Assembly: GCF_026427595.1 (NCBI RefSeq)
Contig: NZ_CP101527.1
Location: 1,559,001 to 1,623,000 of the forward strand
Source: Alkalimarinus sediminis
GTDB taxonomy: Bacteria > Pseudomonadota > Gammaproteobacteria > Pseudomonadales > Oleiphilaceae
Direction of reading: 5' to 3'
DNA length: 64,000 bases
In this document: positions 1 to 64,000 of the stretch, piece by piece
Layout of the letters: each line of letters opens with the position of its first letter
Numbering within the stretch: the first letter of the stretch is position 1
The notes under the pieces: model-generated
What the model was told of the DNA's origin: nothing
Database searches by the model: none
What the model saw: the letters and a program-made list of their open reading frames with translations, nothing else
Made by a program: the position numbers and the translations under genes

Positions 1-50
1 CGCGTTTGAAATTCACTATCATTAGTGGCTAATAATCGTTCGAAGCTCAT
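1..50 (-). CDS. N-terminus of an unidentified protein (cut by window edge)
   Basis: An ATG at 50-48 on the minus strand opens a frame that runs off the left edge and gives about 16 residues beginning MSFERLLATNDSEF. A GAGGG ribosome-binding site lies just upstream (around 58-63), which supports a real start. Too little is present to assign a family. Confidence 0.5.
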   Translation of the reverse strand, partial: MSFERLLATNDSEFQT

Positions 51-185
51 GCTGTCACCCTCTGATTTTTTATACACACTAGACTTCGTGTATGAATCTT
101 GGGTGACAATTTGATGTCAGTTTAATGTCAAAGCTGGGGTTTCATTCACGGCTCAGAGGTCACATATTTGCATATCAAAAGCGCT

Positions 186-842
186 TTACTTGTGACAGCC
201 GTAACAAGTTGGAGCCCAGTCTGAGTGGCAGTCAATACAATTAAGTTCGTTATTATGTTGAGATTGCTGCTTAGTCTGGCGCGATAACTCAGAAGACCAA
301 GTATTATTAATACGTTTATCTTTTAATATAGTGACCTCTATTTTCTTAGAGGTCACAGAGGTTAAGATGACCTTCTGGTCCTGCTTCACGATATTACCAA
401 ATGGAGTACCATCACTTCTCAGTACTTTAACACCCCCCTCAGTGTCTGTTTCCGCCTTTTCCTCCTTAGGCCGCTGCTCTAATGTCCCGTGACAATCATG
501 ACATTCAATCTTTGGAAGCCTAATCGGACGGCTATCATCATTGGCAATGTGCTTTTTATACTCTTCTACACTTATCAAGGTGGTGTGGCAATCAACACAA
601 AGTAACCGACCTCCCGGCACTTCAGCGGGTTTATTTGTTGCGCCGTAATGAACGGCTATATCCCCGGAGGGGTTTACCGCAATATCACGAGCATCCACAT
701 GACATCTAAAGCAATTTTCTAGCGACATGTGAGGTTGAATGCTTACTTTGCCAGACTCCGCTTTTACATTACTGCCAATTATCGCCAATGCAGCAACAAG
801 AGCAGTATGTAAGATCTTTTTAAGGTGAGAAATGCCTATCAC
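186..842 (-). CDS. Secreted pentaheme c-type cytochrome
   Basis: This 218-residue protein has an N-terminal signal peptide (basic start, hydrophobic stretch about residues 10-25, cleavage near VKA-ES) and five CxxCH heme motifs at C44-H48, C82-H86, C114-H118, C202-H206 and C213-H217. It should be a periplasmic electron-transfer protein. The spacing resembles small multiheme cytochromes but I cannot tie it to a named family. It starts at GTG only 3 nt after the stop of the upstream permease, so the two are probably translationally coupled. A heme protein next to a metal-efflux permease suggests a role in redox handling of the exported ion; that is inference. Confidence 0.85.
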   Translation of the reverse strand: MIGISHLKKILHTALVAALAIIGSNVKAESGKVSIQPHMSLENCFRCHVDARDIAVNPSGDIAVHYGATNKPAEVPGGRLLCVDCHTTLISVEEYKKHIANDDSRPIRLPKIECHDCHGTLEQRPKEEKAETDTEGGVKVLRSDGTPFGNIVKQDQKVILTSVTSKKIEVTILKDKRINNTWSSELSRQTKQQSQHNNELNCIDCHSDWAPTCYGCHK

Positions 843-845
843 AAA

Positions 846-2105
846 TTAATTCTTAGTCGGGTCGAAACGAACCACGCGTGATTTTCGTTTCTTTTGAAAT
901 TGTTTCCAGCGCCTAAATGTGTTTTTTTTCCAACATGGATGTTGGCAAACAACAGGGTTGAGGGCCATATCAGATTGAAAGTGCGTACAATGTAAACAGG
1001 GGTTGGTGAAGAACTCTTTTAATGTAAGGTAAGCACCATTTAAAACTAACATAACAACAAGAATAGTTGACCCCCAATACAACCAAGGCCACGAAGGTAA
1101 TACTGAATTTTGGCTCCAATAATCCGATTGTTCACTTCCTACCAGTAGCGCTGGCTGTTGAGCAAAGTACTGTCGAACATGCCCCCATACGTCCATCCAG
1201 TCTATTTGAATATGGATGAGATAGGCCCAAGCAATCGTAGTTGTGACTACCAACCCTACATACAAGGCCGTGGGTTTATTCCCCATAGATTTTCTAAGAA
1301 CATTGAGGTCTCCTAGATTAGTAACAGGCCCCGCCATTAGAAAGACCCACACCAACTCAGGCTTCACCCCGCTCAGTATCATAGTAGAACCTAGCATAAT
1401 ACCGGGCAGCGAACATATATACATGGGTATTGCCAACAGTATCATAATTAGACAAGCAACCAGAAAAGGTAGGTCGTCTAGCCATCCCGATAGGTTAGTC
1501 AAAGAGAAGCTACTCACTAACAGAGCGACTAACAAAAGCCCTAAAATTAAGTCAAAAGCGATACGACTTCCATAAACCGTTGTCGCCCACTTTATAGAAC
1601 GAACTATAAAGCTGCCGTCTGAATGCCCTTCAGAAGATGCTGCATTGATGGTCGTGGGAATATATAGATTATCTTGGATTGTAGCTTTTGGCTCCAAAGC
1701 AAAAAATGTAAAGCCAATAATGTAGCTACATACAATAGCCCCGATAATATAATAGAGCGTGAACTCAGCACCTAAGAGCGCAATAGATAGAATGATGGCC
1801 GCTATTGAGGTAGCGGGTGCCGAAAAAATAAAAGAGAAGAGGTTTCCATAAGGTACACCCTGGCCTCTCATGCTAACCGCCATAGGTACTGTGCCACAAG
1901 AACATATTGGTAAAATAAGGCCGGAGAGATTAAAAAAACTGAGGCTTAGAATCGTTCTTTTTTGTGCAAAGTGGCGTAAGCGTTGGAATCGCCCCAAGCT
2001 CTCGTGAACAAGCCCAGCCGCTACTACACCTATCACCAAAAACGGGGCCATTTCATATAGCATCCCCATAAAAGCATGGCTGAACCGCTCAATAAACGCC
2101 AACAT
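846..2105 (-). CDS. SO_0444-type (DUF318/YraQ-related) metal efflux permease
   Basis: This 419-residue inner-membrane protein has eight or more hydrophobic segments. A CSCGTVP motif at about residues 68-74 and an APATS motif at about 96-100 are typical of the permease group that includes the Shewanella SO_0444 copper/zinc efflux transporter. The C-terminal tail adds CLHC and a second Cys pair (VVCQHPC) that could bind metal. It is the first gene of a two-gene unit with the pentaheme cytochrome. The substrate (Cu, Zn or arsenite) cannot be read from sequence. Confidence 0.75.
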   Translation of the reverse strand: MLAFIERFSHAFMGMLYEMAPFLVIGVVAAGLVHESLGRFQRLRHFAQKRTILSLSFFNLSGLILPICSCGTVPMAVSMRGQGVPYGNLFSFIFSAPATSIAAIILSIALLGAEFTLYYIIGAIVCSYIIGFTFFALEPKATIQDNLYIPTTINAASSEGHSDGSFIVRSIKWATTVYGSRIAFDLILGLLLVALLVSSFSLTNLSGWLDDLPFLVACLIMILLAIPMYICSLPGIMLGSTMILSGVKPELVWVFLMAGPVTNLGDLNVLRKSMGNKPTALYVGLVVTTTIAWAYLIHIQIDWMDVWGHVRQYFAQQPALLVGSEQSDYWSQNSVLPSWPWLYWGSTILVVMLVLNGAYLTLKEFFTNPCLHCTHFQSDMALNPVVCQHPCWKKNTFRRWKQFQKKRKSRVVRFDPTKN

Positions 2106-2150
2106 TTAACGTAGCCTTGTTGTCATAATGTAATAGTGAGAAAGTAGTAT

Positions 2151-2561
2151 TCACGGTGCAGCCCACCTTGGTCTGACTTCTGATGTAATTGTTGTTTTAA
2201 TGATCTGGCCACCCCGAAAAGCGACGATCTCTGCCTCTTTGTTAGCGCCAGTCTTAAATATAAACTTGTCAAGGTCGTAATTATTATCAAACGTATAGCC
2301 GTTTACGCTCATGATGATGTCGTCTTTAATTAAACCTGAATTGCTAGCAATGGAGTTAGGCCATATATATTTGATAGCGACGCCTTTTGAGTATTGCTTA
2401 TTGTCGGCTAATAAATGGTGTTCTTTTACGGTTAGATTACGATAAGAGAAGCCAAACCAGGGGAGTTCAAAAGTTGGGTATGCCATTAGTACTTTATAGA
2501 ACGTCATAATGATATTCATCGGCAAGGCATGCTCTTCTTCGCTTCCAACAACAGCGGCCAA
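2151..2561 (-). pseudogene. 5'-truncated HtrA/Deg-type protease remnant (PDZ part)
   Basis: The frame encodes a PDZ-like domain (about residues 40-125) preceded by a stretch ending EHALPMN, which matches the end of the trypsin-like domain in HtrA/Deg proteases (the AIPIN region before the PDZ). The catalytic His, Asp and Ser region is missing: the frame is closed by a stop at about 2600 and a strong terminator lies behind it. The earliest ATG would be at 2519, without a clear ribosome-binding site. I read it as the 3' end of a degraded S1C protease gene. A genuinely small PDZ-only protein is the alternative. Confidence 0.6.
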
Positions 2562-2614
2562 ATTTTTGTGAATAAATGTGTTGAGGCGCTATACAGCCTA
2601 ATCAACATCCCAAT

Positions 2615-2650
2615 AAAAGCCACTATTACGCCTCCAAAATAGTGGCTTTT
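2615..2650. terminator. Perfect 13-bp stem, bidirectional terminator
   Basis: AAAAGCCACTATT at 2615-2627 pairs perfectly with AATAGTGGCTTTT at 2638-2650 around a 10-nt loop, and T-tracts follow on both strands (TTTTTCTTT on plus, TTTTATT on minus). Oddly, the flanking genes point away from it, so it terminates nothing now present. Confidence 0.8.
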
Positions 2651-2680
2651 TCTTTAATATGAACCATACAGGAGCGTAAG

Positions 2681-3055
2681 TTGGAATTTACTCTATTGGA
2701 TAGCTTGGCATATTTAGGTGGTTTCTTTACGATGATCAGTTTCGTACCCCAGATATGGCGTTGCTATAAAACAAAGTGTGCGAATGACCTTTCTATAGGT
2801 ATGTTAATCATCACTTTACTATCAGGTTTGTTCTACGAAAGTTATGCAATCTTGTTAAATCTAACGCCAGTCATTATTACCAACAGTATTTTCATACTCT
2901 TGGTACTGTTGTTATTAGTTTTAAAAATCCGTTACGATAAAATCACTAAGCAACACACGCTAACAACAGGAAAGAAAAGCCATAAAAGTCGCCATTGGCT
3001 CCGGTATTTTTATGGTTGTACTCGCTTTGTTTTTTTCGATCATTGCGCAGTCTGA
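2681..3055 (+). CDS. SemiSWEET / PQ-loop family transporter
   Basis: The protein has three transmembrane segments (about residues 8-27, 38-58, 64-84) and a PQ-loop motif FVPQIWRCYKTK at about residues 22-33, the signature of bacterial SemiSWEET half-transporters, which dimerise to move sugars. The start is TTG at 2681, fixed by an AGGAG site six bases upstream; the only nearby ATG (2659) hits a stop at once. The last 30 or so residues are polar and lie over the start of the next gene in another frame, so natural SemiSWEET homology ends near residue 90. Confidence 0.75.
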   Translation: MEFTLLDSLAYLGGFFTMISFVPQIWRCYKTKCANDLSIGMLIITLLSGLFYESYAILLNLTPVIITNSIFILLVLLLLVLKIRYDKITKQHTLTTGKKSHKSRHWLRYFYGCTRFVFFDHCAV

Positions 3056-3917
3056 AGCACTATTACTCGATGGTCTCTTCTCGTTTATTAACATGATTAT
3101 GGCTCTAATAACGTTGCAGGTTAGTCGGTTGATTAGCCGGCCAAATGACTCGCGATATCATTTTGGTTATTGGTCCTATGAGCCTCTACTTAACTTAGCG
3201 AAAGGTTCTCTCATCACTATCGTGAGTCTGTTTGCATTAGGCTCAGCAATTATTGTGCTTATTGATGGCGGACGACACATTGAAGCTGATATGGCGATGA
3301 TCTATGCGGTGATTGCTACCAGTGGATGTTTACTTGTACATCGCTATCTTAAACAAGTCGCTAAAGAGTGTAACTCACCTATTATTGCGGTAGATGCTCA
3401 CAACTGGCTAATTGACGGAGTGATTAGTGGTGCAGTTGCTTTGGCATTTGTTGTGGTTTACTTGTTGGAAAGTATGGGGGTCAACAGTTTTACGCCCTAC
3501 GCAGACCCCGTTCTAGTAATACTGTTAGTATGTGGAACGATTCCAATCCCGCTTCGTATCATTCGCGATAACTGGCGACAGATAATTGGACACGCCCCTC
3601 ACCATGAGACTCAGTTAGAGACAAAAAATTGCGTTGATAGCCTTATGAGCTCAATACCAGTGAGCCATTACAACCTGAGAATGAGTGAGATCGGTCGATT
3701 ACTTTATATTCAGCTGTATTTGGTCAGTGATACTTCAATGACCATTGCTGAAACAGATCTCATAAGAGAACGTTTATACGATAAGCTGAATAAACAGTTA
3801 GAAGACAGGTGCTCTTCTTTGGCCGTTGATTTTATCTTTTGCACTGATGATCAGTGGGTAAAACGGTCGACACATCCTGACGAGCTAACGAATACTAAAA
3901 CTCAACCAGATGTTTAA
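3012..3917 (+). CDS. Cation diffusion facilitator family transporter
   Basis: The protein has five or six membrane segments and the CDF-type sequence SEALLLDGLFSFIN near the N-terminus, with a second Asp-containing motif (AVDAHNWLIDG) in the middle and a cytoplasmic C-terminal domain. It should export a divalent metal in exchange for protons. The first ATG is 3012, but CDF-like sequence (ERKAIKVAIGSGIF) continues upstream in the same frame to a stop at 2961 without any standard start codon. So either a rare start is used or a frameshift has occurred in the SemiSWEET overlap. A 15-bp tandem repeat (3906-3920, 3921-3935) covers the stop codon. Confidence 0.75.
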   Translation: MVVLALFFSIIAQSEALLLDGLFSFINMIMALITLQVSRLISRPNDSRYHFGYWSYEPLLNLAKGSLITIVSLFALGSAIIVLIDGGRHIEADMAMIYAVIATSGCLLVHRYLKQVAKECNSPIIAVDAHNWLIDGVISGAVALAFVVVYLLESMGVNSFTPYADPVLVILLVCGTIPIPLRIIRDNWRQIIGHAPHHETQLETKNCVDSLMSSIPVSHYNLRMSEIGRLLYIQLYLVSDTSMTIAETDLIRERLYDKLNKQLEDRCSSLAVDFIFCTDDQWVKRSTHPDELTNTKTQPDV

Positions 3918-3962
3918 CGACCAGATGTTTAACGAAATGTCTGGCAGGCCAGACGAATATAG

Positions 3963-3998
3963 GGTCTTCACTAGCATTGTTGAGTGCTAGTGAAGACC
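3963..3998. terminator. 14-bp stem hairpin between convergent genes
   Basis: GGTCTTCACTAGCA (3963-3976) and TGCTAGTGAAGACC (3985-3998) form a perfect 14-bp stem with an 8-nt loop between the ends of the CDF gene and fghA. No T-tract follows, so factor-independent termination is likely weak, but position favours a shared terminator. Confidence 0.6.
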
Positions 3999-4052
3999 GA
4001 GCTTTCGTTAATACAGAGCGAGCTAACAACCCATTATGATTTAAAACATGAG

Positions 4053-4892
4053 TTAGCCGTTCAAATACCCCCCATGAAAACGAAGGTGGTCTTCAATAAA
4101 GCTGGCTATAAAGTAATAACTATGGTCATAACCTTCATGAAGGCGAACCTCTAGCGGATAGTCATTGGCTTTCGCTGCTGCTTCGAGCAACTCTGGCTTT
4201 AGTTGCTCTGTTAAAAAGTCATCGGCTAACCCTTGGTCTACCAACCCGGGAATTTTATCCTTCGCATCACGCATTAAAATGCTGGTATCGTAATGGCGCC
4301 ACGCTGCACTGTCTTCCCCCAAATAAGCGGTAAACGCCTTTTTACCCCATGGGCAGTTAGAAGGATTACTAATAGGACTAAATGCCGATACAGACAGATA
4401 ACGCTCAGGGTTGCGCAGCGTTATCATAAGTGCTCCATGCCCACCCATTGAGTGACCAGATATTGCTCGTTTATTCGAAACCGGGAAGGTACTTTCGATC
4501 AACGCTGGTAGCTCATTAACAATGTAATCATACATATGATAATGACGATTCCAGGGCGCTTGTGTGGCATTCACATAGAATCCCGCGCCTTTACCTAAGT
4601 CATAACCTTCATCATCGGCCACATCGTCACCGCGAGGACTGGTATCTGGCGCCACAATAGCGATGCCTAGTTCGGCTGCTATTCGGTGGGCACCTGCTTT
4701 TTGCATAAAGTTTTCATCGGTACAGGTAAGACCTGATAACCAATACAATACTGGAACCTCTTGGCCATTAGAGGCCTGTGGAGGTAGATAAATAGCAAAG
4801 CGCATGGTGCAGTTTAACGATTTTGAGACGTGGCTATATTGCTTATGCCATCCGCCAAAACTTTTATTGCTACTTAAATTTTCGATCGTCAT
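4053..4892 (-). CDS. fghA: S-formylglutathione hydrolase
   Basis: This esterase hydrolyses S-formylglutathione to formate and glutathione, the second step of glutathione-dependent formaldehyde oxidation. It is an alpha/beta hydrolase of the esterase D family with the nucleophile elbow [10 protein letters not shown], the oxyanion-region [13 protein letters not shown] and a late catalytic His in [10 protein letters not shown] chose ATG 4892 (MTIENLSS): a GGAG site lies seven bases upstream, whereas the 16 residues further upstream are not family-like. It follows frmA by 94 bp in the same direction, an expected operon. Confidence 0.95.
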
Positions 4893-4986
4893 GACCATAC
4901 TCCAGAAATAAGTAAAAGCCTGTCCAACCCAAACCGTCATAACAGTAAGGGTTAGCTCAGAACAAGGTGTTGTTCAGGTTAAGTGA

Positions 4987-6126
<1,140 letters not shown>

Positions 6127-6184
6127 CTAAAAAATGCATTGAAAGATTGTTACTTAGCCTAATATGCTTACATGTAGTTTAGCT

Positions 6185-6203
6185 TTATCTTATTAAAAGA
6201 TAA
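6185..6203. promoter_or_regulatory. Candidate operator (7-bp inverted repeat) in the frmA/LysR gap
   Basis: TTATCTT-ATTAA-AAGATAA is a perfect inverted repeat of T-N11-A type, as many LysR-family proteins recognise, about 70 bp upstream of frmA. Assignment to the neighbouring LysR protein is inference from position. Confidence 0.4.
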
Positions 6204-6228
6204 TCCCTCTAAAATGCAAATAACTTTT

Positions 6229-6247
6229 ACCATTTAGTAATAATGGT
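6229..6247. promoter_or_regulatory. Second palindrome in the frmA/LysR gap
   Basis: ACCATT and AATGGT are separated by 7 nt. It sits 44 bp from the first palindrome and about 125 bp before the LysR start, and could be a second half of the same regulatory region. Confidence 0.3.
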
Positions 6248-6369
6248 GCTATTTTATTGTTTAACCGCCAAACCTAGCCTGTGTAACGGTTTTATTAGCC
6301 GGCAACAGGCTAATGTATATATGGCAAAATGGCCTAACTAGTAATAGTTCAATCATCACGAGGACACAA

Positions 6370-7254
6370 ATGTTTAACTGGGAGGGTGTGACCGAATTTG
6401 TTGCAGTTGCGGAAACTGGCAGCTTTACTTCAGCTGCCAAAAAGTTAGAGATTTCTACAGCCCAGGTAAGTCGACAGGTTAGTGCACTAGAAAAGCGCCT
6501 TGAAACAAAACTGTTTTACCGTACAACCCGCAAAGTTTCTGTAACAGAGGTGGGTAATATCTACTATCAGCACTGTAGGTTGGCGCTCGATGGTTTGGAA
6601 GAAGCCGAAAGAGCCATAACAGACCTTCAGAGAGTACCAAAAGGAAAGCTCAATATAACGGCCCCCGTCACCTATGGCGAAAACCCGATAGCGCCTCTTA
6701 TTAATGATTTCATAGCAAAATATCCCGATTTAGATGTGCGACTGCATCTTACCAACCAAAAACTAAACCTGATAGACGAAGGCTATGACTTGGCGATTCG
6801 TCTTGGTAAATTAGATGATTCGACAATGATAGCTAAACGCCTAGCATCGCGGGTACAATATGTTTGTGCATCACCAGATTACCTGGCAAAGTACGGCGTC
6901 CCCCACTCTTTATCTGAGTTAGATCATCACAACTGTCTTCAAGGCACTCTGGACTATTGGCACTTTCAAGAACAGGGAAAAGTTAGAAATATACGAGTCA
7001 AAGGTAATATAAAGTGTAATTGTGGTCGTGCATTGGTCGATGCGGCCTTAAAAGGATTAGGAGTTGTTCAATTGCCCGACTACTATGTATTGCCCTTTAT
7101 CAAAACAGGCAAACTAGTATCGCTATTAGAGAATAATCGAGAATCAGACGAAGGGGTATGGGCGTTATACCCTCAAAACAGACACCTCTCATCAAAAGTG
7201 CGTCTTTTACTCGACTATTTAAGTGAAGAGCTTGCTAAGCAGAAAGCTGAATAG
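6370..7254 (+). CDS. LysR-family transcriptional regulator, probable frmA-fghA regulator
   Basis: The N-terminal winged helix (VTEFVAVAETGSFTSAAKKL ... VSRQVSALEKRL, residues about 5-40) and a C-terminal effector domain (about residues 90-290) are typical of LysR proteins of about 295 residues. I place the start at ATG 6370 (MFNWEGV), which has a GAGGA site upstream; an ATG at 6313 would add 19 residues that are not family-like. The gene is divergent from frmA, so control of formaldehyde detoxification is likely but not shown. Confidence 0.85.
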   Translation: MFNWEGVTEFVAVAETGSFTSAAKKLEISTAQVSRQVSALEKRLETKLFYRTTRKVSVTEVGNIYYQHCRLALDGLEEAERAITDLQRVPKGKLNITAPVTYGENPIAPLINDFIAKYPDLDVRLHLTNQKLNLIDEGYDLAIRLGKLDDSTMIAKRLASRVQYVCASPDYLAKYGVPHSLSELDHHNCLQGTLDYWHFQEQGKVRNIRVKGNIKCNCGRALVDAALKGLGVVQLPDYYVLPFIKTGKLVSLLENNRESDEGVWALYPQNRHLSSKVRLLLDYLSEELAKQKAE

Positions 7255-7281
7255 AGCTTGCATTAAAATTGCTATAATATA

Positions 7282-7296
7282 CATTAATATAATTGA
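7282..7296 (+). repeat. AT-rich direct repeat, copy 1 (recombinase start)
   Basis: CATTAATATAATTGA here and CATAAATATAATTGA at 8633 differ at one position. This copy overlaps the recombinase TTG start codon. It may be a shared promoter/leader element or a remnant recombination site. Confidence 0.35.
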
Positions 7297-8555
7297 GTAT
7301 AGAATTGAAATATAAGCATAAATCACCACTTCCATTATTTGATACCTTAAAAGTAATGCTAGAAGAGAAGCATGAGAAAAAACCTTCGGTTCTTGCACGT
7401 ATCGAGTCTGACGCTCCAGACAACGCACTATCTGATTATAACGTTGCCTGTGAATTTTTATGCAGCTATCGCGGTAGCGCTGACACTTTCGCAGCCTATC
7501 GTCGCGAAGTAGAAAGGTTACTTCAATGGGCTTGGTTTGTAGCGGGTATTAGCTTAAAAGATATCAAACGTGCAGAGATTGATGACTTTCTAGCATTTTG
7601 TCAGCATCCACCTAAAGAGTGGATTGGGTTAAAAACAGTTGCCCGGTTTGTAGATCAGCACGGCACACGAGTGATTAATCGTGATTGGCGCCCTTTTGTT
7701 TCAAAGGTGGGTAAAGTTGAATACTCAGCAGAGCAGTCACCAGATATTAGCAACTGGGCCCTTTCCCAGAAGTCATTTCAAGCTATATTTTCGATTCTAA
7801 GTAGTTTTTTTAACTTCCTAATTCAAGAAGAGTATAGCGATGTAAACCCTATTGCTTTAATCCGACAGAAAAGTAAGTTTATTCGCAAAAAACAGAGTGA
7901 GAAAATCCGCCGACTGTCTGACTTGCAGTGGGAGTATGTGATCGAAACTGCTGAGATCATGGCAGACCAAGATGCAGGGTTACACGAGCGCACTCTTTTT
8001 GTAATGAATGCACTTTACGGAATGTATTTACGTATTTCAGAGCTCACTCAAAGCGAACGCTGGTATCCAAAAATGGGCGACTTCCAATTGGATATGGATG
8101 GTAACTGGTGGTTTATCACCGTAGGAAAAGGCAATAAAGAGCGATCTGTTTCAGTTAGCGATGAAATGCTCTCTGCTTTAAAGCGTTACCGAACTTATCG
8201 TAATTTATCACTGCTGCCTTACCCAGGTGAGCAAACACCTCTAATACCTAAAACCCGAGGGGCTGGCGGTATCTCTAGTACTCGACAAATCCGAAATATC
8301 GTTCAAGCCTGCTTCGACGCAGCCGTTAAACGGATGATTGAAGATGGATTTACCGAAGACTCTGAGCGTCTTAAAACAGCTACCGTTCACTGGCTTAGGC
8401 ATACGGGTATTTCAGATGATGTTAAAAGGAGACCACGAGAACATGTTCGGGATGACGCTGGACATGGTTCCAGTGCAATTACTGATAAGTATATCGACGT
8501 AGAGCTAAGGGAGCGTCATGCATCCGCTCGTAAGAAGTCAATCAAACCTAGTTAA
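7293..8555 (+). CDS. Tyrosine-family site-specific recombinase (phage-integrase type)
   Basis: An N-terminal SAM-like core-binding domain (about residues 45-185) precedes a catalytic domain with the full set of active-site residues: R247 (YLRISE), K279 (VGKGNKERSV), H366-R369 (HWLRH), H391 (AGHGSS) and Y400 (TDKYIDV). The alternative start TTG 7293 is uncertain (a TATAAT box lies at 7273-7278, no clear ribosome-binding site); ATG 7357 is an alternative. It lacks the extra segment that marks integron integrases and lies 30 kb from the cassette array, so it is not IntI. No other phage genes are nearby. Confidence 0.85.
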   Translation: MSIELKYKHKSPLPLFDTLKVMLEEKHEKKPSVLARIESDAPDNALSDYNVACEFLCSYRGSADTFAAYRREVERLLQWAWFVAGISLKDIKRAEIDDFLAFCQHPPKEWIGLKTVARFVDQHGTRVINRDWRPFVSKVGKVEYSAEQSPDISNWALSQKSFQAIFSILSSFFNFLIQEEYSDVNPIALIRQKSKFIRKKQSEKIRRLSDLQWEYVIETAEIMADQDAGLHERTLFVMNALYGMYLRISELTQSERWYPKMGDFQLDMDGNWWFITVGKGNKERSVSVSDEMLSALKRYRTYRNLSLLPYPGEQTPLIPKTRGAGGISSTRQIRNIVQACFDAAVKRMIEDGFTEDSERLKTATVHWLRHTGISDDVKRRPREHVRDDAGHGSSAITDKYIDVELRERHASARKKSIKPS

Positions 8556-8632
8556 CAATCTGCAGATAGAAATTCGATAATTTTAAAAGACAGCTTACAC
8601 CTGTATAAAAATATTGATAGACTTGCAGTTTG

Positions 8633-8647
8633 CATAAATATAATTGA
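8633..8647 (+). repeat. AT-rich direct repeat, copy 2
   Basis: CATAAATATAATTGA, 14 of 15 bases identical to copy 1 at 7282, eleven bases before the next gene. Together the copies bracket the recombinase gene. Confidence 0.35.
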
Positions 8648-8657
8648 TGGTCACATT

Positions 8658-8891
8658 ATGGAAGATTGGAAAGTATCCATTAAACAACAGCTTGTAACAC
8701 ATAGTTCAGGTAGTACATTTAAATTTAATGGCCGTCCTGGCTCTACGGACTATGGTATTTCACCTTCTTTTGCCGGCTCAAGTCTGTCTGCTTTAGAACA
8801 AGCGCAACTCATTCGTGGTGCGGCAGAAGCCTATCAAAAGACATTTAAAGAGTTACTTGCTGCGCTACCTGAAGCAACATTCGCAGATTAA
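8658..8891 (+). CDS. Small protein of unknown function
   Basis: This 77-residue protein is soluble, with a polar Gly/Ser-rich first half and a helical second half (LSALEQAQLIRGAAEAYQ). I do not recognise it. It follows the recombinase by 102 bp in the same direction and shares an AT-rich leader repeat with it, and a stem-loop follows its stop, so it is probably a real, separately ended transcription unit. Confidence 0.6.
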   Translation: MEDWKVSIKQQLVTHSSGSTFKFNGRPGSTDYGISPSFAGSSLSALEQAQLIRGAAEAYQKTFKELLAALPEATFAD

Positions 8892-8926
8892 TATATCCTT
8901 TAAATCATCTCGCTGATATCGCATAC

Positions 8927-8950
8927 CGCCAACCCAACGCTGTGTTGGCG
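8927..8950 (+). terminator. Stem-loop downstream of the small gene
   Basis: CGCCAAC (8927-8933) pairs with GTTGGCG (8944-8950), followed by CTTACTTTTAT. It probably ends the 8658-8891 transcript. The rest of the gap to 9132 holds no gene that I can see. Confidence 0.5.
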
Positions 8951-9132
8951 CTTACTTTTATAAAATCACCCCATTCTGCAACACTCTCTTCATACCATAC
9001 TTAAATTCTGGTGGTTGTTGATTAAAAGCTCAACAGGGCTAATGTTTGACATAAAGCCCGCTCTCTCCTTAACTTAATAATAATTTTATTGAATCTTCGA
9101 TGTATAAATTTCACTTTCGGGAATAAGGTTAT

Positions 9133-10224
9133 ATGCCTTGGCAATGGATTAGTCGTATCTTCAACCGGGCTCATACAAATGAGCTGCTAGACGAAAAAGC
9201 AGCCTGTAGAGGCAAGTTTTCTCCATCACAAGAGACCTCAAGCAACAATTATCAGCCCTCAAGTAGCCATCCACAGACTTCAACTAACAATAGAGCTGAA
9301 ATTGACCACACTATCAAAGAGAGCTCGCAAGCACTAGAAGCAGCTTTTTTTGCCTGGTTATTGGAGTGTGATGAAGCCGCACTGAAGATAAGCACCGAAC
9401 AGGCGCAACAAAAAGCAAAAGTCATCTTAAAAAGGTTGGATCAAGAAGTCCTAAGTTTAGACCAACTACCACGGCGTCCAGCATCCTTTCCGCTCCTGAT
9501 CAAGTTGCTTAACAGTGATAACGCATCGAATAGCGAGATCGCCAATACGATATTGTCTGACCCCGCCTTGGCAACCCAGACGCTTAAAACAGCTAACTCA
9601 CCTTTTTTTCGCACTAGCAACGAAACCATTGATAGTATCGAACGCGCGGTATTTATCCTCGGCATTCAAGGCATTAGAAATATAATCTCAGCAACGGTAA
9701 TGATGCCGTTAATAAAAGGACGCAACAGTAGAGAAGCACTATTTAGTAAAAAAGTATGGCAATGGGGGCTTTTATCGGCAACCGCTAGCGATCAACTGGC
9801 TCACCATCAGGAAGCTTCGTCCGGACCTGTTTTCCTACTTGGGTTACTTCCCGCGCTAACCTATTTTTTAATATATCAAGGTGTTCAGTCTCAACAACAA
9901 AGCAACGCTGAGTTTAGCGACCTTGAACCGGCTATTATAAAGTTTTTAATACAACAACGAAGTTGGCGTCTATGCCATGAAATCTGCCAGCAGTGGGGTT
10001 TGCCGCCTTCATCAAATAAATACCTTTTAGATGCTGAAAGACCCTCTCCCTCCAACGAGATTATGCCATTGCGGGACGGGATTTTTATCGGCACACACAC
10101 AGCACTCCAAAGCTTTTCAAAGTCCCCTATTGATAACAAACAACTGCACCTACTCATAAGTGCAGCAAGCAGGGTTTGCTCTAAGGTCATTAAGCATCTT
10201 TATGAGCAAGTTGACCAAGTCTAA
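9133..10224 (+). CDS. HDOD-domain signalling protein
   Basis: Residues about 110-270 form an HDOD domain (LDQLPRRPASFPLLIKLL ... NTILSDPALATQTLKTANSPFF ... AVFILGIQGIRNII), a metal-dependent-phosphohydrolase-like fold without the HD catalytic pair, usually a signalling or regulatory module. The first 90 residues are low-complexity and Ser/Asn/Gln-rich. The gene ends only 4 bp from the end of the convergent eda gene, so the two transcripts must overlap. Confidence 0.8.
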   Translation: MPWQWISRIFNRAHTNELLDEKAACRGKFSPSQETSSNNYQPSSSHPQTSTNNRAEIDHTIKESSQALEAAFFAWLLECDEAALKISTEQAQQKAKVILKRLDQEVLSLDQLPRRPASFPLLIKLLNSDNASNSEIANTILSDPALATQTLKTANSPFFRTSNETIDSIERAVFILGIQGIRNIISATVMMPLIKGRNSREALFSKKVWQWGLLSATASDQLAHHQEASSGPVFLLGLLPALTYFLIYQGVQSQQQSNAEFSDLEPAIIKFLIQQRSWRLCHEICQQWGLPPSSNKYLLDAERPSPSNEIMPLRDGIFIGTHTALQSFSKSPIDNKQLHLLISAASRVCSKVIKHLYEQVDQV

Positions 10225-10228
10225 TAGT

Positions 10229-10855
10229 TCACAACGCGTCTGCCAGACTTGTAATGTCGCTCCAATTTTTATCTGCGATAAGCTGACTAGAGACAAACCA
10301 TGACCCTCCAACGCAGCGCACGTTGTTAAGTGCCAAATATTCACTATAGTCTTGTTTGTTTATGCCGCCGGTTGGGCAAAATGTTATCTGAGGGAATGGC
10401 CCAGAAAAAGCTTTTAGCATACTTATGCCGCCTGCTTGAGCTGCCGGAAAAAATTTTAAAAAGTCGTATCCGCTATTAATTGCCATCATTATTTCGGTAG
10501 CTGTGGCGACACCAGGCAGATATGCCAAGCCGTGTTTCTCTGCTTTTAAAGCTATTTGTTCTGAGAAACCTGGGCTTACTATAAAACGCCCGCCGACACT
10601 TGCGACATCATCAACCTGTTCGGGTGTAATCACAGTACCTGCACCGGTAATGAGGTCAGGGTATTGATTAGAGAGAACCTCTATTGATTTTAGCCCTGCA
10701 GAGGTTCTTAATGTTATTTCTAGCAGTCTCACACCACCTTTCATCAAGGCATCGCCTAATGGTTTTGCATCAGACTCATGATCGATCACGATAACAGGAA
10801 TCACTGGCTTGGTTTTCATTAACCAGGCATCAAACATCGCATTAGACTTATTCAT
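10229..10855 (-). CDS. eda: 2-dehydro-3-deoxy-phosphogluconate (KDPG) aldolase
   Basis: Eda cleaves KDPG to pyruvate and glyceraldehyde 3-phosphate, the last step of the Entner-Doudoroff pathway. Family features are a TTL-like EITLRTSAGL, GAGTVI, the Schiff-base Lys in DFLKFFPA and the late FCPTGGI. At 208 residues it is of normal length. ATG 10855 has a GGAG site six bases upstream and is exactly in register with nine upstream ATGs spaced 17 bp apart; the last mini-ORF ends in a TGA that overlaps the eda ATG (ATGA). Confidence 0.96.
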   Translation of the reverse strand: MNKSNAMFDAWLMKTKPVIPVIVIDHESDAKPLGDALMKGGVRLLEITLRTSAGLKSIEVLSNQYPDLITGAGTVITPEQVDDVASVGGRFIVSPGFSEQIALKAEKHGLAYLPGVATATEIMMAINSGYDFLKFFPAAQAGGISMLKAFSGPFPQITFCPTGGINKQDYSEYLALNNVRCVGGSWFVSSQLIADKNWSDITSLADAL

Positions 10856-11019
10856 AACCTACTCCGTTTCATGAGCTACTTATTTTCATAAACTACTTAT
10901 CTTCATCAACTACTTACCTTCATCAACTACTTACCTTCATCAACTACTCGCCTTCATCAACTGCTCGCCTTCATGATCTACTCACCTTCATAAACCAGTC
11001 CCTTTCATGAACTAAACCG
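10850..11019 (-). repeat. Ten 17-bp tandem repeats forming a start-stop mini-ORF chain before eda
   Basis: Units of 17 bp (consensus CTTCATCAACTACTTAC on the plus strand) fill the edd-eda gap. Read on the minus strand, ATGs lie at 11008, 10991, 10974, 10957, 10940, 10923, 10906, 10889 and 10872, and the tenth at 10855 is the eda start. Each of the nine upstream ATGs opens a 5-6-residue frame (MKGTGL, MKVSRS, MKASS twice, MKVSS twice, MKISSL, MKISSS, MKRSRL) whose TGA overlaps the next ATG as ATGA or TGATG. Units look like duplications of the eda initiation region. Confidence 0.9.
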
Positions 11020-11061
11020 TTTTATCGCAGGCACTGTTTTTTGTGTAGTCTTACACTCGCA

Positions 11062-12867
11062 CTACTCAAAGGTAGTTGCGCCCTCTTCTGCTGATAACAC
11101 TCTATTTCTCATGCCTGCAAACAGCCCTCGCCCTGTGCTTAATGGGGGATTTGTTGCTGGCTTTTGTGATGTCACTGCAGGCCTGGTTGTTAGGTCTGCA
11201 TGTACCACTAAACTGCCGGCCACACTATCGATCTCAATGATGTCGCCATCTTGTACCCTTGCAATCATGCCGCCTGCTACACTTTCTGGCGTCATATGAA
11301 TCACAGATAGAACCTTGCCAGATGCGCCTGATAGCCTTCCATCGGTCACCAACGCAACGTTATAGCCTCGGTCTTGCAACACTCCTAGTGCGGGCATGAG
11401 TTTATGTAATTCAGGCATACCGTTAGCTTTCGGGCCTTGGTTTTTAACGACAATTACGCAGTCTTTATCGAGAGTTCCTTGCTCAAAGGCTTGTTTAACC
11501 GCTTCTTGTGAATTGAATACCACTGCGGGGGCAGTAATTTTGTGGTGATTTTCAGGTACTGCAGAGAGTTTAACAATAGCACGTCCTAGCTCACCTGTTA
11601 TTAAACACACTCCTCCGCTATTTGAAAATGGATCTTTAATATCCCGAATAATGGATGGATCAAGAGTTTTAGAGGCAGCTGACCATTGTAATGCGTTATC
11701 AATATAAACCGGCGCCTTGGTATAGTTATCAAGCCCTTGCCCGACGATGGTGGCCACATCGTTATGCAGCAACCCCTGAGATAGCAGTTCTTTAATAACC
11801 AGTGGCACACCACCCGCATGATGAAATTGGTTAATGTCCGCTTCGCCATTAGGGTACACTCTGGCCAGTAGCGGTACGACCTTAGATAGTTCTGCGAAGT
11901 CATCCCAGTCGATGATAATTCCCGCAGCCTTGGCAATCGCAACCAAATGGATGGTGTGATTGGTAGAGCCTCCTGTTGCAATCAAACCTATCATCGCATT
12001 CACAATAGACTTTTCATTAATCATCTTGCCTAACGGAGTATATTGTTCCGCCAGTACTGTTATCTCACATATACGTTCAGCGGCAACGCTAGTCAGGGTA
12101 TTACGGAGTTCTGTCCCTGGCGGAATAAACGAAGAGCCTGGTAGATGAATACCCAGAAACTCCATTAGCATCTGATTACTATTGGCTGTACCGTAGAACG
12201 TGCAAGTACCCGGAGAGTGGTAAGATTTAACTTCTGCTTCTAATAGCGCATCTGAATCGATTAAGCCTTCGGCAAATTGTTGGCGTATACTCGCTTTTTC
12301 TTTATTGGGGATACCCGTTGGCATCGGCCCTGCGGGTACGAATATCGCCGGAAGATGCCCAAACTCCAATGCGGCTATTAGTAAACCAGGTACAATTTTA
12401 TCGCAGATACCGAGATACAGCGCACCATCGAAGACGTTGTGACATAACGCCACTGAAGCAGACATAGCGATGACATCGCGACTAAAAAGCGAAAGCTCCA
12501 TCCCCGGTTGTCCTTGAGTTATGCCGTCACACATCGCCGGAACACCGGCTGCGAACTGTGCCACGTGACCTTTTTTAGCAATTGTTTTTTTGATTAACTC
12601 AGGATAGTTACCATAGGGTTGGTGAGCTGATAGCAGATCATTGTAAGCAGAAATAATGGCGATATTAGCATGCTGGGTTCGCTGTTTGAGAATCAACTTT
12701 TCACTATCAGATGATGCCGCTACATCATGAGCCAGATTAGTACAGCTAACCTGACTTCTGGCTGGGCCCGCTATGTAGGCTTGCTCAATTTTCTCGAGGT
12801 AGCGAGCCCTAGTAGACGAACTACGACTGACAATTCTATCGGTAATACGGGTAATCTGTTTGTTCAT
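11062..12867 (-). CDS. edd: 6-phosphogluconate dehydratase
   Basis: Edd is the iron-sulfur dehydratase that turns 6-phosphogluconate into KDPG. The IlvD/Edd family signatures are present: SAYNDLLSAHQPY, the Cys in MCDGITQGQPGMELS, the central GTCTFYGTANSNQM and the late GRLSGASGKV. At 601 residues it is full length. A GGAGACGG site precedes ATG 12867, 13 bp after the pgl stop, so it belongs to the zwf-pgl-edd-eda unit. About 200 bp separate it from eda, nearly all of it the 17-bp repeat array. Confidence 0.97.
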   Translation of the reverse strand: MNKQITRITDRIVSRSSSTRARYLEKIEQAYIAGPARSQVSCTNLAHDVAASSDSEKLILKQRTQHANIAIISAYNDLLSAHQPYGNYPELIKKTIAKKGHVAQFAAGVPAMCDGITQGQPGMELSLFSRDVIAMSASVALCHNVFDGALYLGICDKIVPGLLIAALEFGHLPAIFVPAGPMPTGIPNKEKASIRQQFAEGLIDSDALLEAEVKSYHSPGTCTFYGTANSNQMLMEFLGIHLPGSSFIPPGTELRNTLTSVAAERICEITVLAEQYTPLGKMINEKSIVNAMIGLIATGGSTNHTIHLVAIAKAAGIIIDWDDFAELSKVVPLLARVYPNGEADINQFHHAGGVPLVIKELLSQGLLHNDVATIVGQGLDNYTKAPVYIDNALQWSAASKTLDPSIIRDIKDPFSNSGGVCLITGELGRAIVKLSAVPENHHKITAPAVVFNSQEAVKQAFEQGTLDKDCVIVVKNQGPKANGMPELHKLMPALGVLQDRGYNVALVTDGRLSGASGKVLSVIHMTPESVAGGMIARVQDGDIIEIDSVAGSLVVHADLTTRPAVTSQKPATNPPLSTGRGLFAGMRNRVLSAEEGATTFE

Positions 12868-12880
12868 TACCGTCTCCCTG

Positions 12881-13588
12881 TTAGCGACTTGCCGGTGACC
12901 AATAAAGCTCTACCGGCACATCTGATTGGGTGAGTACTGCAGAAATAGGCAGTGATAAGCGATCATCAGAGTCGAGTTGAGATGCTCGCCGATAGACCGC
13001 TAACTTATCATCACCACTTATCAGCAGATAGATTTTTTTTGCCGTTAACAGCATCGATAGGGTTAATGATATCCGTTCTTTTGGTTCTACAGGCGCGCAC
13101 GCTGCGATGCATTTGAGTGAAGATTGTGCATCAAGCCCTTGTTCTAATGCAATGGTATGAGGAAACAACGATGCAAAGTGACCATCAGCCCCCATCCCGA
13201 GCACTACAAAGTCTACAGAGGGTAATTTGTTACCAAGCGTCTTATCTAACGATTCCTGCCCATCTTCAGCCGTGTTAGATGGAGTCTTTAAGGGTATAAA
13301 CCGAGCAGCAGCGGCTTTATTGTTGATAAGATACTGCTTAACCATTCGCTCATTGCTGTCAGGGTGATGATTCGGCAGCCATCGTTCATCTGTAAGAGTG
13401 ATAGTGACATTTTGCCAGGCCAAATCCGCCATGGATAACCGCTCATACAGTGCAATAGGCGTTTTACCGCCGCTAACCGCGATACTGACGTTTGCTGAAG
13501 TCTTTAGTTGGGTTGATAAATCTTTCTCTATTGCTTCTGCCAAAGCGGTGTTGAGACTATTGAAGCTATCGAACAAATGTTCTTTCAT
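12881..13588 (-). CDS. pgl: 6-phosphogluconolactonase
   Basis: It hydrolyses 6-phosphogluconolactone to 6-phosphogluconate in the cytoplasm. The SOL/DevB-type family pattern is visible: VSGGKTPIALYERL, TLTDERWLP..HPDSNERM and VLGMGADGHFASLFP. The 235-residue length is normal. Its ATG overlaps the zwf stop (ATGA), which implies translational coupling. Confidence 0.95.
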   Translation of the reverse strand: MKEHLFDSFNSLNTALAEAIEKDLSTQLKTSANVSIAVSGGKTPIALYERLSMADLAWQNVTITLTDERWLPNHHPDSNERMVKQYLINNKAAAARFIPLKTPSNTAEDGQESLDKTLGNKLPSVDFVVLGMGADGHFASLFPHTIALEQGLDAQSSLKCIAACAPVEPKERISLTLSMLLTAKKIYLLISGDDKLAVYRRASQLDSDDRLSLPISAVLTQSDVPVELYWSPASR

Positions 13589-15099
13589 GACCCCGACTCC
13601 TTGATGACACTATCTGCCTCATCGCCTTTTAACGGTCGACAGGTTTCGTCCCACAAACGCCCATCTTTGGCCAGTAGGAGTGTTGCAGCCGCCGGCCCCC
13701 AACTCCCTGCAATATATGACTCTGGCCCTTGCTCTGATTCATCCCAGTGTTTAAGTATGGGGTCTAGCCAATCCCACGCTGCAATTAGCTCATCTTGCCT
13801 AACGAATAGTGTTTGATTATTACTGATCACATCCCCTAGCAAACGCTCATAGGCGTCAGGAACTCGTTTACGGTTTAGGTAGTCAGGGCTTAAGCTTAAC
13901 TCTGTCGATCGAACACTCACGCCAGGGCCTCTTTTCTTTTCACACAGCATTAACCGAATGCCTTCGTCTGGTTGGAGCCTAAACACCAGTTTATTGGCCA
14001 TTGTGTTTTTATGCTGTAAATCGAAGATTGAGTGTGGCACCTCTTTAAAGTGCACCACAATTTCACAGGCTCGATGAACTAACCGTTTGCCGGTACGAAG
14101 ATAAAACGGAACCCCAGCCCAGCGCCAGTTATCAATTTCTACTTTCATCGCTACATAGGTTTCTGTTTCGCTTGAGGGGTCAACACCCTCCTCATCTAAG
14201 TAGCCTTCTACGGCATTCCCGTTTGAAATACCTGAAGCGTATTGCCCTCTTACTACTTTTTTATGAACATCTTGATCGGTTAGTGTGCGAAGCGCTCGTA
14301 GCACTTTCACTTTTTCATCTCGTACTGCATCAGGCGTGAATCTTGCCGGAGGTTCCATTGCAACAATACACAGTAGTTGCAGCAAATGGTTTTGCCCCAT
14401 ATCTCTTAGCGCACCTACGTGGTCGTAAAACTCCGCTCGTTCCTCTACGCCTAATGTTTCTGAAATGGTAATTTGAATATTATCGATATATTTCTGATTC
14501 CATTGAGACTCAAATATGGTGTTAGCAAAACGAAGCACCAGAAGATTTTGTACCGTCTCTTTACCTAAGTAATGGTCGATTCTGAATATCTGGTGCTCTT
14601 TAAAGTGACGACAAACAAGCTGGTTTATTTTAACTGCAGATTCAAGATTTGAACCAATGGGTTTTTCAAGCACGATACGGCTGTTGGGTGTGTTGATATG
14701 CGCTTTCGCTAGACCGCTGGCTATTTTTCCGTACAAAGCAGAAGGTGTGGCAAGATAAAAAATAGTATTTACGTTCGGCTTCTGGTCTACAACCTGTTTG
14801 AGTTCGCCATAGTTGCCAGGCTCAGTGGCATCAAATGAAAATGTGACAATGTGCTTGATGAAAGCGTTCCACTTAGTCTTAACAGTTTTATCGTCAAAAC
14901 TGTGTTTACTCATGATAGATTTTTGCAGGGCATCTAAAAAATCATCATGTTGGCGTCTAAAGAGCGCGATTAAACGCCAATCAGAGGGTAAACGCTCATC
15001 AAAGTGGAGTGAAAAAAGTGCCGGTAACAGTTTACGGGTAGCAAGATCACCGGTTGACCCGAACAAAACAAGATCAAATGGCTCATTTAACGGAATCAT
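13585..15099 (-). CDS. zwf: Glucose-6-phosphate 1-dehydrogenase
   Basis: It oxidises glucose 6-phosphate to the lactone with NAD(P)+. The dinucleotide-binding start (FGSTGDLATRKLLPALF), the EKPIGSNLESA motif and the substrate/catalytic motif RIDHYLGKE (about residues 172-180) are all present in 504 residues. It is the first gene of the zwf-pgl-edd-eda unit. The 115-bp upstream region (15100-15214) is AT-rich; I saw no clear HexR-type palindrome in it, and no hexR lies in the window. Confidence 0.97.
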   Translation of the reverse strand: MIPLNEPFDLVLFGSTGDLATRKLLPALFSLHFDERLPSDWRLIALFRRQHDDFLDALQKSIMSKHSFDDKTVKTKWNAFIKHIVTFSFDATEPGNYGELKQVVDQKPNVNTIFYLATPSALYGKIASGLAKAHINTPNSRIVLEKPIGSNLESAVKINQLVCRHFKEHQIFRIDHYLGKETVQNLLVLRFANTIFESQWNQKYIDNIQITISETLGVEERAEFYDHVGALRDMGQNHLLQLLCIVAMEPPARFTPDAVRDEKVKVLRALRTLTDQDVHKKVVRGQYASGISNGNAVEGYLDEEGVDPSSETETYVAMKVEIDNWRWAGVPFYLRTGKRLVHRACEIVVHFKEVPHSIFDLQHKNTMANKLVFRLQPDEGIRLMLCEKKRGPGVSVRSTELSLSPDYLNRKRVPDAYERLLGDVISNNQTLFVRQDELIAAWDWLDPILKHWDESEQGPESYIAGSWGPAAATLLLAKDGRLWDETCRPLKGDEADSVIKESGS

Positions 15100-15214
15100 T
15101 AGCTGTACACCTCTTAGATGATATTGAATCAGACCACCGATAAATCAGGCCTTAGCGACTAATATAACCGCTGTATATCGTTATATCATAGATTATCTAT
15201 AAGACTGTCCATCA

Positions 15215-16930
15215 TTAATAATTAACTAACACTTGCTGCGCTATGAGAATACCGAACAAAACGAAACTGACACCTTGCCAAAAGGCAACAGGGTTACGCT
15301 GAATAAGGGGTGGTCGGGCTTTAGATAAAAATGACTTATTTGGGTGTCGTAAATCATAGGTAAACTCCGACAACTCACTATAACGTTTTAACGGATTAAT
15401 CTGTAACGCTTTTTTGAGTGAATCATCTATCCACAAAGGCAATTCAGACGTCTCACTGATCAAACTTTTGTAACTTAATCGTCGCTGAGCAGAAACGCTT
15501 TTGGCTTGAGCTATTTTAGTACTATACGGGAATCGGCCCGATAACATCTGGTAAGTAATGACCCCCAATGCATAGATGTCTGAGCGCTGAGTGCCTAGTT
15601 GCCCCAGAAAGTATTCGGGAGCCGAATAACGCATTGTGCCTCTCAATATTGCTTCGGTTTTGGCGTCGGTTACACCTGCAATATAGGTTGAGCCAAAATC
15701 GATTATTTTAACGGTGTTACTCTGATCGATCATGATGTTGTTAGGTCGTAGGTCTTGGTGAATCATCTCTTGACGATGAAATGCCTGAAGACCTTTAGCC
15801 ACTTGCTCTATAATTGATCGGACACTTTCCAAGCTTGGTTTTGGGTTATCAATCATCCACTGGTTAAGTGAGATACCTTCAATATATTCTGAAACCAAAT
15901 AGAGATAGTTTCGCTTCCGCCTGGGTATTATCGCTTTTGCTACATGAGGGTTGTTCACCCTTTTAGCGATCCACTCTTCTAACATAAAACGTTCAAGGTA
16001 CTGTGCATCGTCTCTTAGCTCAGTAGACGGGGTTTTAATCACAACGGTTTGTTGCGTATCCATGTCTTTTGCTAGGAGCACATGACTACGACTGCTGATA
16101 TAGATCTCTCGAATAATTTCATAACCATCAAATTGCATGCGGGGAGCGAGTTTTGGTGGAAGAGGCAACACAGTAAGTTGTTGCACTTCATCCAACTGAT
16201 AGTCTGAAACCTGATCTATGCGCGCGAGCTGAATACTTAAATTGTCATCACTCCCCTTGTTAAGGGCTAATTCAATAAGAGACATCGCTGCTGAGTCTAG
16301 CGTATCCGTATTGGCGATAGCTTCTGAAACTTGTTGTCCATCTAAATATTCATAAACCCCATCGGTGGCCAGAATATAGAGCTCCCCTTGCTCTATAGGT
16401 AATCGTTGATAATCAATCTCTAACGTCTGGTCTACACCCAATGCGCGTGTTAAGTAACTAACATCTGCAGAAACAATGCGCCTGTGATCTTCAGTGAGTT
16501 GCTCCAGTTGACCTTTATACAATCGGTAAATTCGCGTATCGCCAGAGTGGAAGATATGCGCTGTGTTAGACTTTAAGACCAAAGCGCTAAATGTGCAGAT
16601 ATACCCTGTATCTCGCTCAAAGCGATAAGGGCTGTTCTTAGTCTGCGCATACAACCAAGAGTTAATGGATCTAACAACCTTTTGAACAGAAGTTTTAACA
16701 GACCAAGAATCAGAGGTGCAGTAATAGTCTTCTAGAAAACCAGAAACAGCTGCTTGACTAGCTATCTGACTAACTCTGCTTGAACTCACTCCATCTGCCA
16801 TGGCCAGCGCGATACCTTTAGAGCTTAATAAGGGCTCCTTAGGTGTTTTGCTCCCCGCAAAATCTTGATTGATCTCTTTGATACCTTTATGAGTCGCTTG
16901 GCCAATAGAGACGATTAATGGCTGAGTCAT
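15215..16930 (-). CDS. PP2C phosphatase / Ser-Thr protein kinase fusion, membrane anchored
   Basis: The first 235 residues are a PP2C domain with the metal-binding motifs NQDF, MADGVSSS, LATDGVYEYL and GSDDNLS. A protein kinase domain follows (about 265-530) with VVIK, the catalytic-loop motif HQDLRPNN, IDFGS and SAPEYF. One transmembrane helix lies at the C-terminus (about 550-568). The glycine-rich loop is not recognisable (REIYISSRSHVLLA) and the usual HRD Arg is Gln, so kinase activity may be atypical. Such fusions occur beside nitrate/nitrite transport genes in Pseudomonas; here the upstream neighbour is a formate/nitrite-type channel, but a terminator separates them. Confidence 0.88.
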   Translation of the reverse strand: MTQPLIVSIGQATHKGIKEINQDFAGSKTPKEPLLSSKGIALAMADGVSSSRVSQIASQAAVSGFLEDYYCTSDSWSVKTSVQKVVRSINSWLYAQTKNSPYRFERDTGYICTFSALVLKSNTAHIFHSGDTRIYRLYKGQLEQLTEDHRRIVSADVSYLTRALGVDQTLEIDYQRLPIEQGELYILATDGVYEYLDGQQVSEAIANTDTLDSAAMSLIELALNKGSDDNLSIQLARIDQVSDYQLDEVQQLTVLPLPPKLAPRMQFDGYEIIREIYISSRSHVLLAKDMDTQQTVVIKTPSTELRDDAQYLERFMLEEWIAKRVNNPHVAKAIIPRRKRNYLYLVSEYIEGISLNQWMIDNPKPSLESVRSIIEQVAKGLQAFHRQEMIHQDLRPNNIMIDQSNTVKIIDFGSTYIAGVTDAKTEAILRGTMRYSAPEYFLGQLGTQRSDIYALGVITYQMLSGRFPYSTKIAQAKSVSAQRRLSYKSLISETSELPLWIDDSLKKALQINPLKRYSELSEFTYDLRHPNKSFLSKARPPLIQRNPVAFWQGVSFVLFGILIAQQVLVNY

Positions 16931-16969
16931 TTATAACCCCCAACAGGAATAGACTTACACTACTGAAAA

Positions 16970-16995
16970 GGCTCCGTAATGTGAGTTACGGAGCC
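16970..16995 (-). terminator. Rho-independent terminator after the formate/nitrite channel gene
   Basis: On the minus strand GGCTCCGTAA and TTACGGAGCC form a 10-bp stem with a 6-nt loop followed by TTTT. It lies between the channel gene and the kinase/phosphatase gene, so the latter is either read through or has its own promoter. Confidence 0.8.
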
Positions 16996-17019
16996 CTGTC
17001 TAGCTAGACTTAAAATCAA

Positions 17020-17832
17020 TTAAGCAATTTGTCTTTCTGGCGAGGTTCTTACATGAGTTAAGTATAACGGTAAGCCTACTAGCAAGAATCCGCCAACAAG
17101 GTTACCTAGCGCAGTAGGCAGCTCATTCCACAACAAATAGTCAGTAACTGTAAATTCCCCCCCCATTATCATTGAGAACGGGAATAGGAACATGTTGACG
17201 ATTGAGTGCTCAAAACCCATAAAGAAGAACAGCATAACAGGCATCCACATTGCAGCCATTTTGGAGCCTGCAGACGTTGAAATCATCGCACCAACAACAC
17301 CCATTGATACCATCCAGTTACATAGCATTCCGCGCACAAATATAGTTAACCAGCCCGCTACACCATGCTCCTGATAACCTAACGTTCGAGATTCACCAAT
17401 AGCACTTACTTTGGCCGCAATAGCGCCACCGTCAATTGAGTAGCCGTAAGTCAGTATGAAGGACATAAAAAAGGCTGTAGTCAGAGCGCCAGCAAAGTTA
17501 CCGACAAAGACTAATCCCCAATTTCTCATAACACCCGAGAAAGTTACACCCGGCCGTTTATCTATCAATGCTAACGGCACTAAGGTGAACACGCCCGTTA
17601 ACAAGTCAAATTTCATCAGATAAAGCATGATAAAACCGACTGGGAATAAAATCGCGCCTATTAAGGGGCTACCCGTTTTAATGGCTACTGTAATTGCAAA
17701 AATAGCCGCCAAGCCTAGAATCGCCCCGGCCATAAATGCGCGTATCAGCGTATCTTTGGTAGACATGTAGACCTTTGACTCACCTGAATCAACCATCTTG
17801 GTTACAAACTCACTGGGTTCTATATAAGCCAT
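17020..17832 (-). CDS. Formate/nitrite transporter (FNT) family channel
   Basis: This 270-residue inner-membrane protein has six predicted membrane helices and the FNT signature regions (GAILGLAAIFAI, VGNFAGAL, GMLCNWMVSMGV, GFEHSIVNMFLFP, GNLVGGFLLVG). FNT channels form pentamers that pass formate, nitrite or hydrosulfide. The next gene upstream encodes cyanase, so nitrite or another small anion from nitrogen metabolism is a reasonable guess; sequence alone does not fix the substrate. Confidence 0.88.
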   Translation of the reverse strand: MAYIEPSEFVTKMVDSGESKVYMSTKDTLIRAFMAGAILGLAAIFAITVAIKTGSPLIGAILFPVGFIMLYLMKFDLLTGVFTLVPLALIDKRPGVTFSGVMRNWGLVFVGNFAGALTTAFFMSFILTYGYSIDGGAIAAKVSAIGESRTLGYQEHGVAGWLTIFVRGMLCNWMVSMGVVGAMISTSAGSKMAAMWMPVMLFFFMGFEHSIVNMFLFPFSMIMGGEFTVTDYLLWNELPTALGNLVGGFLLVGLPLYLTHVRTSPERQIA

Positions 17833-18010
17833 ATAAATTCTCGCTATTAATAGTTAATGTTTCTAAGAAGTTCATTGCATTTTGAATGCCAACTATCTAA
17901 ACAACTGTTTTATATCGATTTATTTAGTATTTAAGTAGAAATACTGGATTTGATATGTTTGATAGTATCGATTAGGTGCTAGATTATGACTCAGAGCGCA
18001 CCAAACCAGG

Positions 18011-18451
18011 TCACCAAGACTTATAAGGTAGAAACTTACCGTTTAACGTTAGAATAACTCTATCTCCTTTAGAGCACTCTTCTTTATCAACCTCCATAGA
18101 AAAGTCGATTGCGCTCATAATGCCATCGCCAAACTTCTCCTGAATGACTTCCTTTAACGTTTCTCCATACACGCCAACCACTTCATAGAGTCGATAGATA
18201 AGCGGGTCTTGTGGTATTGATTTATCCCACTCCTTTGTCGGATACGCCATCAAAGCAGCCTTAGCTTCGGAGGGTAAACCAATATACTCGACCAATTTAT
18301 CAGCTATCTCTTCTGAGCAGCTGTTCATTCCCAAACAAGCAGATGTTGTCCATACGGGAGACATATTGATCGCGCCGGCAATACCTTCCCACGTTAACGA
18401 TTTCTCTTTTTTTAATAGAATGATAGCTTCAGTTACGTCTAGTTTATTCAT
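18011..18451 (-). CDS. cynS: Cyanate hydratase (cyanase)
   Basis: Cyanase converts cyanate and bicarbonate to ammonia and carbon dioxide. The 146-residue protein has the N-terminal helical domain and the conserved C-terminal catalytic part, in which R87, E90 and S113 (IYRLYE ... GIMSAIDF) match the known Arg-Glu-Ser site. It lies 178 bp upstream of the FNT channel gene in the same direction. No cynR or cynT is in the window. Confidence 0.95.
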   Translation of the reverse strand: MNKLDVTEAIILLKKEKSLTWEGIAGAINMSPVWTTSACLGMNSCSEEIADKLVEYIGLPSEAKAALMAYPTKEWDKSIPQDPLIYRLYEVVGVYGETLKEVIQEKFGDGIMSAIDFSMEVDKEECSKGDRVILTLNGKFLPYKSW

Positions 18452-18676
18452 CGTTATTACCTCTGGACTTATTAATAATTTAATTCAGGAGGACATAGCG
18501 ATATCCGTGCCAACAACCTAGCGAGTTATTAAGCTGCTGTTTTAAATGATGTATTTAGAATAGGAGATTAATTTTTTTAAGAGATAAGTACAGTAAAAGC
18601 ACCAAGTTAATGCACAAATATATAGGGCACTAGGAGTAGAGAATTGAATAAGTATCGAACATGAGTCGGGGAATAA

Positions 18677-19258
18677 TTATTTGTACAGTAAGTTTAATGC
18701 AACTTTCTTAGCTTTAATTGCGGCCTGTTTATCCCTCATTAGGAAAGCACTATTAATCGCCCCTTCTTTTAATAAAATTAATGTATCGAGCATTAATTCC
18801 GCGCGTTTTTCATTGAGAATATTTGAGTTAAGGTGTTCAGCAAATATCTGTTTAATATTTATCTTATGTTGCTGGCACTGCTGATATATATCACAACCCT
18901 CGTCACTATATTCAGCCGCAGTGTTGATAAAAAAACATCCTCCAAAAGTGCCTAATTCAGGAACTCTATTATTAATCCAGTCATCCAAAGCCGTAAATAT
19001 GTTTTCAATAAACACGACGACCGAGTCGCTATCCTGGCATCGTTTCAACAACCACTGTGTATACCGTTTATCGCGTTCGACAACACACGCCACAATTAGA
19101 TCATCTTTACTGGCAAAGTATTTATACAGCGTTTTTTTGGCGATGCCGGATTGGGCTAAAACTTCATTAACCCCGACGGCATGTATGCCTAGTCGATAGA
19201 ATAAATCGAGTGCGGTATCAATAAGTGCTTCGCGTTTATTCATTAATTGTTGACTCAT
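18677..19258 (-). CDS. TetR/AcrR-family transcriptional regulator
   Basis: Residues about 8-55 form a TetR helix-turn-helix (ALIDTALDLFYRLGIHAVGVNEVLAQSGIAKKTLYKYFASKDDL is the pattern, given here in part), followed by a helical ligand domain, 193 residues in all. It is divergent from the Crp-like gene. Two 16-bp palindrome-like sites in the 190-bp gap resemble the TAGAC-type operators of NemR/AcuR-like TetR proteins, suggesting autoregulation. Confidence 0.88.
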   Translation of the reverse strand: MSQQLMNKREALIDTALDLFYRLGIHAVGVNEVLAQSGIAKKTLYKYFASKDDLIVACVVERDKRYTQWLLKRCQDSDSVVVFIENIFTALDDWINNRVPELGTFGGCFFINTAAEYSDEGCDIYQQCQQHKINIKQIFAEHLNSNILNEKRAELMLDTLILLKEGAINSAFLMRDKQAAIKAKKVALNLLYK

Positions 19259-19287
19259 AGAGGTAGATATAAACGGTGTGTTTGAAG

Positions 19288-19303
19288 TATACCAATCTGT
19301 CTA
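19288..19303. promoter_or_regulatory. Candidate TetR-type operator 1
   Basis: TATACCAATCTGTCTA matches the pattern of the site at 19318 (TAxAxC..TC.GTCTA) and is exactly 30 bp away from it, on the same helix face. Confidence 0.4.
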
Positions 19304-19317
19304 CTCACACTCAATAG

Positions 19318-19333
19318 TAGAACGATCGGTCTA
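19318..19333. promoter_or_regulatory. Candidate TetR-type operator 2
   Basis: TAGAACGATCGGTCTA is a near-perfect palindrome (ideal form TAGACCGATCGGTCTA) lying 60 bp upstream of the TetR gene start and 114 bp before the Crp-like gene. Confidence 0.5.
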
Positions 19334-19447
19334 CCATTGATCTTCAAGCTAATTAGCCCACACTTTACTGCTATTGGTTAGTGGGCGATAATTCACGCCC
19401 TACACGCCTGTCATACCGCAGGCGATCTTGGCAGCGCAGGGACATAC

Positions 19448-20041
19448 GTGAACCAACACTTTGAAAAAATGCGTACAACGCTAGAAGAACGTTTTCATGC
19501 TGAACTATCAAACTGGAGCGGTTTTACCGAGTTCTTTCATATTCAACAACTAAGTGAAAACGAACATTGGATTAAAGCCGGTCAGCCTTGTGAAGAGTTT
19601 TTCTATATTGCTGAAGGGTTGGTTCGTATTTACTATGTTGACCAAGAAGGTAACGAAGTTAATGAGGGATTCTACGAAGAAGGAATGCTGTTGGGGCCAA
19701 TTTCTAGCTTTGTTAGTGGAAGCCCCTGCCCTTACTATATTCAAACAATTGAACCAGTAACGCTACTGGTTGCCAATTATCCAAAATTTCATGACTATGC
19801 GTTAGATAAACCTGAAATACTTAATTTTGAAATCACCTTTATGCATAGCCTGTTTGTTAGCAATGCCAAGCGTGATGCCAAACGATTAATTTGTAATGGT
19901 GAGCAGCGTTATCGTTGGTTTTGTAAAGAGTATAACCACCTGTTAGATCGAATTCCTCAATACCACATTGCGTCATTTCTGGGCATGACACCCGTTAGCT
20001 TGTCTCGGTTAAAGAAAAACCAAAACAGAGAAGATAAATAG
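19448..20041 (+). CDS. Crp/Fnr-like regulator (cyclic-nucleotide-binding fold)
   Basis: Residues about 35-125 form a cNMP-binding-type beta-roll (IKAGQPCEEFFYIAEGLVRIYYVDQEGNEVNEGFYEEG). The C-terminus (IPQYHIASFLGMTPVSLSRLKK) is a short helix-turn-helix. GTG 19448 is the likely start because an AGGGA site precedes it by five bases. It is divergent from the TetR gene and may belong to its regulon. The ligand is unknown. Confidence 0.8.
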   Translation: MNQHFEKMRTTLEERFHAELSNWSGFTEFFHIQQLSENEHWIKAGQPCEEFFYIAEGLVRIYYVDQEGNEVNEGFYEEGMLLGPISSFVSGSPCPYYIQTIEPVTLLVANYPKFHDYALDKPEILNFEITFMHSLFVSNAKRDAKRLICNGEQRYRWFCKEYNHLLDRIPQYHIASFLGMTPVSLSRLKKNQNREDK

Positions 20042-20117
20042 AAAAGCGTAAGGGCTCATGTTGCAGTATGTTCCTGCGTGAGCGAGATTTGGGCTTTAGA
20101 AAGCTGTGGCACTCTGC

Positions 20118-20148
20118 AACAAACCTGAACTTTTTGCTCAGGCTTGTT
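20118..20148. terminator. Hairpin between convergent Crp-like gene and fadH
   Basis: AACAAACCTGA (20118-20128) pairs with TCAGGCTTGTT (20138-20148) with one G-U type pair and a 9-nt loop. Position between two gene ends suggests a shared terminator; no T-tract follows. Confidence 0.45.
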
Positions 20149-20230
20149 GAGCACCCCCCTACTTAAGTGCTCTCATCCCTGTGAAGCGATAGAGAACTTG
20201 AGATAGACTGGACCAATAATGAGTTCAAAT

Positions 20231-22303
<2,073 letters not shown>

Positions 22304-22465
22304 CTAAGACAGAACTGATTTAGTTTTGCTTTCTTTAGGTCAATTTTACCCCAAAGCACTTTTTGTATTTTCAATCATATTAGACGATAGAAAATCTGCC
22401 TGCCTTAACATTTGATAACCGCTCTTTTAAAAACGATAAACAGATTATTACTGCTCCCCCCCCCT

Positions 22466-24352
22466 TTAGGCCATCCCGAGATTGGAGAATCGATCTTCTA
22501 AATCGGTTAAGATTGAAGGGTCATCGATGGTTGAAGGGACTGAGTACTCCTCTCCGTCTGCAATCTGTCTAATCGTTTTACGTAAGATTTTACCTGACCT
22601 TGTTTTTGGTAGCCGTTCAACCACTATTGCACGCTGAAAACAGGCTAATGGACCGATTTTCTCACGCACCAACTTAATCAAATCTTTTTCAAGCTCTTCT
22701 TCATCAACTATTACGCCATCTTTAAGTAGCACCAAACCTAACGGTACTTGACCTTTAAGTTGGTCAGCAACACCAAAAACAGCACACTCAGCAACGGCTT
22801 CATGTGAACCTACCACTTCTTCCATTTCGCCGGTTGATAAGCGATGGCCCGCGACATTTATAACATCGTCAGTGCGCCCCATAATAAATAGATAACCCTC
22901 TTCATCAAAATACCCTCCATCTCCAGAAAGGTAGTAACCGTCAAAAATATTTAGATAAGCGTTTTTAAAGCGAGGCGTATCATTCCATACAGTCGGCAAG
23001 CACCCCGGTGGCATTGGCAGTTTGACCACAACACTACCTTGTTCATTTGGCTCCGCAGGCTCTCCTCGATCGTTAAGAATTTGAACATCAAATCCCACAG
23101 TAGGCATTGTTGCGGAACCTGGCTTAACAGGCATTAGTTCCTCTCCGACCGGGTTACAAGCTATTGCCCAACCTGTTTCTGTTTGCCACCAATGATCTAA
23201 TATAGGGAGTCTGGTTTTTTCTTTTAGCCACTCATACGTTGGTGGGTCTAACCTCTCGCCAGCTAAATAGAGTCGTTCAAGCTTGCTTAGGTCATAATGC
23301 TGCATCAGTTTTGCTTCAGGGTCTTCTTTTCGAATCGCTCTAAATGCCGTTGGTGCTGAAAACAGAATCTTAACACCATAGTCAGCGCAGACACGCCAAA
23401 AGGCCCCTGCATCTGGCGTATTAACGGGTTTCCCCTCATACAAGATCGTGGTACACCCAGTCAGTAACGGTGCATAAACGATATATGAGTGGCCTACAAC
23501 CCATCCCACATCTGATGCGGCCCAATAGACATCGCCAGGCTTAACACCATACACCCATTCCATGCTGTATCTCATAGCGACAGCATGACCTCCGTTATCC
23601 CTTACCACACCTTTTGGTTTGCCGGTTGTACCTGAGGTGTAGAGAATATAAAGTGGATCAGTGGCCAATACCGGAACCGGTTCTTTAGCTTTAGCGGTTG
23701 CGTTCAAAATGCTCCAGTCATGATCTCGATGCTCAATTAAGGAGCACTCTAACTCTGGACGCTGAACAATGACGCAGCTGTTGGGTTTGTGGCTAGCAAG
23801 GTCGATAGCCTGATCAAGCAGAGGTTTGTATGCAATGATCTTACTTACTTCGATACCACAAGAAGCAGATACGATAACCTTTGGCGTTGCATCATCAATT
23901 CTCACTGCTAACTCGCTGGCAGCGAAACCACCAAATACAACGGAGTGGATAGCACCTAAACGGGCGCAGGCCAACATGGCAATGACCGCCTCGGGTATCA
24001 TTGGCATGTACAAAACGACTCTATCACCCTTATCCACGCCTAACGATTCTAATGCGCCTGCAAAAACAGCCACTTTGTCTCTTAATTCGGCATAGGTATA
24101 TTTTTGAACTGTGTTGGTTACAGGGGAGTCATAGATCAGCGCCGTTTGTTTACCCCTGCCTTGCTCTAACTGATAATCAAGAGCCAGGTATGACGTATTG
24201 AGTTCCCCGTCTGGATACCAACAGTCCAACCCTTCTTTGTTTTTACTTAGAATTGTTTCTGGTTTCTTAAACCAGTGAATTAGCTCAGACTTTTCTTGCC
24301 AAAACGAAACTGGGTTACTAATTGAGTGCTGATAAGTGTCTCTGTACGACAT
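22466..24352 (-). CDS. prpE: Propionyl-CoA/acyl-CoA synthetase, PrpE type
   Basis: This AMP-forming enzyme activates short-chain acids to CoA esters. The AMP-binding motif YTSGTTGKPKGVVRD, the WWQTETGW motif, GRTDDVINVAGHRLST and the acylation-regulated C-terminal Lys in PKTRSGKILRK are intact. ATG 24352 (MSYRDTY) has a GGAG site seven bases upstream. At 628 residues it is closest to PrpE, but acetate cannot be excluded as substrate. It is near fadH and an acyl-CoA dehydrogenase, so this is a fatty-acid/propionate region; no prpBCD genes are present. Confidence 0.88.
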   Translation of the reverse strand: MSYRDTYQHSISNPVSFWQEKSELIHWFKKPETILSKNKEGLDCWYPDGELNTSYLALDYQLEQGRGKQTALIYDSPVTNTVQKYTYAELRDKVAVFAGALESLGVDKGDRVVLYMPMIPEAVIAMLACARLGAIHSVVFGGFAASELAVRIDDATPKVIVSASCGIEVSKIIAYKPLLDQAIDLASHKPNSCVIVQRPELECSLIEHRDHDWSILNATAKAKEPVPVLATDPLYILYTSGTTGKPKGVVRDNGGHAVAMRYSMEWVYGVKPGDVYWAASDVGWVVGHSYIVYAPLLTGCTTILYEGKPVNTPDAGAFWRVCADYGVKILFSAPTAFRAIRKEDPEAKLMQHYDLSKLERLYLAGERLDPPTYEWLKEKTRLPILDHWWQTETGWAIACNPVGEELMPVKPGSATMPTVGFDVQILNDRGEPAEPNEQGSVVVKLPMPPGCLPTVWNDTPRFKNAYLNIFDGYYLSGDGGYFDEEGYLFIMGRTDDVINVAGHRLSTGEMEEVVGSHEAVAECAVFGVADQLKGQVPLGLVLLKDGVIVDEEELEKDLIKLVREKIGPLACFQRAIVVERLPKTRSGKILRKTIRQIADGEEYSVPSTIDDPSILTDLEDRFSNLGMA

Positions 24353-24446
24353 GACTAAACTCCCATGTAATGTTGAAAGTTGTATACAATTACATGAAAG
24401 TTTAGAACACAAATTGATCAAGTTATCTAAGACAAAAGGCTAACAG

Positions 24447-25223
24447 TCAACCCGTGCGCAACGAGAGTATTCTGTCGATATCCATTGTTTCTGTATATCG
24501 GGCAAAATTCGGCTCCTTCGACTCTACCGCTATAATTGACATTCGATCTGCCAACTCATTGCCCTCAACCCCAACATGGCCATTAACATGTAACACTTTT
24601 ATACGACTCTTGAGCGTTTCGTATAGCGAGAACATTTTTTTAATAAGTTCCAGATTTTTAATCTCGCCGCCAGATTTTTTCCAACCTTTTTTCTGCCAAC
24701 TGGCAGCCCATTGAGTAATGCACTGAATTGAGTATTTAGAATCGCAGAAGATGGCGACGGTTCTGTTACTCTCTACCTCTTTTTTAGCCATTTTTAGCGC
24801 TTCAAATAACGCATTAAGTTCAGCGGTATTGTTAGTACCTCGGGGGTTGTACAACCCATACCACAACTCATCGAGAAGACCTTTACGATAAACAGCCACC
24901 CCTGAACCCGCTTCACCAGGGTTAGGTTCACAGCCTCCATCGGTAAAGATCTTGGTATCTACCGCTAACTTGTCTATTTCGCGCGCCGTGTAGGTTTTAA
25001 TCGTTTTACCTGTTTTTTTTGGCCCTGTAGTGGCACTGTTTTTACTATTACCAGGCACTGTTTTTGATGGGCCACTACCATAGGCAGCTTCTGCTTCTGC
25101 CAGAGTCTTGAAGGACTTATATCTAGCACCCGCAAATTTATCTATATGCTTTTTGCAGGCAGCCCAATCATTAAAAATACCGGTTTCTCTACCTTGCCAT
25201 ATCACGTAGTATTTTGATGCCAC
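24447..25223 (-). CDS. rnhA: Ribonuclease HI with N-terminal hybrid-binding domain
   Basis: The first 50 residues (YYVIWQGRETGIFNDWAACK ... AEAAYG) are the viroplasmin-like RNA-DNA hybrid-binding domain seen in eukaryote-type RNase H1. A linker leads to the catalytic domain (about 90-240) with Asp in FTDGGCEPN, Glu in NTAELNAL, Asp in CDSKYSIQC and the final NGHVGVEGNELAD. It removes RNA from hybrids in the cytoplasm. The protein is longer than the usual bacterial RnhA of about 155 residues because of this domain. Confidence 0.92.
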   Translation of the reverse strand: MASKYYVIWQGRETGIFNDWAACKKHIDKFAGARYKSFKTLAEAEAAYGSGPSKTVPGNSKNSATTGPKKTGKTIKTYTAREIDKLAVDTKIFTDGGCEPNPGEAGSGVAVYRKGLLDELWYGLYNPRGTNNTAELNALFEALKMAKKEVESNRTVAIFCDSKYSIQCITQWAASWQKKGWKKSGGEIKNLELIKKMFSLYETLKSRIKVLHVNGHVGVEGNELADRMSIIAVESKEPNFARYTETMDIDRILSLRTG

Positions 25224-25326
25224 AGTTCTTCCTTTGTAGAAACGCTAAAAAATCTCAGAGACATGCACAATCAAGATATAATCTTACTCTTAATTTGCTT
25301 CACTCACTGATATTGAACCATATTAT

Positions 25327-25629
25327 ATGAAAACTAACGCCACTAATGCTGTCGAAGAACCTATCACCTGCTCCAATTGCGAAGCCATCTGTTGTCGCAT
25401 GGAAGTTATGATCATAACCGACACAGGAGTACCCGACCGCTTTATCAAAACCGACAAATGGGGTGGTGAAACAATGAATCGTCTAGACGACGGTTGGTGC
25501 GCTGCACTAAATCGAAACACGATGATGTGTTCAATTTACGAAAGTAGACCGTTAATTTGTCGTGAGTTCGCTATGGGAGAAAGCGAGTGCATTGATGCAA
25601 GACACGACTACTTTAAGACTAAACCCTAA
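25327..25629 (+). CDS. YkgJ-family Cys-cluster (metal-chelating) protein
   Basis: The 100-residue protein has the zinc/iron-chelating cluster of the YkgJ family: CSNCEAICCRM near the N-terminus, CAALN and MCSIYESRPLICREFAMGESEC. Its function is unknown. Its stop overlaps the stop of the convergent cold-shock-domain gene by 4 bp. Confidence 0.85.
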   Translation: MKTNATNAVEEPITCSNCEAICCRMEVMIITDTGVPDRFIKTDKWGGETMNRLDDGWCAALNRNTMMCSIYESRPLICREFAMGESECIDARHDYFKTKP

Positions 25630-25907
25630 GTCATTACTCCAAAAGGGTTTTGTTTGGCGTTTCTGCCACCATTTTGTTGATTTTTCTGATGAGACAACTT
25701 GACGTTTTTCGCCACCAACTTTGATTTATCAACATAACAATCAAATTCAACAGTGACACCGACTCTTAGAAATTGACAGTTTAGTAAATCAGCTTTTCGA
25801 ACCATAATATCTGGGCCAGTGCCGTTATCTAAAAAACCATACTCCTTATCTCTAAACCATTTTTTTACTACTGTTTGCAAAATCGGATCTCCAACATTAT
25901 TTATCAA
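25626..25907 (-). CDS. Cold-shock-domain protein, divergent
   Basis: Residues about 13-72 fit a cold-shock fold (VKKWFRDKEYGFLDN ... DIMVRKADLL ... VEFDCYVDKSKLVAKNVKL). The aromatic RNA-binding motifs are altered (EYGFL and IMVRK instead of GFGFI and VFVH), and a polar Asn/Gln tail follows. It probably binds single-stranded nucleic acid, but is not a standard CspA. Confidence 0.75.
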   Translation of the reverse strand: MINNVGDPILQTVVKKWFRDKEYGFLDNGTGPDIMVRKADLLNCQFLRVGVTVEFDCYVDKSKLVAKNVKLSHQKNQQNGGRNAKQNPFGVMT

Positions 25908-25991
25908 TTAATTTATCTAAATGAACCTAAGATTAGCAGCGCTAATGACATGCTTAAGCGTACGGCCAGTTAACAATCTAGAGCAAGAAGA

Positions 25992-27944
25992 CTAAACCTT
26001 TTGTGGCTTTGCTCTCTTATGAGCCTTTTTCGTGGATTTACGCTTTGATTTAAATTGATTGGACTTAGTGTGCCTGAGCCCTTTTAATCCTATAGGAAGA
26101 TTACAGCTTGCGTAACCGACCAAGTCAAGTAAGGATTTTTGTAATGGTGACATAAAGTCGATGTAGTTTTGTTCTTTAAGGCTTATTTTATCAAGGGAGG
26201 ACTCCCATTGAGCGGTCATATCGGGAAGCGTCATAATCTCAGGCAAGCTGGCTATTAGTCCTCTGCCAATCTCAGTTGACCTAATTGTCTTACCCTCTCG
26301 CTTGAGAAACTGACGTTTAAAAAGCAGCTCAATAATATTGGCACGGGTTGCTTCTGTACCTAGCCCATCGGTCTCTTTTAAAACCTTTTTAATATCCGGA
26401 TCTGTAACAAAACGGCTAATTCCTGTCATCGCGGCTAACAGACTCGCGTCGTTAAATGGCGCAGGCGGTTGTGTTTGCTTATCTAACAACTCTCCTTTTT
26501 CACAGGTTAGCACTTGACCTACTGCTACATCGGGCAAGCTATTAGAGCTTTGCTTATTGTTTCCACTACCACTTGCGGTTTTAACCTTCTCTTTAAGTAA
26601 CGCTTTCCAACCTTTTGCGGTGGTATTACGTGCTTTGGTGATAAATGAACCGCCAGCTATCTCTAGCTCTACCACGCCATCGACATATTCCCAACTAGGG
26701 TAAAACTGCATCAGGTACTGTATCGCAATTAACTCATATACTTGGGTTTCGGCTCTTGAGAGCACCCCTTTATGATGTTGAGAAGTGGGAATGATAGCAT
26801 GGTGAGCGCCCACTTTTTTATCATCCCAAACACGGCTTTTTAGAGCAACGTTAGCACCTTCGCACTCGGTATTTAAACTAGCGTTTTGGCTGATCGCTTC
26901 GATAACACCCGACGCCTGGTGATAGTGCTCAGATGGCAAATACCGATTGTCTGAGCGAGGGTATGTAATAATCTTATGAGTTTCATACAGCGACTGACAG
27001 GTATCCAAGACTACTTTAGCACTCATGCCAAAGCGCTTAGCTGCATCGATCTGCAACGCGGACAAATTATAAGGTAAAGGAGAACCTTGCTTCTTCTTTT
27101 TATGCTCTACATGTTTTACGGTGGCGGGTTGACCATGAATTCTTCTAATGACATTTTCCGCCAACCCCTTATTCAGTACTCGACCTTCGGAATCACAATA
27201 GGGTAAACAAGCATCGCTTGGTTTCCACTTAGCGGTAAACAGTGGCTGCGTTGCCGATATAATATGTGCATTTACTTCGTAGTAGTTAACCGGTGTAAAA
27301 TTTTCAAGTTCAAGGTCACGCCTAACAACCAAGCCTAACAGAGGCGTTTGCACACGACCTATAGATACAACTCCCTTATAACCCACTTTCTGGCCTTGCA
27401 GTGTGTAAGCTCGCGTCATATTAATACCATATAACCAGTCCGCTCTCGACCGAGCTAATGCCGAAATAGAGAGCGCACTAAAGTCACTATTGGGCTTTAA
27501 GAGAGATAATGACTGTTTTACAGCAGAGGTATTTAAATCACTTATTAAACACCGTTGTACCCGTTGTTTTACATCTGAATTTACGCCAACATGGTTAATA
27601 ACCTCATCGACTAACAGTTGCCCCTCTCTGTCTGGGTCGCCACAATGAATGATCGTTCCTGCTTGCTTAATTAACTTTTTAACCGCAGTAAATTGCTTTC
27701 GAGTACCTGGTTTAGGCGTTAACTTCCATTCGCTTGGCACTATGGGTAAGTGTTCTAGCTGCCATTTTTTGTACACAGAGTCGTAGGCTTCAGGTTCTGA
27801 TTGCTCAAGGATATGGCCAATACACCATGTCACCACATCACCTCCACCAACTTTTATATATCCATCATGTTTTTGGTGGGGTTTTGGCAGCGCAGCGGCA
27901 ATCGCTCTGCCAAGACTAGGCTTTTCTGCAATATAGAGTTTCAT
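25992..27944 (-). CDS. topB: DNA topoisomerase III
   Basis: This type IA topoisomerase relaxes and decatenates DNA. It begins with the TOPRIM motif (LYIAEKPSLGRAIA), has CGDPDREGQLLVDE, and carries the active-site Tyr in ITYPRSDNRYLP. At 650 residues it is of TopB length, with a basic Lys-rich tail (about 625-650) and no zinc fingers, which sets it apart from TopA. Confidence 0.95.
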   Translation of the reverse strand: MKLYIAEKPSLGRAIAAALPKPHQKHDGYIKVGGGDVVTWCIGHILEQSEPEAYDSVYKKWQLEHLPIVPSEWKLTPKPGTRKQFTAVKKLIKQAGTIIHCGDPDREGQLLVDEVINHVGVNSDVKQRVQRCLISDLNTSAVKQSLSLLKPNSDFSALSISALARSRADWLYGINMTRAYTLQGQKVGYKGVVSIGRVQTPLLGLVVRRDLELENFTPVNYYEVNAHIISATQPLFTAKWKPSDACLPYCDSEGRVLNKGLAENVIRRIHGQPATVKHVEHKKKKQGSPLPYNLSALQIDAAKRFGMSAKVVLDTCQSLYETHKIITYPRSDNRYLPSEHYHQASGVIEAISQNASLNTECEGANVALKSRVWDDKKVGAHHAIIPTSQHHKGVLSRAETQVYELIAIQYLMQFYPSWEYVDGVVELEIAGGSFITKARNTTAKGWKALLKEKVKTASGSGNNKQSSNSLPDVAVGQVLTCEKGELLDKQTQPPAPFNDASLLAAMTGISRFVTDPDIKKVLKETDGLGTEATRANIIELLFKRQFLKREGKTIRSTEIGRGLIASLPEIMTLPDMTAQWESSLDKISLKEQNYIDFMSPLQKSLLDLVGYASCNLPIGLKGLRHTKSNQFKSKRKSTKKAHKRAKPQKV

Positions 27945-28079
27945 ATCAGGGCTGATTGACAGGTTGAGCGATGATTAGTTAAGTGGGTGACTTGCATTTC
28001 AGCTGCATCAGGTTTTCAGTATTAATACTGTATAGACTACTGGTTATAATAATTAAGGGCAATAGTAAATCATCTGAAA

Positions 28080-29051
28080 TTATGAGAACCGTGCTCTATA
28101 AATGCTAGGTGAAAGCCCCGTATGTTTTTTAAATAGTCGTATAAACGAGGAAACATCTTGATATCCAACCTGCTGAGTGATTGTTTCAATAGAGGTATGA
28201 GTCCCTCTTAGTAACTTTTTCGCTGCATCCACTCGGAGACACTGCAAGTAGTGCACAAGGCTATCCCCCGTTGCCTGTTTAAATCGCCTGATTAACGTAC
28301 GCTCGCTCATCGCTGTTTGGTCTGCAAGCTGAGCAACACAAGTGGGCTGATTAAAGTTTACATCTAGCCAGTCTTGCAAGGCCAAAATTACCGCGTCTTG
28401 GTGATAGCGCTTACCTGGAATACCACTATACGCAGCCTGACTGCTTTTGCTGATATCAACAACATTAGACTTAGCACTCGCCATCGCAACGTCATAACCA
28501 CAATAGCGTTCAATTAAAAACAGTGCCATATCTAGCCACGCCATCCCACCGCCTGAACAGAAAATAGAACCATCAGCCGTTATTAACTGATCGGGCTGTA
28601 AATCAACTCTTGGGTATCGCTCGCGAAATGCTTCGATAAACCCCCAGTGAGTTGTTGCTTGTTTACCGTTCAACAACCCTGTTTCAGCTAGCAAAAAAGC
28701 CCCGGTGCAATTGCTCGCAATATCCGCCCCCTTATTTGCTTGATCAATAATCCAAGGAATCAAACCGCTATTCCGCCGCAATGTTGTCTCTATATCACCC
28801 GCTATCGTCGGTATTAAGATTAGGTCAGTGTTTTTAATATCCTCGATCGACTTATGCGCAGCGATTTCTACACGGTGGGCGCATTTAACTGGCTGACCAT
28901 CTAGCGTTGCAATCTCCACTTGAAACTCAGAAGCCATTTCGTTGCCATGTATGTAGTTCCATGTAACACCTGCCGTGCTAAGCAGGTCAGAAACTCCAGT
29001 AATGGCAGAAGCAAACGCATAGTCAAACCCAAGTACGGTTACATGACGCAT
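28080..29051 (-). CDS. GlxA-type AraC-family regulator with DJ-1/PfpI domain
   Basis: Residues about 1-190 are a DJ-1/PfpI-like domain with the elbow Cys in SNCTGAFLLAETGLL and THWGF. Residues about 225-320 hold two AraC helix-turn-helix motifs (VAQLADQTAMSERTLIRRFKQ; ITQQVGYQDVSSFIRLFKK). A GGAG site five bases upstream supports ATG 29051. It is divergent from the acyl-CoA dehydrogenase gene and may control it. Confidence 0.88.
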   Translation of the reverse strand: MRHVTVLGFDYAFASAITGVSDLLSTAGVTWNYIHGNEMASEFQVEIATLDGQPVKCAHRVEIAAHKSIEDIKNTDLILIPTIAGDIETTLRRNSGLIPWIIDQANKGADIASNCTGAFLLAETGLLNGKQATTHWGFIEAFRERYPRVDLQPDQLITADGSIFCSGGGMAWLDMALFLIERYCGYDVAMASAKSNVVDISKSSQAAYSGIPGKRYHQDAVILALQDWLDVNFNQPTCVAQLADQTAMSERTLIRRFKQATGDSLVHYLQCLRVDAAKKLLRGTHTSIETITQQVGYQDVSSFIRLFKKHTGLSPSIYRARFS

Positions 29052-29182
29052 GATAACTCCAAGAACTAACGTTAGATGGCGATATTCGCATACTTTATGT
29101 CATAGTAGCCAGTTAATTTGGTGCATTTTCTATGAGATAGTGAGGTTAAGAACCTGCAATCAACTGACACCAAGGGTTAGCC

Positions 29183-31006
29183 ATGTCTCATAAACTGTTA
29201 AATAGTCGTGATGTCGAGTTTCAATTATATGAAGTGCTTAACAGCGCAGCATTAACCCAACGCCCCCGATTCGCCGAACATAGTAAAGAAACCTTCAATG
29301 CAGCAATTGATACAGCAAAGCAGATAGCAACGGATCTTTATGCGCCTCATAACGCCAAACTAGATGCTAACGAACCACAGTTTGATGGTAAAAAGGTTAG
29401 CATGATCCCTGAAGTTAAAACCGCATTTGACGCCCTCGCCCAAGCAGGGTTCATAGCAGGCCGACAAGACTATGAATTAGAAGGGATGCAGTTACCAGAA
29501 GTTATAATGGCGATCTGTATGGGATATTTTACAGCTGCTAACCCTTCTTCTTCAGGATACTCTTTCTTAACATCAGCAGCCGCCAACCTTATTAATGTAT
29601 TTGCAAGTGAACCGTTAAAGGAAAAGTTCTTATCACCTATGCTTAAAGGTCGTTTTAGCGGCACTATGGCGCTAACCGAGCCTCATGCAGGCTCTTCTCT
29701 AGCAGACATAAGAACCACTGCAAAACAAACCGACAAAGGTCACTATCTGATAAAGGGGGATAAGATGTATATCTCCGGTGGTGATCACGAACTAACTGAA
29801 AACATCGTCCATCTGGTTTTAGCCAAAATTGAAGGTGCTCCAACCGGTGTCAAAGGTATATCCCTATTTTTGGTCCCCAAGTTCACCCTGGACAAAAACG
29901 GTAACCCAGAAAAGAGAAACGACGTGGCCCTGACTGGACTGATTCATAAGTTAGGCTACCGAGGCACTACGTCAACTGCCTTATCGTTCGGTGACAATGG
30001 TGATTGTGTTGGTTATCTGATTGGAGAGCCTCATCAAGGTCTTCGTTATATGTTCCAGATGATGAACGAGGCAAGGGTTGGCGTTGCAATGGGAGCAACG
30101 GTGATCGGCTATCGTGGTTATCTATATTCGCTAGAATATGCTGGCGAACGGTTACAAGGTCGCCATGCCACTGATGGCCCAGAAACCTCCCCTATTGCCA
30201 TTATTGAGCATGCCGATGTCCGCAGAATGCTACTTGCTCAAAAATCCTACGTCGAAGGTGGGCTATCCCTATGCTTGTACGGTGCTTCTCTGCTAGACGA
30301 TATTAATACTTTATCGTCTCCTGCAGAAGTGAAAGAGACCCACACTCTTCTCGATCTATTGACCCCAGTTATTAAATCTTGGTGCTCTGAGTTTGGACCA
30401 AAAGCCAATGACCTCGCAATTCAGGTATTAGGCGGTTCAGGCTATACAAGAGAGTACCCGGTTGAGCAGTACTGGAGAGATAACCGACTTAACCCGATAC
30501 ACGAAGGAACTAACGGTATTCAGGCGTTAGACCTATTAGGGCGTAAGGTATGGCAACACAATAGTTTAGGTTTACAGCTACTTGGTAAACGGATTCAAAC
30601 AGACATACAACAGGCTAAATCTTCAGGAGACGGTCGCATCACTGAGTGGGCTGATGAACTAGGTCAAGCCTTGCTATCGATTCAAAAAATCACTTTGCAA
30701 TTAGGATCTGATTTAGCGGCTAAAAAGGTTAATGAAACGCTTGCAAACGCCGCTTGTTATATGAATATCATCGGTAAAACGGTGGTTGCGTGGCTATGGT
30801 TGAGGCAAGCTATAGCGGCAGAATCTGGGCTAACTCGACTCAGTAGCACCGACAACACTAATACTGAAGATAACAATTTTTATCAGGGCAAGTTACAAGC
30901 GGCTCAGTACTTTTATAAATGGGAGCTACCTAGTATTGAGCAGGATATAAAGTTACTCACAGATCGTGACGATAGCTGTTATGGCATGAAGAAAGAGTGG
31001 TTTTAA
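29183..31006 (+). CDS. Acyl-CoA dehydrogenase with extended C-terminus
   Basis: This flavoenzyme should carry out the first oxidation step of acyl-CoA breakdown. It has the FAD/substrate motifs ALTEPHAGSSLADIRT and YISGGDHE, and the catalytic Glu in PIHEGTNGIQALDLLGRK. Its 607 residues exceed the usual 380 because of extra N- and C-terminal segments, as in FadE-like and PA-type long dehydrogenases. Chain-length preference is unknown. It lies near fadH and prpE. Confidence 0.9.
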   Translation: MSHKLLNSRDVEFQLYEVLNSAALTQRPRFAEHSKETFNAAIDTAKQIATDLYAPHNAKLDANEPQFDGKKVSMIPEVKTAFDALAQAGFIAGRQDYELEGMQLPEVIMAICMGYFTAANPSSSGYSFLTSAAANLINVFASEPLKEKFLSPMLKGRFSGTMALTEPHAGSSLADIRTTAKQTDKGHYLIKGDKMYISGGDHELTENIVHLVLAKIEGAPTGVKGISLFLVPKFTLDKNGNPEKRNDVALTGLIHKLGYRGTTSTALSFGDNGDCVGYLIGEPHQGLRYMFQMMNEARVGVAMGATVIGYRGYLYSLEYAGERLQGRHATDGPETSPIAIIEHADVRRMLLAQKSYVEGGLSLCLYGASLLDDINTLSSPAEVKETHTLLDLLTPVIKSWCSEFGPKANDLAIQVLGGSGYTREYPVEQYWRDNRLNPIHEGTNGIQALDLLGRKVWQHNSLGLQLLGKRIQTDIQQAKSSGDGRITEWADELGQALLSIQKITLQLGSDLAAKKVNETLANAACYMNIIGKTVVAWLWLRQAIAAESGLTRLSSTDNTNTEDNNFYQGKLQAAQYFYKWELPSIEQDIKLLTDRDDSCYGMKKEWF

Positions 31007-31101
31007 CCATAGGAAGGCAGCGTAACCTTAGTTGCGTTGCTCAATTTACTCAACCACTTGCTAAGTGAGCGCCCGTTATAAAAGCAACTCGTTACGAATG
31101 C

Positions 31102-31160
31102 TTACTTTGATAAGCTCCAGTGGTTATTACTTTGATAAGCACCATTGGTTATTACTTTGA
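31102..31160 (+). repeat. 25-bp tandem repeat over a gene's 3' end
   Basis: Two 25-bp units (31102-31126 and 31127-31151; TTACTTTGATAAGC..CA.TGGTTA) plus a 9-bp third start. The middle unit encodes the last residues and stop of the 31127-31390 gene, so the duplication lies just past its stop. Confidence 0.75.
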
Positions 31161-31390
31161 TGATGAGTCACTATCGCTTTACTGCTGGTACAAATTTTGG
31201 CAACCCTAGCGGTTTTAAGGTCAGTACTGGCCGCGATTTCATCTGTACTGCAAACATGATTGCCAGCATGTTTCTTTAGCAAGTTGATAATAGCGCTTTC
31301 GTCCATTTTGAACTTGACCCACATAAAAATCCAAACATGGGCAACAAGGGCTACGAAAACAACGATAGCAATAATTGAGGTGTCACTCAT
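31127..31390 (-). CDS. Small membrane-anchored protein of unknown function
   Basis: An N-terminal hydrophobic helix (about residues 6-26) is followed by a small soluble domain (CSTDEIAASTDLKTARVAKIC) that looks like a winged-helix-type fold. I do not recognise the family. It starts 24 bp after the PsiE-like gene, probably as part of one operon. Confidence 0.6.
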   Translation of the reverse strand: MSDTSIIAIVVFVALVAHVWIFMWVKFKMDESAIINLLKKHAGNHVCSTDEIAASTDLKTARVAKICTSSKAIVTHHQSNNQWCLSK

Positions 31391-31414
31391 GTGATTGCCT
31401 TTTAAGTGTTAATT

Positions 31415-31867
31415 TTAATCTTTAGCTTTATGTGGCTCTTTTCGCACCAACCAATAAGAGACACCTAGTGCGATGGTCACCAATGCAACACCAACAATTT
31501 GTTCAGCGGTAACCTCTTTAAGGTCTAGCACGATAACTTTTCGAGCAACTGCCATAAGTGCAGTTGCTATTACTAACTGAACTGGGACGACATTTGTGCC
31601 TAGATAGAGCCTAATATTAGTAAAAATTTCTATGGCGATTAATACTGCCATAAACGCTGCAAATGTTTCTAAAATGTCGCCCACATCTAATAGAAAATAA
31701 GGAGGCGTTTTCATTTTTTGATAGAGCACATACACAACGTCTGCGATACTCCAAAGTATCACTAACACCATTAAAATGGCCAAAAACTTCACAGCCACTC
31801 TGATAACACGATGGAGTGATCTTATAAGTGGGTCGGTATGGTCTTCTGGGATTTCTTCATGTCTCAT
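31415..31867 (-). CDS. PsiE-like phosphate-starvation-inducible membrane protein
   Basis: The 150-residue protein has four membrane helices (about 25-47, 62-82, 90-110, 122-142) and matches the PsiE family layout (FLLDVGDILETFAAFMAVLIAIEIF ..., short cytoplasmic ends). Function is unknown beyond the family's phosphate-starvation link. It leads a two-gene unit. Confidence 0.75.
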   Translation of the reverse strand: MRHEEIPEDHTDPLIRSLHRVIRVAVKFLAILMVLVILWSIADVVYVLYQKMKTPPYFLLDVGDILETFAAFMAVLIAIEIFTNIRLYLGTNVVPVQLVIATALMAVARKVIVLDLKEVTAEQIVGVALVTIALGVSYWLVRKEPHKAKD

Positions 31868-32154
31868 AGGGCATCAACATACTAGGTGGTTTTTCTATAA
31901 TAAACAAAGACTACAAACCAATTTGGAATAGTACAAGCTAGAATGAATAAATATTAATAGAGTTTAATCTCGATCAATAGGGGTTTAAGGCAGTATAGGC
32001 TCAAGACGCCCCCATAACACGCTCTTTATGATCGACTTTAGAGGTAGCAAAATCAAAACAACAAGAAACAGTGGCAACAATAAAAGCTCAGAAAAAATAA
32101 ATCGCGGTTAAAGACAGCACGCTGTATCAATTGAATTTAGATTAGGAACATATA

Positions 32155-34335
32155 ATGGAACAATCTATTAACACCTCAGCAATAGATTCGCAGGGGCAAG
32201 GTTTACACTATCGTACTTGTACTCTTTGCGAAGCGATGTGTGGGGTTGAGATAAAGACCGAGAATAATAAAATCGTTTCTATCAAAGGAGATAAAAATGA
32301 CCCGTTTAGTCGTGGGCATATATGCCCAAAGGCCACCGCTCTGCAAGACCTGCACGAAGACCCTGATCGTATCCGGCGTCCAATAGAACGAACCGACTCT
32401 GGTTGGAAAGAAATTAGCTGGAATGAAGCGCTAACTAAAACAGCAAATAGACTCAAAGATATTCAGCACAATTATGGGCGGGATGCCGTAGGCGCGTATT
32501 TGGGAAATCCAAATGTTCATAATATGGGGGCTATGCTGTTCGGTAAAGATTTACTGCATAAGCTACGCACAAAAAACAAATTTTCAGCAACATCAGTTGA
32601 TCAATTACCTCATCATGTTGTCTCTCACCTACTATTCGGCCATCAATTAATGATACCGGTACCCGATATAGATCGAACAGATCACTTCTTAATCATTGGC
32701 GGCAACCCCCTCGCCTCAAACGGCAGTATCATGTCGGTTCCAGACGTGAAAAATAGACTCAAAGCGATAAAAAAGCGCAAAGGTAAAGTAATTGTCATTG
32801 ATCCTCGAAGATCAGAAACCGCTGAGATCGCCAGCGAACACCATTTTATTACACCGGGTACTGATGCTCTCCTACTGCTAGCAATGCTGAACACAGTTTT
32901 TGAAGAACAGTTATGCTCACCAGGTGATCTAAAAAAACATGTCAACAACCTTTATTCACTAGAGCCAGTCGTTGCCCCCTATACAGCTGAACGAGTAGCC
33001 CCCATTACCGGTGTAAGCGCCGAAGCAACACGTCAATTAGTTAGAGAATTTTGCGCCGCAAAAACGGCAATATGTTATGGCAGAATGGGCTGCTCAGTTC
33101 AACAGTTTGGCACCCTCACTCAGTATTTGATTATGGCGTTCAACATCCTTACCGGTCGTCTTGACGCACCTGGCGGCATGATGTTTACCCATCCTGCTGC
33201 CGATATTTTGCCTAAATCTAGTAAAGGTCATTTTGGTAAGATTAAAAGTAGAGTTAGAGGCTTAAACGGCTTTGGCGGTGAACTCCCTGTTGCAGCGTTG
33301 GCCGAAGAGATACTGACCGAAGGTAAAGGTCAAATAAAAGCAATGGTCTTGGCAGCAGGTAACCCTGTTCTCTCTACCCCCAATGGTACCCAGCTCGACA
33401 AAGCATTTAGTCAGCTTGATTTTATGGTTTCTATCGATTTTTACCGTAATGAAAGTAACCGCCACGCAAACATTATATTACCCCCCGTAAGCGCACTAGA
33501 ACGAGAGCACTATGATATTGTTTTTCATACGCTAGCTGTTCGTAATACCGCAAAGTATTCTGAAGCGCTGTTTAACCCTAGCGAAGACGCAATGCATGAT
33601 TGGCAAATTTTTCTCGAACTAGCCTATCGACTAAATGGTAAACCAACACTAAAGCAGACTTTAGAGCACAGAGCGAAAATGGCGTTAGGGCCAAAGGCCG
33701 TGTTAGATTTACTTTTACGATCTGGACCTTACGGAGGTGGGTTAAACCTATTTAAAGGTATATCACTCTCTCAGTTAAAGAAAAACCCTCACGGTGTAGA
33801 CCTTGGCCCCCTTAACGCAAAGTTACCTATGGGTCTGTTTACACCTGACAAAAAAATCAATATGTCTCTCTCCTTTTTTAAGCCCGACATTCAGAGACTC
33901 GAACAACACTTTTTTGGCCAAGAAAGCAAAAAGACAAATCACAATAGCCTGCGACTAATTGGTCGTCGGCACGTTCGGAGCAATAATACCTGGCTTCACA
34001 ACAGTCGCCGCCTCGTTAAGGGTAAGTCTCGCTGCAACATGATGATCCACCCTGAAAGTGCCAGCGCACTTGGCCTCGAAAATGGTCAAATGGCTAAAGT
34101 CTCCTCTAGGACAGGCTCCGTCACAATTGCGACAGAAATAACTGACGAGATCATGCCTGGGGTGATTAGTATTCCTCACGGTTGGGGCCATAATAGAGAA
34201 GGAACGGGCTGGAAAATAGCAGAGAAACATGCAGGAGTCAGTGTAAATGACTTAACTGACGAGCTGTTTTTAGATGAGCTGTCTGGCAATGCGGCTCTTA
34301 ATGGCGTGCCCGTCACTGTTGAAGCGCAGCACTAA
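32155..34335 (+). CDS. Molybdopterin-dependent oxidoreductase, substrate unknown
   Basis: Cys22, Cys25, Cys29 and Cys57 (CTLCEAMC ... GHICPKA) form the 4Fe-4S site of the bis-MGD formate dehydrogenase/nitrate reductase superfamily. The body (GGNPLASNGS, VIDPRRSETA, GRMGCSVQQFGT, molydopterin-binding C-terminus about 605-720) is complete in 726 residues. There is no twin-arginine signal, so it should be cytoplasmic. No partner electron-transfer subunit or chaperone gene is adjacent. An AGGA site precedes ATG 32155. The 287-bp gap upstream (31868-32154) shows no gene. Confidence 0.88.
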   Translation: MEQSINTSAIDSQGQGLHYRTCTLCEAMCGVEIKTENNKIVSIKGDKNDPFSRGHICPKATALQDLHEDPDRIRRPIERTDSGWKEISWNEALTKTANRLKDIQHNYGRDAVGAYLGNPNVHNMGAMLFGKDLLHKLRTKNKFSATSVDQLPHHVVSHLLFGHQLMIPVPDIDRTDHFLIIGGNPLASNGSIMSVPDVKNRLKAIKKRKGKVIVIDPRRSETAEIASEHHFITPGTDALLLLAMLNTVFEEQLCSPGDLKKHVNNLYSLEPVVAPYTAERVAPITGVSAEATRQLVREFCAAKTAICYGRMGCSVQQFGTLTQYLIMAFNILTGRLDAPGGMMFTHPAADILPKSSKGHFGKIKSRVRGLNGFGGELPVAALAEEILTEGKGQIKAMVLAAGNPVLSTPNGTQLDKAFSQLDFMVSIDFYRNESNRHANIILPPVSALEREHYDIVFHTLAVRNTAKYSEALFNPSEDAMHDWQIFLELAYRLNGKPTLKQTLEHRAKMALGPKAVLDLLLRSGPYGGGLNLFKGISLSQLKKNPHGVDLGPLNAKLPMGLFTPDKKINMSLSFFKPDIQRLEQHFFGQESKKTNHNSLRLIGRRHVRSNNTWLHNSRRLVKGKSRCNMMIHPESASALGLENGQMAKVSSRTGSVTIATEITDEIMPGVISIPHGWGHNREGTGWKIAEKHAGVSVNDLTDELFLDELSGNAALNGVPVTVEAQH

Positions 34336-34354
34336 CTTTTACCACGGCAAGAGG

Positions 34355-34891
34355 TTACCAATAATCTGCGTTATTAAATGCTGCTACGGTTTCTAAAGCG
34401 CCTTTAATATCGTCAACACTTCCACCATTAATGGGCTGGGCTAGCCAGCCCTCTGGTTGCGATAACTTAAATGGTGGCTTAACCTCTTGCTCACTAATTT
34501 TCTTAAACCCCACTTTGGCATAGAAACGAGGGTCACCATAAGTCAACGCAAAGTCCACTCCTTGAGACTGTAGATATTGTAGCCCATAGTTAATTAATCG
34601 CTGACCTACGCCTTTTTGCTGCCAAGCAGCGTTAATAGCAACTGGAGAGAGTAAGTAGGCTAGTTTGTTAGTCGTTAGTGTTAAACGACTGAAAAAAATG
34701 CAGCCTACTATCTCCTCACCTGTTGATGCGACAAAACCAACAAGATCAGCGTTGTTGGTTGTAGAAACAAGGTCAGTTACGAGTGCACCAATAGCGCTAC
34801 CCTCATCTGGTCCCTCTGAGACAGTAAATGTATCGGTATACAGGTTTTCCACCTGCTCGAGTTGGCCATGTTCAAATTTAGAAATATCCAT
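34355..34891 (-). CDS. GNAT-family N-acetyltransferase
   Basis: The acetyl-CoA-binding core is visible as LSPVAINAAWQQKGVGQRLINYGLQYLQSQG (read in part) and the later YGDPRFYAKVGFKK. The substrate is not evident. I prefer ATG 34891 (MDISKF); a TTG two codons upstream is possible. It converges on the molybdopterin oxidoreductase gene with only 19 bp between. Confidence 0.8.
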   Translation of the reverse strand: MDISKFEHGQLEQVENLYTDTFTVSEGPDEGSAIGALVTDLVSTTNNADLVGFVASTGEEIVGCIFFSRLTLTTNKLAYLLSPVAINAAWQQKGVGQRLINYGLQYLQSQGVDFALTYGDPRFYAKVGFKKISEQEVKPPFKLSQPEGWLAQPINGGSVDDIKGALETVAAFNNADYW

Positions 34892-34967
34892 AAGCAAGCA
34901 TTCCTCTACGATTCCTCATAGCAAAACCATCAGTAGGGTTTAGACACCGTTGTCCCATATTTTATCG

Positions 34968-35180
34968 TCAGTCAAATACTCGATAAACTGTGTTCCAAAT
35001 ATCGCAAATTTCTTGAATTTTCTCCTCAAGCGAAGGGTCTGCCCCCACTTCAATAACTAAGTGGAGACACCCCCCCTCTTCTGCAACACATTTGAACCCT
35101 GGTAGCGCATGTATACGCGAAAAGAAAACGCGTTCATCCTCTTTACACTTAAATATAACCCCCTTGATCTCAATTTTCAT
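34968..35180 (-). CDS. Small protein of unknown function
   Basis: A 70-residue soluble protein (MKIEIKGVIFKCKEDE...) with an AGGA site upstream of its ATG. It has an alpha/beta look with two Cys, and no family that I recognise. Confidence 0.6.
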   Translation of the reverse strand: MKIEIKGVIFKCKEDERVFFSRIHALPGFKCVAEEGGCLHLVIEVGADPSLEEKIQEICDIWNTVYRVFD

Positions 35181-35317
35181 TGGGCTTTCCTGGTTTAATG
35201 TAGGTAAAGAATCATCTCAGGTAGTTTTAGCATGAGGTTTCACTCAAACAACTATGTATTGATGAGTAGGTTTATTAACATAACCCCGCTCAACCATATA
35301 GCTTTTACAGATACCAG

Positions 35318-35719
35318 TTAACTCGGAAGACCTTTGAGTTGCGGAACTAACTCCAACTCAGCATCCCAGACGGCCCTGCTTGCGGTCAAGATGTGTGCAG
35401 TTGGCAACACCGTCACTTCCGAATCCAAGCTCCCTGCAGGAATGACGACCAGACCGGTGCTGTGAGTAGTTGGCAATGCGGAACCACAAGTTTTACAAAA
35501 ACTTTTTGTGTGTCGCGTACCTGGAAGCGTAAAGGATGCTACGCACTCTGAGCCCTGAAGCCAGACTAGCTTTGCTGAATTCGAAAATAAATTAGCTGCA
35601 TGAGCAGAGCCTGTATCCTTTTGACAATACTGACAGTGACAAAGATAAAAGCTATCGAACTCTCCTTGTACGATGAACTTGGCACTTTCACAAAGACAAG
35701 AACCAGAATAATCAGCCAT
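35318..35719 (-). CDS. GFA (glutathione-dependent formaldehyde-activating-like) family protein
   Basis: The zinc-binding Cys set of the GFA/CENP-V fold is present: SCLCESAKF, CHCQYCQKDTGS and FCKTCGSALP. The biochemical role of most family members is unproven despite the name. ATG 35719 (MADYSG) has a GAGGGG site. A second, different GFA protein is encoded in the cassette array at 49698. Confidence 0.88.
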   Translation of the reverse strand: MADYSGSCLCESAKFIVQGEFDSFYLCHCQYCQKDTGSAHAANLFSNSAKLVWLQGSECVASFTLPGTRHTKSFCKTCGSALPTTHSTGLVVIPAGSLDSEVTVLPTAHILTASRAVWDAELELVPQLKGLPS

Positions 35720-35886
35720 AAACACCCCTCTATTATCGTTTATCGGTGGTTAATAGTTAAACTATCCTCATTGAGCTTGTGTCTATTGATTGTTTTTGTA
35801 AACCAAGCGTTAGACAAAAGTACAAACTAAAATTAATAAACTTCAAGTAGTAACGAGCAGAGCTATTTCGACTTTAATTTTAATGA

Positions 35887-36462
35887 TTAAGATGGCATTT
35901 CGTGACGAATTAGTAAGTTAATATATTTATCAAAGCGCTTTCTTCGAGTTTCTGGTTTTTTGGCACTAGTCAGTCCAAGCGCAATCACATAACGTTTTGA
36001 CTTACTTAGCGATTCGAAAAATTCTTTTGCCTTTGGCTTATTTTCTAGCGCATCTAAAAAGTCAGTGGGGACCTCAATCTCACTTGCCGAATAAGCCCGC
36101 GCCCACCTACCGTCTAGCTTGGCTTCTTTAACATGCAGAAGTCCTGAGTCTTTCATGCGACCTTCAGCTATCAAACGCTCCACATGCGCCCTATTCCTTT
36201 TTGACCAACTGCTACCACGTTGTCTTGGGGTTATCCTCTGAAGATACGCTTGGTCATCAATAGATTTCTTAACACTATCAATCCACCCCCAACACAACGA
36301 TTCAACCACAACTTCATCCCAAGTGACGCTAGCGATACTGGTTCTCTTTTTGAATATCTTCACCCATAGCTCGGTTTTGCTAGAGTGGTTCGTTTCAAAC
36401 CAGGTTTCTAGCTCTCTTGGATTTGCAAAAGCAATGACTTTTGATTGATCTTCTTTAACCAT
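35887..36462 (-). CDS. YdeI/OmpD-associated family protein
   Basis: The 191-residue soluble protein has the family motifs WDEVVVESLCWGWIDS, RITPRQRGSSWSKRN and a C-terminal YINLLIRHE. The biological role is unclear. It stands alone between short gaps. Confidence 0.8.
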   Translation of the reverse strand: MVKEDQSKVIAFANPRELETWFETNHSSKTELWVKIFKKRTSIASVTWDEVVVESLCWGWIDSVKKSIDDQAYLQRITPRQRGSSWSKRNRAHVERLIAEGRMKDSGLLHVKEAKLDGRWARAYSASEIEVPTDFLDALENKPKAKEFFESLSKSKRYVIALGLTSAKKPETRRKRFDKYINLLIRHEMPS

Positions 36463-36618
36463 AAATCAACCCTTTTGAGGGTGGCGAATCCATATTCGGA
36501 GCTTTCTGAGTATGTGAGGCCACAAGGTGTATGGCTTTTGCGATAGAATGCTTTGAAACCAGCAAGGATCAAAGTCACAGGCTATTTGGCCGAAATTGCC
36601 TGGCCTACACATTTATTT

Positions 36619-36921
36619 TTAAGACTTGATTTCCTCAAGTTCAAACTCAATGCCACCTGTACTAGGAGCAATTTTGTTATACACCCACAACCCAATCCTC
36701 ATCATTATATAACCCATCATCCCTTGAAAAATTGGCATAATCAGAAAAACCACCCCAAATGAACCAGAAGTAATTTCATTACCACTTGCATCAACAGGTG
36801 AAGGCATAAGCATGGACAACAAGCTAAATGGGATAATGATAATCAAAGATGTCACCGCCACTAAGATAGCAAATACTTTTGCTGTTTGATGCGTGGAAAA
36901 TTTTTTAACCTGTACCTTCAT
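36619..36921 (-). CDS. Small two-helix membrane protein (DUF3566-like)
   Basis: Two long hydrophobic segments (about residues 16-38 and 53-80) flank a short polar loop; the N-terminus is basic. A GGAGAG site precedes the ATG. It resembles DUF3566-type membrane domains, with no known role. Confidence 0.65.
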   Translation of the reverse strand: MKVQVKKFSTHQTAKVFAILVAVTSLIIIIPFSLLSMLMPSPVDASGNEITSGSFGVVFLIMPIFQGMMGYIMMRIGLWVYNKIAPSTGGIEFELEEIKS

Positions 36922-37077
36922 TTATACTCTCCTAGACTTTTGGGCGATACTTAAAGTATCCACTCCAATTAAATAGCAACCGCTGTGTTTTCTTCAAACT
37001 AAACAGGGCTTTCTTCATTATTTGCTGAATGTTAAATTTTACGGTTATAAGATTTCAGTGAAAGCAAATATAGCGGC

Positions 37078-37167
37078 TTACACTTCTGAGATCGACTCAT
37101 CACGTTTGGTATGGGTCACCTTATCTTTGATAGTCTCTTGTTGCTGCTTTTTATGGCTGTGCGTCAT
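37078..37167 (-). CDS. Possible 29-residue peptide after the Imm11-like gene
   Basis: ATG 37167 follows the TAG of the Imm11-like gene directly (TAGATG) and gives a very polar 29-residue frame (THSHKKQQQETIKDK...). It may be a translationally coupled peptide or chance. The remaining gap 36922-37077 holds no gene. Confidence 0.25.
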   Translation of the reverse strand: MTHSHKKQQQETIKDKVTHTKRDESISEV

Positions 37168-37761
37168 CTAAACCATTATCCAATCTTCTGGCTTGGTGAA
37201 TGCGAAAGTATTAATCCCTGCGCTATCAACTGCATCCTTTACTTCTTGCGTAACAACAGTTGTCATCACGTTGTCTGACAGTCTAAAGATTTTAAGCCCT
37301 TTAGATTCATGTTCATCAATACTGAAACCATTTATAGAACTATCTATGAGGCCTTTACCATTTTCGTTAGTGTGCGCTTTATCATTGTCTATTAATGAAT
37401 GTGATAAGCCCACTATATTAAAAGCAAACCAATCATATGACTCTTTTCTATCCCTATAAGTAATATGAACAGGAAAAAACTCAACATTATCAACGCCTAC
37501 ATCAAGTAGGATATTTTTTAATCTGGGAGATATCAGGCTTATAGAGTCATCATAATAATCTGGAGGAGCTCCTTCGTAACCAAATAGTGGTGTCGCTTGA
37601 ACTTGAATAATGTTTTCCGGCGGCTTAGCCAACTTCTTTCCGCTATGCCAGCCTCCATCAGGATTAACTAAGAGTTCTTCATGAACTTCAAGAAATGGAG
37701 GGTCATCATATTCATCTTCGTCAATACTCGGATTTTCTATATCATTTAGTACGTAAAACAT
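37168..37761 (-). CDS. Imm11-like (DUF1629) immunity-type protein
   Basis: The 197-residue acidic soluble protein has the pattern seen in Imm11/DUF1629 proteins: an opening YVLND, a central LLDVGVDNVEFFPVHI and an adjacent YDWFAFNIVGL. Such proteins usually protect against a polymorphic-toxin C-terminal domain; no toxin gene is adjacent. It lies just outside the leftmost attC site, so it may be the distal end of the array whose own attC has decayed. Confidence 0.55.
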   Translation of the reverse strand: MFYVLNDIENPSIDEDEYDDPPFLEVHEELLVNPDGGWHSGKKLAKPPENIIQVQATPLFGYEGAPPDYYDDSISLISPRLKNILLDVGVDNVEFFPVHITYRDRKESYDWFAFNIVGLSHSLIDNDKAHTNENGKGLIDSSINGFSIDEHESKGLKIFRLSDNVMTTVVTQEVKDAVDSAGINTFAFTKPEDWIMV

Positions 37762-37903
37762 TAGATTCCGTTCTCACTTTATCTCCTTTTGAGTAATCAC
37801 AGATGTGGCAAAAAACTTCAACTAATGACTTTTCATTATCAAGAGTTACAGACGCTGATTCATCCCCGAAAAACTCAACATACTTCATCGTAGGTTGACT
37901 CAT
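37742..37903 (-). CDS. Small unknown protein overlapping the Imm11-like gene
   Basis: A 53-residue frame from ATG 37903 (MSQPTMKYVEFFGDESAS...) ends 20 bp inside the next gene in another frame. It contains FCHICDYSKGD. It fills the space between the last attC and the Imm11-like gene, so it may be a truncated cassette gene. Confidence 0.4.
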   Translation of the reverse strand: MSQPTMKYVEFFGDESASVTLDNEKSLVEVFCHICDYSKGDKVRTESNVLRTK

Positions 37904-37922
37904 GATGTGCGCTGGTCTTCGC

Positions 37923-38005
37923 CACTAACTCCGCGAACACAGGGGACGAATATGGAGCGCTGAAGGCGCGTAGTATTTGGCATCCTGTGCTTTGCTTGGT
38001 TATAT
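37923..38005 (-). repeat. attC site 1 (distal end of array)
   Basis: 83 bp, CGCGAACACAGG family. The left core CACTAAC and the TAACTCC after it depart from the TAACGCC of all related sites, as expected for a decayed last site. Confidence 0.85.
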
Positions 38006-38370
38006 TAAAGTGTCGGATATTTATCGATAACAACATCCTTTATTTCACTTGTTAGATGAGCAGTTTCTGGAATAAAACTAATCAAATAACGATCTCGCCC
38101 TTGCTTTACTGCATAAGCGATAATGTGATCACTAACGGTATATACCTCTGAATTACCTAAATTATCTTCTACAAACTCAGCAGTCATTGTATTGTAGGGG
38201 TGATTATTATTAAGGAAGTCATATATCATTAGCGCGCGTAACTCTTCACCCCCATCTTTCCAAGATTTCGAGCTAAAAGTAGTTACACCTAGAAATTTAA
38301 ACTCCTCAGTACTTGTCGCTGAAGAGCAACCAATAAGAATAGAATAAAAAAATATTGTAATTAATTTCAT
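38005..38370 (-). CDS. Cassette 1: lipoprotein of unknown function
   Basis: A short signal sequence ends in a lipobox (LIGCSS, Cys15), so the 121-residue protein should be lipid-anchored in the envelope. Its ATG overlaps the stop of the upstream DUF6973-type gene (ATGA); both share one cassette and are translationally coupled. It could be the partner or immunity protein of that gene product. Confidence 0.7.
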   Translation of the reverse strand: MKLITIFFYSILIGCSSATSTEEFKFLGVTTFSSKSWKDGGEELRALMIYDFLNNNHPYNTMTAEFVEDNLGNSEVYTVSDHIIAYAVKQGRDRYLISFIPETAHLTSEIKDVVIDKYPTL

Positions 38371-38768
38371 GGATTGGTAACCATTAATGCGCCACTCTTA
38401 ACAGCTGCAAAACAAGTATTAGACAACGTTTGATCATCACCACCTGTTAAGCCTATCCTGAAACCCTTGCTATTATTATGCATGTCCATTTGAAAGTCAG
38501 GATTGCCAGCGATTAACTCGTGGGCTTCCATAAAAAATCGAGCATTTGAATACCCAATATCTCTAGTTAAAAGAGCTGATAAATAACAATGCCTGAAAGC
38601 ATCAGATGGATCATTCCTACCATTAACCCCGAAACGCCTTATAGTTTCTTTTGTTGCTTGAGTGGCTCCTCTTTCAATATCATCAATTAACCATGGGTGC
38701 ATTGATAAAAATGTTTTTTCATAAGATGATGACTTTTTCCAAAAGCTTTTTGCCGTGTGATAGTCCAT
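38367..38768 (-). CDS. Cassette 1: DUF6973-like protein, toxin-domain type
   Basis: The 133-residue protein holds the motif series NDPSDAFRHCYLSALLTRDIG, EAHE and MDMHNNSKGFRIG (residues about 50-112). This resembles DUF6973, found at the C-termini of secreted polymorphic toxins and related proteins. There is no signal peptide. It is the promoter-proximal gene of a two-gene cassette with a lipoprotein. Toxic activity is inference from family context. Confidence 0.6.
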   Translation of the reverse strand: MDYHTAKSFWKKSSSYEKTFLSMHPWLIDDIERGATQATKETIRRFGVNGRNDPSDAFRHCYLSALLTRDIGYSNARFFMEAHELIAGNPDFQMDMHNNSKGFRIGLTGGDDQTLSNTCFAAVKSGALMVTNP

Positions 38769-38820
38769 ATAAACCTCCTTGTTTAATGCAAGCTCAGTAT
38801 AACCTACTAAGCCTATTTGA

Positions 38821-38923
38821 ATATAACGCCAAGCTTACCGGTGGAATAATTTGGCGCGGACTTTTGCGTTTCTTTGCAAAAGCCGTGACAGATTATGGAA
38901 TCCGGTAGAGCGCCTTGTTAGCA
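38821..38923 (-). repeat. attC site 2
   Basis: 103 bp; arms TTTTGCG..TTTGCAAAA and CCGGTGGAATAATTTGG / GATTATGGAATCCGG. Follows the brnTA cassette. Confidence 0.9.
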
Positions 38924-38927
38924 GTTT

Positions 38928-39161
38928 TTAATGGTGTATTTGATGCTCAAGACGCTCAGCGAGCCACACTTTAATTATTGATTGACGCGTCACACCAAGC
39001 CTAGAAGCTTCTTTATCTAATGACTCAATCATCCAAACGGGAAAATCTACATTAACCCTTTTTTGTTGCTGGTTTACACGTTTTACTGAAGAAAGATCTA
39101 AATTTGAAATTAAGTCTTCTTCGTTTGCATCAAATTTCTCTTCAAAATCTTTAGCTTTCAT
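38928..39161 (-). CDS. brnA: Cassette 2: BrnA-type antitoxin
   Basis: The 77-residue protein has an acidic N-terminus and a C-terminal ribbon-helix-helix (RVNVDFPVWMIESLDKEASRLGVTRQSIIKVWLAERL, read in part), the DNA-binding antitoxin half of a BrnTA module. It overlaps the toxin gene by 11 bp and follows it, the normal brnT-brnA order. Confidence 0.85.
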   Translation of the reverse strand: MKAKDFEEKFDANEEDLISNLDLSSVKRVNQQQKRVNVDFPVWMIESLDKEASRLGVTRQSIIKVWLAERLEHQIHH

Positions 39162-39414
39162 ATAACGAAACCTCAGTATTTCTAGACCTTCTAACGGAAA
39201 TTATACGAATAGTTGAGTTTCTATAAGTTATTACTGCTGACCAGTGTTTACTGCCAATTTGACCTATAACTAATGATCTTGGTTCATCTGTGGTTTTAGC
39301 TGAAATCTCAACCAAGTTGGAATCATCCCAAAGACACTTAGCTTGCTCAAAGTCAATGCCATGCTTTTCTAGGTTTGATTTACTTTTTTGTGGGTCATAC
39401 TCAAAATCGCTCAT
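39151..39414 (-). CDS. brnT: Cassette 2: BrnT-type toxin
   Basis: BrnT is a RelE-fold ribonuclease toxin. The signature FEYDPQKSKSNLEKHGIDFEQA, the central RSLVIGQIG and the final IRIISVRRSR are all present in 87 residues. Such a pair inside a cassette can make loss of the cassette harmful. Confidence 0.88.
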   Translation of the reverse strand: MSDFEYDPQKSKSNLEKHGIDFEQAKCLWDDSNLVEISAKTTDEPRSLVIGQIGSKHWSAVITYRNSTIRIISVRRSRNTEVSLYES

Positions 39415-39472
39415 ACATAGAAAATATACCTTTATTATATAAAAAGCAAGATCTCGCTATTCCACTTACTGC

Positions 39473-39577
39473 TGCTAACGCCCGGCTCACCGAGCAAATT
39501 TTTGATGGCGGCTTTTGTGCGTGTTTATGCACAAAAGGTGACAGCGGAAATTTGTCCGGTGCAGCCGTTGGTTAGCT
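39473..39577 (-). repeat. attC site 3
   Basis: 105 bp; GGCTCACCGAGC left arm, TTTTGTGCGTG..TTTATGCACAAAA inner hairpin. Follows the 39572-39949 cassette. Confidence 0.9.
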
Positions 39578-39949
39578 TTTCGTTGTTAGTTTTATGTAAA
39601 CTGCATGGCTTGCCACTATTGTAGGTATAGATAATGCGATATAAATGAGGGGTGTAATACCGCTAAAAACTAAAAGCAGACTTAAAACCCAAGAAAAGAT
39701 AAAAGAATAAAACACGTTGTTAAGATCATCATTTACGCCACTAGCGCTATAAGTATTTTTAAACAAAATGCCTTTGTCAATTAGACCTAATATTACAAGT
39801 AGTGTAACAGGTACAAGGATATGCCCTACAAACAAGAAAAAGCCGAAAACCATTGTCTTATCTGGAATTATTGGTGTATTCGCATAGCTAAATCCTGAAG
39901 TAGTAATTACCAGTATAAGAAAAAATGTCTTGCCAATAATACTAGTCAA
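39572..39949 (-). CDS. Cassette 3: membrane protein of unknown function
   Basis: The 125-residue protein starts with a signal-like segment and has three further hydrophobic stretches (about 30-50, 75-92, 95-120). No family recognised. The stop lies inside the attC right core. Confidence 0.65.
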   Translation of the reverse strand: MTSIIGKTFFLILVITTSGFSYANTPIIPDKTMVFGFFLFVGHILVPVTLLVILGLIDKGILFKNTYSASGVNDDLNNVFYSFIFSWVLSLLLVFSGITPLIYIALSIPTIVASHAVYIKLTTKS

Positions 39950-39969
39950 TTTGTTCTCACCTTATTTGA

Positions 39970-40074
39970 AGCTAACGCCCAGCTCACCGCGCGTAGTAAT
40001 GTTGGCGACTTTACTGCGTGTTTTTGCAGGAAAGGTGCAAACATTACGGAGTCCGGTGGAGCTGTTTGTTATGT
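39970..40074 (-). repeat. attC site 4
   Basis: 105 bp; CCAGCTCACCG / CGGTGGAGCTG outer arms around a GTAATGTTGGCGAC..AAACATTACGG core. Confidence 0.9.
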
Positions 40075-40076
40075 TT

Positions 40077-40562
40077 TTAGCTTTCAAAACTGATACCAGT
40101 AACCTGACCACTCTGATTTAAAGAAACTGACATAAGATAATCAGTTAATTCTTGTGAAAATTGAATATCGAATACTGCAAACATATCTTCGTCTTCTGGG
40201 TATAAGCCTATGCGTACTAAAGATAGAGCATCTATAAATGTTTGCTTATCGATTTCAGTTGTTCCGAATAGCTTTATAATCTCGTCTTCGTCAAATTCTT
40301 CGAGATGATGCTGTAAGTAGAATCTAGCTGTTTCAGACTCCTCATCTAAATCCCAATCATGGGACACCGCTTTCCAAGCTATATCAGCGAATTCTTTAAT
40401 CTGAGCTATAAGATTTACTACTGATACAAGTAAGTTTTCGCTAATAGATTCCGATTCGAAATTAAGATCGATTTCAATATTTTCATCACCGACCTTTATA
40501 TTTCCATCATAATATTCTTTAACATTTTCTGGATCTACTTTCCCGAATGGTGAAATATTCAT
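40077..40562 (-). CDS. Cassette 4: DUF2004-like acidic protein
   Basis: An excellent AGGAGG site fixes ATG 40562 (MNISPFGKVD). The 161-residue soluble acidic protein has LNFESESIS and HHLEEFDEDEIIKLFG, which resembles DUF2004 proteins. The family has no proven role. The longer frame upstream only translates attC sequence. Confidence 0.6.
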   Translation of the reverse strand: MNISPFGKVDPENVKEYYDGNIKVGDENIEIDLNFESESISENLLVSVVNLIAQIKEFADIAWKAVSHDWDLDEESETARFYLQHHLEEFDEDEIIKLFGTTEIDKQTFIDALSLVRIGLYPEDEDMFAVFDIQFSQELTDYLMSVSLNQSGQVTGISFES

Positions 40563-40575
40563 TGTTCCTCCTGAA

Positions 40576-40656
40576 ACATAACGCCGCGAACACAGGTGAC
40601 AAATGCGAAGCACGAAGTGCGTAGTATTTGGCATCCTGTGCTTTGCCTGGTTAATG
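40576..40656 (-). repeat. attC site 5
   Basis: 81 bp, CGCGAACACAGG family; attC of gene-less cassette A1. Confidence 0.9.
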
Positions 40657-40917
40657 GTGGGGTGTTGATAATGCTTATTTAGAACCATTCACTTCCCGAC
40701 CATGATATTTATTAATTTTGATCTTTGTTTGAACTTCATTCTCGCTTGATCAGGATAAGAATGATACCGACGAACTCTTGTTTTCAGCCTCTTACGAAGT
40801 GGCCTTAAACAAAACAAAAAACTACCCAACTGTTTAATGCTGGATAGTGGAACGACAAGAAGAAACCACTTAGCCGTTACCTATTCTCTTAACCCCTAAA
40901 CCTTCGAGGAGTAAAAC
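40657..40917 (-). other. Cassette 5: gene-less body, family A copy 1
   Basis: 261 bp with no ATG-started gene of useful length. With its attC it is a 342-bp cassette repeated directly next door (copy 2, three differences). On the minus strand an open frame without a standard start reads ...LRPLRKRLKTRVRRYHSYPD..., a stretch that is partly kept in family B. Confidence 0.85.
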
Positions 40918-40998
40918 CATTAACGCCGCGAACACAGGTGACAAATGCGAAGCACGAAGTGCGTAGTATTTGGCATCCTGTGCTTTGCCTGGTTAATG
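40918..40998 (-). repeat. attC site 6
   Basis: 81 bp, identical in type to site 5; the two cassettes are an exact-length tandem duplication. Confidence 0.9.
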
Positions 40999-41259
40999 GT
41001 GGGGTGTTGATAATGCTTATTTAGAACCATTCACTTCCCGACCATGATATTTATTAATTTTGATCTTTGTTTGAACTTCATTCTCGCTTGATCAGGATAA
41101 GAATGATACCGACGAACTCTTGTTTTCAGCCTCTTACGAAGTGGCCTTAAACAAAACAAAAAACTACCCAACTGTTTAATGCTGGATAGTGGAACGACAA
41201 GAAGAAACCACTTAGCCGCACCCTATTCTCTTAACCCCTAAACCTTCGAGGAGTAAAAC
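40999..41259 (-). other. Cassette 6: gene-less body, family A copy 2
   Basis: 261 bp, differs from copy 1 only in the GTTA/GCAC patch of TTAGCCG..CCTATTC near its right end. Confidence 0.85.
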
Positions 41260-41355
41260 CATTAACGCTTACATTTGCGGCGGTTTTGTAGTGAGGCACG
41301 AACGGAAAAACCGTCCAAGTCACGCAGTGGCTGATGCAACATGTTCTTGTTACAT
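41260..41355 (-). repeat. attC site 7
   Basis: 96 bp, CATTTGCGGCGGTTTT type with ACCGTCCAAG and CACGCAGTGGCTGATG; related to site 33. Confidence 0.85.
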
Positions 41356-41682
41356 GTTGATAAGCGACGGATCATGCCATACATCCTCATAATCACCAGC
41401 AATCAAGAACCGATACCCAGGAGGGAGAGCCAAATATTTCTCCACCTCAGGTAGATAATTACCAATATGACTCACATGCAATGGTTTAAAAAAATCATCT
41501 TCCTGGGTCATTTCTCCCCCACACCAAATATACCAGCCGCAAGTTCCATTTTCAGCCTTATGCCGAAGGCCATGTATGGGCAATTCGCCAATACGTTCAA
41601 TTGCAATGCCAAGCTTCTCCATTTCAGACGACGGAACAAATTCGACATTAAATCGATCGCAGACTTCCTTTTGACTATCCAC
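41350..41682 (-). CDS. Cassette 7: Imm33/DUF2185-like immunity-type protein
   Basis: The motif series WYIWCGGE, DDFFKPLHVSHI, YLALPPGYRFLIAGDYEDVW matches the Imm33/DUF2185 group, which occurs as immunity or stand-alone cassette proteins. I choose GTG 41682 (VDSQKEVCDRF) because a GAGG site lies six bases upstream; the longer frame begins inside the next attC. Confidence 0.65.
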   Translation of the reverse strand: MDSQKEVCDRFNVEFVPSSEMEKLGIAIERIGELPIHGLRHKAENGTCGWYIWCGGEMTQEDDFFKPLHVSHIGNYLPEVEKYLALPPGYRFLIAGDYEDVWHDPSLINM

Positions 41683-41697
41683 AATTTTCCTCAAGAC

Positions 41698-41793
41698 ATG
41701 TAACGCCCGGCTCACCGAGCAAATTTTGTTGGCGGCTTTTTTGGCACAAAAAAGGTGACAATAAAATTTGTCCGGTGGAGCCGCTTGTTAAAC
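41698..41793 (-). repeat. attC site 8
   Basis: 96 bp; GGCTCACCGAGC left arm as in site 3, inner GGCTTTTTTGGCACAAAAAAGG. Confidence 0.9.
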
Positions 41794-41795
41794 CT

Positions 41796-42332
41796 TTATT
41801 CAAATTGAGCACGATTGCTTATTATATAAGCACTTAGCAATGCATTTATATTATCAGGGTACTCATAAAATTGATCATCTAATTTTGAGAGCTTTTCGTT
41901 GCCTGACTCGCCGATTTTCTCAAGTTGTGCCTGACGCACCCACCTATCGGGGGATGGCTTTGAATTAGGAAAAACAGAAAATGACTCGACAAGCATTTTT
42001 GCAACACTATTTGCACCGATTGCTCTTAGTGCCATGACAGCCTCAGCTGCATTATCACCGTAAGAGTTAAAGTAGTACTGATCAAAACCACCGTTGTTCA
42101 CTTGCCCTTCAAGATCTAGGATTAAAGCTACATAGCGTTCAGCAATATTTAATGACGAGTAATTTGGCCAGACATCTGGGTTAACTTTGCCGTGTATTTT
42201 TTCATAGAACTCGTAGTTGAAAGCCCACTCTTCAATTTGCTTGTTTTCTAATTTTTGGATCAATTCATCCATACCTTCTCCCAAGGCAAATTGGCTTACT
42301 AGTAGACTTAACGATAGAAGTAGGTTTTTCAT
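41796..42332 (-). CDS. Cassette 8: exported DMP19/DUF4375-like protein
   Basis: A signal peptide (MKNLLLSLSLLVSQFALG) precedes a domain with VNNGGFDQYYFNSYGDNAAEAVMALRAIGA, the DMP19 (DUF4375) hallmark. DMP19 of Neisseria is a DNA-mimic protein; an exported version suggests a different role. 178 residues from ATG 42332. A cytoplasmic relative with a zinc ribbon is in cassette 22. Confidence 0.75.
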   Translation of the reverse strand: MKNLLLSLSLLVSQFALGEGMDELIQKLENKQIEEWAFNYEFYEKIHGKVNPDVWPNYSSLNIAERYVALILDLEGQVNNGGFDQYYFNSYGDNAAEAVMALRAIGANSVAKMLVESFSVFPNSKPSPDRWVRQAQLEKIGESGNEKLSKLDDQFYEYPDNINALLSAYIISNRAQFE

Positions 42333-42337
42333 ATTGG

Positions 42338-42420
42338 GTTTAACGCCGCGAACACAGGTGACAAATATGGAGTGCCGAAGGCGCGTAGTATTTGGCATCC
42401 TGTGCTTTGCCTGGTTAAGT
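42338..42420 (-). repeat. attC site 9
   Basis: 83 bp, CGCGAACACAGG family; same sequence as sites 38 and 42, which also follow hicAB. Confidence 0.92.
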
Positions 42421-42423
42421 TTT

Positions 42424-42759
42424 TTATAGGCAGGCTTCTCTATTCAACGCTTCAGATGCCCATTGGTTTATGCTTTGCCCACTTAACTCCGCTGCTGTAG
42501 CAACGGCTGCGTGAATCTCAGGACGAATGCGTAGCATTAGTTTACCTGAATAAGGCTTTTGAGGTGTTTTACCAACTGCATGACATGTTTCTAGGTAATC
42601 ATTAACGGCTTCTTCAAATGCAGTTTTTAACTCAGAAACTGTTTCTCCATGAAAGCCTACTACATCTTTTATGCCTGCAATATGCCCGATAAAGCACTCA
42701 TCTTCTGAACTAAACTCTATGCGAGCAGCATAACCCTCATATACCATTGAATTACTCAT
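42424..42759 (-). CDS. hicB: Cassette 9: HicB-type antitoxin, copy 1
   Basis: The 111-residue protein has the partial RNase-H-like HicB fold (YEGYAARIEFSSEDECFIGHIAGI) and a C-terminal ribbon-helix-helix (LMLRIRPEIHAAVATAAELSGQSINQW...). It neutralises HicA and should repress its own promoter. The identical protein is encoded at 56577 and 58720. Confidence 0.93.
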   Translation of the reverse strand: MSNSMVYEGYAARIEFSSEDECFIGHIAGIKDVVGFHGETVSELKTAFEEAVNDYLETCHAVGKTPQKPYSGKLMLRIRPEIHAAVATAAELSGQSINQWASEALNREACL

Positions 42760-43010
42760 GGCTCTACTCCTAGTTGTTTGAGAAAGGTCCGTGCATCTCT
42801 GACTTGATATGGTTTTGCTTCTTTTTTCGGATGTGGGCGATGGAAACTCGCAATAATTCCATTTTTATGGAACCTTACCCGAGATCCATTACCTTCTATA
42901 ACTTCAACGTCCAAAGATACAAAAAGAGATTCAATATCTTTCCACCCTAAAGAGGATGATACCGGATCAGTGTATATAGTTTTCAAAGTGCGCTTTTGTT
43001 TTGAATTCAT
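42756..43010 (-). CDS. hicA: Cassette 9: HicA-type toxin, copy 1
   Basis: A dsRNA-binding-like mRNA interferase: GWKDIESLFVSLDVEVIEGNGSRVRF, the catalytic His in SFHRPHP and the late KPYQVRDARTFLKQLGV. I start at ATG 43010 (MNSKQKR), right after the palindromic operator; the ten-residue upstream extension would lie in the operator. It overlaps hicB by 4 bp. Confidence 0.93.
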   Translation of the reverse strand: MNSKQKRTLKTIYTDPVSSSLGWKDIESLFVSLDVEVIEGNGSRVRFHKNGIIASFHRPHPKKEAKPYQVRDARTFLKQLGVEP

Positions 43011-43017
43011 AAACAGA

Positions 43018-43040
43018 ATGATATCACATAACGATATCAT
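43018..43040. promoter_or_regulatory. Palindromic operator of hicAB copy 1
   Basis: ATGATATC-ACATAAC-GATATCAT is a perfect 8-bp inverted repeat eight bases before hicA, with a TTGCCA-like -35 on its far side. It is the expected HicB-binding site and gives the cassette its own promoter. Confidence 0.65.
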
Positions 43041-43059
43041 GGCAATGTAATTTTTGGAA

Positions 43060-43140
43060 ACTTAACGCCGCGAACACAGGTGACAAATGCGAAGCACGAA
43101 GTGCGTAGTATTTGGCATCCTGTGCTTTGCCTGGTTAATG
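43060..43140 (-). repeat. attC site 10
   Basis: 81 bp, CGCGAACACAGG family; attC of family A copy 3. Confidence 0.9.
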
Positions 43141-43401
43141 GTGGGGTGTTGATAATGCTTATTTAGAACCATTCACTTCCCGACCATGATATTTATTAAT
43201 TTTGATCTTTGTTTGAACTTCATTCTCGCTTGATCAGGATAAGAATGATACCGACGAACTCTTGTTTTCAGCCTCTTACGAAGTGGCCTTAAACAAAACA
43301 AAAAACTACCCAACTGTTTAATGCTGGATAGTGGAACGACAAGAAGAAACCACTTAGCCGCACCCTATTCTCTTAACCCTTAAACCTTCGAGGAGTAAAA
43401 C
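43141..43401 (-). other. Cassette 10: gene-less body, family A copy 3
   Basis: 261 bp, one base different from copy 2 (CCCTTAAACC for CCCCTAAACC). Confidence 0.85.
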
Positions 43402-43533
43402 CATTAACGCTGCCAACAACGGCAGACTTGTAGTTGTGATTTTTGTGCAATAATGGCGAAGCCATGCACAAAAAGCGCGGCTGCAAGGCTGTCCAAGCCA
43501 CGAAGTGGCTGATGTTGCTTGGCCTTGTTAAGT
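43402..43533 (-). repeat. attC site 11
   Basis: 132 bp, long GCTGCCAACAACGGCAG family with TTTTTGTGC..GCACAAAAA arms. Confidence 0.9.
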
Positions 43534-43878
43534 GCTTTCGATTTGTGCAGCATTATTTTTTTCTTGGTTGAGACGAATGCGGGCCATTTGCGTTTTTATC
43601 TGTTGTTCTTCTGCCTTTGCTGCTTGCTCAATATCTATGTGCTTTTGTAATTTAAAATACCACAGGCTAAATCCTGTCACAGCAGTTATGGTTCCAAACA
43701 CTGCTCCCAATTGAGTAGCAGAGCTTATAAACTCTAACTCAGCCTGATGCTCGATAATGCTTTCTTTATACTCATATACTTTAGATAAAAATATTGAGGT
43801 ACTTGCTATCGCAAATGTAATTCCTGATAACGCCATCCATTTATACAGACTATCCGTAGGTATACCAGTAATGTTCAT
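43528..43878 (-). CDS. Cassette 11: two-helix membrane protein
   Basis: Two membrane segments (about residues 17-35 and 55-78) lead to a charged helical tail rich in Gln/Glu/Lys (HIDIEQAAKAEEQQIKTQMA), probably a coiled coil. A GGAG site supports ATG 43878. Family unknown. Confidence 0.65.
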   Translation of the reverse strand: MNITGIPTDSLYKWMALSGITFAIASTSIFLSKVYEYKESIIEHQAELEFISSATQLGAVFGTITAVTGFSLWYFKLQKHIDIEQAAKAEEQQIKTQMARIRLNQEKNNAAQIEST

Positions 43879-43906
43879 CCTTGCTCCATTGCTCGATGGG
43901 TATGAC

Positions 43907-43987
43907 ACTTAACGCCCTAATTTTAGGTAGGTTTGTGGAGCGGCGAAGCCGCGTAGCAAAGCTATCCTAAACATTTGCTGGTTAGAG
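43907..43987 (-). repeat. attC site 12
   Basis: 81 bp, CCCTAATTTTAGG family; attC of gene-less cassette C1, same as site 41. Confidence 0.9.
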
Positions 43988-44234
43988 CGAGATGTAAGCA
44001 ACGGCCATTGAACTTTGCCGTTTTCACCTTGCTCCCCACTGTTTTTGACCTTTTCTTTTTTTGTGTTTTTCAATCATTCTTTTTCATCATGATCATCGAC
44101 TATAAACGATGAATTGATTGAATGATTAGGCACTTTGTATATTGGTAAATAGTTCCATCATCATTTCATCGAATAATGGCAATAAGCTAACCGTAAACAC
44201 CAAAACGTTAACCTACTGATAATGCTCTACGTGC
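43988..44234 (-). other. Cassette 12: gene-less body, family C copy 1
   Basis: 247 bp, repeated apparently unchanged at 58387-58633. It contains ATCATGATGAAAAAGAATGATTG on the minus strand and AATTCATCGTTTATAGTCGATGA, a partial inverted repeat. Only very short frames are present. Confidence 0.85.
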
Positions 44235-44322
44235 CTCTAACGCCTTGCACACATGCAGCTAATAACAGTGGCCGGCTCTTTGGCCGCTTTTATTAGATGT
44301 CCTGTGATGCGACTGGTTAAGT
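44235..44322 (-). repeat. attC site 13
   Basis: 88 bp, TTGCACA family with GTGGCCGGCTCTTTGGCCGC. Confidence 0.9.
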
Positions 44323-44327
44323 GTAGG

Positions 44328-44693
44328 CTAGTAGAAAGATTTATAATCATGCTTTATCTCTTCCGCCTTCACAATTTCGTTGACTCTATAGCCAGGTTCA
44401 ACATAACCACCTATACCCTTTAATGTAACTCCATTTTCTAGAGTTACTGAAATTGAATAAGAGCTTTCACCAATGACATAAATAGGGACAACCTTTTGTT
44501 CTCCATCACTTAAACTACCAGCGGATACTGAACCGTCCTCGTGAGAAAGAACCATTGAAGAAATATCAACACCTGATGAATTGATAACTCTTACCCTGAC
44601 AGCATCTCCTAATGGCCACAAATACCAATACGAACAGAAAACACCGCTAGTGAAGCCTATAAATATGAGTAACATCCCTTTAAGTAGTTTCAT
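44328..44693 (-). CDS. Cassette 13: membrane-anchored envelope protein
   Basis: ATG 44693 opens a 121-residue protein with an N-terminal signal anchor (LLKGMLLIFIGFTSGVFCSYWYL) and a beta-rich exterior domain (VRVRVINSSGVDISSMVL). No family recognised. Confidence 0.65.
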   Translation of the reverse strand: MKLLKGMLLIFIGFTSGVFCSYWYLWPLGDAVRVRVINSSGVDISSMVLSHEDGSVSAGSLSDGEQKVVPIYVIGESSYSISVTLENGVTLKGIGGYVEPGYRVNEIVKAEEIKHDYKSFY

Positions 44694-44706
44694 AAATAAC
44701 TCGGAC

Positions 44707-44837
44707 ACTTAACGCTGCCAACAACGGCAGACTTGTAGTTGTGATTTTTGTGCATAATGGCGTAGCCATGCACAAAAAGCGCGGCTGCAAGGCTGTCCAA
44801 GCCACGTAGTGGCTGATGTTGCTTGGCCTTGTTAAGT
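44707..44837 (-). repeat. attC site 14
   Basis: 131 bp, long GCTGCCAACAACGGCAG family, one base shorter than its relatives. Confidence 0.9.
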
Positions 44838-45173
44838 GTTTTCCAGTGTACAACCCCAGCCATCATACTCGACTCCAAAAAGCTCCCCGATACAGGTCAT
44901 TAAGCCAGATACTGAACATATAAGGTTTTGTGTTGAAGGCATGTTAACCACTACAATTATTCGAAATTTATCTTCATTTTCCGTATAGCTAGCTTGACCA
45001 TAACGATTGTCATTTATAAAACTTGAAACTGTATCGGCTTTTTCTTCATCTGTGGCATATAGTACAAAATCTACATCTCTAGGGATCAAAAAATTATCAC
45101 CCTTTTCGTCATTACCTATTAATAGCTGAGTATCTTGGTACGCATTATCTAAAAGTGCGTCTACTACGCTCAT
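44832..45173 (-). CDS. Cassette 14: RraB-like RNase E inhibitor
   Basis: The 113-residue acidic protein has the RraB/DUF1260 layout: IPRDVDFVLYATDEEKADTVSSFI, a middle beta region and the diagnostic C-terminal FGVEYDGWGC. RraB binds RNase E and changes mRNA decay, so a mobile copy could alter host RNA turnover. Activity against the host enzyme is untested. Confidence 0.75.
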   Translation of the reverse strand: MSVVDALLDNAYQDTQLLIGNDEKGDNFLIPRDVDFVLYATDEEKADTVSSFINDNRYGQASYTENEDKFRIIVVVNMPSTQNLICSVSGLMTCIGELFGVEYDGWGCTLENT

Positions 45174-45189
45174 GTTGATTCCTATTTAC

Positions 45190-45277
45190 ACTTAACGCTT
45201 TGCACACAGGCAATTAATAACAGTGGCCGTCTTTTTGGCCGCTTTTATTAATTGTCCTGTGCTGCTACTGGTTAGCC
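45190..45277 (-). repeat. attC site 15
   Basis: 88 bp, TTGCACA family (CTTTGCACACAGGCAATTAATAAC). Confidence 0.9.
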
Positions 45278-45924
45278 TTTTTTGATTTATATTCGTCAAA
45301 GACTGCTCTTAATTCTGAAAATGGTATTAGGCCATTGCCCTCTGGGTTTTCTGGTAACCTTTGATGGTCAATGTACCTTAACCCTGTTACTACGTCATAT
45401 TCACCTAAAGCAGTATCTAGAAGTATGTAAGACCCAGATACAAATAGATTTCTATCCTCTTCTTCGTACTCAGGGTGATAAATTATTACATCGAAGCTAC
45501 CATCTTCGACTCTAGAATAAACCCATATATTTGAAGGAGAGAATTGTTTACCTGCATAGTTTAAATCTATACTTTCATAATCTTTCATTCTTGGGCGGTA
45601 CGCTGTTACATTCCAGCGCTCTAGTGCTGGAGCTGCTCCCGCTAATAGCTCGACGGCAGGAAATAGTTCTCTTAAACCATCAGCGCTGATAACAAATTCT
45701 CGTTTTCCGTTTTCTATAGCAGAGAATTCGAATACTAGATCTTCTCGATAGGCGTTGAGCTTTTCTGATATTGAATCAAACACCGCTTCTTGATTTTTCT
45801 CAAATTCAAATATAGAAGGTTCATTTTTTACGAACCATTTCCAGAATTTCTGTTCCTTCGTGTCTTTCGCAAATATACCCATGGACACCATGCTCAAAAT
45901 TGTAACGATGATTATTTTCTTCAT
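45265..45924 (-). CDS. Cassette 15: exported protein of unknown function
   Basis: A signal peptide (MKKIIIVTILSMVSMGIFA) precedes about 200 residues with an aromatic, acidic character (EQKFWKWFVKNE ... YHPEYEEEDRNLF). The last 13 bases of the gene lie inside attC site 15. No family recognised. Confidence 0.65.
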   Translation of the reverse strand: MKKIIIVTILSMVSMGIFAKDTKEQKFWKWFVKNEPSIFEFEKNQEAVFDSISEKLNAYREDLVFEFSAIENGKREFVISADGLRELFPAVELLAGAAPALERWNVTAYRPRMKDYESIDLNYAGKQFSPSNIWVYSRVEDGSFDVIIYHPEYEEEDRNLFVSGSYILLDTALGEYDVVTGLRYIDHQRLPENPEGNGLIPFSELRAVFDEYKSKKANQ

Positions 45925-45929
45925 AATAT

Positions 45930-46034
45930 GGCTAACGCCGCAATTTGCGCGACGGAGTGGGATGGCGGCTTGTTTGCGTGTTTTTGCAAACAAGGTGACA
46001 GCTCACGGAGTTCCGCAAGATTGCTTGGTTACAA
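45930..46034 (-). repeat. attC site 16
   Basis: 105 bp; CAATTTGCGCGACGGAG with TTGTTTGCGTG..TTTGCAAACAA inner hairpin. Confidence 0.9.
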
Positions 46035-46316
46035 GTCTTTTTCAATTTCTTTACCATGCCAAACCCGAAGTATAAAAATAGAGTCGTCACCTATTAGATA
46101 CCTCACAGTGTAATTTGTGACAAATAGGTCTCTTATTTTTTCTGGCTGTGGTGATCGTTGAACCGGCAAACCAATTTCAGGGAAGACTTTTAACTTTTCG
46201 ATACCTGAAAGAAGTTTCTCTGCTACATGCTTCGCAGCATATGGATTTTTTACCGCTATAAACTCTCGGAGCCGAATTAAATCATCAATTGCCTCTGGTG
46301 AATACTGAATATTCAT
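46029..46316 (-). CDS. Cassette 16: ParE/RelE-family toxin
   Basis: The 95-residue protein matches the ParE type: IQYSPEAIDDLIRLREFI, PEIGLPVQR and YTVRYLIGDDSIFILRVWHGKE. ParE proteins block gyrase, RelE proteins cut mRNA; this is nearer ParE. It overlaps its antitoxin gene by 4 bp and follows it. Confidence 0.88.
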   Translation of the reverse strand: MNIQYSPEAIDDLIRLREFIAVKNPYAAKHVAEKLLSGIEKLKVFPEIGLPVQRSPQPEKIRDLFVTNYTVRYLIGDDSIFILRVWHGKEIEKDL

Positions 46317-46579
46317 ACTTTAGGAGGCGACAATTCTTCATTGGTTCCCCAGCTTTGAAGCCATGAAGCCACTTCATTACCATCTATAGTTTTGCCAGCC
46401 TTTATTGAGTTTAAAGCGGCTAGCGTATCTTCCCAGCGTGAATCATCCATTGATTGCCGTTGCACAAACTCTTTAACTGCTTGATTAATAATATAGTTTT
46501 TAGATCTATCTAGCTTGTGAGCCAAATTTTCAAGTGGTACTTCCACTTCAGAATTTAAACGAATACTTGTAACGCCCAT
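46313..46579 (-). CDS. Cassette 16: ribbon-helix-helix antitoxin (ParD/CopG type)
   Basis: The N-terminus (TSIRLNSEVEVPLENLAHKLDRSKNYIINQAVKEFV, read in part) is a ribbon-helix-helix, and the acidic C-terminus should wrap the toxin. A GAGG site precedes ATG 46579. Antitoxin-first order fits autoregulation. Confidence 0.85.
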   Translation of the reverse strand: MGVTSIRLNSEVEVPLENLAHKLDRSKNYIINQAVKEFVQRQSMDDSRWEDTLAALNSIKAGKTIDGNEVASWLQSWGTNEELSPPKV

Positions 46580-46647
46580 TAGATTCACCTCTTAATGTAT
46601 TCACGTGTAATACATTATAATACAAAGAATGAAGCTGAGTATAGAAC

Positions 46648-46739
46648 TTGTAACGCTTTGCACATGGGCAACAACAAAAACGGCCAGCTTTTTCTCTTTG
46701 GCCGCTTTTGTTGTTGTCCTATGCTGCTACTGGTTAGGT
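46648..46739 (-). repeat. attC site 17
   Basis: 92 bp, TTGCACA family (CACATGGGCAACAACAAAAACGG); attC of D1. Confidence 0.9.
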
Positions 46740-47005
46740 GTGGAAGTCACTTCGGACTTTGACCTTTACTCCAAAGTCTCTTATTCCCGTGACTCACACC
46801 TTCTAATTTTTATTCCACTTCATCCATCTTGCACGAAGATTGAAGCGAAGAATTTTAAACACTATTTTCAACCGTTAATGTGGGCTGCCCCACAACTAAA
46901 GCGTATTAAAGCACGGTACTTTCAACGCTTAATTTTTGCACTGTTTTTGGACCGAAACTGCACATTCTTTAAAACAAAAACACTATAAATACAGTCTGGT
47001 AGCAC
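46740..47005 (-). other. Cassette 17: gene-less body, family D copy 1
   Basis: 266 bp. Contains the D-family hairpin TGTGGG-CTGC-CCCACA and paired CTTCGG / GAAGCGAAGAA elements. A 119-codon frame on the plus strand is not kept in other copies. Confidence 0.8.
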
Positions 47006-47113
47006 ACCTAACGCATTGCTCAACGGCATGGTACAGTTGGCGACTTTTTGGCCAGCGAAGCGCTGCCGAAAAGGTGCCAACTGTACCATGTCCGTTGCAG
47101 CAACTTGTTATGT
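47006..47113 (-). repeat. attC site 18
   Basis: 108 bp; CAACGGCATGGTACAGTTGG / CCAACTGTACCATG long arms with GGCCAGCGAAGCGCTGCC between. Confidence 0.9.
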
Positions 47114-47131
47114 GAACGTTGCTGGTTGAGA

Positions 47132-47542
47132 TCAGTCGAGATATTCAGCATTCAACCACCGGTTTAAGTAAGAATTAACGATACCACCACATATAGTAGT
47201 TGGTATTGCAATTAGAGCCAAAGTCAACAAAACATTATTAGTAAAATCACCCCTTGAATCATTAGCAAGCAATAGCGCTGTAATTAATAACGAAGATGAT
47301 ATTATTCCGCTGAAAAAACCGACTGCATAATTAAAACTTTTAATTTTAGCGGGAAGAACTAAAAACAAAATAAAGTTTATTACGCAAGCAACAAAAGCAG
47401 GAACTATCCCAAACATATAACCCCAAACAAAAATAACTAAATGAAAGTCGCCAGCCATCCCAAAAACTACAATCGTACCAACAATAGGGCCGAGAAATAA
47501 AAATACTAACAGGGATAATACAATAGATTTAAAAATATTCAT
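47132..47542 (-). CDS. Cassette 18: four-helix membrane protein
   Basis: From ATG 47542 (MNIFKSIVLSLLVFL) the 136-residue protein has four hydrophobic helices (about 5-27, 33-60, 68-90, 100-122). It resembles small DUF-type inner-membrane proteins; no function known. Confidence 0.65.
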   Translation of the reverse strand: MNIFKSIVLSLLVFLFLGPIVGTIVVFGMAGDFHLVIFVWGYMFGIVPAFVACVINFILFLVLPAKIKSFNYAVGFFSGIISSSLLITALLLANDSRGDFTNNVLLTLALIAIPTTICGGIVNSYLNRWLNAEYLD

Positions 47543-47557
47543 TAACCCTCCCCCTGC

Positions 47558-47649
47558 ACATAACGCTTTGCACATGGGCAACAGCAAAAGTGGCCGGCTT
47601 TTTCTCTTTGGCCGCTTTTGTTGTTGTCCTATGCTGCTACTTGTTAGGG
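47558..47649 (-). repeat. attC site 19
   Basis: 92 bp, TTGCACA family; attC of the long D-family copy 2. Confidence 0.9.
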
Positions 47650-47993
47650 GTTTAATTCACTTCGGACTTTACTATGTTATTCCGAAGTTACTCATTCCCC
47701 CAACGCTTTTTTACTTATCTTCGGACGTTGATACTTACTCCGAAGTCTCGTATTCCACTAACACGTTTTAATGCTTATTCCGCTTTATCCATTTTGCACG
47801 ATGACCTAAGCGAAGAACACTGACTTTTAATTTCAATCCTTCAAGTGGGCTGCCCCACAACTAAAGAGATTAATTTACCTTTAAATTCAGAGCTTAACTT
47901 TGGCTTTTAACACGGGCTAACCTTTGCAGTGTTGCTACACTGCGGCGTACTCTTTTTGACGCTTAGGCTGACGTAACTATATGGCTTTAAGAC
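47650..47993 (-). other. Cassette 19: gene-less body, family D copy 2 (divergent, longer)
   Basis: 344 bp, about 80 bp longer than the other D copies. It has three CTTCGGAC/CCGAAGT blocks, the AGTGGGCTGCCCCACA hairpin and an extra stem-like GCAGTGTTGCTACACTGC near the right end. Confidence 0.75.
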
Positions 47994-48079
47994 CCCTAAC
48001 GCCTTGCACATGGGCAACAGCAAAAGTGGCCGGCCCTTTGGCCGCTTTTGTTGTTGTCCCTTGCTGCGACTTGTTAGGT
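47994..48079 (-). repeat. attC site 20
   Basis: 86 bp, TTGCACA family (CACATGGGCAACAGC, CCCTTGCTGCGAC); attC of D3. Confidence 0.9.
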
Positions 48080-48343
48080 GTGGAAGTCACTTCGGACTTT
48101 GACCTTTATTCCAAAGGCTCTTATTCCCGTGGTCCACACCCTTAATTTTTACTCCACTCTAGCGTACTTGCACGAAGACCGAAGCGAAGAAGTTTAAATT
48201 CTAAATTCACCACTGATGTGGGCTGCCCCGCAACTCAAGCGTATTAAAGTACGATACTTTCAACGCTGAACTTTTGCACTGTTTTTTGATCGAAACCGTA
48301 CACGCTTTAAACCAAAAACACTATTAATACAGCTTGGTAGCAC
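48080..48343 (-). other. Cassette 20: gene-less body, family D copy 3
   Basis: 264 bp. The D hairpin reads TGTGGG-CTGC-CCCGCA, in which one pair becomes G-U and the stem is kept. Confidence 0.8.
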
Positions 48344-48447
48344 ACCTAACGCCTTGCTAATGGGCAAATATTTGATGGCGGTTTTTGTGCGTGTTTTTGC
48401 ACAAAAAGTGACAGCGAATATTTGTCCTATTAAGCTGATTGTTAGGG
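48344..48447 (-). repeat. attC site 21
   Basis: 104 bp; TTGCTAATGGGCAAATATTTG left arm, TTTTTGTGCGTG..TTTGCACAAAAA inner hairpin; sister of site 23. Confidence 0.9.
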
Positions 48448-48494
48448 CATAATGTTCACTCAGTCCACAGAATTTAATTCGTGCGCACTTAGTC

Positions 48495-48890
48495 CTAGTT
48501 TTTATTATCCACTATTGTTACTCGATACTGGCCATTAAATAAATATGGTTTACCGTATTGAGTTAACTCTATTGAAGCCTTTTTATTATCAATGTAGACA
48601 TAGCCAGATAGACCTGTAACCTCACCTTCTGAACTCGTAACTATTATTTCTTGTGCAGATAGTTTCTGACTTAGTTTTTTGACATGTATATGCTGAGTAG
48701 AAACTCTAGATTTGCCAAAAATAGCGCTGATAGGGTCATGAACCATTAGCCGTCTATCGCCGCTAACAAATAAAACATAGTTAGTTTTCCAACCGTGGCG
48801 TAGTTCAGCTATTTCATAACTATTACTAGCGCACCCCTGAATAATTGCAAAGGTTAATACGTATAATACTAACCTATTGTATTTATTCAT
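48495..48890 (-). CDS. Cassette 21: lipoprotein of unknown function
   Basis: A signal sequence ends in the lipobox IQGCAS (Cys20). The 131-residue beta-rich protein (GWKTNYVLFVSGDRRLMVHDP) should be lipid-anchored. No family recognised. Confidence 0.65.
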   Translation of the reverse strand: MNKYNRLVLYVLTFAIIQGCASNSYEIAELRHGWKTNYVLFVSGDRRLMVHDPISAIFGKSRVSTQHIHVKKLSQKLSAQEIIVTSSEGEVTGLSGYVYIDNKKASIELTQYGKPYLFNGQYRVTIVDNKN

Positions 48891-48897
48891 TTATAAG

Positions 48898-49005
48898 CCC
48901 TAACGCATGGCTCTGCGGCCCGAAATAGTTGGCGACTTTTTGGCCAGCGAAGCGGTGCCAAAAAGGTGCCAACTGTTTTGGGTCCGTAGCAGCCACTTGT
49001 TATGC
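48898..49005 (-). repeat. attC site 22
   Basis: 108 bp; GGCCCGAAATAGTTGGCGAC / GCCAACTGTTTTGGGTC arms, GGCCAGCGAAGCGGTGCC core shared with site 18. Confidence 0.9.
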
Positions 49006-49584
49006 ATTTTTTACGAGACCCGATTCAACTGCAAATTTTTCAAGCTTTAGATCAAGTTCATCTTGGTCTTTATAGAACTCTGTATCTAAATTATCTAGGT
49101 CAGGCTCGACTTTATGTTTTTTAATTTCTTCCCAACGCTTAACTTGATCTTTTGGAACTTGAGCGCTCCCAAACAATTGTTTTTTTCCTTCTCTTAGTAG
49201 TCTTAAGGAATTTGTAGCCCCCAATTTAACCAAACCTAATTCAGCATAGATATAATGCTCGCTTGCTGTATTGGAAAAATATTGATTAAAGCCGCCGTTG
49301 TATACATCCCCACTTAAAGTATTGACGGAGTAATATATTTTTTCATCATCTGTCAACGCATCGAAACCACCTGACTGGTTAAACACCTTGTCTACTAACA
49401 CACGCCATAACGCTCTATAAGGGCACGTTTTATCTAATTCCCTTTCTTGTTTGTAACGCTCCTTTGCTAATTCCATACTTTTGCGAGTACCATTTTTACA
49501 TGGCATACATAGTCCACCTGTACGCTCTGCCGTACTTGGTAACACTAATGCTCCACATTCATTACATGGAATTTTATCGCTCAT
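49000..49584 (-). CDS. Cassette 22: zinc-ribbon plus DMP19/DUF4375-like protein
   Basis: An N-terminal zinc ribbon (CNECGALVL ... GGLCMPC, residues 7-29) is fused to a DMP19-type domain with YNGGFNQYFSNTASEHYIYAELGLVKLGA. 194 residues, cytoplasmic. It is related in its domain to cassette 8 but not in its N-terminus. Confidence 0.72.
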   Translation of the reverse strand: MSDKIPCNECGALVLPSTAERTGGLCMPCKNGTRKSMELAKERYKQERELDKTCPYRALWRVLVDKVFNQSGGFDALTDDEKIYYSVNTLSGDVYNGGFNQYFSNTASEHYIYAELGLVKLGATNSLRLLREGKKQLFGSAQVPKDQVKRWEEIKKHKVEPDLDNLDTEFYKDQDELDLKLEKFAVESGLVKNA

Positions 49585-49599
49585 TACGACCTCTTATTT

Positions 49600-49703
49600 G
49601 CATAACGCTTTGCTAATGGGCAAATGTTTGATGGCGGTTTTTGTGCGTGTTTTTGCACAAAAAGTGACAGCGAATATTTGTCCTATTGAGCTATTGGTTA
49701 TGC
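49600..49703 (-). repeat. attC site 23
   Basis: 104 bp; near copy of site 21 with TTGCTAATGGGCAAATGTTTG. Confidence 0.9.
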
Positions 49704-50096
49704 TTTATTTTGTTCATAGTTTGGTCTTTCAGTATTTGTACTAAACCAGCCTGATTTTGATTCACAATATATTTCGTAGTTTGGCTCAGGTATATGACCC
49801 TCCGTTACTGTACCAAGCCTTAACCTTATTGTTTCAGGCATGTCAGCTCTTTGGCTATACAACGGACTGCCACAGTTACCACAAAATACACGTTTTTTAT
49901 TTGGACTTGAGAAGAACGTTTTTAAAGAACTAGAACCATTGGTAAAAGTAAATTTTTCAAGCTCTATTGGAGCATTGGTGACGAACGGTGTTCCCTGTGC
50001 TCGCTTACATTGGTTGCAATGGCAAACTGCAACTTCATTGATTGAACCATCGTATTGATACTTAACCTCTTCACAGAGACAACTTCCTTTTATCAT
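49698..50096 (-). CDS. Cassette 23: GFA-family protein
   Basis: The zinc Cys set SCLCEEVKY, CHCNQCKRAQGTPF and FCGNCGSPLY marks the GFA/CENP-V fold in 132 residues. It differs clearly from the chromosomal GFA protein at 35318, so it is not a local duplicate. Confidence 0.88.
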   Translation of the reverse strand: MIKGSCLCEEVKYQYDGSINEVAVCHCNQCKRAQGTPFVTNAPIELEKFTFTNGSSSLKTFFSSPNKKRVFCGNCGSPLYSQRADMPETIRLRLGTVTEGHIPEPNYEIYCESKSGWFSTNTERPNYEQNKA

Positions 50097-50119
50097 ACTA
50101 TCCTCGATTTACTTTTAGA

Positions 50120-50223
50120 GCATAACGCTTTGCTCAACGGTGTAGTACTTTTGGCAGTTTTTATGCTGTTCTTTGCATAAAAAGTGACAAAAATACGGAA
50201 TCCGTTGCAGCTACTGGTTAGCA
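50120..50223 (-). repeat. attC site 24
   Basis: 104 bp; TTGCTCAACGG / CCGTTGCAGC outer arms, TTTATGCTGTTC..GCATAAAAA inner hairpin. Confidence 0.9.
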
Positions 50224-50876
50224 GTATTTCTGAAGTTTCTAATTAGCTTATAAGTGATACTACTGTTATCGGCCTTAATAACTTCAATAACAGCACCTTT
50301 ATAGCCAATAGTTTTTGATGTAGATAAATCATACTCTACATTATTGTTAAACGCTGGTCGGGCGGTGTTATTGCTAAACTCTCTATAGCCAACATTTATT
50401 TTATTCCCAACTCGACCGCTATATATTAGGGTCTGTTGAAAACTATTGCCTCTCTCTGAAAGTTTTGTTTTACGGTCATATTCACCAGTGTAGCAAGCAC
50501 TACCACCGAAAACCGTAATGACACATATCTCAGCTCCATCATTTTTATCCAGTGCTAGCGCTTGTATGGGATCTGATAGTCCACCGCGAACAACACCTAC
50601 AGCAGAATAAAAATCATTGTTCTGATCAAAACCGACTTGGGGATAGCTTTTTGCAGGAATATCATACAAGGCACCATCAATAGTTTTGTGAACAACAAGC
50701 ATGTTCTCCTCAACAATGGTACCTTTCTGTACTAAGTGGTCACCAACATAGGCAGTTACAACTTCATCGACTTCTGGATAATCAACTGTTTTTACGATGG
50801 TTTTTGAACCATTATATTTTACAGTCGTACAGCCAGTCATTATTAGTATAACCATGAAAACTGTAATGAACTTCAT
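50211..50876 (-). CDS. Cassette 24: lipoprotein of unknown function
   Basis: An AGGAG site fixes ATG 50876. The lipobox is IMTGCTT (Cys about 15) and the mature part is a 205-residue beta-rich domain. The gene's last bases overlap attC site 24. No family recognised. Confidence 0.68.
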   Translation of the reverse strand: MKFITVFMVILIMTGCTTVKYNGSKTIVKTVDYPEVDEVVTAYVGDHLVQKGTIVEENMLVVHKTIDGALYDIPAKSYPQVGFDQNNDFYSAVGVVRGGLSDPIQALALDKNDGAEICVITVFGGSACYTGEYDRKTKLSERGNSFQQTLIYSGRVGNKINVGYREFSNNTARPAFNNNVEYDLSTSKTIGYKGAVIEVIKADNSSITYKLIRNFRNTANQ

Positions 50877-50900
50877 TCTTACTCCTAAGTTGATAATTAC

Positions 50901-50993
50901 TGCTAACGCCTGCGATAAAGGGCCGAACTGCGTAGCAGTGAAGGTCCAGCCCACAGGCACTTTTGTGGGCGATCTTTGATTGCCTTGTTAGCA
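50901..50993 (-). repeat. attC site 25
   Basis: 93 bp; GCGATAAAGGGCCG and GTGGGCGATCTTTGATTGCC, shared with site 37. Confidence 0.9.
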
Positions 50994-51377
50994 GTTTTCA
51001 ATTCCTATGAACTCTGCTATCTCTTGAGTTTTTGGTTCGCCGCTCTCAGCACCGAAGAAACTAATATCTTCCGATATGCCGGTAGCTTCAGAATAATAAC
51101 CAATAACAAAGTCACGTTCATGTTTAACTGCCAATTTATGAATGTAAACCAACAACTCTGACAAACAACCAATTTGACCCATTTCAAGATTTAGCCCTAG
51201 ATCCCACTGGGCATAATCTTCTGATGACAAATCTGGTGTACGTTCATGCAGAACATTTACTATTTTTGCTGGTACGTCTTTAGACTTAAGCCAATCACGA
51301 ATAGCTGATTCAACGGGTTCCGATACTCCTTCAAGATCGGAGCCATCTATATAAATATATAAGCCTGAAATTTCCAT
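50988..51377 (-). CDS. Cassette 25: unknown soluble protein
   Basis: 129 acidic residues with an alpha/beta look (LYIYIDGSDLEGVSEPVESAI ... HERDFVIGYYSEATGISEDISFFG). Possibly immunity-like, but no family recognised. Confidence 0.6.
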   Translation of the reverse strand: MEISGLYIYIDGSDLEGVSEPVESAIRDWLKSKDVPAKIVNVLHERTPDLSSEDYAQWDLGLNLEMGQIGCLSELLVYIHKLAVKHERDFVIGYYSEATGISEDISFFGAESGEPKTQEIAEFIGIENC

Positions 51378-51387
51378 AATTATTTAC

Positions 51388-51475
51388 TGCTAACGCCTTG
51401 CACACAGGTAGCTAATAACAGTGGCCGGCTCTTTGGCCGCTTTTATTAGATATCCTGTGCTGCGACTGGTTAGTA
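51388..51475 (-). repeat. attC site 26
   Basis: 88 bp, TTGCACA family (CACACAGGTAGCTAATAAC); attC of B1. Confidence 0.9.
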
Positions 51476-51738
51476 GTGCTGTTCACTGGGTGGTTATTTA
51501 AAACGATCCACTACCCGATCACTACGATTTAATAATGTCGATCCTTTGTTTGCTCTTCACTCTTGCTTGATCAGGATAAGAATGAATATTTGGCCAGTTT
51601 GTTTGCAGCTTCTTACGAAGTGGCCTTAATAAGAACAAGATATTATGCGCTAATATAAGTTCGAATAATGTGATGAAAAGAACGAACCACTCAGCCGCTT
51701 CCCACTCACTTAAACCGTAAACCTTCGATACTCAAAAC
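51476..51738 (-). other. Cassette 26: gene-less body, family B copy 1
   Basis: 263 bp. Homologous to family A in CTTGATCAGGATAAGAATGA and CTTACGAAGTGGCC. The minus strand holds an open frame without a standard start that ends ...HSYPDQARVKSKQRIDIIKS. Confidence 0.85.
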
Positions 51739-51826
51739 GACTAACGCCTTGCACATGGGAAATTAATAAACGTGGCCGTCTTTTTGGCCGCTTTTATTAA
51801 TTTTCCTATGCTGCTACTTGTTAGGT
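51739..51826 (-). repeat. attC site 27
   Basis: 88 bp, TTGCACA family (CACATGGGAAATTAATAAACG); attC of D4. Confidence 0.9.
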
Positions 51827-52090
51827 GTGGACGTCACTTCGGACTTTGACCTTTATTCCAAAGGCTCTTATTCCCGTGATCCACACCTTTAATTATTACT
51901 CCACTCTAGCGTGCTTGCACGAAGACCGAAGCGAAGAACTTTAAACGCTTAATCCAACCGTTAATGTGGGCTGCCCCACAACTCAAGCTTAATAAATTAC
52001 GGTGCTTTCTGAACTTAACTTTTGCACTGAATTTGGTTCGAGCACCTACAATCCTTTGAAATATAAACGAGAAATACAAGGATTTAGCAC
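51827..52090 (-). other. Cassette 27: gene-less body, family D copy 4
   Basis: 264 bp, same length as D3, with the TGTGGG-CTGC-CCCACA hairpin. Confidence 0.8.
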
Positions 52091-52178
52091 ACCTAACGCC
52101 TTGCACACAGGTAGCTAATAACAGTGGCCGGCTCTTTGGCCGCTTTTATTAGCTATCCTGTGCTGCGACTGGTTAGTA
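52091..52178 (-). repeat. attC site 28
   Basis: 88 bp, TTGCACA family; attC of B2. Confidence 0.9.
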
Positions 52179-52441
52179 GTGCGGTTCACTGGGTGGTTAT
52201 TTAAAACGATCCACTCCCCGATCACTACGATTTAATAATGTTGATCCTTTGTTTGCTCTTCACTCTTGCTTGATCAGGATAAGAATGAATATTTGGCCAG
52301 CTTGTTTACTGCATCTTACGAAGTGGCCATAAGCAGAATGGCCAATTATGTGCTTATATGAGTTCGAATAGTGTGACGAAAAGAACCATACACTCAGCTG
52401 CTACCCACTGACTTAAACCGTTAACCTTCGATACTCAAAAC
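52179..52441 (-). other. Cassette 28: gene-less body, family B copy 2
   Basis: 263 bp. In this copy the frame open in B1 and B3 is interrupted by two TAA codons, which speaks against a protein product here. Confidence 0.85.
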
Positions 52442-52573
52442 GACTAACGCTGCCAACAACGGCAGACTTGTAGTTGTGATTTTTGTGCAATAATGGCGTA
52501 GCCATGCACAAAAAGCACGGCTGCAAGGCTGTCCAAACCACGAAGTGGTTGATGTTGCTTGGCCTTGTTATAC
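52442..52573 (-). repeat. attC site 29
   Basis: 132 bp, long GCTGCCAACAACGGCAG family. Confidence 0.9.
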
Positions 52574-52591
52574 GCTTGCTGATACAAAGTA

Positions 52592-52888
52592 CTACCTTCC
52601 TAACCTGACTTTATTTCCATCTCTTAGCCAGTAATAGGCATAACAAGCAGCCCATAAAAACATGCCAGAAACTTTACTTACAGTGGGAGCATCTTTGCCA
52701 AAAACAGATACATTATATGGAACCGATATTAACAAAAGAATGAGAACCACATAAAACAGCATGTATGCTGCCCACAAAAGCACTTTCCTTTCTTGGAGCT
52801 TTTTAGCGGTAACATAATATGCATTTAGCCAAACAATGACCGCAGCTAAATGTATTGCCAAGGCAAGAAACAATTTAAAACTATTCAT
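52592..52888 (-). CDS. Cassette 29: small three-helix membrane protein
   Basis: 98 residues with hydrophobic helices at about 5-25, 36-60 and 72-92 and a basic C-terminus. No family recognised. Confidence 0.62.
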   Translation of the reverse strand: MNSFKLFLALAIHLAAVIVWLNAYYVTAKKLQERKVLLWAAYMLFYVVLILLLISVPYNVSVFGKDAPTVSKVSGMFLWAACYAYYWLRDGNKVRLGR

Positions 52889-52917
52889 AGCTCAGTAATA
52901 ATTTCGCCTTTGAAAAC

Positions 52918-53049
52918 GTATAACGCTGCCAACAACGGCAGACTTGTAGTTGTGATTTTTGTGCAATAATGGCGAAGCCATGCACAAAAAGCGCGGCTGC
53001 AAGGCTGTCCAAACCACGAAGTGGTTGATGTTGCTTGGCCTTGTTATAT
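52918..53049 (-). repeat. attC site 30
   Basis: 132 bp, long GCTGCCAACAACGGCAG family; neighbours site 29 in type as well as position. Confidence 0.9.
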
Positions 53050-53054
53050 GTTTA

Positions 53055-53321
53055 TTATTGCAGTTCATCATTAATATATGCCGCTAGAATACCAAGAAGC
53101 TGTTCTTGTTCAGGTGTAGGCAAGCTAATATTTTGTAGTGCTTCTAGCTTACTTTGAGCTGCAACTTTAACAATTTCTTTTTCAGCATTATTCAAATCAT
53201 GAATTAGTGTTTGCCAAGAGTTTATTTGTAAATCAGCTGTGTCATCAGGGTCATTTCCCCCTTCAGGCTCTACTGTAATATGACAAAGTAACTCGACCAA
53301 AATTGTAGCTAGATTACTCAT
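53055..53321 (-). CDS. Cassette 30: small unknown soluble protein
   Basis: 88 acidic residues, mostly helical (DLNNAEKEIVKVAAQSKLEAL). No family recognised. Confidence 0.58.
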   Translation of the reverse strand: MSNLATILVELLCHITVEPEGGNDPDDTADLQINSWQTLIHDLNNAEKEIVKVAAQSKLEALQNISLPTPEQEQLLGILAAYINDELQ

Positions 53322-53339
53322 GACTAATTCTCAAATTAC

Positions 53340-53455
53340 ATATAACGCCTGCGTCAAAGGCGGCAAACGGAGCGGTGCAAATTGCGTTAAAATTGGCGCA
53401 GCCAATTGCAATTTGTGCCGCGGAGTTTGCCGTCCTTTGCACGCACTTGTTAGCA
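53340..53455 (-). repeat. attC site 31
   Basis: 116 bp, the only one of its type: TGCGTCAAAGGCGGCAAACGGAG / CGGAGTTTGCCGTCCTTTGCACG with a TGCAAATTGCG..CAATTGCAATTTGTG centre. Confidence 0.88.
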
Positions 53456-53881
53456 GTTGCCAAGTGAAGCCTCACCTGATGCAAAAACGCCCACAATGCA
53501 GCCAAGATAAGGGTCATTAGCATTTTCATTTAGAGCCCACTGCCAATCAACCACCTCTGTATTGGTTGGGAATAGTAACTTTACTCCATTTTCAAATGTA
53601 AGCTCCAAACTTGAATCAGGCAATAGAGCCACGCCAGTTATGCACTTACGGTGCGTAGAGGAAAGCACAACGCTCTTAGCTACATCTTCTTTATCTATGG
53701 CTTCAGATGCAGGCTGATAAATAGTGGGCAATTGTCTATTAATTTCATCTTCATCTGCAGAAACCACATTGTGAGCTATGAGCCAAAAGCCATCGAAATA
53801 CAAATCAAAGGTATCTCCTACTCTAAATATAGAGTAGAAATTACCAAGCAATTTTTCTTCCAGAACTTCAATTACACTCAT
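53450..53881 (-). CDS. Cassette 31: unknown soluble protein
   Basis: 143 residues, alpha/beta (DLYFDGFWLIAHNVVSADEDEI ... LELTFENGVKLLFPTNTEVVDWQWALNE). Resembles small proteins found near immunity genes, but I cannot place the family. Confidence 0.6.
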   Translation of the reverse strand: MSVIEVLEEKLLGNFYSIFRVGDTFDLYFDGFWLIAHNVVSADEDEINRQLPTIYQPASEAIDKEDVAKSVVLSSTHRKCITGVALLPDSSLELTFENGVKLLFPTNTEVVDWQWALNENANDPYLGCIVGVFASGEASLGNC

Positions 53882-53895
53882 AATTCTCTAGTTAC

Positions 53896-53983
53896 TGCTA
53901 ACGCCTTGCACACAGGTAGCTAATAACAGTGGCCGGCTCTTTGGCCGCTTTTATTAGATATCCTGTGCTGCGACTGGTTAGTA
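53896..53983 (-). repeat. attC site 32
   Basis: 88 bp, TTGCACA family; attC of B3. Confidence 0.9.
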
Positions 53984-54246
53984 GTGCGGTTCACTGGGTG
54001 GTTATTTAAAACGATCCACTCCCCGCTCACTACGATTTAATAATGTTGATCCTTTGTTTGCCCTTCACTCTTGCTTGATCAAGATAAGAATGAATATTTG
54101 GCCAAATTGTTCGCTGCGTCTTACGAAGTGGCCTTAATAAGAACAAGATATTATGCGCTGACATGAGTTCGAATAATGTGATGAAAAGAACGAACCACTC
54201 AGCCGCTACCCAATCACTTAAACCGTAAACCTTCGATACTTAAAAC
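53984..54246 (-). other. Cassette 32: gene-less body, family B copy 3
   Basis: 263 bp. The shared frame is open here and contains an in-frame ATG (LMSAHNILFLLRPLRK...), giving a possible protein of about 47 residues. Confidence 0.85.
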
Positions 54247-54346
54247 GACTAACGCCTGCATTTGCGGCAGTTTTGTGGAGCGGCGAAGCCGCGTAGCAAA
54301 GCTGTCCAAGCCACGAAGTGGCTGATGCAACATGCTCTTGTTAGGT
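54247..54346 (-). repeat. attC site 33
   Basis: 100 bp; CATTTGCGGCAGTTTTG type related to site 7, with GGAGCGGCGAAGCCGCG inside. Confidence 0.88.
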
Positions 54347-54370
54347 GTGGTTTACGATATTGCATGTAAT

Positions 54371-54616
54371 TTAATAAACACCAGCAGTTGCATCGATTAC
54401 GAATTTAGCTTTGTTTTCCCTGCACCATGCTTCAAGCTCATTTTTAAGTTCAGGGTATAACCCCTTTGCCCATGATGGTGCTTTTTGAGTCCAGACTTCT
54501 TTCGTTGGCAAATACGCCGATAAAATACCCATTGGCAGCTCAAGAATGAAAGAGCCTCCAGAGCCAGTTACAACTAACTCTTCTTTCCATCGGGGCTGAA
54601 ATTTAAACTCGCTCAT
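54371..54616 (-). CDS. Cassette 33: small unknown protein
   Basis: 81 residues from ATG 54616 (MSEFKFQPRW). Contains GGSFILELPMGILSAYLPTKEVW and AWCRENKAKFVIDATAGVY. The longer GTG-started frame begins in the neighbouring attC and is less likely. Confidence 0.6.
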   Translation of the reverse strand: MSEFKFQPRWKEELVVTGSGGSFILELPMGILSAYLPTKEVWTQKAPSWAKGLYPELKNELEAWCRENKAKFVIDATAGVY

Positions 54617-54626
54617 TCTTTGTGAC

Positions 54627-54729
54627 ACCTAACGCCTAGCTAAACGGCAAAAGGTTCTGGCGGTTTTTTTGCGTGTCTGTGCAAAAAAGGTGACAGTACC
54701 TTTTGTCCGATTTGAGCGCCTGGTTATGC
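54627..54729 (-). repeat. attC site 34
   Basis: 103 bp; AAACGGCAAAAGGTTCTGG / GTACCTTTTGTCCG arms, TTTTTTTGCGTG..GTGCAAAAAAGG inside. Confidence 0.9.
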
Positions 54730-55182
54730 TTTGAATTTTGATGCTTTGCTTGCATAAAAAGGCCTGTATTTTTTAAATATTGGTAGTGCTATTTTTTCAG
54801 CTTCGATATCTGGTGTATCGTGCCAACCATAATAGTCTTCGGCTAAGTACAAATCGGATTTTTCTGTTTTTAGCAGCCCATCATCAATGTCGAAGAGGTA
54901 TTTATTTATAGCCTGCTGTAGATTTATTTTATTGCAAAAATATTTATCCGCAGCCTCACCCAATAGAAATTTTGCTTCTGGTTCACTGTAAACCTCGTAT
55001 TCATTTGCAATGAGTTCAATTACTTCTTGAAGATCTGAAGTTAAACTAATTTTCTCTATAAAAGGGTCAATACCCTCATCAGTATACTGATCATATGACC
55101 ACGCAATAAGCTCCTTGTAAGAAATTTCATTTCTATCCAAGAGGTAACTTAAAACATTGTAATCACATGCACTATATTTCAT
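54724..55182 (-). CDS. Cassette 34: unknown acidic protein
   Basis: 152 residues from ATG 55182 (MKYSACDYNVLSYLLDRN), helical and acidic, ending FKKYRPFYASKASKFKA. No family recognised. Confidence 0.62.
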   Translation of the reverse strand: MKYSACDYNVLSYLLDRNEISYKELIAWSYDQYTDEGIDPFIEKISLTSDLQEVIELIANEYEVYSEPEAKFLLGEAADKYFCNKINLQQAINKYLFDIDDGLLKTEKSDLYLAEDYYGWHDTPDIEAEKIALPIFKKYRPFYASKASKFKA

Positions 55183-55191
55183 ATTTTTTGA

Positions 55192-55272
55192 GCATAACGC
55201 CGCGAACATAGGGGACAAATGCGAAGCACGAAGTGCGTAGTATTTGGCATCCTATGCTTTGCCTGGTTAATG
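55192..55272 (-). repeat. attC site 35
   Basis: 81 bp, CGCGAACATAGG variant of the CGCGAACACAGG family with a matching change in the other arm (CCTATGCTTT), so pairing is kept; attC of A4. Confidence 0.9.
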
Positions 55273-55533
55273 GTGGGATGTTGATGACTGTTATTTAGAA
55301 CGATCCACTTCCCGACCATGATATTTTTCCATTTTGATCTTTGTTTGAACTTTATTCTCGCTTGATTGGGACAAGAATGATACCTACTAATTCTTGCTTT
55401 ACGCTTCTTACGAAGTGGCCTTAAACAGAACGAGATACAACCCTCTTGTTCAATGCCAAATAATGGAACGGTAAGAAGAACACATTTAGCCGCACCCTAT
55501 TCACTTAACCTCTCAATCTATGGGGAGTAAAAC
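55273..55533 (-). other. Cassette 35: gene-less body, family A copy 4 (divergent)
   Basis: 261 bp, exactly the length of copies 1-3 although many bases differ. The shared frame stays open and reads through the former stop. Confidence 0.85.
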
Positions 55534-55665
55534 CATTAACGCTACCAACAACGGCAGACTTGAAGTTGTGTTTTTTGTGCAACAATGGCGAAGCCATGCA
55601 CAAAAAGCGCGACTGCAAGGCTGTCCAAGCCACGTAGTGGCTGATGTTGCTTGGTCTTGTTAAAT
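55534..55665 (-). repeat. attC site 36
   Basis: 132 bp, long family, GCTACCAACAACGGCAG variant. Confidence 0.9.
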
Positions 55666-55667
55666 GT

Positions 55668-55991
55668 TTATACTTTGATGGCACCACTATGCCACCCCTC
55701 TATTAATTTACTAATAGAAACCGCTACCTTTTGAAACCTACCTTCCATTGGGTGATAGGCCCAAATACCAGGTTTGTGAATCCGAAAACAAAACTCTATG
55801 CCATCTGCACCAGCATGACCAATAACGAGGTGCTCAGTTTTAGAATCTATTGAAACTTCAGAAACTGGGAGCAGGAGCTGTAAATAGCTTTCCTTATGAT
55901 AATAGCCATCTTCGTACTTTGATAAGTACTCATCACAATCATAGTTTTCAGATAAGTACTTCTTGGCAAACACTTCGTTTCCTTGTGACAT
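55668..55991 (-). CDS. Cassette 36: SMI1/KNR4-like immunity-type protein
   Basis: 107 residues. The central HLVIGHAGADGIEFCFRIHKPGIWAYHPMEGRFQKVAVSISKLIEGW pattern (read in part) is like the C-terminal half of SMI1/KNR4 proteins, often immunity proteins against polymorphic toxins. No toxin is next to it. Confidence 0.65.
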   Translation of the reverse strand: MSQGNEVFAKKYLSENYDCDEYLSKYEDGYYHKESYLQLLLPVSEVSIDSKTEHLVIGHAGADGIEFCFRIHKPGIWAYHPMEGRFQKVAVSISKLIEGWHSGAIKV

Positions 55992-56082
55992 TTAACGCCG
56001 CGATAAAGGGCCGGAAAAGCCGTAGGCTTTGGAGGTCCAGCCCACGTGTTTTTGTGGGCGATCTTTGATTGCCTTGTTATGC
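55990..56082 (-). repeat. attC site 37
   Basis: 93 bp; GCGATAAAGGGCCGG and GTGGGCGATCTTTGATTGCC, sister of site 25. Confidence 0.9.
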
Positions 56083-56085
56083 ATA

Positions 56086-56475
56086 TTAATTGCGTTCCTT
56101 ACTAATTGATAATTCTGAGATTAGCTTGGTTAGCAAGGCTAATTTTTTGGAGGTTTTTATACCTAGAGTATCGCTATCTAAGTAATTATTTAATGCTTCC
56201 TCATAGCTTCCTAGCTCATCTGCTTTTGTTTTTAACTCGGATGAGCATAAGTAAATACGATTAGGTTTACTTCCTCTTGTTATAAACCAGAAATTCTCAT
56301 AATCCTGGCTTAATGCAGAATTTATTAGTTCCCAGAATGCTTGACTATTATTAGGGTTTACATGAAAAGATACATAAAGAAGACTATCTAAACCTTCTTT
56401 AACAGGACCATAACCGTGCCATCCCTTGCCAGCAATACGGCCAACAAGATCTAGAAATACTATAGCATTATTCAT
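56086..56475 (-). CDS. Cassette 37: unknown soluble protein
   Basis: 129 residues from ATG 56475 (MNNAIVFLDLVGRIAGKGWHGYGP). Alpha/beta, with a C-terminal helical part. No family recognised. Confidence 0.6.
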   Translation of the reverse strand: MNNAIVFLDLVGRIAGKGWHGYGPVKEGLDSLLYVSFHVNPNNSQAFWELINSALSQDYENFWFITRGSKPNRIYLCSSELKTKADELGSYEEALNNYLDSDTLGIKTSKKLALLTKLISELSISKERN

Positions 56476-56490
56476 ATCTATGCCATTTTT

Positions 56491-56573
56491 GCATAACGCC
56501 GCGAACACAGGTGACAAATATGGAGTGCCGAAGGCGCGTAGTATTTGGCATCCTGTGCTTTGCCTGGTTAAGT
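56491..56573 (-). repeat. attC site 38
   Basis: 83 bp, CGCGAACACAGG family, same as sites 9 and 42. Confidence 0.92.
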
Positions 56574-56576
56574 TTT

Positions 56577-56912
56577 TTATAGGCAGGCTTCTCTATTCAA
56601 CGCTTCAGATGCCCATTGGTTTATGCTTTGCCCACTTAACTCCGCTGCTGTAGCAACGGCTGCGTGAATCTCAGGACGAATGCGTAGCATTAGTTTACCT
56701 GAATAAGGCTTTTGAGGTGTTTTACCAACTGCATGACATGTTTCTAGGTAATCATTAACGGCTTCTTCAAATGCAGTTTTTAACTCAGAAACTGTTTCTC
56801 CATGAAAGCCTACTACATCTTTTATGCCTGCAATATGCCCGATAAAACACTCATCTTCTGAACTAAACTCTATGCGAGCAGCATAACCCTCATATACCAT
56901 TGAATTACTCAT
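56577..56912 (-). CDS. hicB: Cassette 38: HicB-type antitoxin, copy 2
   Basis: Same protein as the copy at 42424. The DNA has one silent change (TGT for TGC in the ECFIGH codons), which shows it is a separate, recent copy. Confidence 0.93.
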   Translation of the reverse strand: MSNSMVYEGYAARIEFSSEDECFIGHIAGIKDVVGFHGETVSELKTAFEEAVNDYLETCHAVGKTPQKPYSGKLMLRIRPEIHAAVATAAELSGQSINQWASEALNREACL

Positions 56913-57163
56913 GGCTCTACTCCTAGTTGTTTGAGAAAGGTCCGTGCATCTCTGACTTGATATGGTTTTGCTTCTTTTTTCGGATGTGGGCGATGGAAAC
57001 TCGCAATAATTCCATTTTTATGGAACCTTACCCGAGATCCATTACCTTCTATAACTTCAACGTCCAAAGATACAAAAAGAGATTCAATATCTTTCCACCC
57101 TAAAGAGGATGATACCGGATCAGTGTATATAGTTTTCAAAGTGCGCTTTTGTTTTGAATTCAT
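56909..57163 (-). CDS. hicA: Cassette 38: HicA-type toxin, copy 2
   Basis: Same 84-residue protein as copy 1, overlapping hicB by 4 bp. Start at ATG 57163 by the same reasoning. Confidence 0.93.
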   Translation of the reverse strand: MNSKQKRTLKTIYTDPVSSSLGWKDIESLFVSLDVEVIEGNGSRVRFHKNGIIASFHRPHPKKEAKPYQVRDARTFLKQLGVEP

Positions 57164-57170
57164 AAACAGA

Positions 57171-57193
57171 ATGATATCACATAACGATATCAT
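57171..57193. promoter_or_regulatory. Palindromic operator of hicAB copy 2
   Basis: The 23-bp inverted repeat of copy 1 is kept unchanged. Confidence 0.65.
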
Positions 57194-57212
57194 GGCAATG
57201 TAATTTTTGGAA

Positions 57213-57344
57213 ACTTAACGCTGCCAACAACGGCAGACTTGTAGTTGTGATTTTTGTGCAATAATGGCGAAGCCATGCACAAAAAGCGCGGCTGCAAGGC
57301 TGTCCAAGACACGAAGTGGCTGATGTTGCTTGGCCTTGTTATAT
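57213..57344 (-). repeat. attC site 39
   Basis: 132 bp, long GCTGCCAACAACGGCAG family. Confidence 0.9.
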
Positions 57345-57345
57345 T

Positions 57346-57609
57346 TCATTTGATGAATTTATCTTTTTTATTCTTAATTATAAATAGTTTTTCTAGTGAC
57401 CAGCCTAAAAGAGCCAAACCAACACAACCATAGAACAAACTAGCACCGAACTTTCCAAACATTTCATGCAAACCTCTAGCTGCAAGCATGATAGGCCTAC
57501 TAATACCTGATTTACTTTCATCTAAGTAATAAGGCACTTCCGATATCGCTACATCATAGGCAATCAAGAAACAAATCAGGGCGAGTATAAATGGTAAGAG
57601 CCTACTCAT
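57346..57609 (-). CDS. Cassette 39: small two-helix membrane protein
   Basis: 87 residues with helices at about 4-20 and 55-77 (ASLFYGCVGLALLGWSLEKLFI) and a basic tail. No family recognised. Confidence 0.62.
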   Translation of the reverse strand: MSRLLPFILALICFLIAYDVAISEVPYYLDESKSGISRPIMLAARGLHEMFGKFGASLFYGCVGLALLGWSLEKLFIIKNKKDKFIK

Positions 57610-57629
57610 TGACAGATAAACCTACGAAA

Positions 57630-57710
57630 ATATAACGCCCTAATTTTAGGCAGGTTTGTGGAACGGCGAAGCCGTGGAGCAAAGCTGTCCTAAACATTTG
57701 CTTGTTATAA
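57630..57710 (-). repeat. attC site 40
   Basis: 81 bp, CCCTAATTTTAGG family with GAACGGCGAAGCCGTGG. Confidence 0.9.
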
Positions 57711-57715
57711 GTTTT

Positions 57716-58288
57716 TTAGCTCTTAGGTTCAAATTTAAATACCTCTCCATCGAAAGACGGTTCTTTAAATGTCGTTGTATCAATAAATTCATTTGATACA
57801 ACCAAGGCTTCCTCAATGGAATTTGGCTTTGGAAACAAGTTATCTCGTCGGATAATAAAATTTGTAAAAGGAACCGTTAAGTCAACTGTAATTGGCATTG
57901 ATGAATTCTCATCGCCGCCGTAGTAACCCGAAAAATCGGCATTGGCCTTTAATTTAAGATTAAACAGATTTCTTTCTTCTCGCTTCAACTCAATATGCAC
58001 ATCATTGCACCAATCATGCGTTGTGAGATAAAACGTTGTTTCATTCATTTCTTTTACGAATTCATCCTGAAAATCAATGGACTCTAACTCGTACCAATTA
58101 TTACCTTTAAATGGTATCCACTCTGATGCCAAAGAACATTCCCACTCATTATCCCCATATTTAATTGGCTCAAAGTCAACTTCTATTGATATGAACAGCC
58201 CTCTTTTCAAACCAACACTTGGATTTTCGAAAATAAACCCAGAAATTGAGCCTGACTTGGCTTTTAACTCTTGATGTGGGAACTCCAT
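57716..58288 (-). CDS. Cassette 40: unknown soluble protein
   Basis: 190 acidic, beta-rich residues (SGSISGFIFENPSVGLKRGLFISIEVDFE ... ADFSGYYGGDENSS, read in part). Possibly immunity-like. Family not recognised. Confidence 0.62.
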   Translation of the reverse strand: MEFPHQELKAKSGSISGFIFENPSVGLKRGLFISIEVDFEPIKYGDNEWECSLASEWIPFKGNNWYELESIDFQDEFVKEMNETTFYLTTHDWCNDVHIELKREERNLFNLKLKANADFSGYYGGDENSSMPITVDLTVPFTNFIIRRDNLFPKPNSIEEALVVSNEFIDTTTFKEPSFDGEVFKFEPKS

Positions 58289-58305
58289 TTCACTTCCTTA
58301 CGGAC

Positions 58306-58386
58306 TTATAACGCCCTAATTTTAGGTAGGTTTGTGGAGCGGCGAAGCCGCGTAGCAAAGCTATCCTAAACATTTGCTGGTTAGAG
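58306..58386 (-). repeat. attC site 41
   Basis: 81 bp, CCCTAATTTTAGG family; attC of C2, matching site 12. Confidence 0.9.
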
Positions 58387-58633
58387 CGAGATGTAAGCAA
58401 CGGCCATTGAACTTTGCCGTTTTCACCTTGCTCCCCACTGTTTTTGACCTTTTCTTTTTTTGTGTTTTTCAATCATTCTTTTTCATCATGATCATCGACT
58501 ATAAACGATGAATTGATTGAATGATTAGGCACTTTGTATATTGGTAAATAGTTCCATCATCATTTCATCGAATAATGGCAATAAGCTAACCGTAAACACC
58601 AAAACGTTAACCTACTGATAATGCTCTACGTGC
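58387..58633 (-). other. Cassette 41: gene-less body, family C copy 2
   Basis: 247 bp, apparently identical to C1 at 43988-44234 although they are 14 kb apart. A TTG-started frame of 60 codons runs out into the attC and is probably not a gene. Confidence 0.85.
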
Positions 58634-58716
58634 CTCTAACGCCGCGAACACAGGTGACAAATATGGAGTGCCGAAGGCGCGTAGTATTTGGCATCCTGTG
58701 CTTTGCCTGGTTAAGT
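58634..58716 (-). repeat. attC site 42
   Basis: 83 bp, CGCGAACACAGG family, same as sites 9 and 38. Confidence 0.92.
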
Positions 58717-58719
58717 TTT

Positions 58720-59055
58720 TTATAGGCAGGCTTCTCTATTCAACGCTTCAGATGCCCATTGGTTTATGCTTTGCCCACTTAACTCCGCTGCTGTAGCAAC
58801 GGCTGCGTGAATCTCAGGACGAATGCGTAGCATTAGTTTACCTGAATAAGGCTTTTGAGGTGTTTTACCAACTGCATGACATGTTTCTAGGTAATCATTA
58901 ACGGCTTCTTCAAATGCAGTTTTTAACTCAGAAACTGTTTCTCCATGAAAGCCTACTACATCTTTTATGCCTGCAATATGCCCGATAAAGCACTCATCTT
59001 CTGAACTAAACTCTATGCGAGCAGCATAACCCTCATATACCATTGAATTACTCAT
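58720..59055 (-). CDS. hicB: Cassette 42: HicB-type antitoxin, copy 3
   Basis: Same protein and, as far as I compared, same DNA as the 42424 copy. This pair is the rightmost cassette, next to where attI would be. Confidence 0.93.
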   Translation of the reverse strand: MSNSMVYEGYAARIEFSSEDECFIGHIAGIKDVVGFHGETVSELKTAFEEAVNDYLETCHAVGKTPQKPYSGKLMLRIRPEIHAAVATAAELSGQSINQWASEALNREACL

Positions 59056-59306
59056 GGCTCTACTCCTAGTTGTTTGAGAAAGGTCCGTGCATCTCTGACT
59101 TGATATGGTTTTGCTTCTTTTTTCGGATGTGGGCGATGGAAACTCGCAATAATTCCATTTTTATGGAACCTTACCCGAGATCCATTACCTTCTATAACTT
59201 CAACGTCCAAAGATACAAAAAGAGATTCAATATCTTTCCACCCTAAAGAGGATGATACCGGATCAGTGTATATAGTTTTCAAAGTGCGCTTTTGTTTTGA
59301 ATTCAT
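59052..59306 (-). CDS. hicA: Cassette 42: HicA-type toxin, copy 3
   Basis: Same protein as the other copies, with the 4-bp overlap and the operator upstream. Being first from the right it does not depend on transcription through other cassettes. Confidence 0.93.
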   Translation of the reverse strand: MNSKQKRTLKTIYTDPVSSSLGWKDIESLFVSLDVEVIEGNGSRVRFHKNGIIASFHRPHPKKEAKPYQVRDARTFLKQLGVEP

Positions 59307-59313
59307 AAACAGA

Positions 59314-59336
59314 ATGATATCACATAACGATATCAT
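59314..59336. promoter_or_regulatory. Palindromic operator of hicAB copy 3
   Basis: Unchanged 23-bp inverted repeat, eight bases before hicA. Confidence 0.65.
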
Positions 59337-59355
59337 GGCAATGTAATTTTTGGAA

Positions 59356-59362
59356 ACTTAAC
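59356..59362. other. Right boundary core site of the array
   Basis: ACTTAAC fits RYYYAAC and ends the hicAB copy 3 cassette. Beyond it TCACAGGACA..TGTCCT (59371-59398) is a weak inverted repeat but there is no full attC, and no recognised attI. Confidence 0.6.
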
Positions 59363-59908
59363 AGCTGATTCACAGGACAACCCCAAAAAAACTGTCCTAA
59401 AAACCAAATTTAATAAACCCTTAACCTACCACTTTAACCCAATTAAATCATCAAATTAGACCAAGATAGATTAAATCATTTCAAAATATTATGAGAAGCT
59501 TCCCATAAAATACCACACTGCTCCAAAGCCGATTAATAGATATATTTCAATAGGATATTAAGCTTATATAAAGCCATTTATAGATTAACTACTCTTACTA
59601 ATTAATAAGAGTCTTCCCAGAAACTCCAATTATCTATCCGTTTTCTAGAATTGGTCATTTAGCTTTATATAAATCAATGGGTTAGCAATGGAAAACATAA
59701 TAGGTTATCAAAATGCTATGTAGTTTAAGAGGTTAAACCATGCAACCCCTAACGTCATATGCAAACCTGGGTAGCAGTGGATTTTGTTCTTCCCGCTTTC
59801 GCTTTGTTATGAGTTACGTTTTGACAAATTGATCGATTGAAACAGGGGCTGGTAATTACTAATCTATCAAAGCACCCTTGAGAAATTATTCCCCATGAAG
59901 CGTATGAT
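59363..59908. other. Gene-free, AT-rich region where an integrase would be expected
   Basis: About 545 bp without a convincing frame on either strand and without recognisable integrase remains. At about 59749-59815 a stretch CCCTAAC ... GTTATGA has core-like ends and weak arms, perhaps a decayed attC. Confidence 0.6.
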
Positions 59909-60310
59909 CTATTTATCCTGCCTAAATAGATCTTCAAGGTCTGATAACGCTTTTTCGGCCTGAGTTTGTGACTGAATATCTCCTATGTTGTCATTATTTT
60001 GCTTATCTAGATTGTCGCCAAACAATTTTGCCAGTTCCGCTTTTGCTTGAGTTCGCTTATTAGTCCCTTTTGATTGATACGCCTGAGGGGTTGGCGAAAA
60101 ATAGTCGCAAAAATTAGCGGACTCTTTATCGCTAACATCCTCCGCTCGGTCCTCTTCGCAACTACGAGAAATCGTGGGATTATACTCTTTACATAACTTG
60201 CAGGCGTGCTGATCAGCACCACAGTTCTTACACTCTTCTCGCCTTGAGAGCGGCATAATAAGCCCTTCTAAAGGCGCTCCACATTTCCAACAGGATATTT
60301 CAGGTGACAT
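59909..60310 (-). CDS. Zinc-ribbon protein of unknown function
   Basis: The first 45 residues carry paired Cys motifs CWKC, CKNC and CKLC, a likely zinc ribbon, followed by a polar low-complexity tail. 133 residues. An AGAGAGG site precedes ATG 60310. It is the first ordinary gene right of the array. Confidence 0.7.
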   Translation of the reverse strand: MSPEISCWKCGAPLEGLIMPLSRREECKNCGADQHACKLCKEYNPTISRSCEEDRAEDVSDKESANFCDYFSPTPQAYQSKGTNKRTQAKAELAKLFGDNLDKQNNDNIGDIQSQTQAEKALSDLEDLFRQDK

Positions 60311-60364
60311 TATCTAGCCTCTCTCAAGAACTATGACTGGATCGTTTTTAAAGAATCAGTGTTT

Positions 60365-61069
60365 CTATTCGTTTATTATAGACTCTAATAACGTATCAAA
60401 ATCCATATCGATCTCCCCTTCATCTATAGGCTTAGTCAGCGCGAGTGTTGAGCATTGCACCCCAAGCTCTTCATCTGAGACCAATAGTTCAGGATTAACA
60501 AACATCTTCACCTTATCACTTATAAAACCTGGCGCTCGTTTTAACTGTTTTCGTAAAAAATTACCTATTACCGGTGGCTTATCGGCCGACTCTAAAGAGG
60601 TTTGTAATGTGTAATCTCGCTCTGAAACTAAATAACGGCAAAGTTTCTTCATAACCGGAGAGTCTGCATCATTGATAATAACAGTCCCCTTAGAAACCAA
60701 CATTTTATCAACATAGTAAAATGCCACTAACATCTGATCAAAGGCTTCACCACCGTTAATAATTGCCATATCAACGGTTCTATTTTGAAAATAGAAATCC
60801 GGAAGGACTTCATCGGCCGGTGTTCTAATCAGTTCGACTAAATCACTAAGCATACCAACCTTTACCTTATTCATATGCTTTAGGAAGCTTGAGTGCTGGG
60901 AAAGGCTGGGTGTAATTAAAGTCAGTGCGGCGTCATCGATATCATTTAGTTCGTGACAAATAGCGAGGGTTAAATCCAGATTACCTAATCCAATCTGTAG
61001 CGCATCTTGCGGTTGATGCTTTTTGATGAGCGATGTAACGAATGATATTTGAGATTCAAGTAAATTCAT
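60365..61069 (-). CDS. SAM-dependent methyltransferase-like protein
   Basis: Residues about 15-160 have a class I methyltransferase layout of the O-methyltransferase type (ALQIGLGNLDLTLAIC, VDMAIINGGEAFDQMLVAFYYVDKML, GTVIINDAD). The glycine-rich SAM motif is weak (IGLGN), so binding may differ. A 75-residue C-terminal extension follows. Substrate unknown. Confidence 0.65.
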   Translation of the reverse strand: MNLLESQISFVTSLIKKHQPQDALQIGLGNLDLTLAICHELNDIDDAALTLITPSLSQHSSFLKHMNKVKVGMLSDLVELIRTPADEVLPDFYFQNRTVDMAIINGGEAFDQMLVAFYYVDKMLVSKGTVIINDADSPVMKKLCRYLVSERDYTLQTSLESADKPPVIGNFLRKQLKRAPGFISDKVKMFVNPELLVSDEELGVQCSTLALTKPIDEGEIDMDFDTLLESIINE

Positions 61070-61236
61070 AATTCCATTTAATACAAGTGTAAATCAATAG
61101 GTAATATTTAACTGCTGTGGCGACCTAAGGCAAATTTGACTAATGTATCATAGCGTCAACAGCGCAGTCATACCATTTGAATGAGCTAGTTGGAGATGTA
61201 TTGAATAGATTTCTGAGTCAAGCGCTTTGGCAATCA

Positions 61237-61461
61237 CTATTTAGGAGGGGGTAAAGTGGTAGTCTTATGAAATTTATTATGATCTTCAATCACTAGTGCT
61301 TCCATGCCATGGATCATTGGCCAGACACCTAATGCAAGTGCTATTACCCTCTTGGGGTCTTTATTTTCTGTGGCAAACGTATCTATTGGAAGGGAGTAGA
61401 GCCTTTTCGAGCCAGCTTCAAGCTCTGTCGATATATGACGGTTATCTAATGAGTGCAGACT
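61237..61461 (-). pseudogene. C-terminal remnant of a TetR-like regulator
   Basis: A 74-codon open stretch without a start, closed upstream by TAA, encodes LEAGSKRLYSLPIDTF ... DPKRVIALALGVWPMIHGMEALVIEDHN. The ALGVW.M.HG.EAL pattern is typical of the TetR C-terminal (WHG-like) ligand domain. The DNA-binding part is gone. The rest of the 61070-61579 gap shows no gene. Confidence 0.55.
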
Positions 61462-61539
61462 TTAGATCTCTATGGTGATAACGACTAATTGCCAAAGCTC
61501 TATAACCACACTTCTAAAAACGCTGAATTATAAATACCA

Positions 61540-61571
61540 TGTTAGCCTCTAACCTGAATTAGAGGCTAACA
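61540..61571. terminator. 13-bp stem hairpin after the SPFH gene
   Basis: TGTTAGCCTCTAA (61540-61552) pairs perfectly with TTAGAGGCTAACA (61559-61571), loop of 6. It lies 9 bp past the stop of the SPFH gene on the minus strand, so probably ends the NfeD-SPFH transcript; only a weak T-run follows. Confidence 0.65.
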
Positions 61572-61579
61572 ACACTGTT

Positions 61580-62431
61580 TTATTTTACTCGACTCATGAG
61601 CCCTTTCACGGTCCCTATTAGGTCAGCAGGATAAACAACCGTCTTCGCATTTTCAGAGTTCGATAGTGTTTTGATAGACTCAATATATTTCTCACCAAGC
61701 AAGTACATCACAGGTAACTCGTCTTCTTTGATTACCTGTGTAACAAGCTCAATTGAGCGCCCAGATGCTTTGGCTAAAACAATTTGCGCTTCGGCATCTT
61801 TTTTAGATGCTTCTAGTCGCCCTTCTGCTTCAAGTATGGTGGCCTGTTTCTCACCTTCGGCACGCGTTACCGCTGCGCGTCTTTGACGTTCTGCAGCGGC
61901 TTGCTCTTCCATTGAGGCTTGCATGGTCTCGCTAGGATTAATATCTTGAATCTCGACATTCTTGAGTGTGATACCCCAATCTGCGATATCATCAGAGATA
62001 CCATCTTTCAGACGGGTTTTGATGTGGTCACGAGATGATAAAGCCGCATCTAGCCGCATTTCACCAATGATTGCTCTTAAGGTGGTTTGGATTAGGTTCT
62101 GAATGGCTATTTGGTAGTTCTCAACACCGTAGACAGCTTTTTCTGGGCTTAAAATATTGATGTAAGCCACTGCATTTGCGAGGATGACAGCGTTATCTTC
62201 AGTAATAACCTCTTGCGAAGGAATATCTAATACAATGTCTTTAGTGGTGACTTTATAGGCAACCGTATCAACGTAAGGTATAACGAAATTCAAACCGGGG
62301 TTCAACGTTTGGTAGAATTTACCCAACCGTTGCACTACGTACTTCTCCCCCTGAGGAACCAGGCGTACCCCTTTAGCGATTGTAACAAGTACCAGTCCAA
62401 CGGCGACGGCCGCAACAATAATAACTTCCAT
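61580..62431 (-). CDS. qmcA: SPFH/stomatin-family membrane protein, QmcA-like
   Basis: An N-terminal membrane helix (about residues 2-20) precedes the SPFH domain (VRLVPQGEKYVVQRLGKFYQTLNPGLNFVIPYVD, read in part) and a long Ala/Glu-rich coiled coil (about 185-240). It forms membrane microdomain-type assemblies and may affect proteolysis. 283 residues; AGGAG before ATG 62431. It follows its NfeD partner by 17 bp, as in the ybbJ-qmcA pair. Confidence 0.9.
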   Translation of the reverse strand: MEVIIVAAVAVGLVLVTIAKGVRLVPQGEKYVVQRLGKFYQTLNPGLNFVIPYVDTVAYKVTTKDIVLDIPSQEVITEDNAVILANAVAYINILSPEKAVYGVENYQIAIQNLIQTTLRAIIGEMRLDAALSSRDHIKTRLKDGISDDIADWGITLKNVEIQDINPSETMQASMEEQAAAERQRRAAVTRAEGEKQATILEAEGRLEASKKDAEAQIVLAKASGRSIELVTQVIKEDELPVMYLLGEKYIESIKTLSNSENAKTVVYPADLIGTVKGLMSRVK

Positions 62432-62448
62432 TTAAAATACTCCTAGTT

Positions 62449-62910
62449 CTATTTTTTTCTAACAATTAAATCATTACCGCTTACATCGGTTACGATAGCA
62501 CGATCACCAACATTCAACACCTGATCACATCTAAAGCCCCACTCATCACTTCCAACAATAGGTGCTGGAAAGCGCAGTCGCCCTTTTGAAACACTCAGGT
62601 TAAACTCTGTAATAGTGCCCTCTTGCCCTATTAACGCTTCTCGGCTCATGCCGGACAACGTTTTAGTTTTCATAGAAGGCGCTATTAGTTTAAACCAAAT
62701 TACTAAGCTGGCGAGAGAAAAAATCCCCCACAGAATAATTTCTGTACTAAACGTCAAGTTTACAAAATAGCTGATAATCCCAACTAATAGCCCACTAACT
62801 CCTAGCCAGAGTAAAAAGAAGCTTGGTGCAAATATTTCGGCTCCTGCCAACAAAATACCAAATACGACCCAATGCCAATACATGACATTAGCATCTAACC
62901 ATTCGACCAT
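62449..62910 (-). CDS. NfeD-family partner of the SPFH protein (YbbJ-like)
   Basis: 153 residues: three or four hydrophobic segments (about 10-90) and a C-terminal OB-fold-like domain (GQEGTITEFNLSVSKGRLRFPAPIVGSDEW). NfeD proteins work with the adjacent stomatin. The gap 62911-63262 to the next gene (350 bp) is AT-rich and shows no gene. Confidence 0.88.
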   Translation of the reverse strand: MVEWLDANVMYWHWVVFGILLAGAEIFAPSFFLLWLGVSGLLVGIISYFVNLTFSTEIILWGIFSLASLVIWFKLIAPSMKTKTLSGMSREALIGQEGTITEFNLSVSKGRLRFPAPIVGSDEWGFRCDQVLNVGDRAIVTDVSGNDLIVRKK

Positions 62911-63262
62911 AAATCACTCCCTTGAATTATAAAAAATCTAGCTTGAAACCTCATAAGCTCTGAACCTCGATCAAACACCCCGCTATAGTAGCAGTGTTTT
63001 TTGATAAGAAAATAGATAAAGTAGATTAAACCCCATTTAACGGTATAACTTGCTTAAACAGGTAATGGTTAAAGATATCTAAGCCTGCTAATAGTGCACA
63101 ATACCATAACCAATACGCCTTTATTGGTTTTAACAGCATGTAGTATAGAGACTCAACTAGAATAGAGATACAGGTGGAATAGAGTTACGAATATCATCGA
63201 ATATCACTAAACCACGCCTAAGCAGGACCAGCTTTAATAATTGACAATAACGGAGCCTTCGA

Positions 63263-64000
63263 TTGAAACAGTACTTGATGCCTTATCTTGCCCGCTTGAT
63301 CTCCAGTAACGGTGCTCTCGAATTAAAACGTTCTTTTGCTGAAATTAAACGAAAAATAAAGCACGCCCCCCACGAGCTAGAGATATTTCTCCATATTAAC
63401 GACCCGTATAGCTATATACTCGTTCAAGTACTACCTGATATTCAACGTCGTTTTAATATCAAGTTGCGGTTAAGGACTATCTACCAGTTCGATGCTGAAA
63501 TGTTTCCTGAATATGAGATGTGGAAGAAAAACGCGTTTTACGACGCCTTGAGACTGGCAGAACTATACAACTTAAAAGCGCCCAAACAACCTCCTAAAGC
63601 AGACAACTTAACGACTATTAACTATACATATCTGCTAGTTAACGCTGAATCCTCGAATAAACCTATAGAACAGTTTTGTACACTATTCGACCAATACTGG
63701 GGAAATGGCAGCGTTAGCAACGGTTCACTCACTAACGAAAAGACACCAAATAAACTAAATAACAAACCCTTTGATTCAGCCCTCCGCATTAACGAGACTC
63801 GGTTAAAGCAGTTAGGCCACTATATGTCAGGAATGGTCTACTATGCCGGCGAGTGGTATTGGGGAGTGGATCGGCTCGACCATTTTGAAAAACGAGCCAA
63901 TAGATTAATGCTATCAAATGACATTCCACCTACGGTGCTTTATAACCGCACCTATTCAAATTTTTGTCAAAATGAGGTTAATACCACCAATTGTGCTGAC
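63263..64000 (+). CDS. DsbA/2-hydroxychromene-isomerase-like protein (partial, 3' end off window)
   Basis: The frame is open for 246 codons to the window end. TTG 63263 is favoured: GGAG lies seven bases upstream, while ATG 63278 has no such site. LEIFLHINDPYSYILVQVLPDIQRRF near the start and GHYMSGMVYYAGEWYWGVDRLDHFEKR near residue 200 resemble DsbA-like thioredoxin-fold proteins of the 2-hydroxychromene-2-carboxylate isomerase type. The CxxC position reads NDPYSY, so no disulfide chemistry is expected. Confidence 0.65.
   Translation, partial: MKQYLMPYLARLISSNGALELKRSFAEIKRKIKHAPHELEIFLHINDPYSYILVQVLPDIQRRFNIKLRLRTIYQFDAEMFPEYEMWKKNAFYDALRLAELYNLKAPKQPPKADNLTTINYTYLLVNAESSNKPIEQFCTLFDQYWGNGSVSNGSLTNEKTPNKLNNKPFDSALRINETRLKQLGHYMSGMVYYAGEWYWGVDRLDHFEKRANRLMLSNDIPPTVLYNRTYSNFCQNEVNTTNCAD

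Follow-up and report, generated by a model that had tools for sequence, protein, structure and literature searches.

The region between edd and eda in the genome of Alkalimarinus sediminis invites comparison with two described systems. Bacterial intergenic minisatellites, or VNTRs, are recognized as tandem direct repeats with units of about 10–100 bp, and by local duplication together with absence at the orthologous site of relatives. In termination–reinitiation, stop and start codons lie close together, and among the gene pairs that have been tested coupling works best where the two overlap by −4 or −1 nt (PMC6728339, PMC10666635, PMC12548453). Coupling is nearly lost by ~20 nt (PMC10666635) and fades by 30–40 nt (PMC12548453); one study cited saw coupling over longer distances. 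Our literature search on tandem arrays of start regions, which is weak for subscription journals, found nothing relevant.

The locus lies in the window, the whole stretch of 64,000 nucleotides that we analysed. Four genes, zwf–pgl–edd–eda, form one same-strand cluster in which Pfam confirms Zwf, Pgl, Edd and Eda. All coordinates below are positions in the window, and SD denotes Shine–Dalgarno.

10229..10855, minus strand: eda, KDPG/KHG aldolase (PF01081; Pfam)
10862..10865, minus strand: GGAG SD of eda, inside the last mini-ORF (duplex energy dG −6.1 kcal/mol)
10852..11008, minus strand: nine mini-ORFs of 5–6 codons, the last TGA overlapping the eda ATG (sequence)
10851..11020, minus strand: tandem array of ten 17-bp copies of a 12-nt SD/spacer plus ATGAA (sequence, TRF and congener comparison)
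11009..11061, minus strand: 53-nt spacer between the edd stop and the outermost array ATG; the 12 nt next to that ATG are the SD/spacer of copy 1
11062..12867, minus strand: edd, 6-phosphogluconate dehydratase (PF00920/PF24877; Pfam), upstream of eda, with its stop codon at 11064–11062
12881..15099, minus strand: pgl and zwf, 6-phosphogluconolactonase and glucose-6-phosphate dehydrogenase (Pfam)

A short inverted repeat, GTGTA-AGAC-TACAC, lies on the minus strand at ~11040–11055, just past the edd stop. Elsewhere in the window, Tandem Repeats Finder (TRF) reports a 342-bp unit in two head-to-tail copies that are 99% identical (40579–41268) and a 25-bp unit in 2.4 copies that are 94% alike (31102–31161).

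Tandem copies of the eda start region

The array is real, and as a tandem series of translation start regions it is unusually long. As a preliminary description of this DNA had reported, ten ATGs follow one another on the minus strand in exact 17-bp steps (11008, 10991, 10974, 10957, 10940, 10923, 10906, 10889, 10872 and 10855), the last being the start codon of eda; TRF independently returned the same 17-bp period with a score of 151. The 17-bp units stand head-to-tail and are ~87% alike. The frames opened by the nine upstream ATGs have 6, 6, 5, 5, 5, 5, 6, 6 and 6 codons and are followed by eda (208 codons). Every one of them ends in TGA (9/9), and at all nine junctions the stop overlaps the next ATG as ATGA (−4) or TGATG (−1), again in agreement with that description. 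Its count of nine repeats, with the eda initiation region as a tenth unit, is upheld by homology, by which the array consists of ten copies of 12 nt of SD and spacer plus ATGAA (10851–11020).

The copy farthest from eda, AAACGGTTTAGTTC-ATGAA, is similar to that of eda itself, AAACGGAGTAGGTT-ATGAA: both contain AAACGG, which is absent from the interior AAGGTAAGTAGTTG-type copies of the array. To judge from the letters, the ATAAAA just upstream of the array, including the ATA at 11025–11023, is therefore most simply taken as 5′ flank that predates the expansion. We had considered this ATA as a lost start codon, and dropped that reading in view of the resemblance between the outermost copy and the eda copy.

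The stop–start overlap at each step is no independent observation and follows from the unit that is repeated, because a period of 17 is 2 mod 3 and the retained ATGA supplies the in-frame TGA of the preceding frame. As a repeat the array is far beyond chance; the start ladder just follows from its unit. The peptides read from the mini-ORFs are MKGTGL, MKVSRS, MKASS, MKASS, MKVSS, MKVSS, MKISSL, MKISSS and MKRSRL. These have no counterpart in three congeners, and thus we found no conserved mini-ORF peptide of the kind by which a leader peptide or uORF is recognized.

It had also been noted that no ATG or stop is lost even though the units differ, and ATGA is indeed retained in 10/10 copies. Invariant columns across the ten copies number 7 of 17 (ATGAA and two others), and 10 of the 12 columns outside ATGAA vary. 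In a column permutation, which draws on one genome and on ten copies that are not independent, the invariance of all of ATGAA has P = 0.0034, that of ATG alone P = 0.05 and a five-column invariant run anywhere P = 0.048. Arrays without start codons in the same genome show similar clustering of invariant columns, with P from 0.025 to 0.06 in several. The invariance of ATGAA gives a hint of constraint on the starts, and the retention of ATG or ATGA is weak evidence for selection.

Origin in a repeat-rich genome

The edd–eda gaps of three congeners (G001, G002 and G004) are 48, 32 and 40 nt long and contain a single good SD. Here the gap is 206 nt, which is close to a normal gap plus 9 × 17 (~53 nt and nine units). 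The preliminary description had proposed comparing repeat number in relatives; the array is absent from the eda locus in all three of these congeners (3/3). Another genome of the genus, G003, gave no Eda match although it is otherwise near-complete, and may have lost the Entner–Doudoroff branch. A blastn search of phage and plasmid records found no such array.

We took a repeat census of 1.663 Mb of the genome itself (39% of it; G000:C1:1-1663000, window included) by calling genes and running TRF, counting arrays with units of 10–30 bp and at least 2.9 copies. It contains 80 arrays with unit lengths of all phases, and 56 of these are non-coding (34/Mb). By an identical procedure, 0.4 Mb of G001 and 0.2 Mb of G092 yielded none outside genes, and 0.2 Mb of G002 yielded 4. 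The eda array, one of the 56, is therefore one outcome of a tendency to short tandem expansion that is general to this genome. It is the only one of the 56 in which the SD and start codon of a gene are repeated; one other, at position 763156–763221 of the genome (period 23), reaches a start codon, but what its unit repeats is the stop region of the gene upstream. The density of short-unit arrays in the non-coding DNA of this genome is exceptional, far above that of G001 and G092. Examples, by position in the genome, are the arrays at 139631 (period 17, 8.3 copies), 1344781 (period 17, 6.3 copies), 1280142 (period 15, 8.5 copies) and 1399549 (period 14, 9 copies).

With ten direct copies of a 17-bp unit, duplicated locally and absent from the orthologous site of three congeners, the array is, on sequence grounds, best read as a minisatellite by two defining features, and not as a proven termination–reinitiation system. 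It is probably a lineage-specific intergenic minisatellite produced by ordinary repeat expansion, with the ladder as a by-product and no dedicated regulatory role. A 17-bp segment carrying the SD of eda, its spacer and ATGAA would have been duplicated head to tail to as many as ten copies, presumably by replication slippage or unequal recombination, and the copies would have diverged after expansion. A unit of this length (2 mod 3) that contains ATGA would stop each mini-frame on the following ATG or immediately ahead of it, and the stop–start ladder would thus arise as a by-product. Most translation of eda would start directly from the GGAG of the gene, and the upstream units might bring a slight gain by reinitiation or a slight loss by covering the eda SD. 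The effect of the array on Eda is likely to be small.

Shine–Dalgarno strength, RNA structure and promoters

The start codon and SD of eda are retained, and no other unit of the array pairs as strongly with the anti-SD (duplex energy dG −6.1 kcal/mol for eda, compared with −6.2 to −8.2 for the eda genes of congeners). Units −8 to −3 lie between −3.9 and −5.3 kcal/mol, unit −9 is at −2.4, and units −1 and −2 are both at −1.2; the medians are −4.3 for called genes and −1.7 for random ATGs. Six of the nine upstream units are thus near the median called gene of the genome, and units −1 and −2 are weaker than the median random ATG. The earlier statement that most units carry an SD-like site is accurate, but the two that adjoin eda (dG −1.2) are exceptions. 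The SD that lies inside each upstream frame, near the restart codon, is adequate for eda and the six units and weak for units −9, −2 and −1. Predicted structure in the array leader is no stronger than in shuffled sequence (z = +1.1), and there are no sigma-70-like promoters in the array, compared with 1.2 expected.

These values bear on two further explanations. A leader with little structure and a number of SD-like sites could raise the local concentration of 30S subunits near eda, in the manner of standby sites and without translation of the mini-ORFs. The six units at −3.9 to −5.3 and a fold no stronger than shuffled sequence are consistent with such a reservoir of ribosomes, but the two nearest units have weak SDs, and a ribosome on unit −1 would cover the GGAG of eda, making competition as likely as help. 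It also has no comparative support, and we consider it very unlikely. The repeats might instead be a DNA- or RNA-binding site unrelated to translation, whether for a regulator, as an internal promoter or as a processing site. A tandem spacing of 17 bp would suit repeated operators; the unit, however, has no dyad symmetry by eye, and the lack of sigma-70-like promoters, of a strong fold and of conservation in the congeners makes a binding site highly improbable.

Coupling geometry and a relay model

The preliminary description proposed that the frames form a relay. Under this proposal, ribosomes coming from edd or loading at any unit would terminate and reinitiate stepwise into eda, raising or buffering Eda under selection, with copy number tuning the output. 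Within the array the geometry is right for coupling, by analogy with the gene pairs in which −4 and −1 overlaps work best, and both the retention of ATGA in 10/10 copies and the usable SDs of six upstream units are in its favour. Entry from edd does not fit the proposal, as the edd stop is 53 nt upstream of the first ATG, beyond the ~20–40 nt by which coupling is nearly gone. Units −1 and −2, the last before eda, have no SD to speak of, and the three congeners have no array.

We also modelled the contribution of a relay to eda, with initiation proportional to exp(−0.45 dG), an equal per-step reinitiation probability r, assumed constants and occlusion of the eda SD ignored. Under these assumptions the contribution of the relay is 6%, 18% and 105% for r = 0.3, 0.5 and 0.8, respectively, so that the gain stays at or below 18% unless per-step reinitiation exceeds 50%. 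Only when r is high do units beyond the four closest to eda contribute much of the modelled gain. A ribosome that loads on the outermost unit would have a chance of r^9 of arriving at eda, or 0.002 for r = 0.5. By the model, for a relay of nine steps to be measurable, reinitiation would have to be highly efficient at each of them. The part of the proposal that concerns −4/−1 geometry stands, but a functional relay is unsupported, given the congeners, the weak SDs of units −1 and −2 and the periods of similar arrays (below). A nine-step relay into eda is possible, and we judge a selected one to be unlikely.

Start-region arrays in other genomes

We scanned viral contigs for at least three SD–spacer–ATG units of any period and kept arrays that lead into a frame, 60 codons or longer, whose start lies at the array. 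Among the matches listed, 11 such arrays on genes have a period that is not a multiple of three; 6 of these periods are 2 mod 3 (14, 17, 20, 20, 23 and 29) and 5 are 1 mod 3 (16, 19, 22, 22 and 25). Viral triples of all non-3n periods among the matches listed divide into 24 (2 mod 3) and 24 (1 mod 3). There is thus no preference for relay-compatible periods among the matches listed, which counts against the relay, and this result speaks for the class of start-region arrays and not for the eda array itself. The viral contigs with such arrays (L462, L262, L542, L584, L620, L161, L226, L249, L261, L520 and L603) have periods of 14 to 29. A separate scan of viral contigs for five ATGAs at 17-bp spacing gave 35 loci, few of them at gene starts.

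In bacteria, three gammaproteobacterial genomes, each of a different genus, have a 17-bp ATGA array with four ATGs that ends exactly where a gene begins, at a CoA-transferase-like gene (L036), lpxB (L047) and pgsA (L048), as named by eye from the protein sequences. With a 16-bp period as control, 0/3 true arrays lie on a gene start, compared with the three 17-bp cases; such a difference would tell against a plain minisatellite, but there are too few cases for a comparison. In the family and the class, the search for four ATGAs at 17-bp spacing found mostly plain repeats away from gene starts. In the family, although not in the class, a reversed-pattern control matched a larger number of genomes than the pattern itself did, and we therefore did not use this search as an enrichment test. 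A search for triples of GGAG with a spacer of 7 in 398 genomes of the phylum found one array, away from a gene start. ATGA repeats with an octamer unit, whose period of 8 is likewise 2 mod 3, occur in 7–11 copies at L661 (G221:C15), L658, L660, L663 and L664; that of L661 is directly followed by the SD of a frame of 82 codons. Overall, we regard it as quite unlikely that the eda array is a selected, copy-number-tunable chain of nine mini-ORFs, that is, a natural multi-step bicistronic leader, belonging to a recurrent class in bacteria and phages.

Comparison with known systems

When repeats expand through the start signal of a gene, a neutral process yields a ladder of coupled frames ready for use. 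Should these ladders affect expression, slippage in copy number would tune translation with promoter and protein untouched; if they do not, they are a clean warning that stop–start geometry can follow from unit length alone. Natural arrays with unit lengths of 14 to 29 bp, in both phases, are a ready test set.

The eda array is like bacterial intergenic minisatellites and VNTRs in its head-to-tail 17-bp units, in being lineage-specific and in being one of many in its genome; it differs in that its unit includes an SD and a start codon, and it therefore doubles as a series of start signals. With the gene pairs in which termination–reinitiation occurs at ATGA or TGATG (Huber et al. 2019, PMC6728339; 2023, PMC10666635) it shares overlaps of 4 or 1 nt, whereas its frames have 5–6 codons, no conserved product and are repeated nine times, and any coupling here is putative. 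In bicistronic design cassettes a short frame likewise runs over the SD of a gene and ends at its ATG, but the cassette has one engineered leader and eda has nine natural tandem mini-cistrons of 5–6 codons. The closest counterparts in form are the viral SD–ATG arrays (L462, period 14; L262 and L542, period 20; L584, period 29) and the bacterial L036, L047 and L048, in which at least three start regions end on a gene start, several with an ATGA ladder as in the eda array; these have only 3–4 copies, and the viral copies are mostly near-identical.
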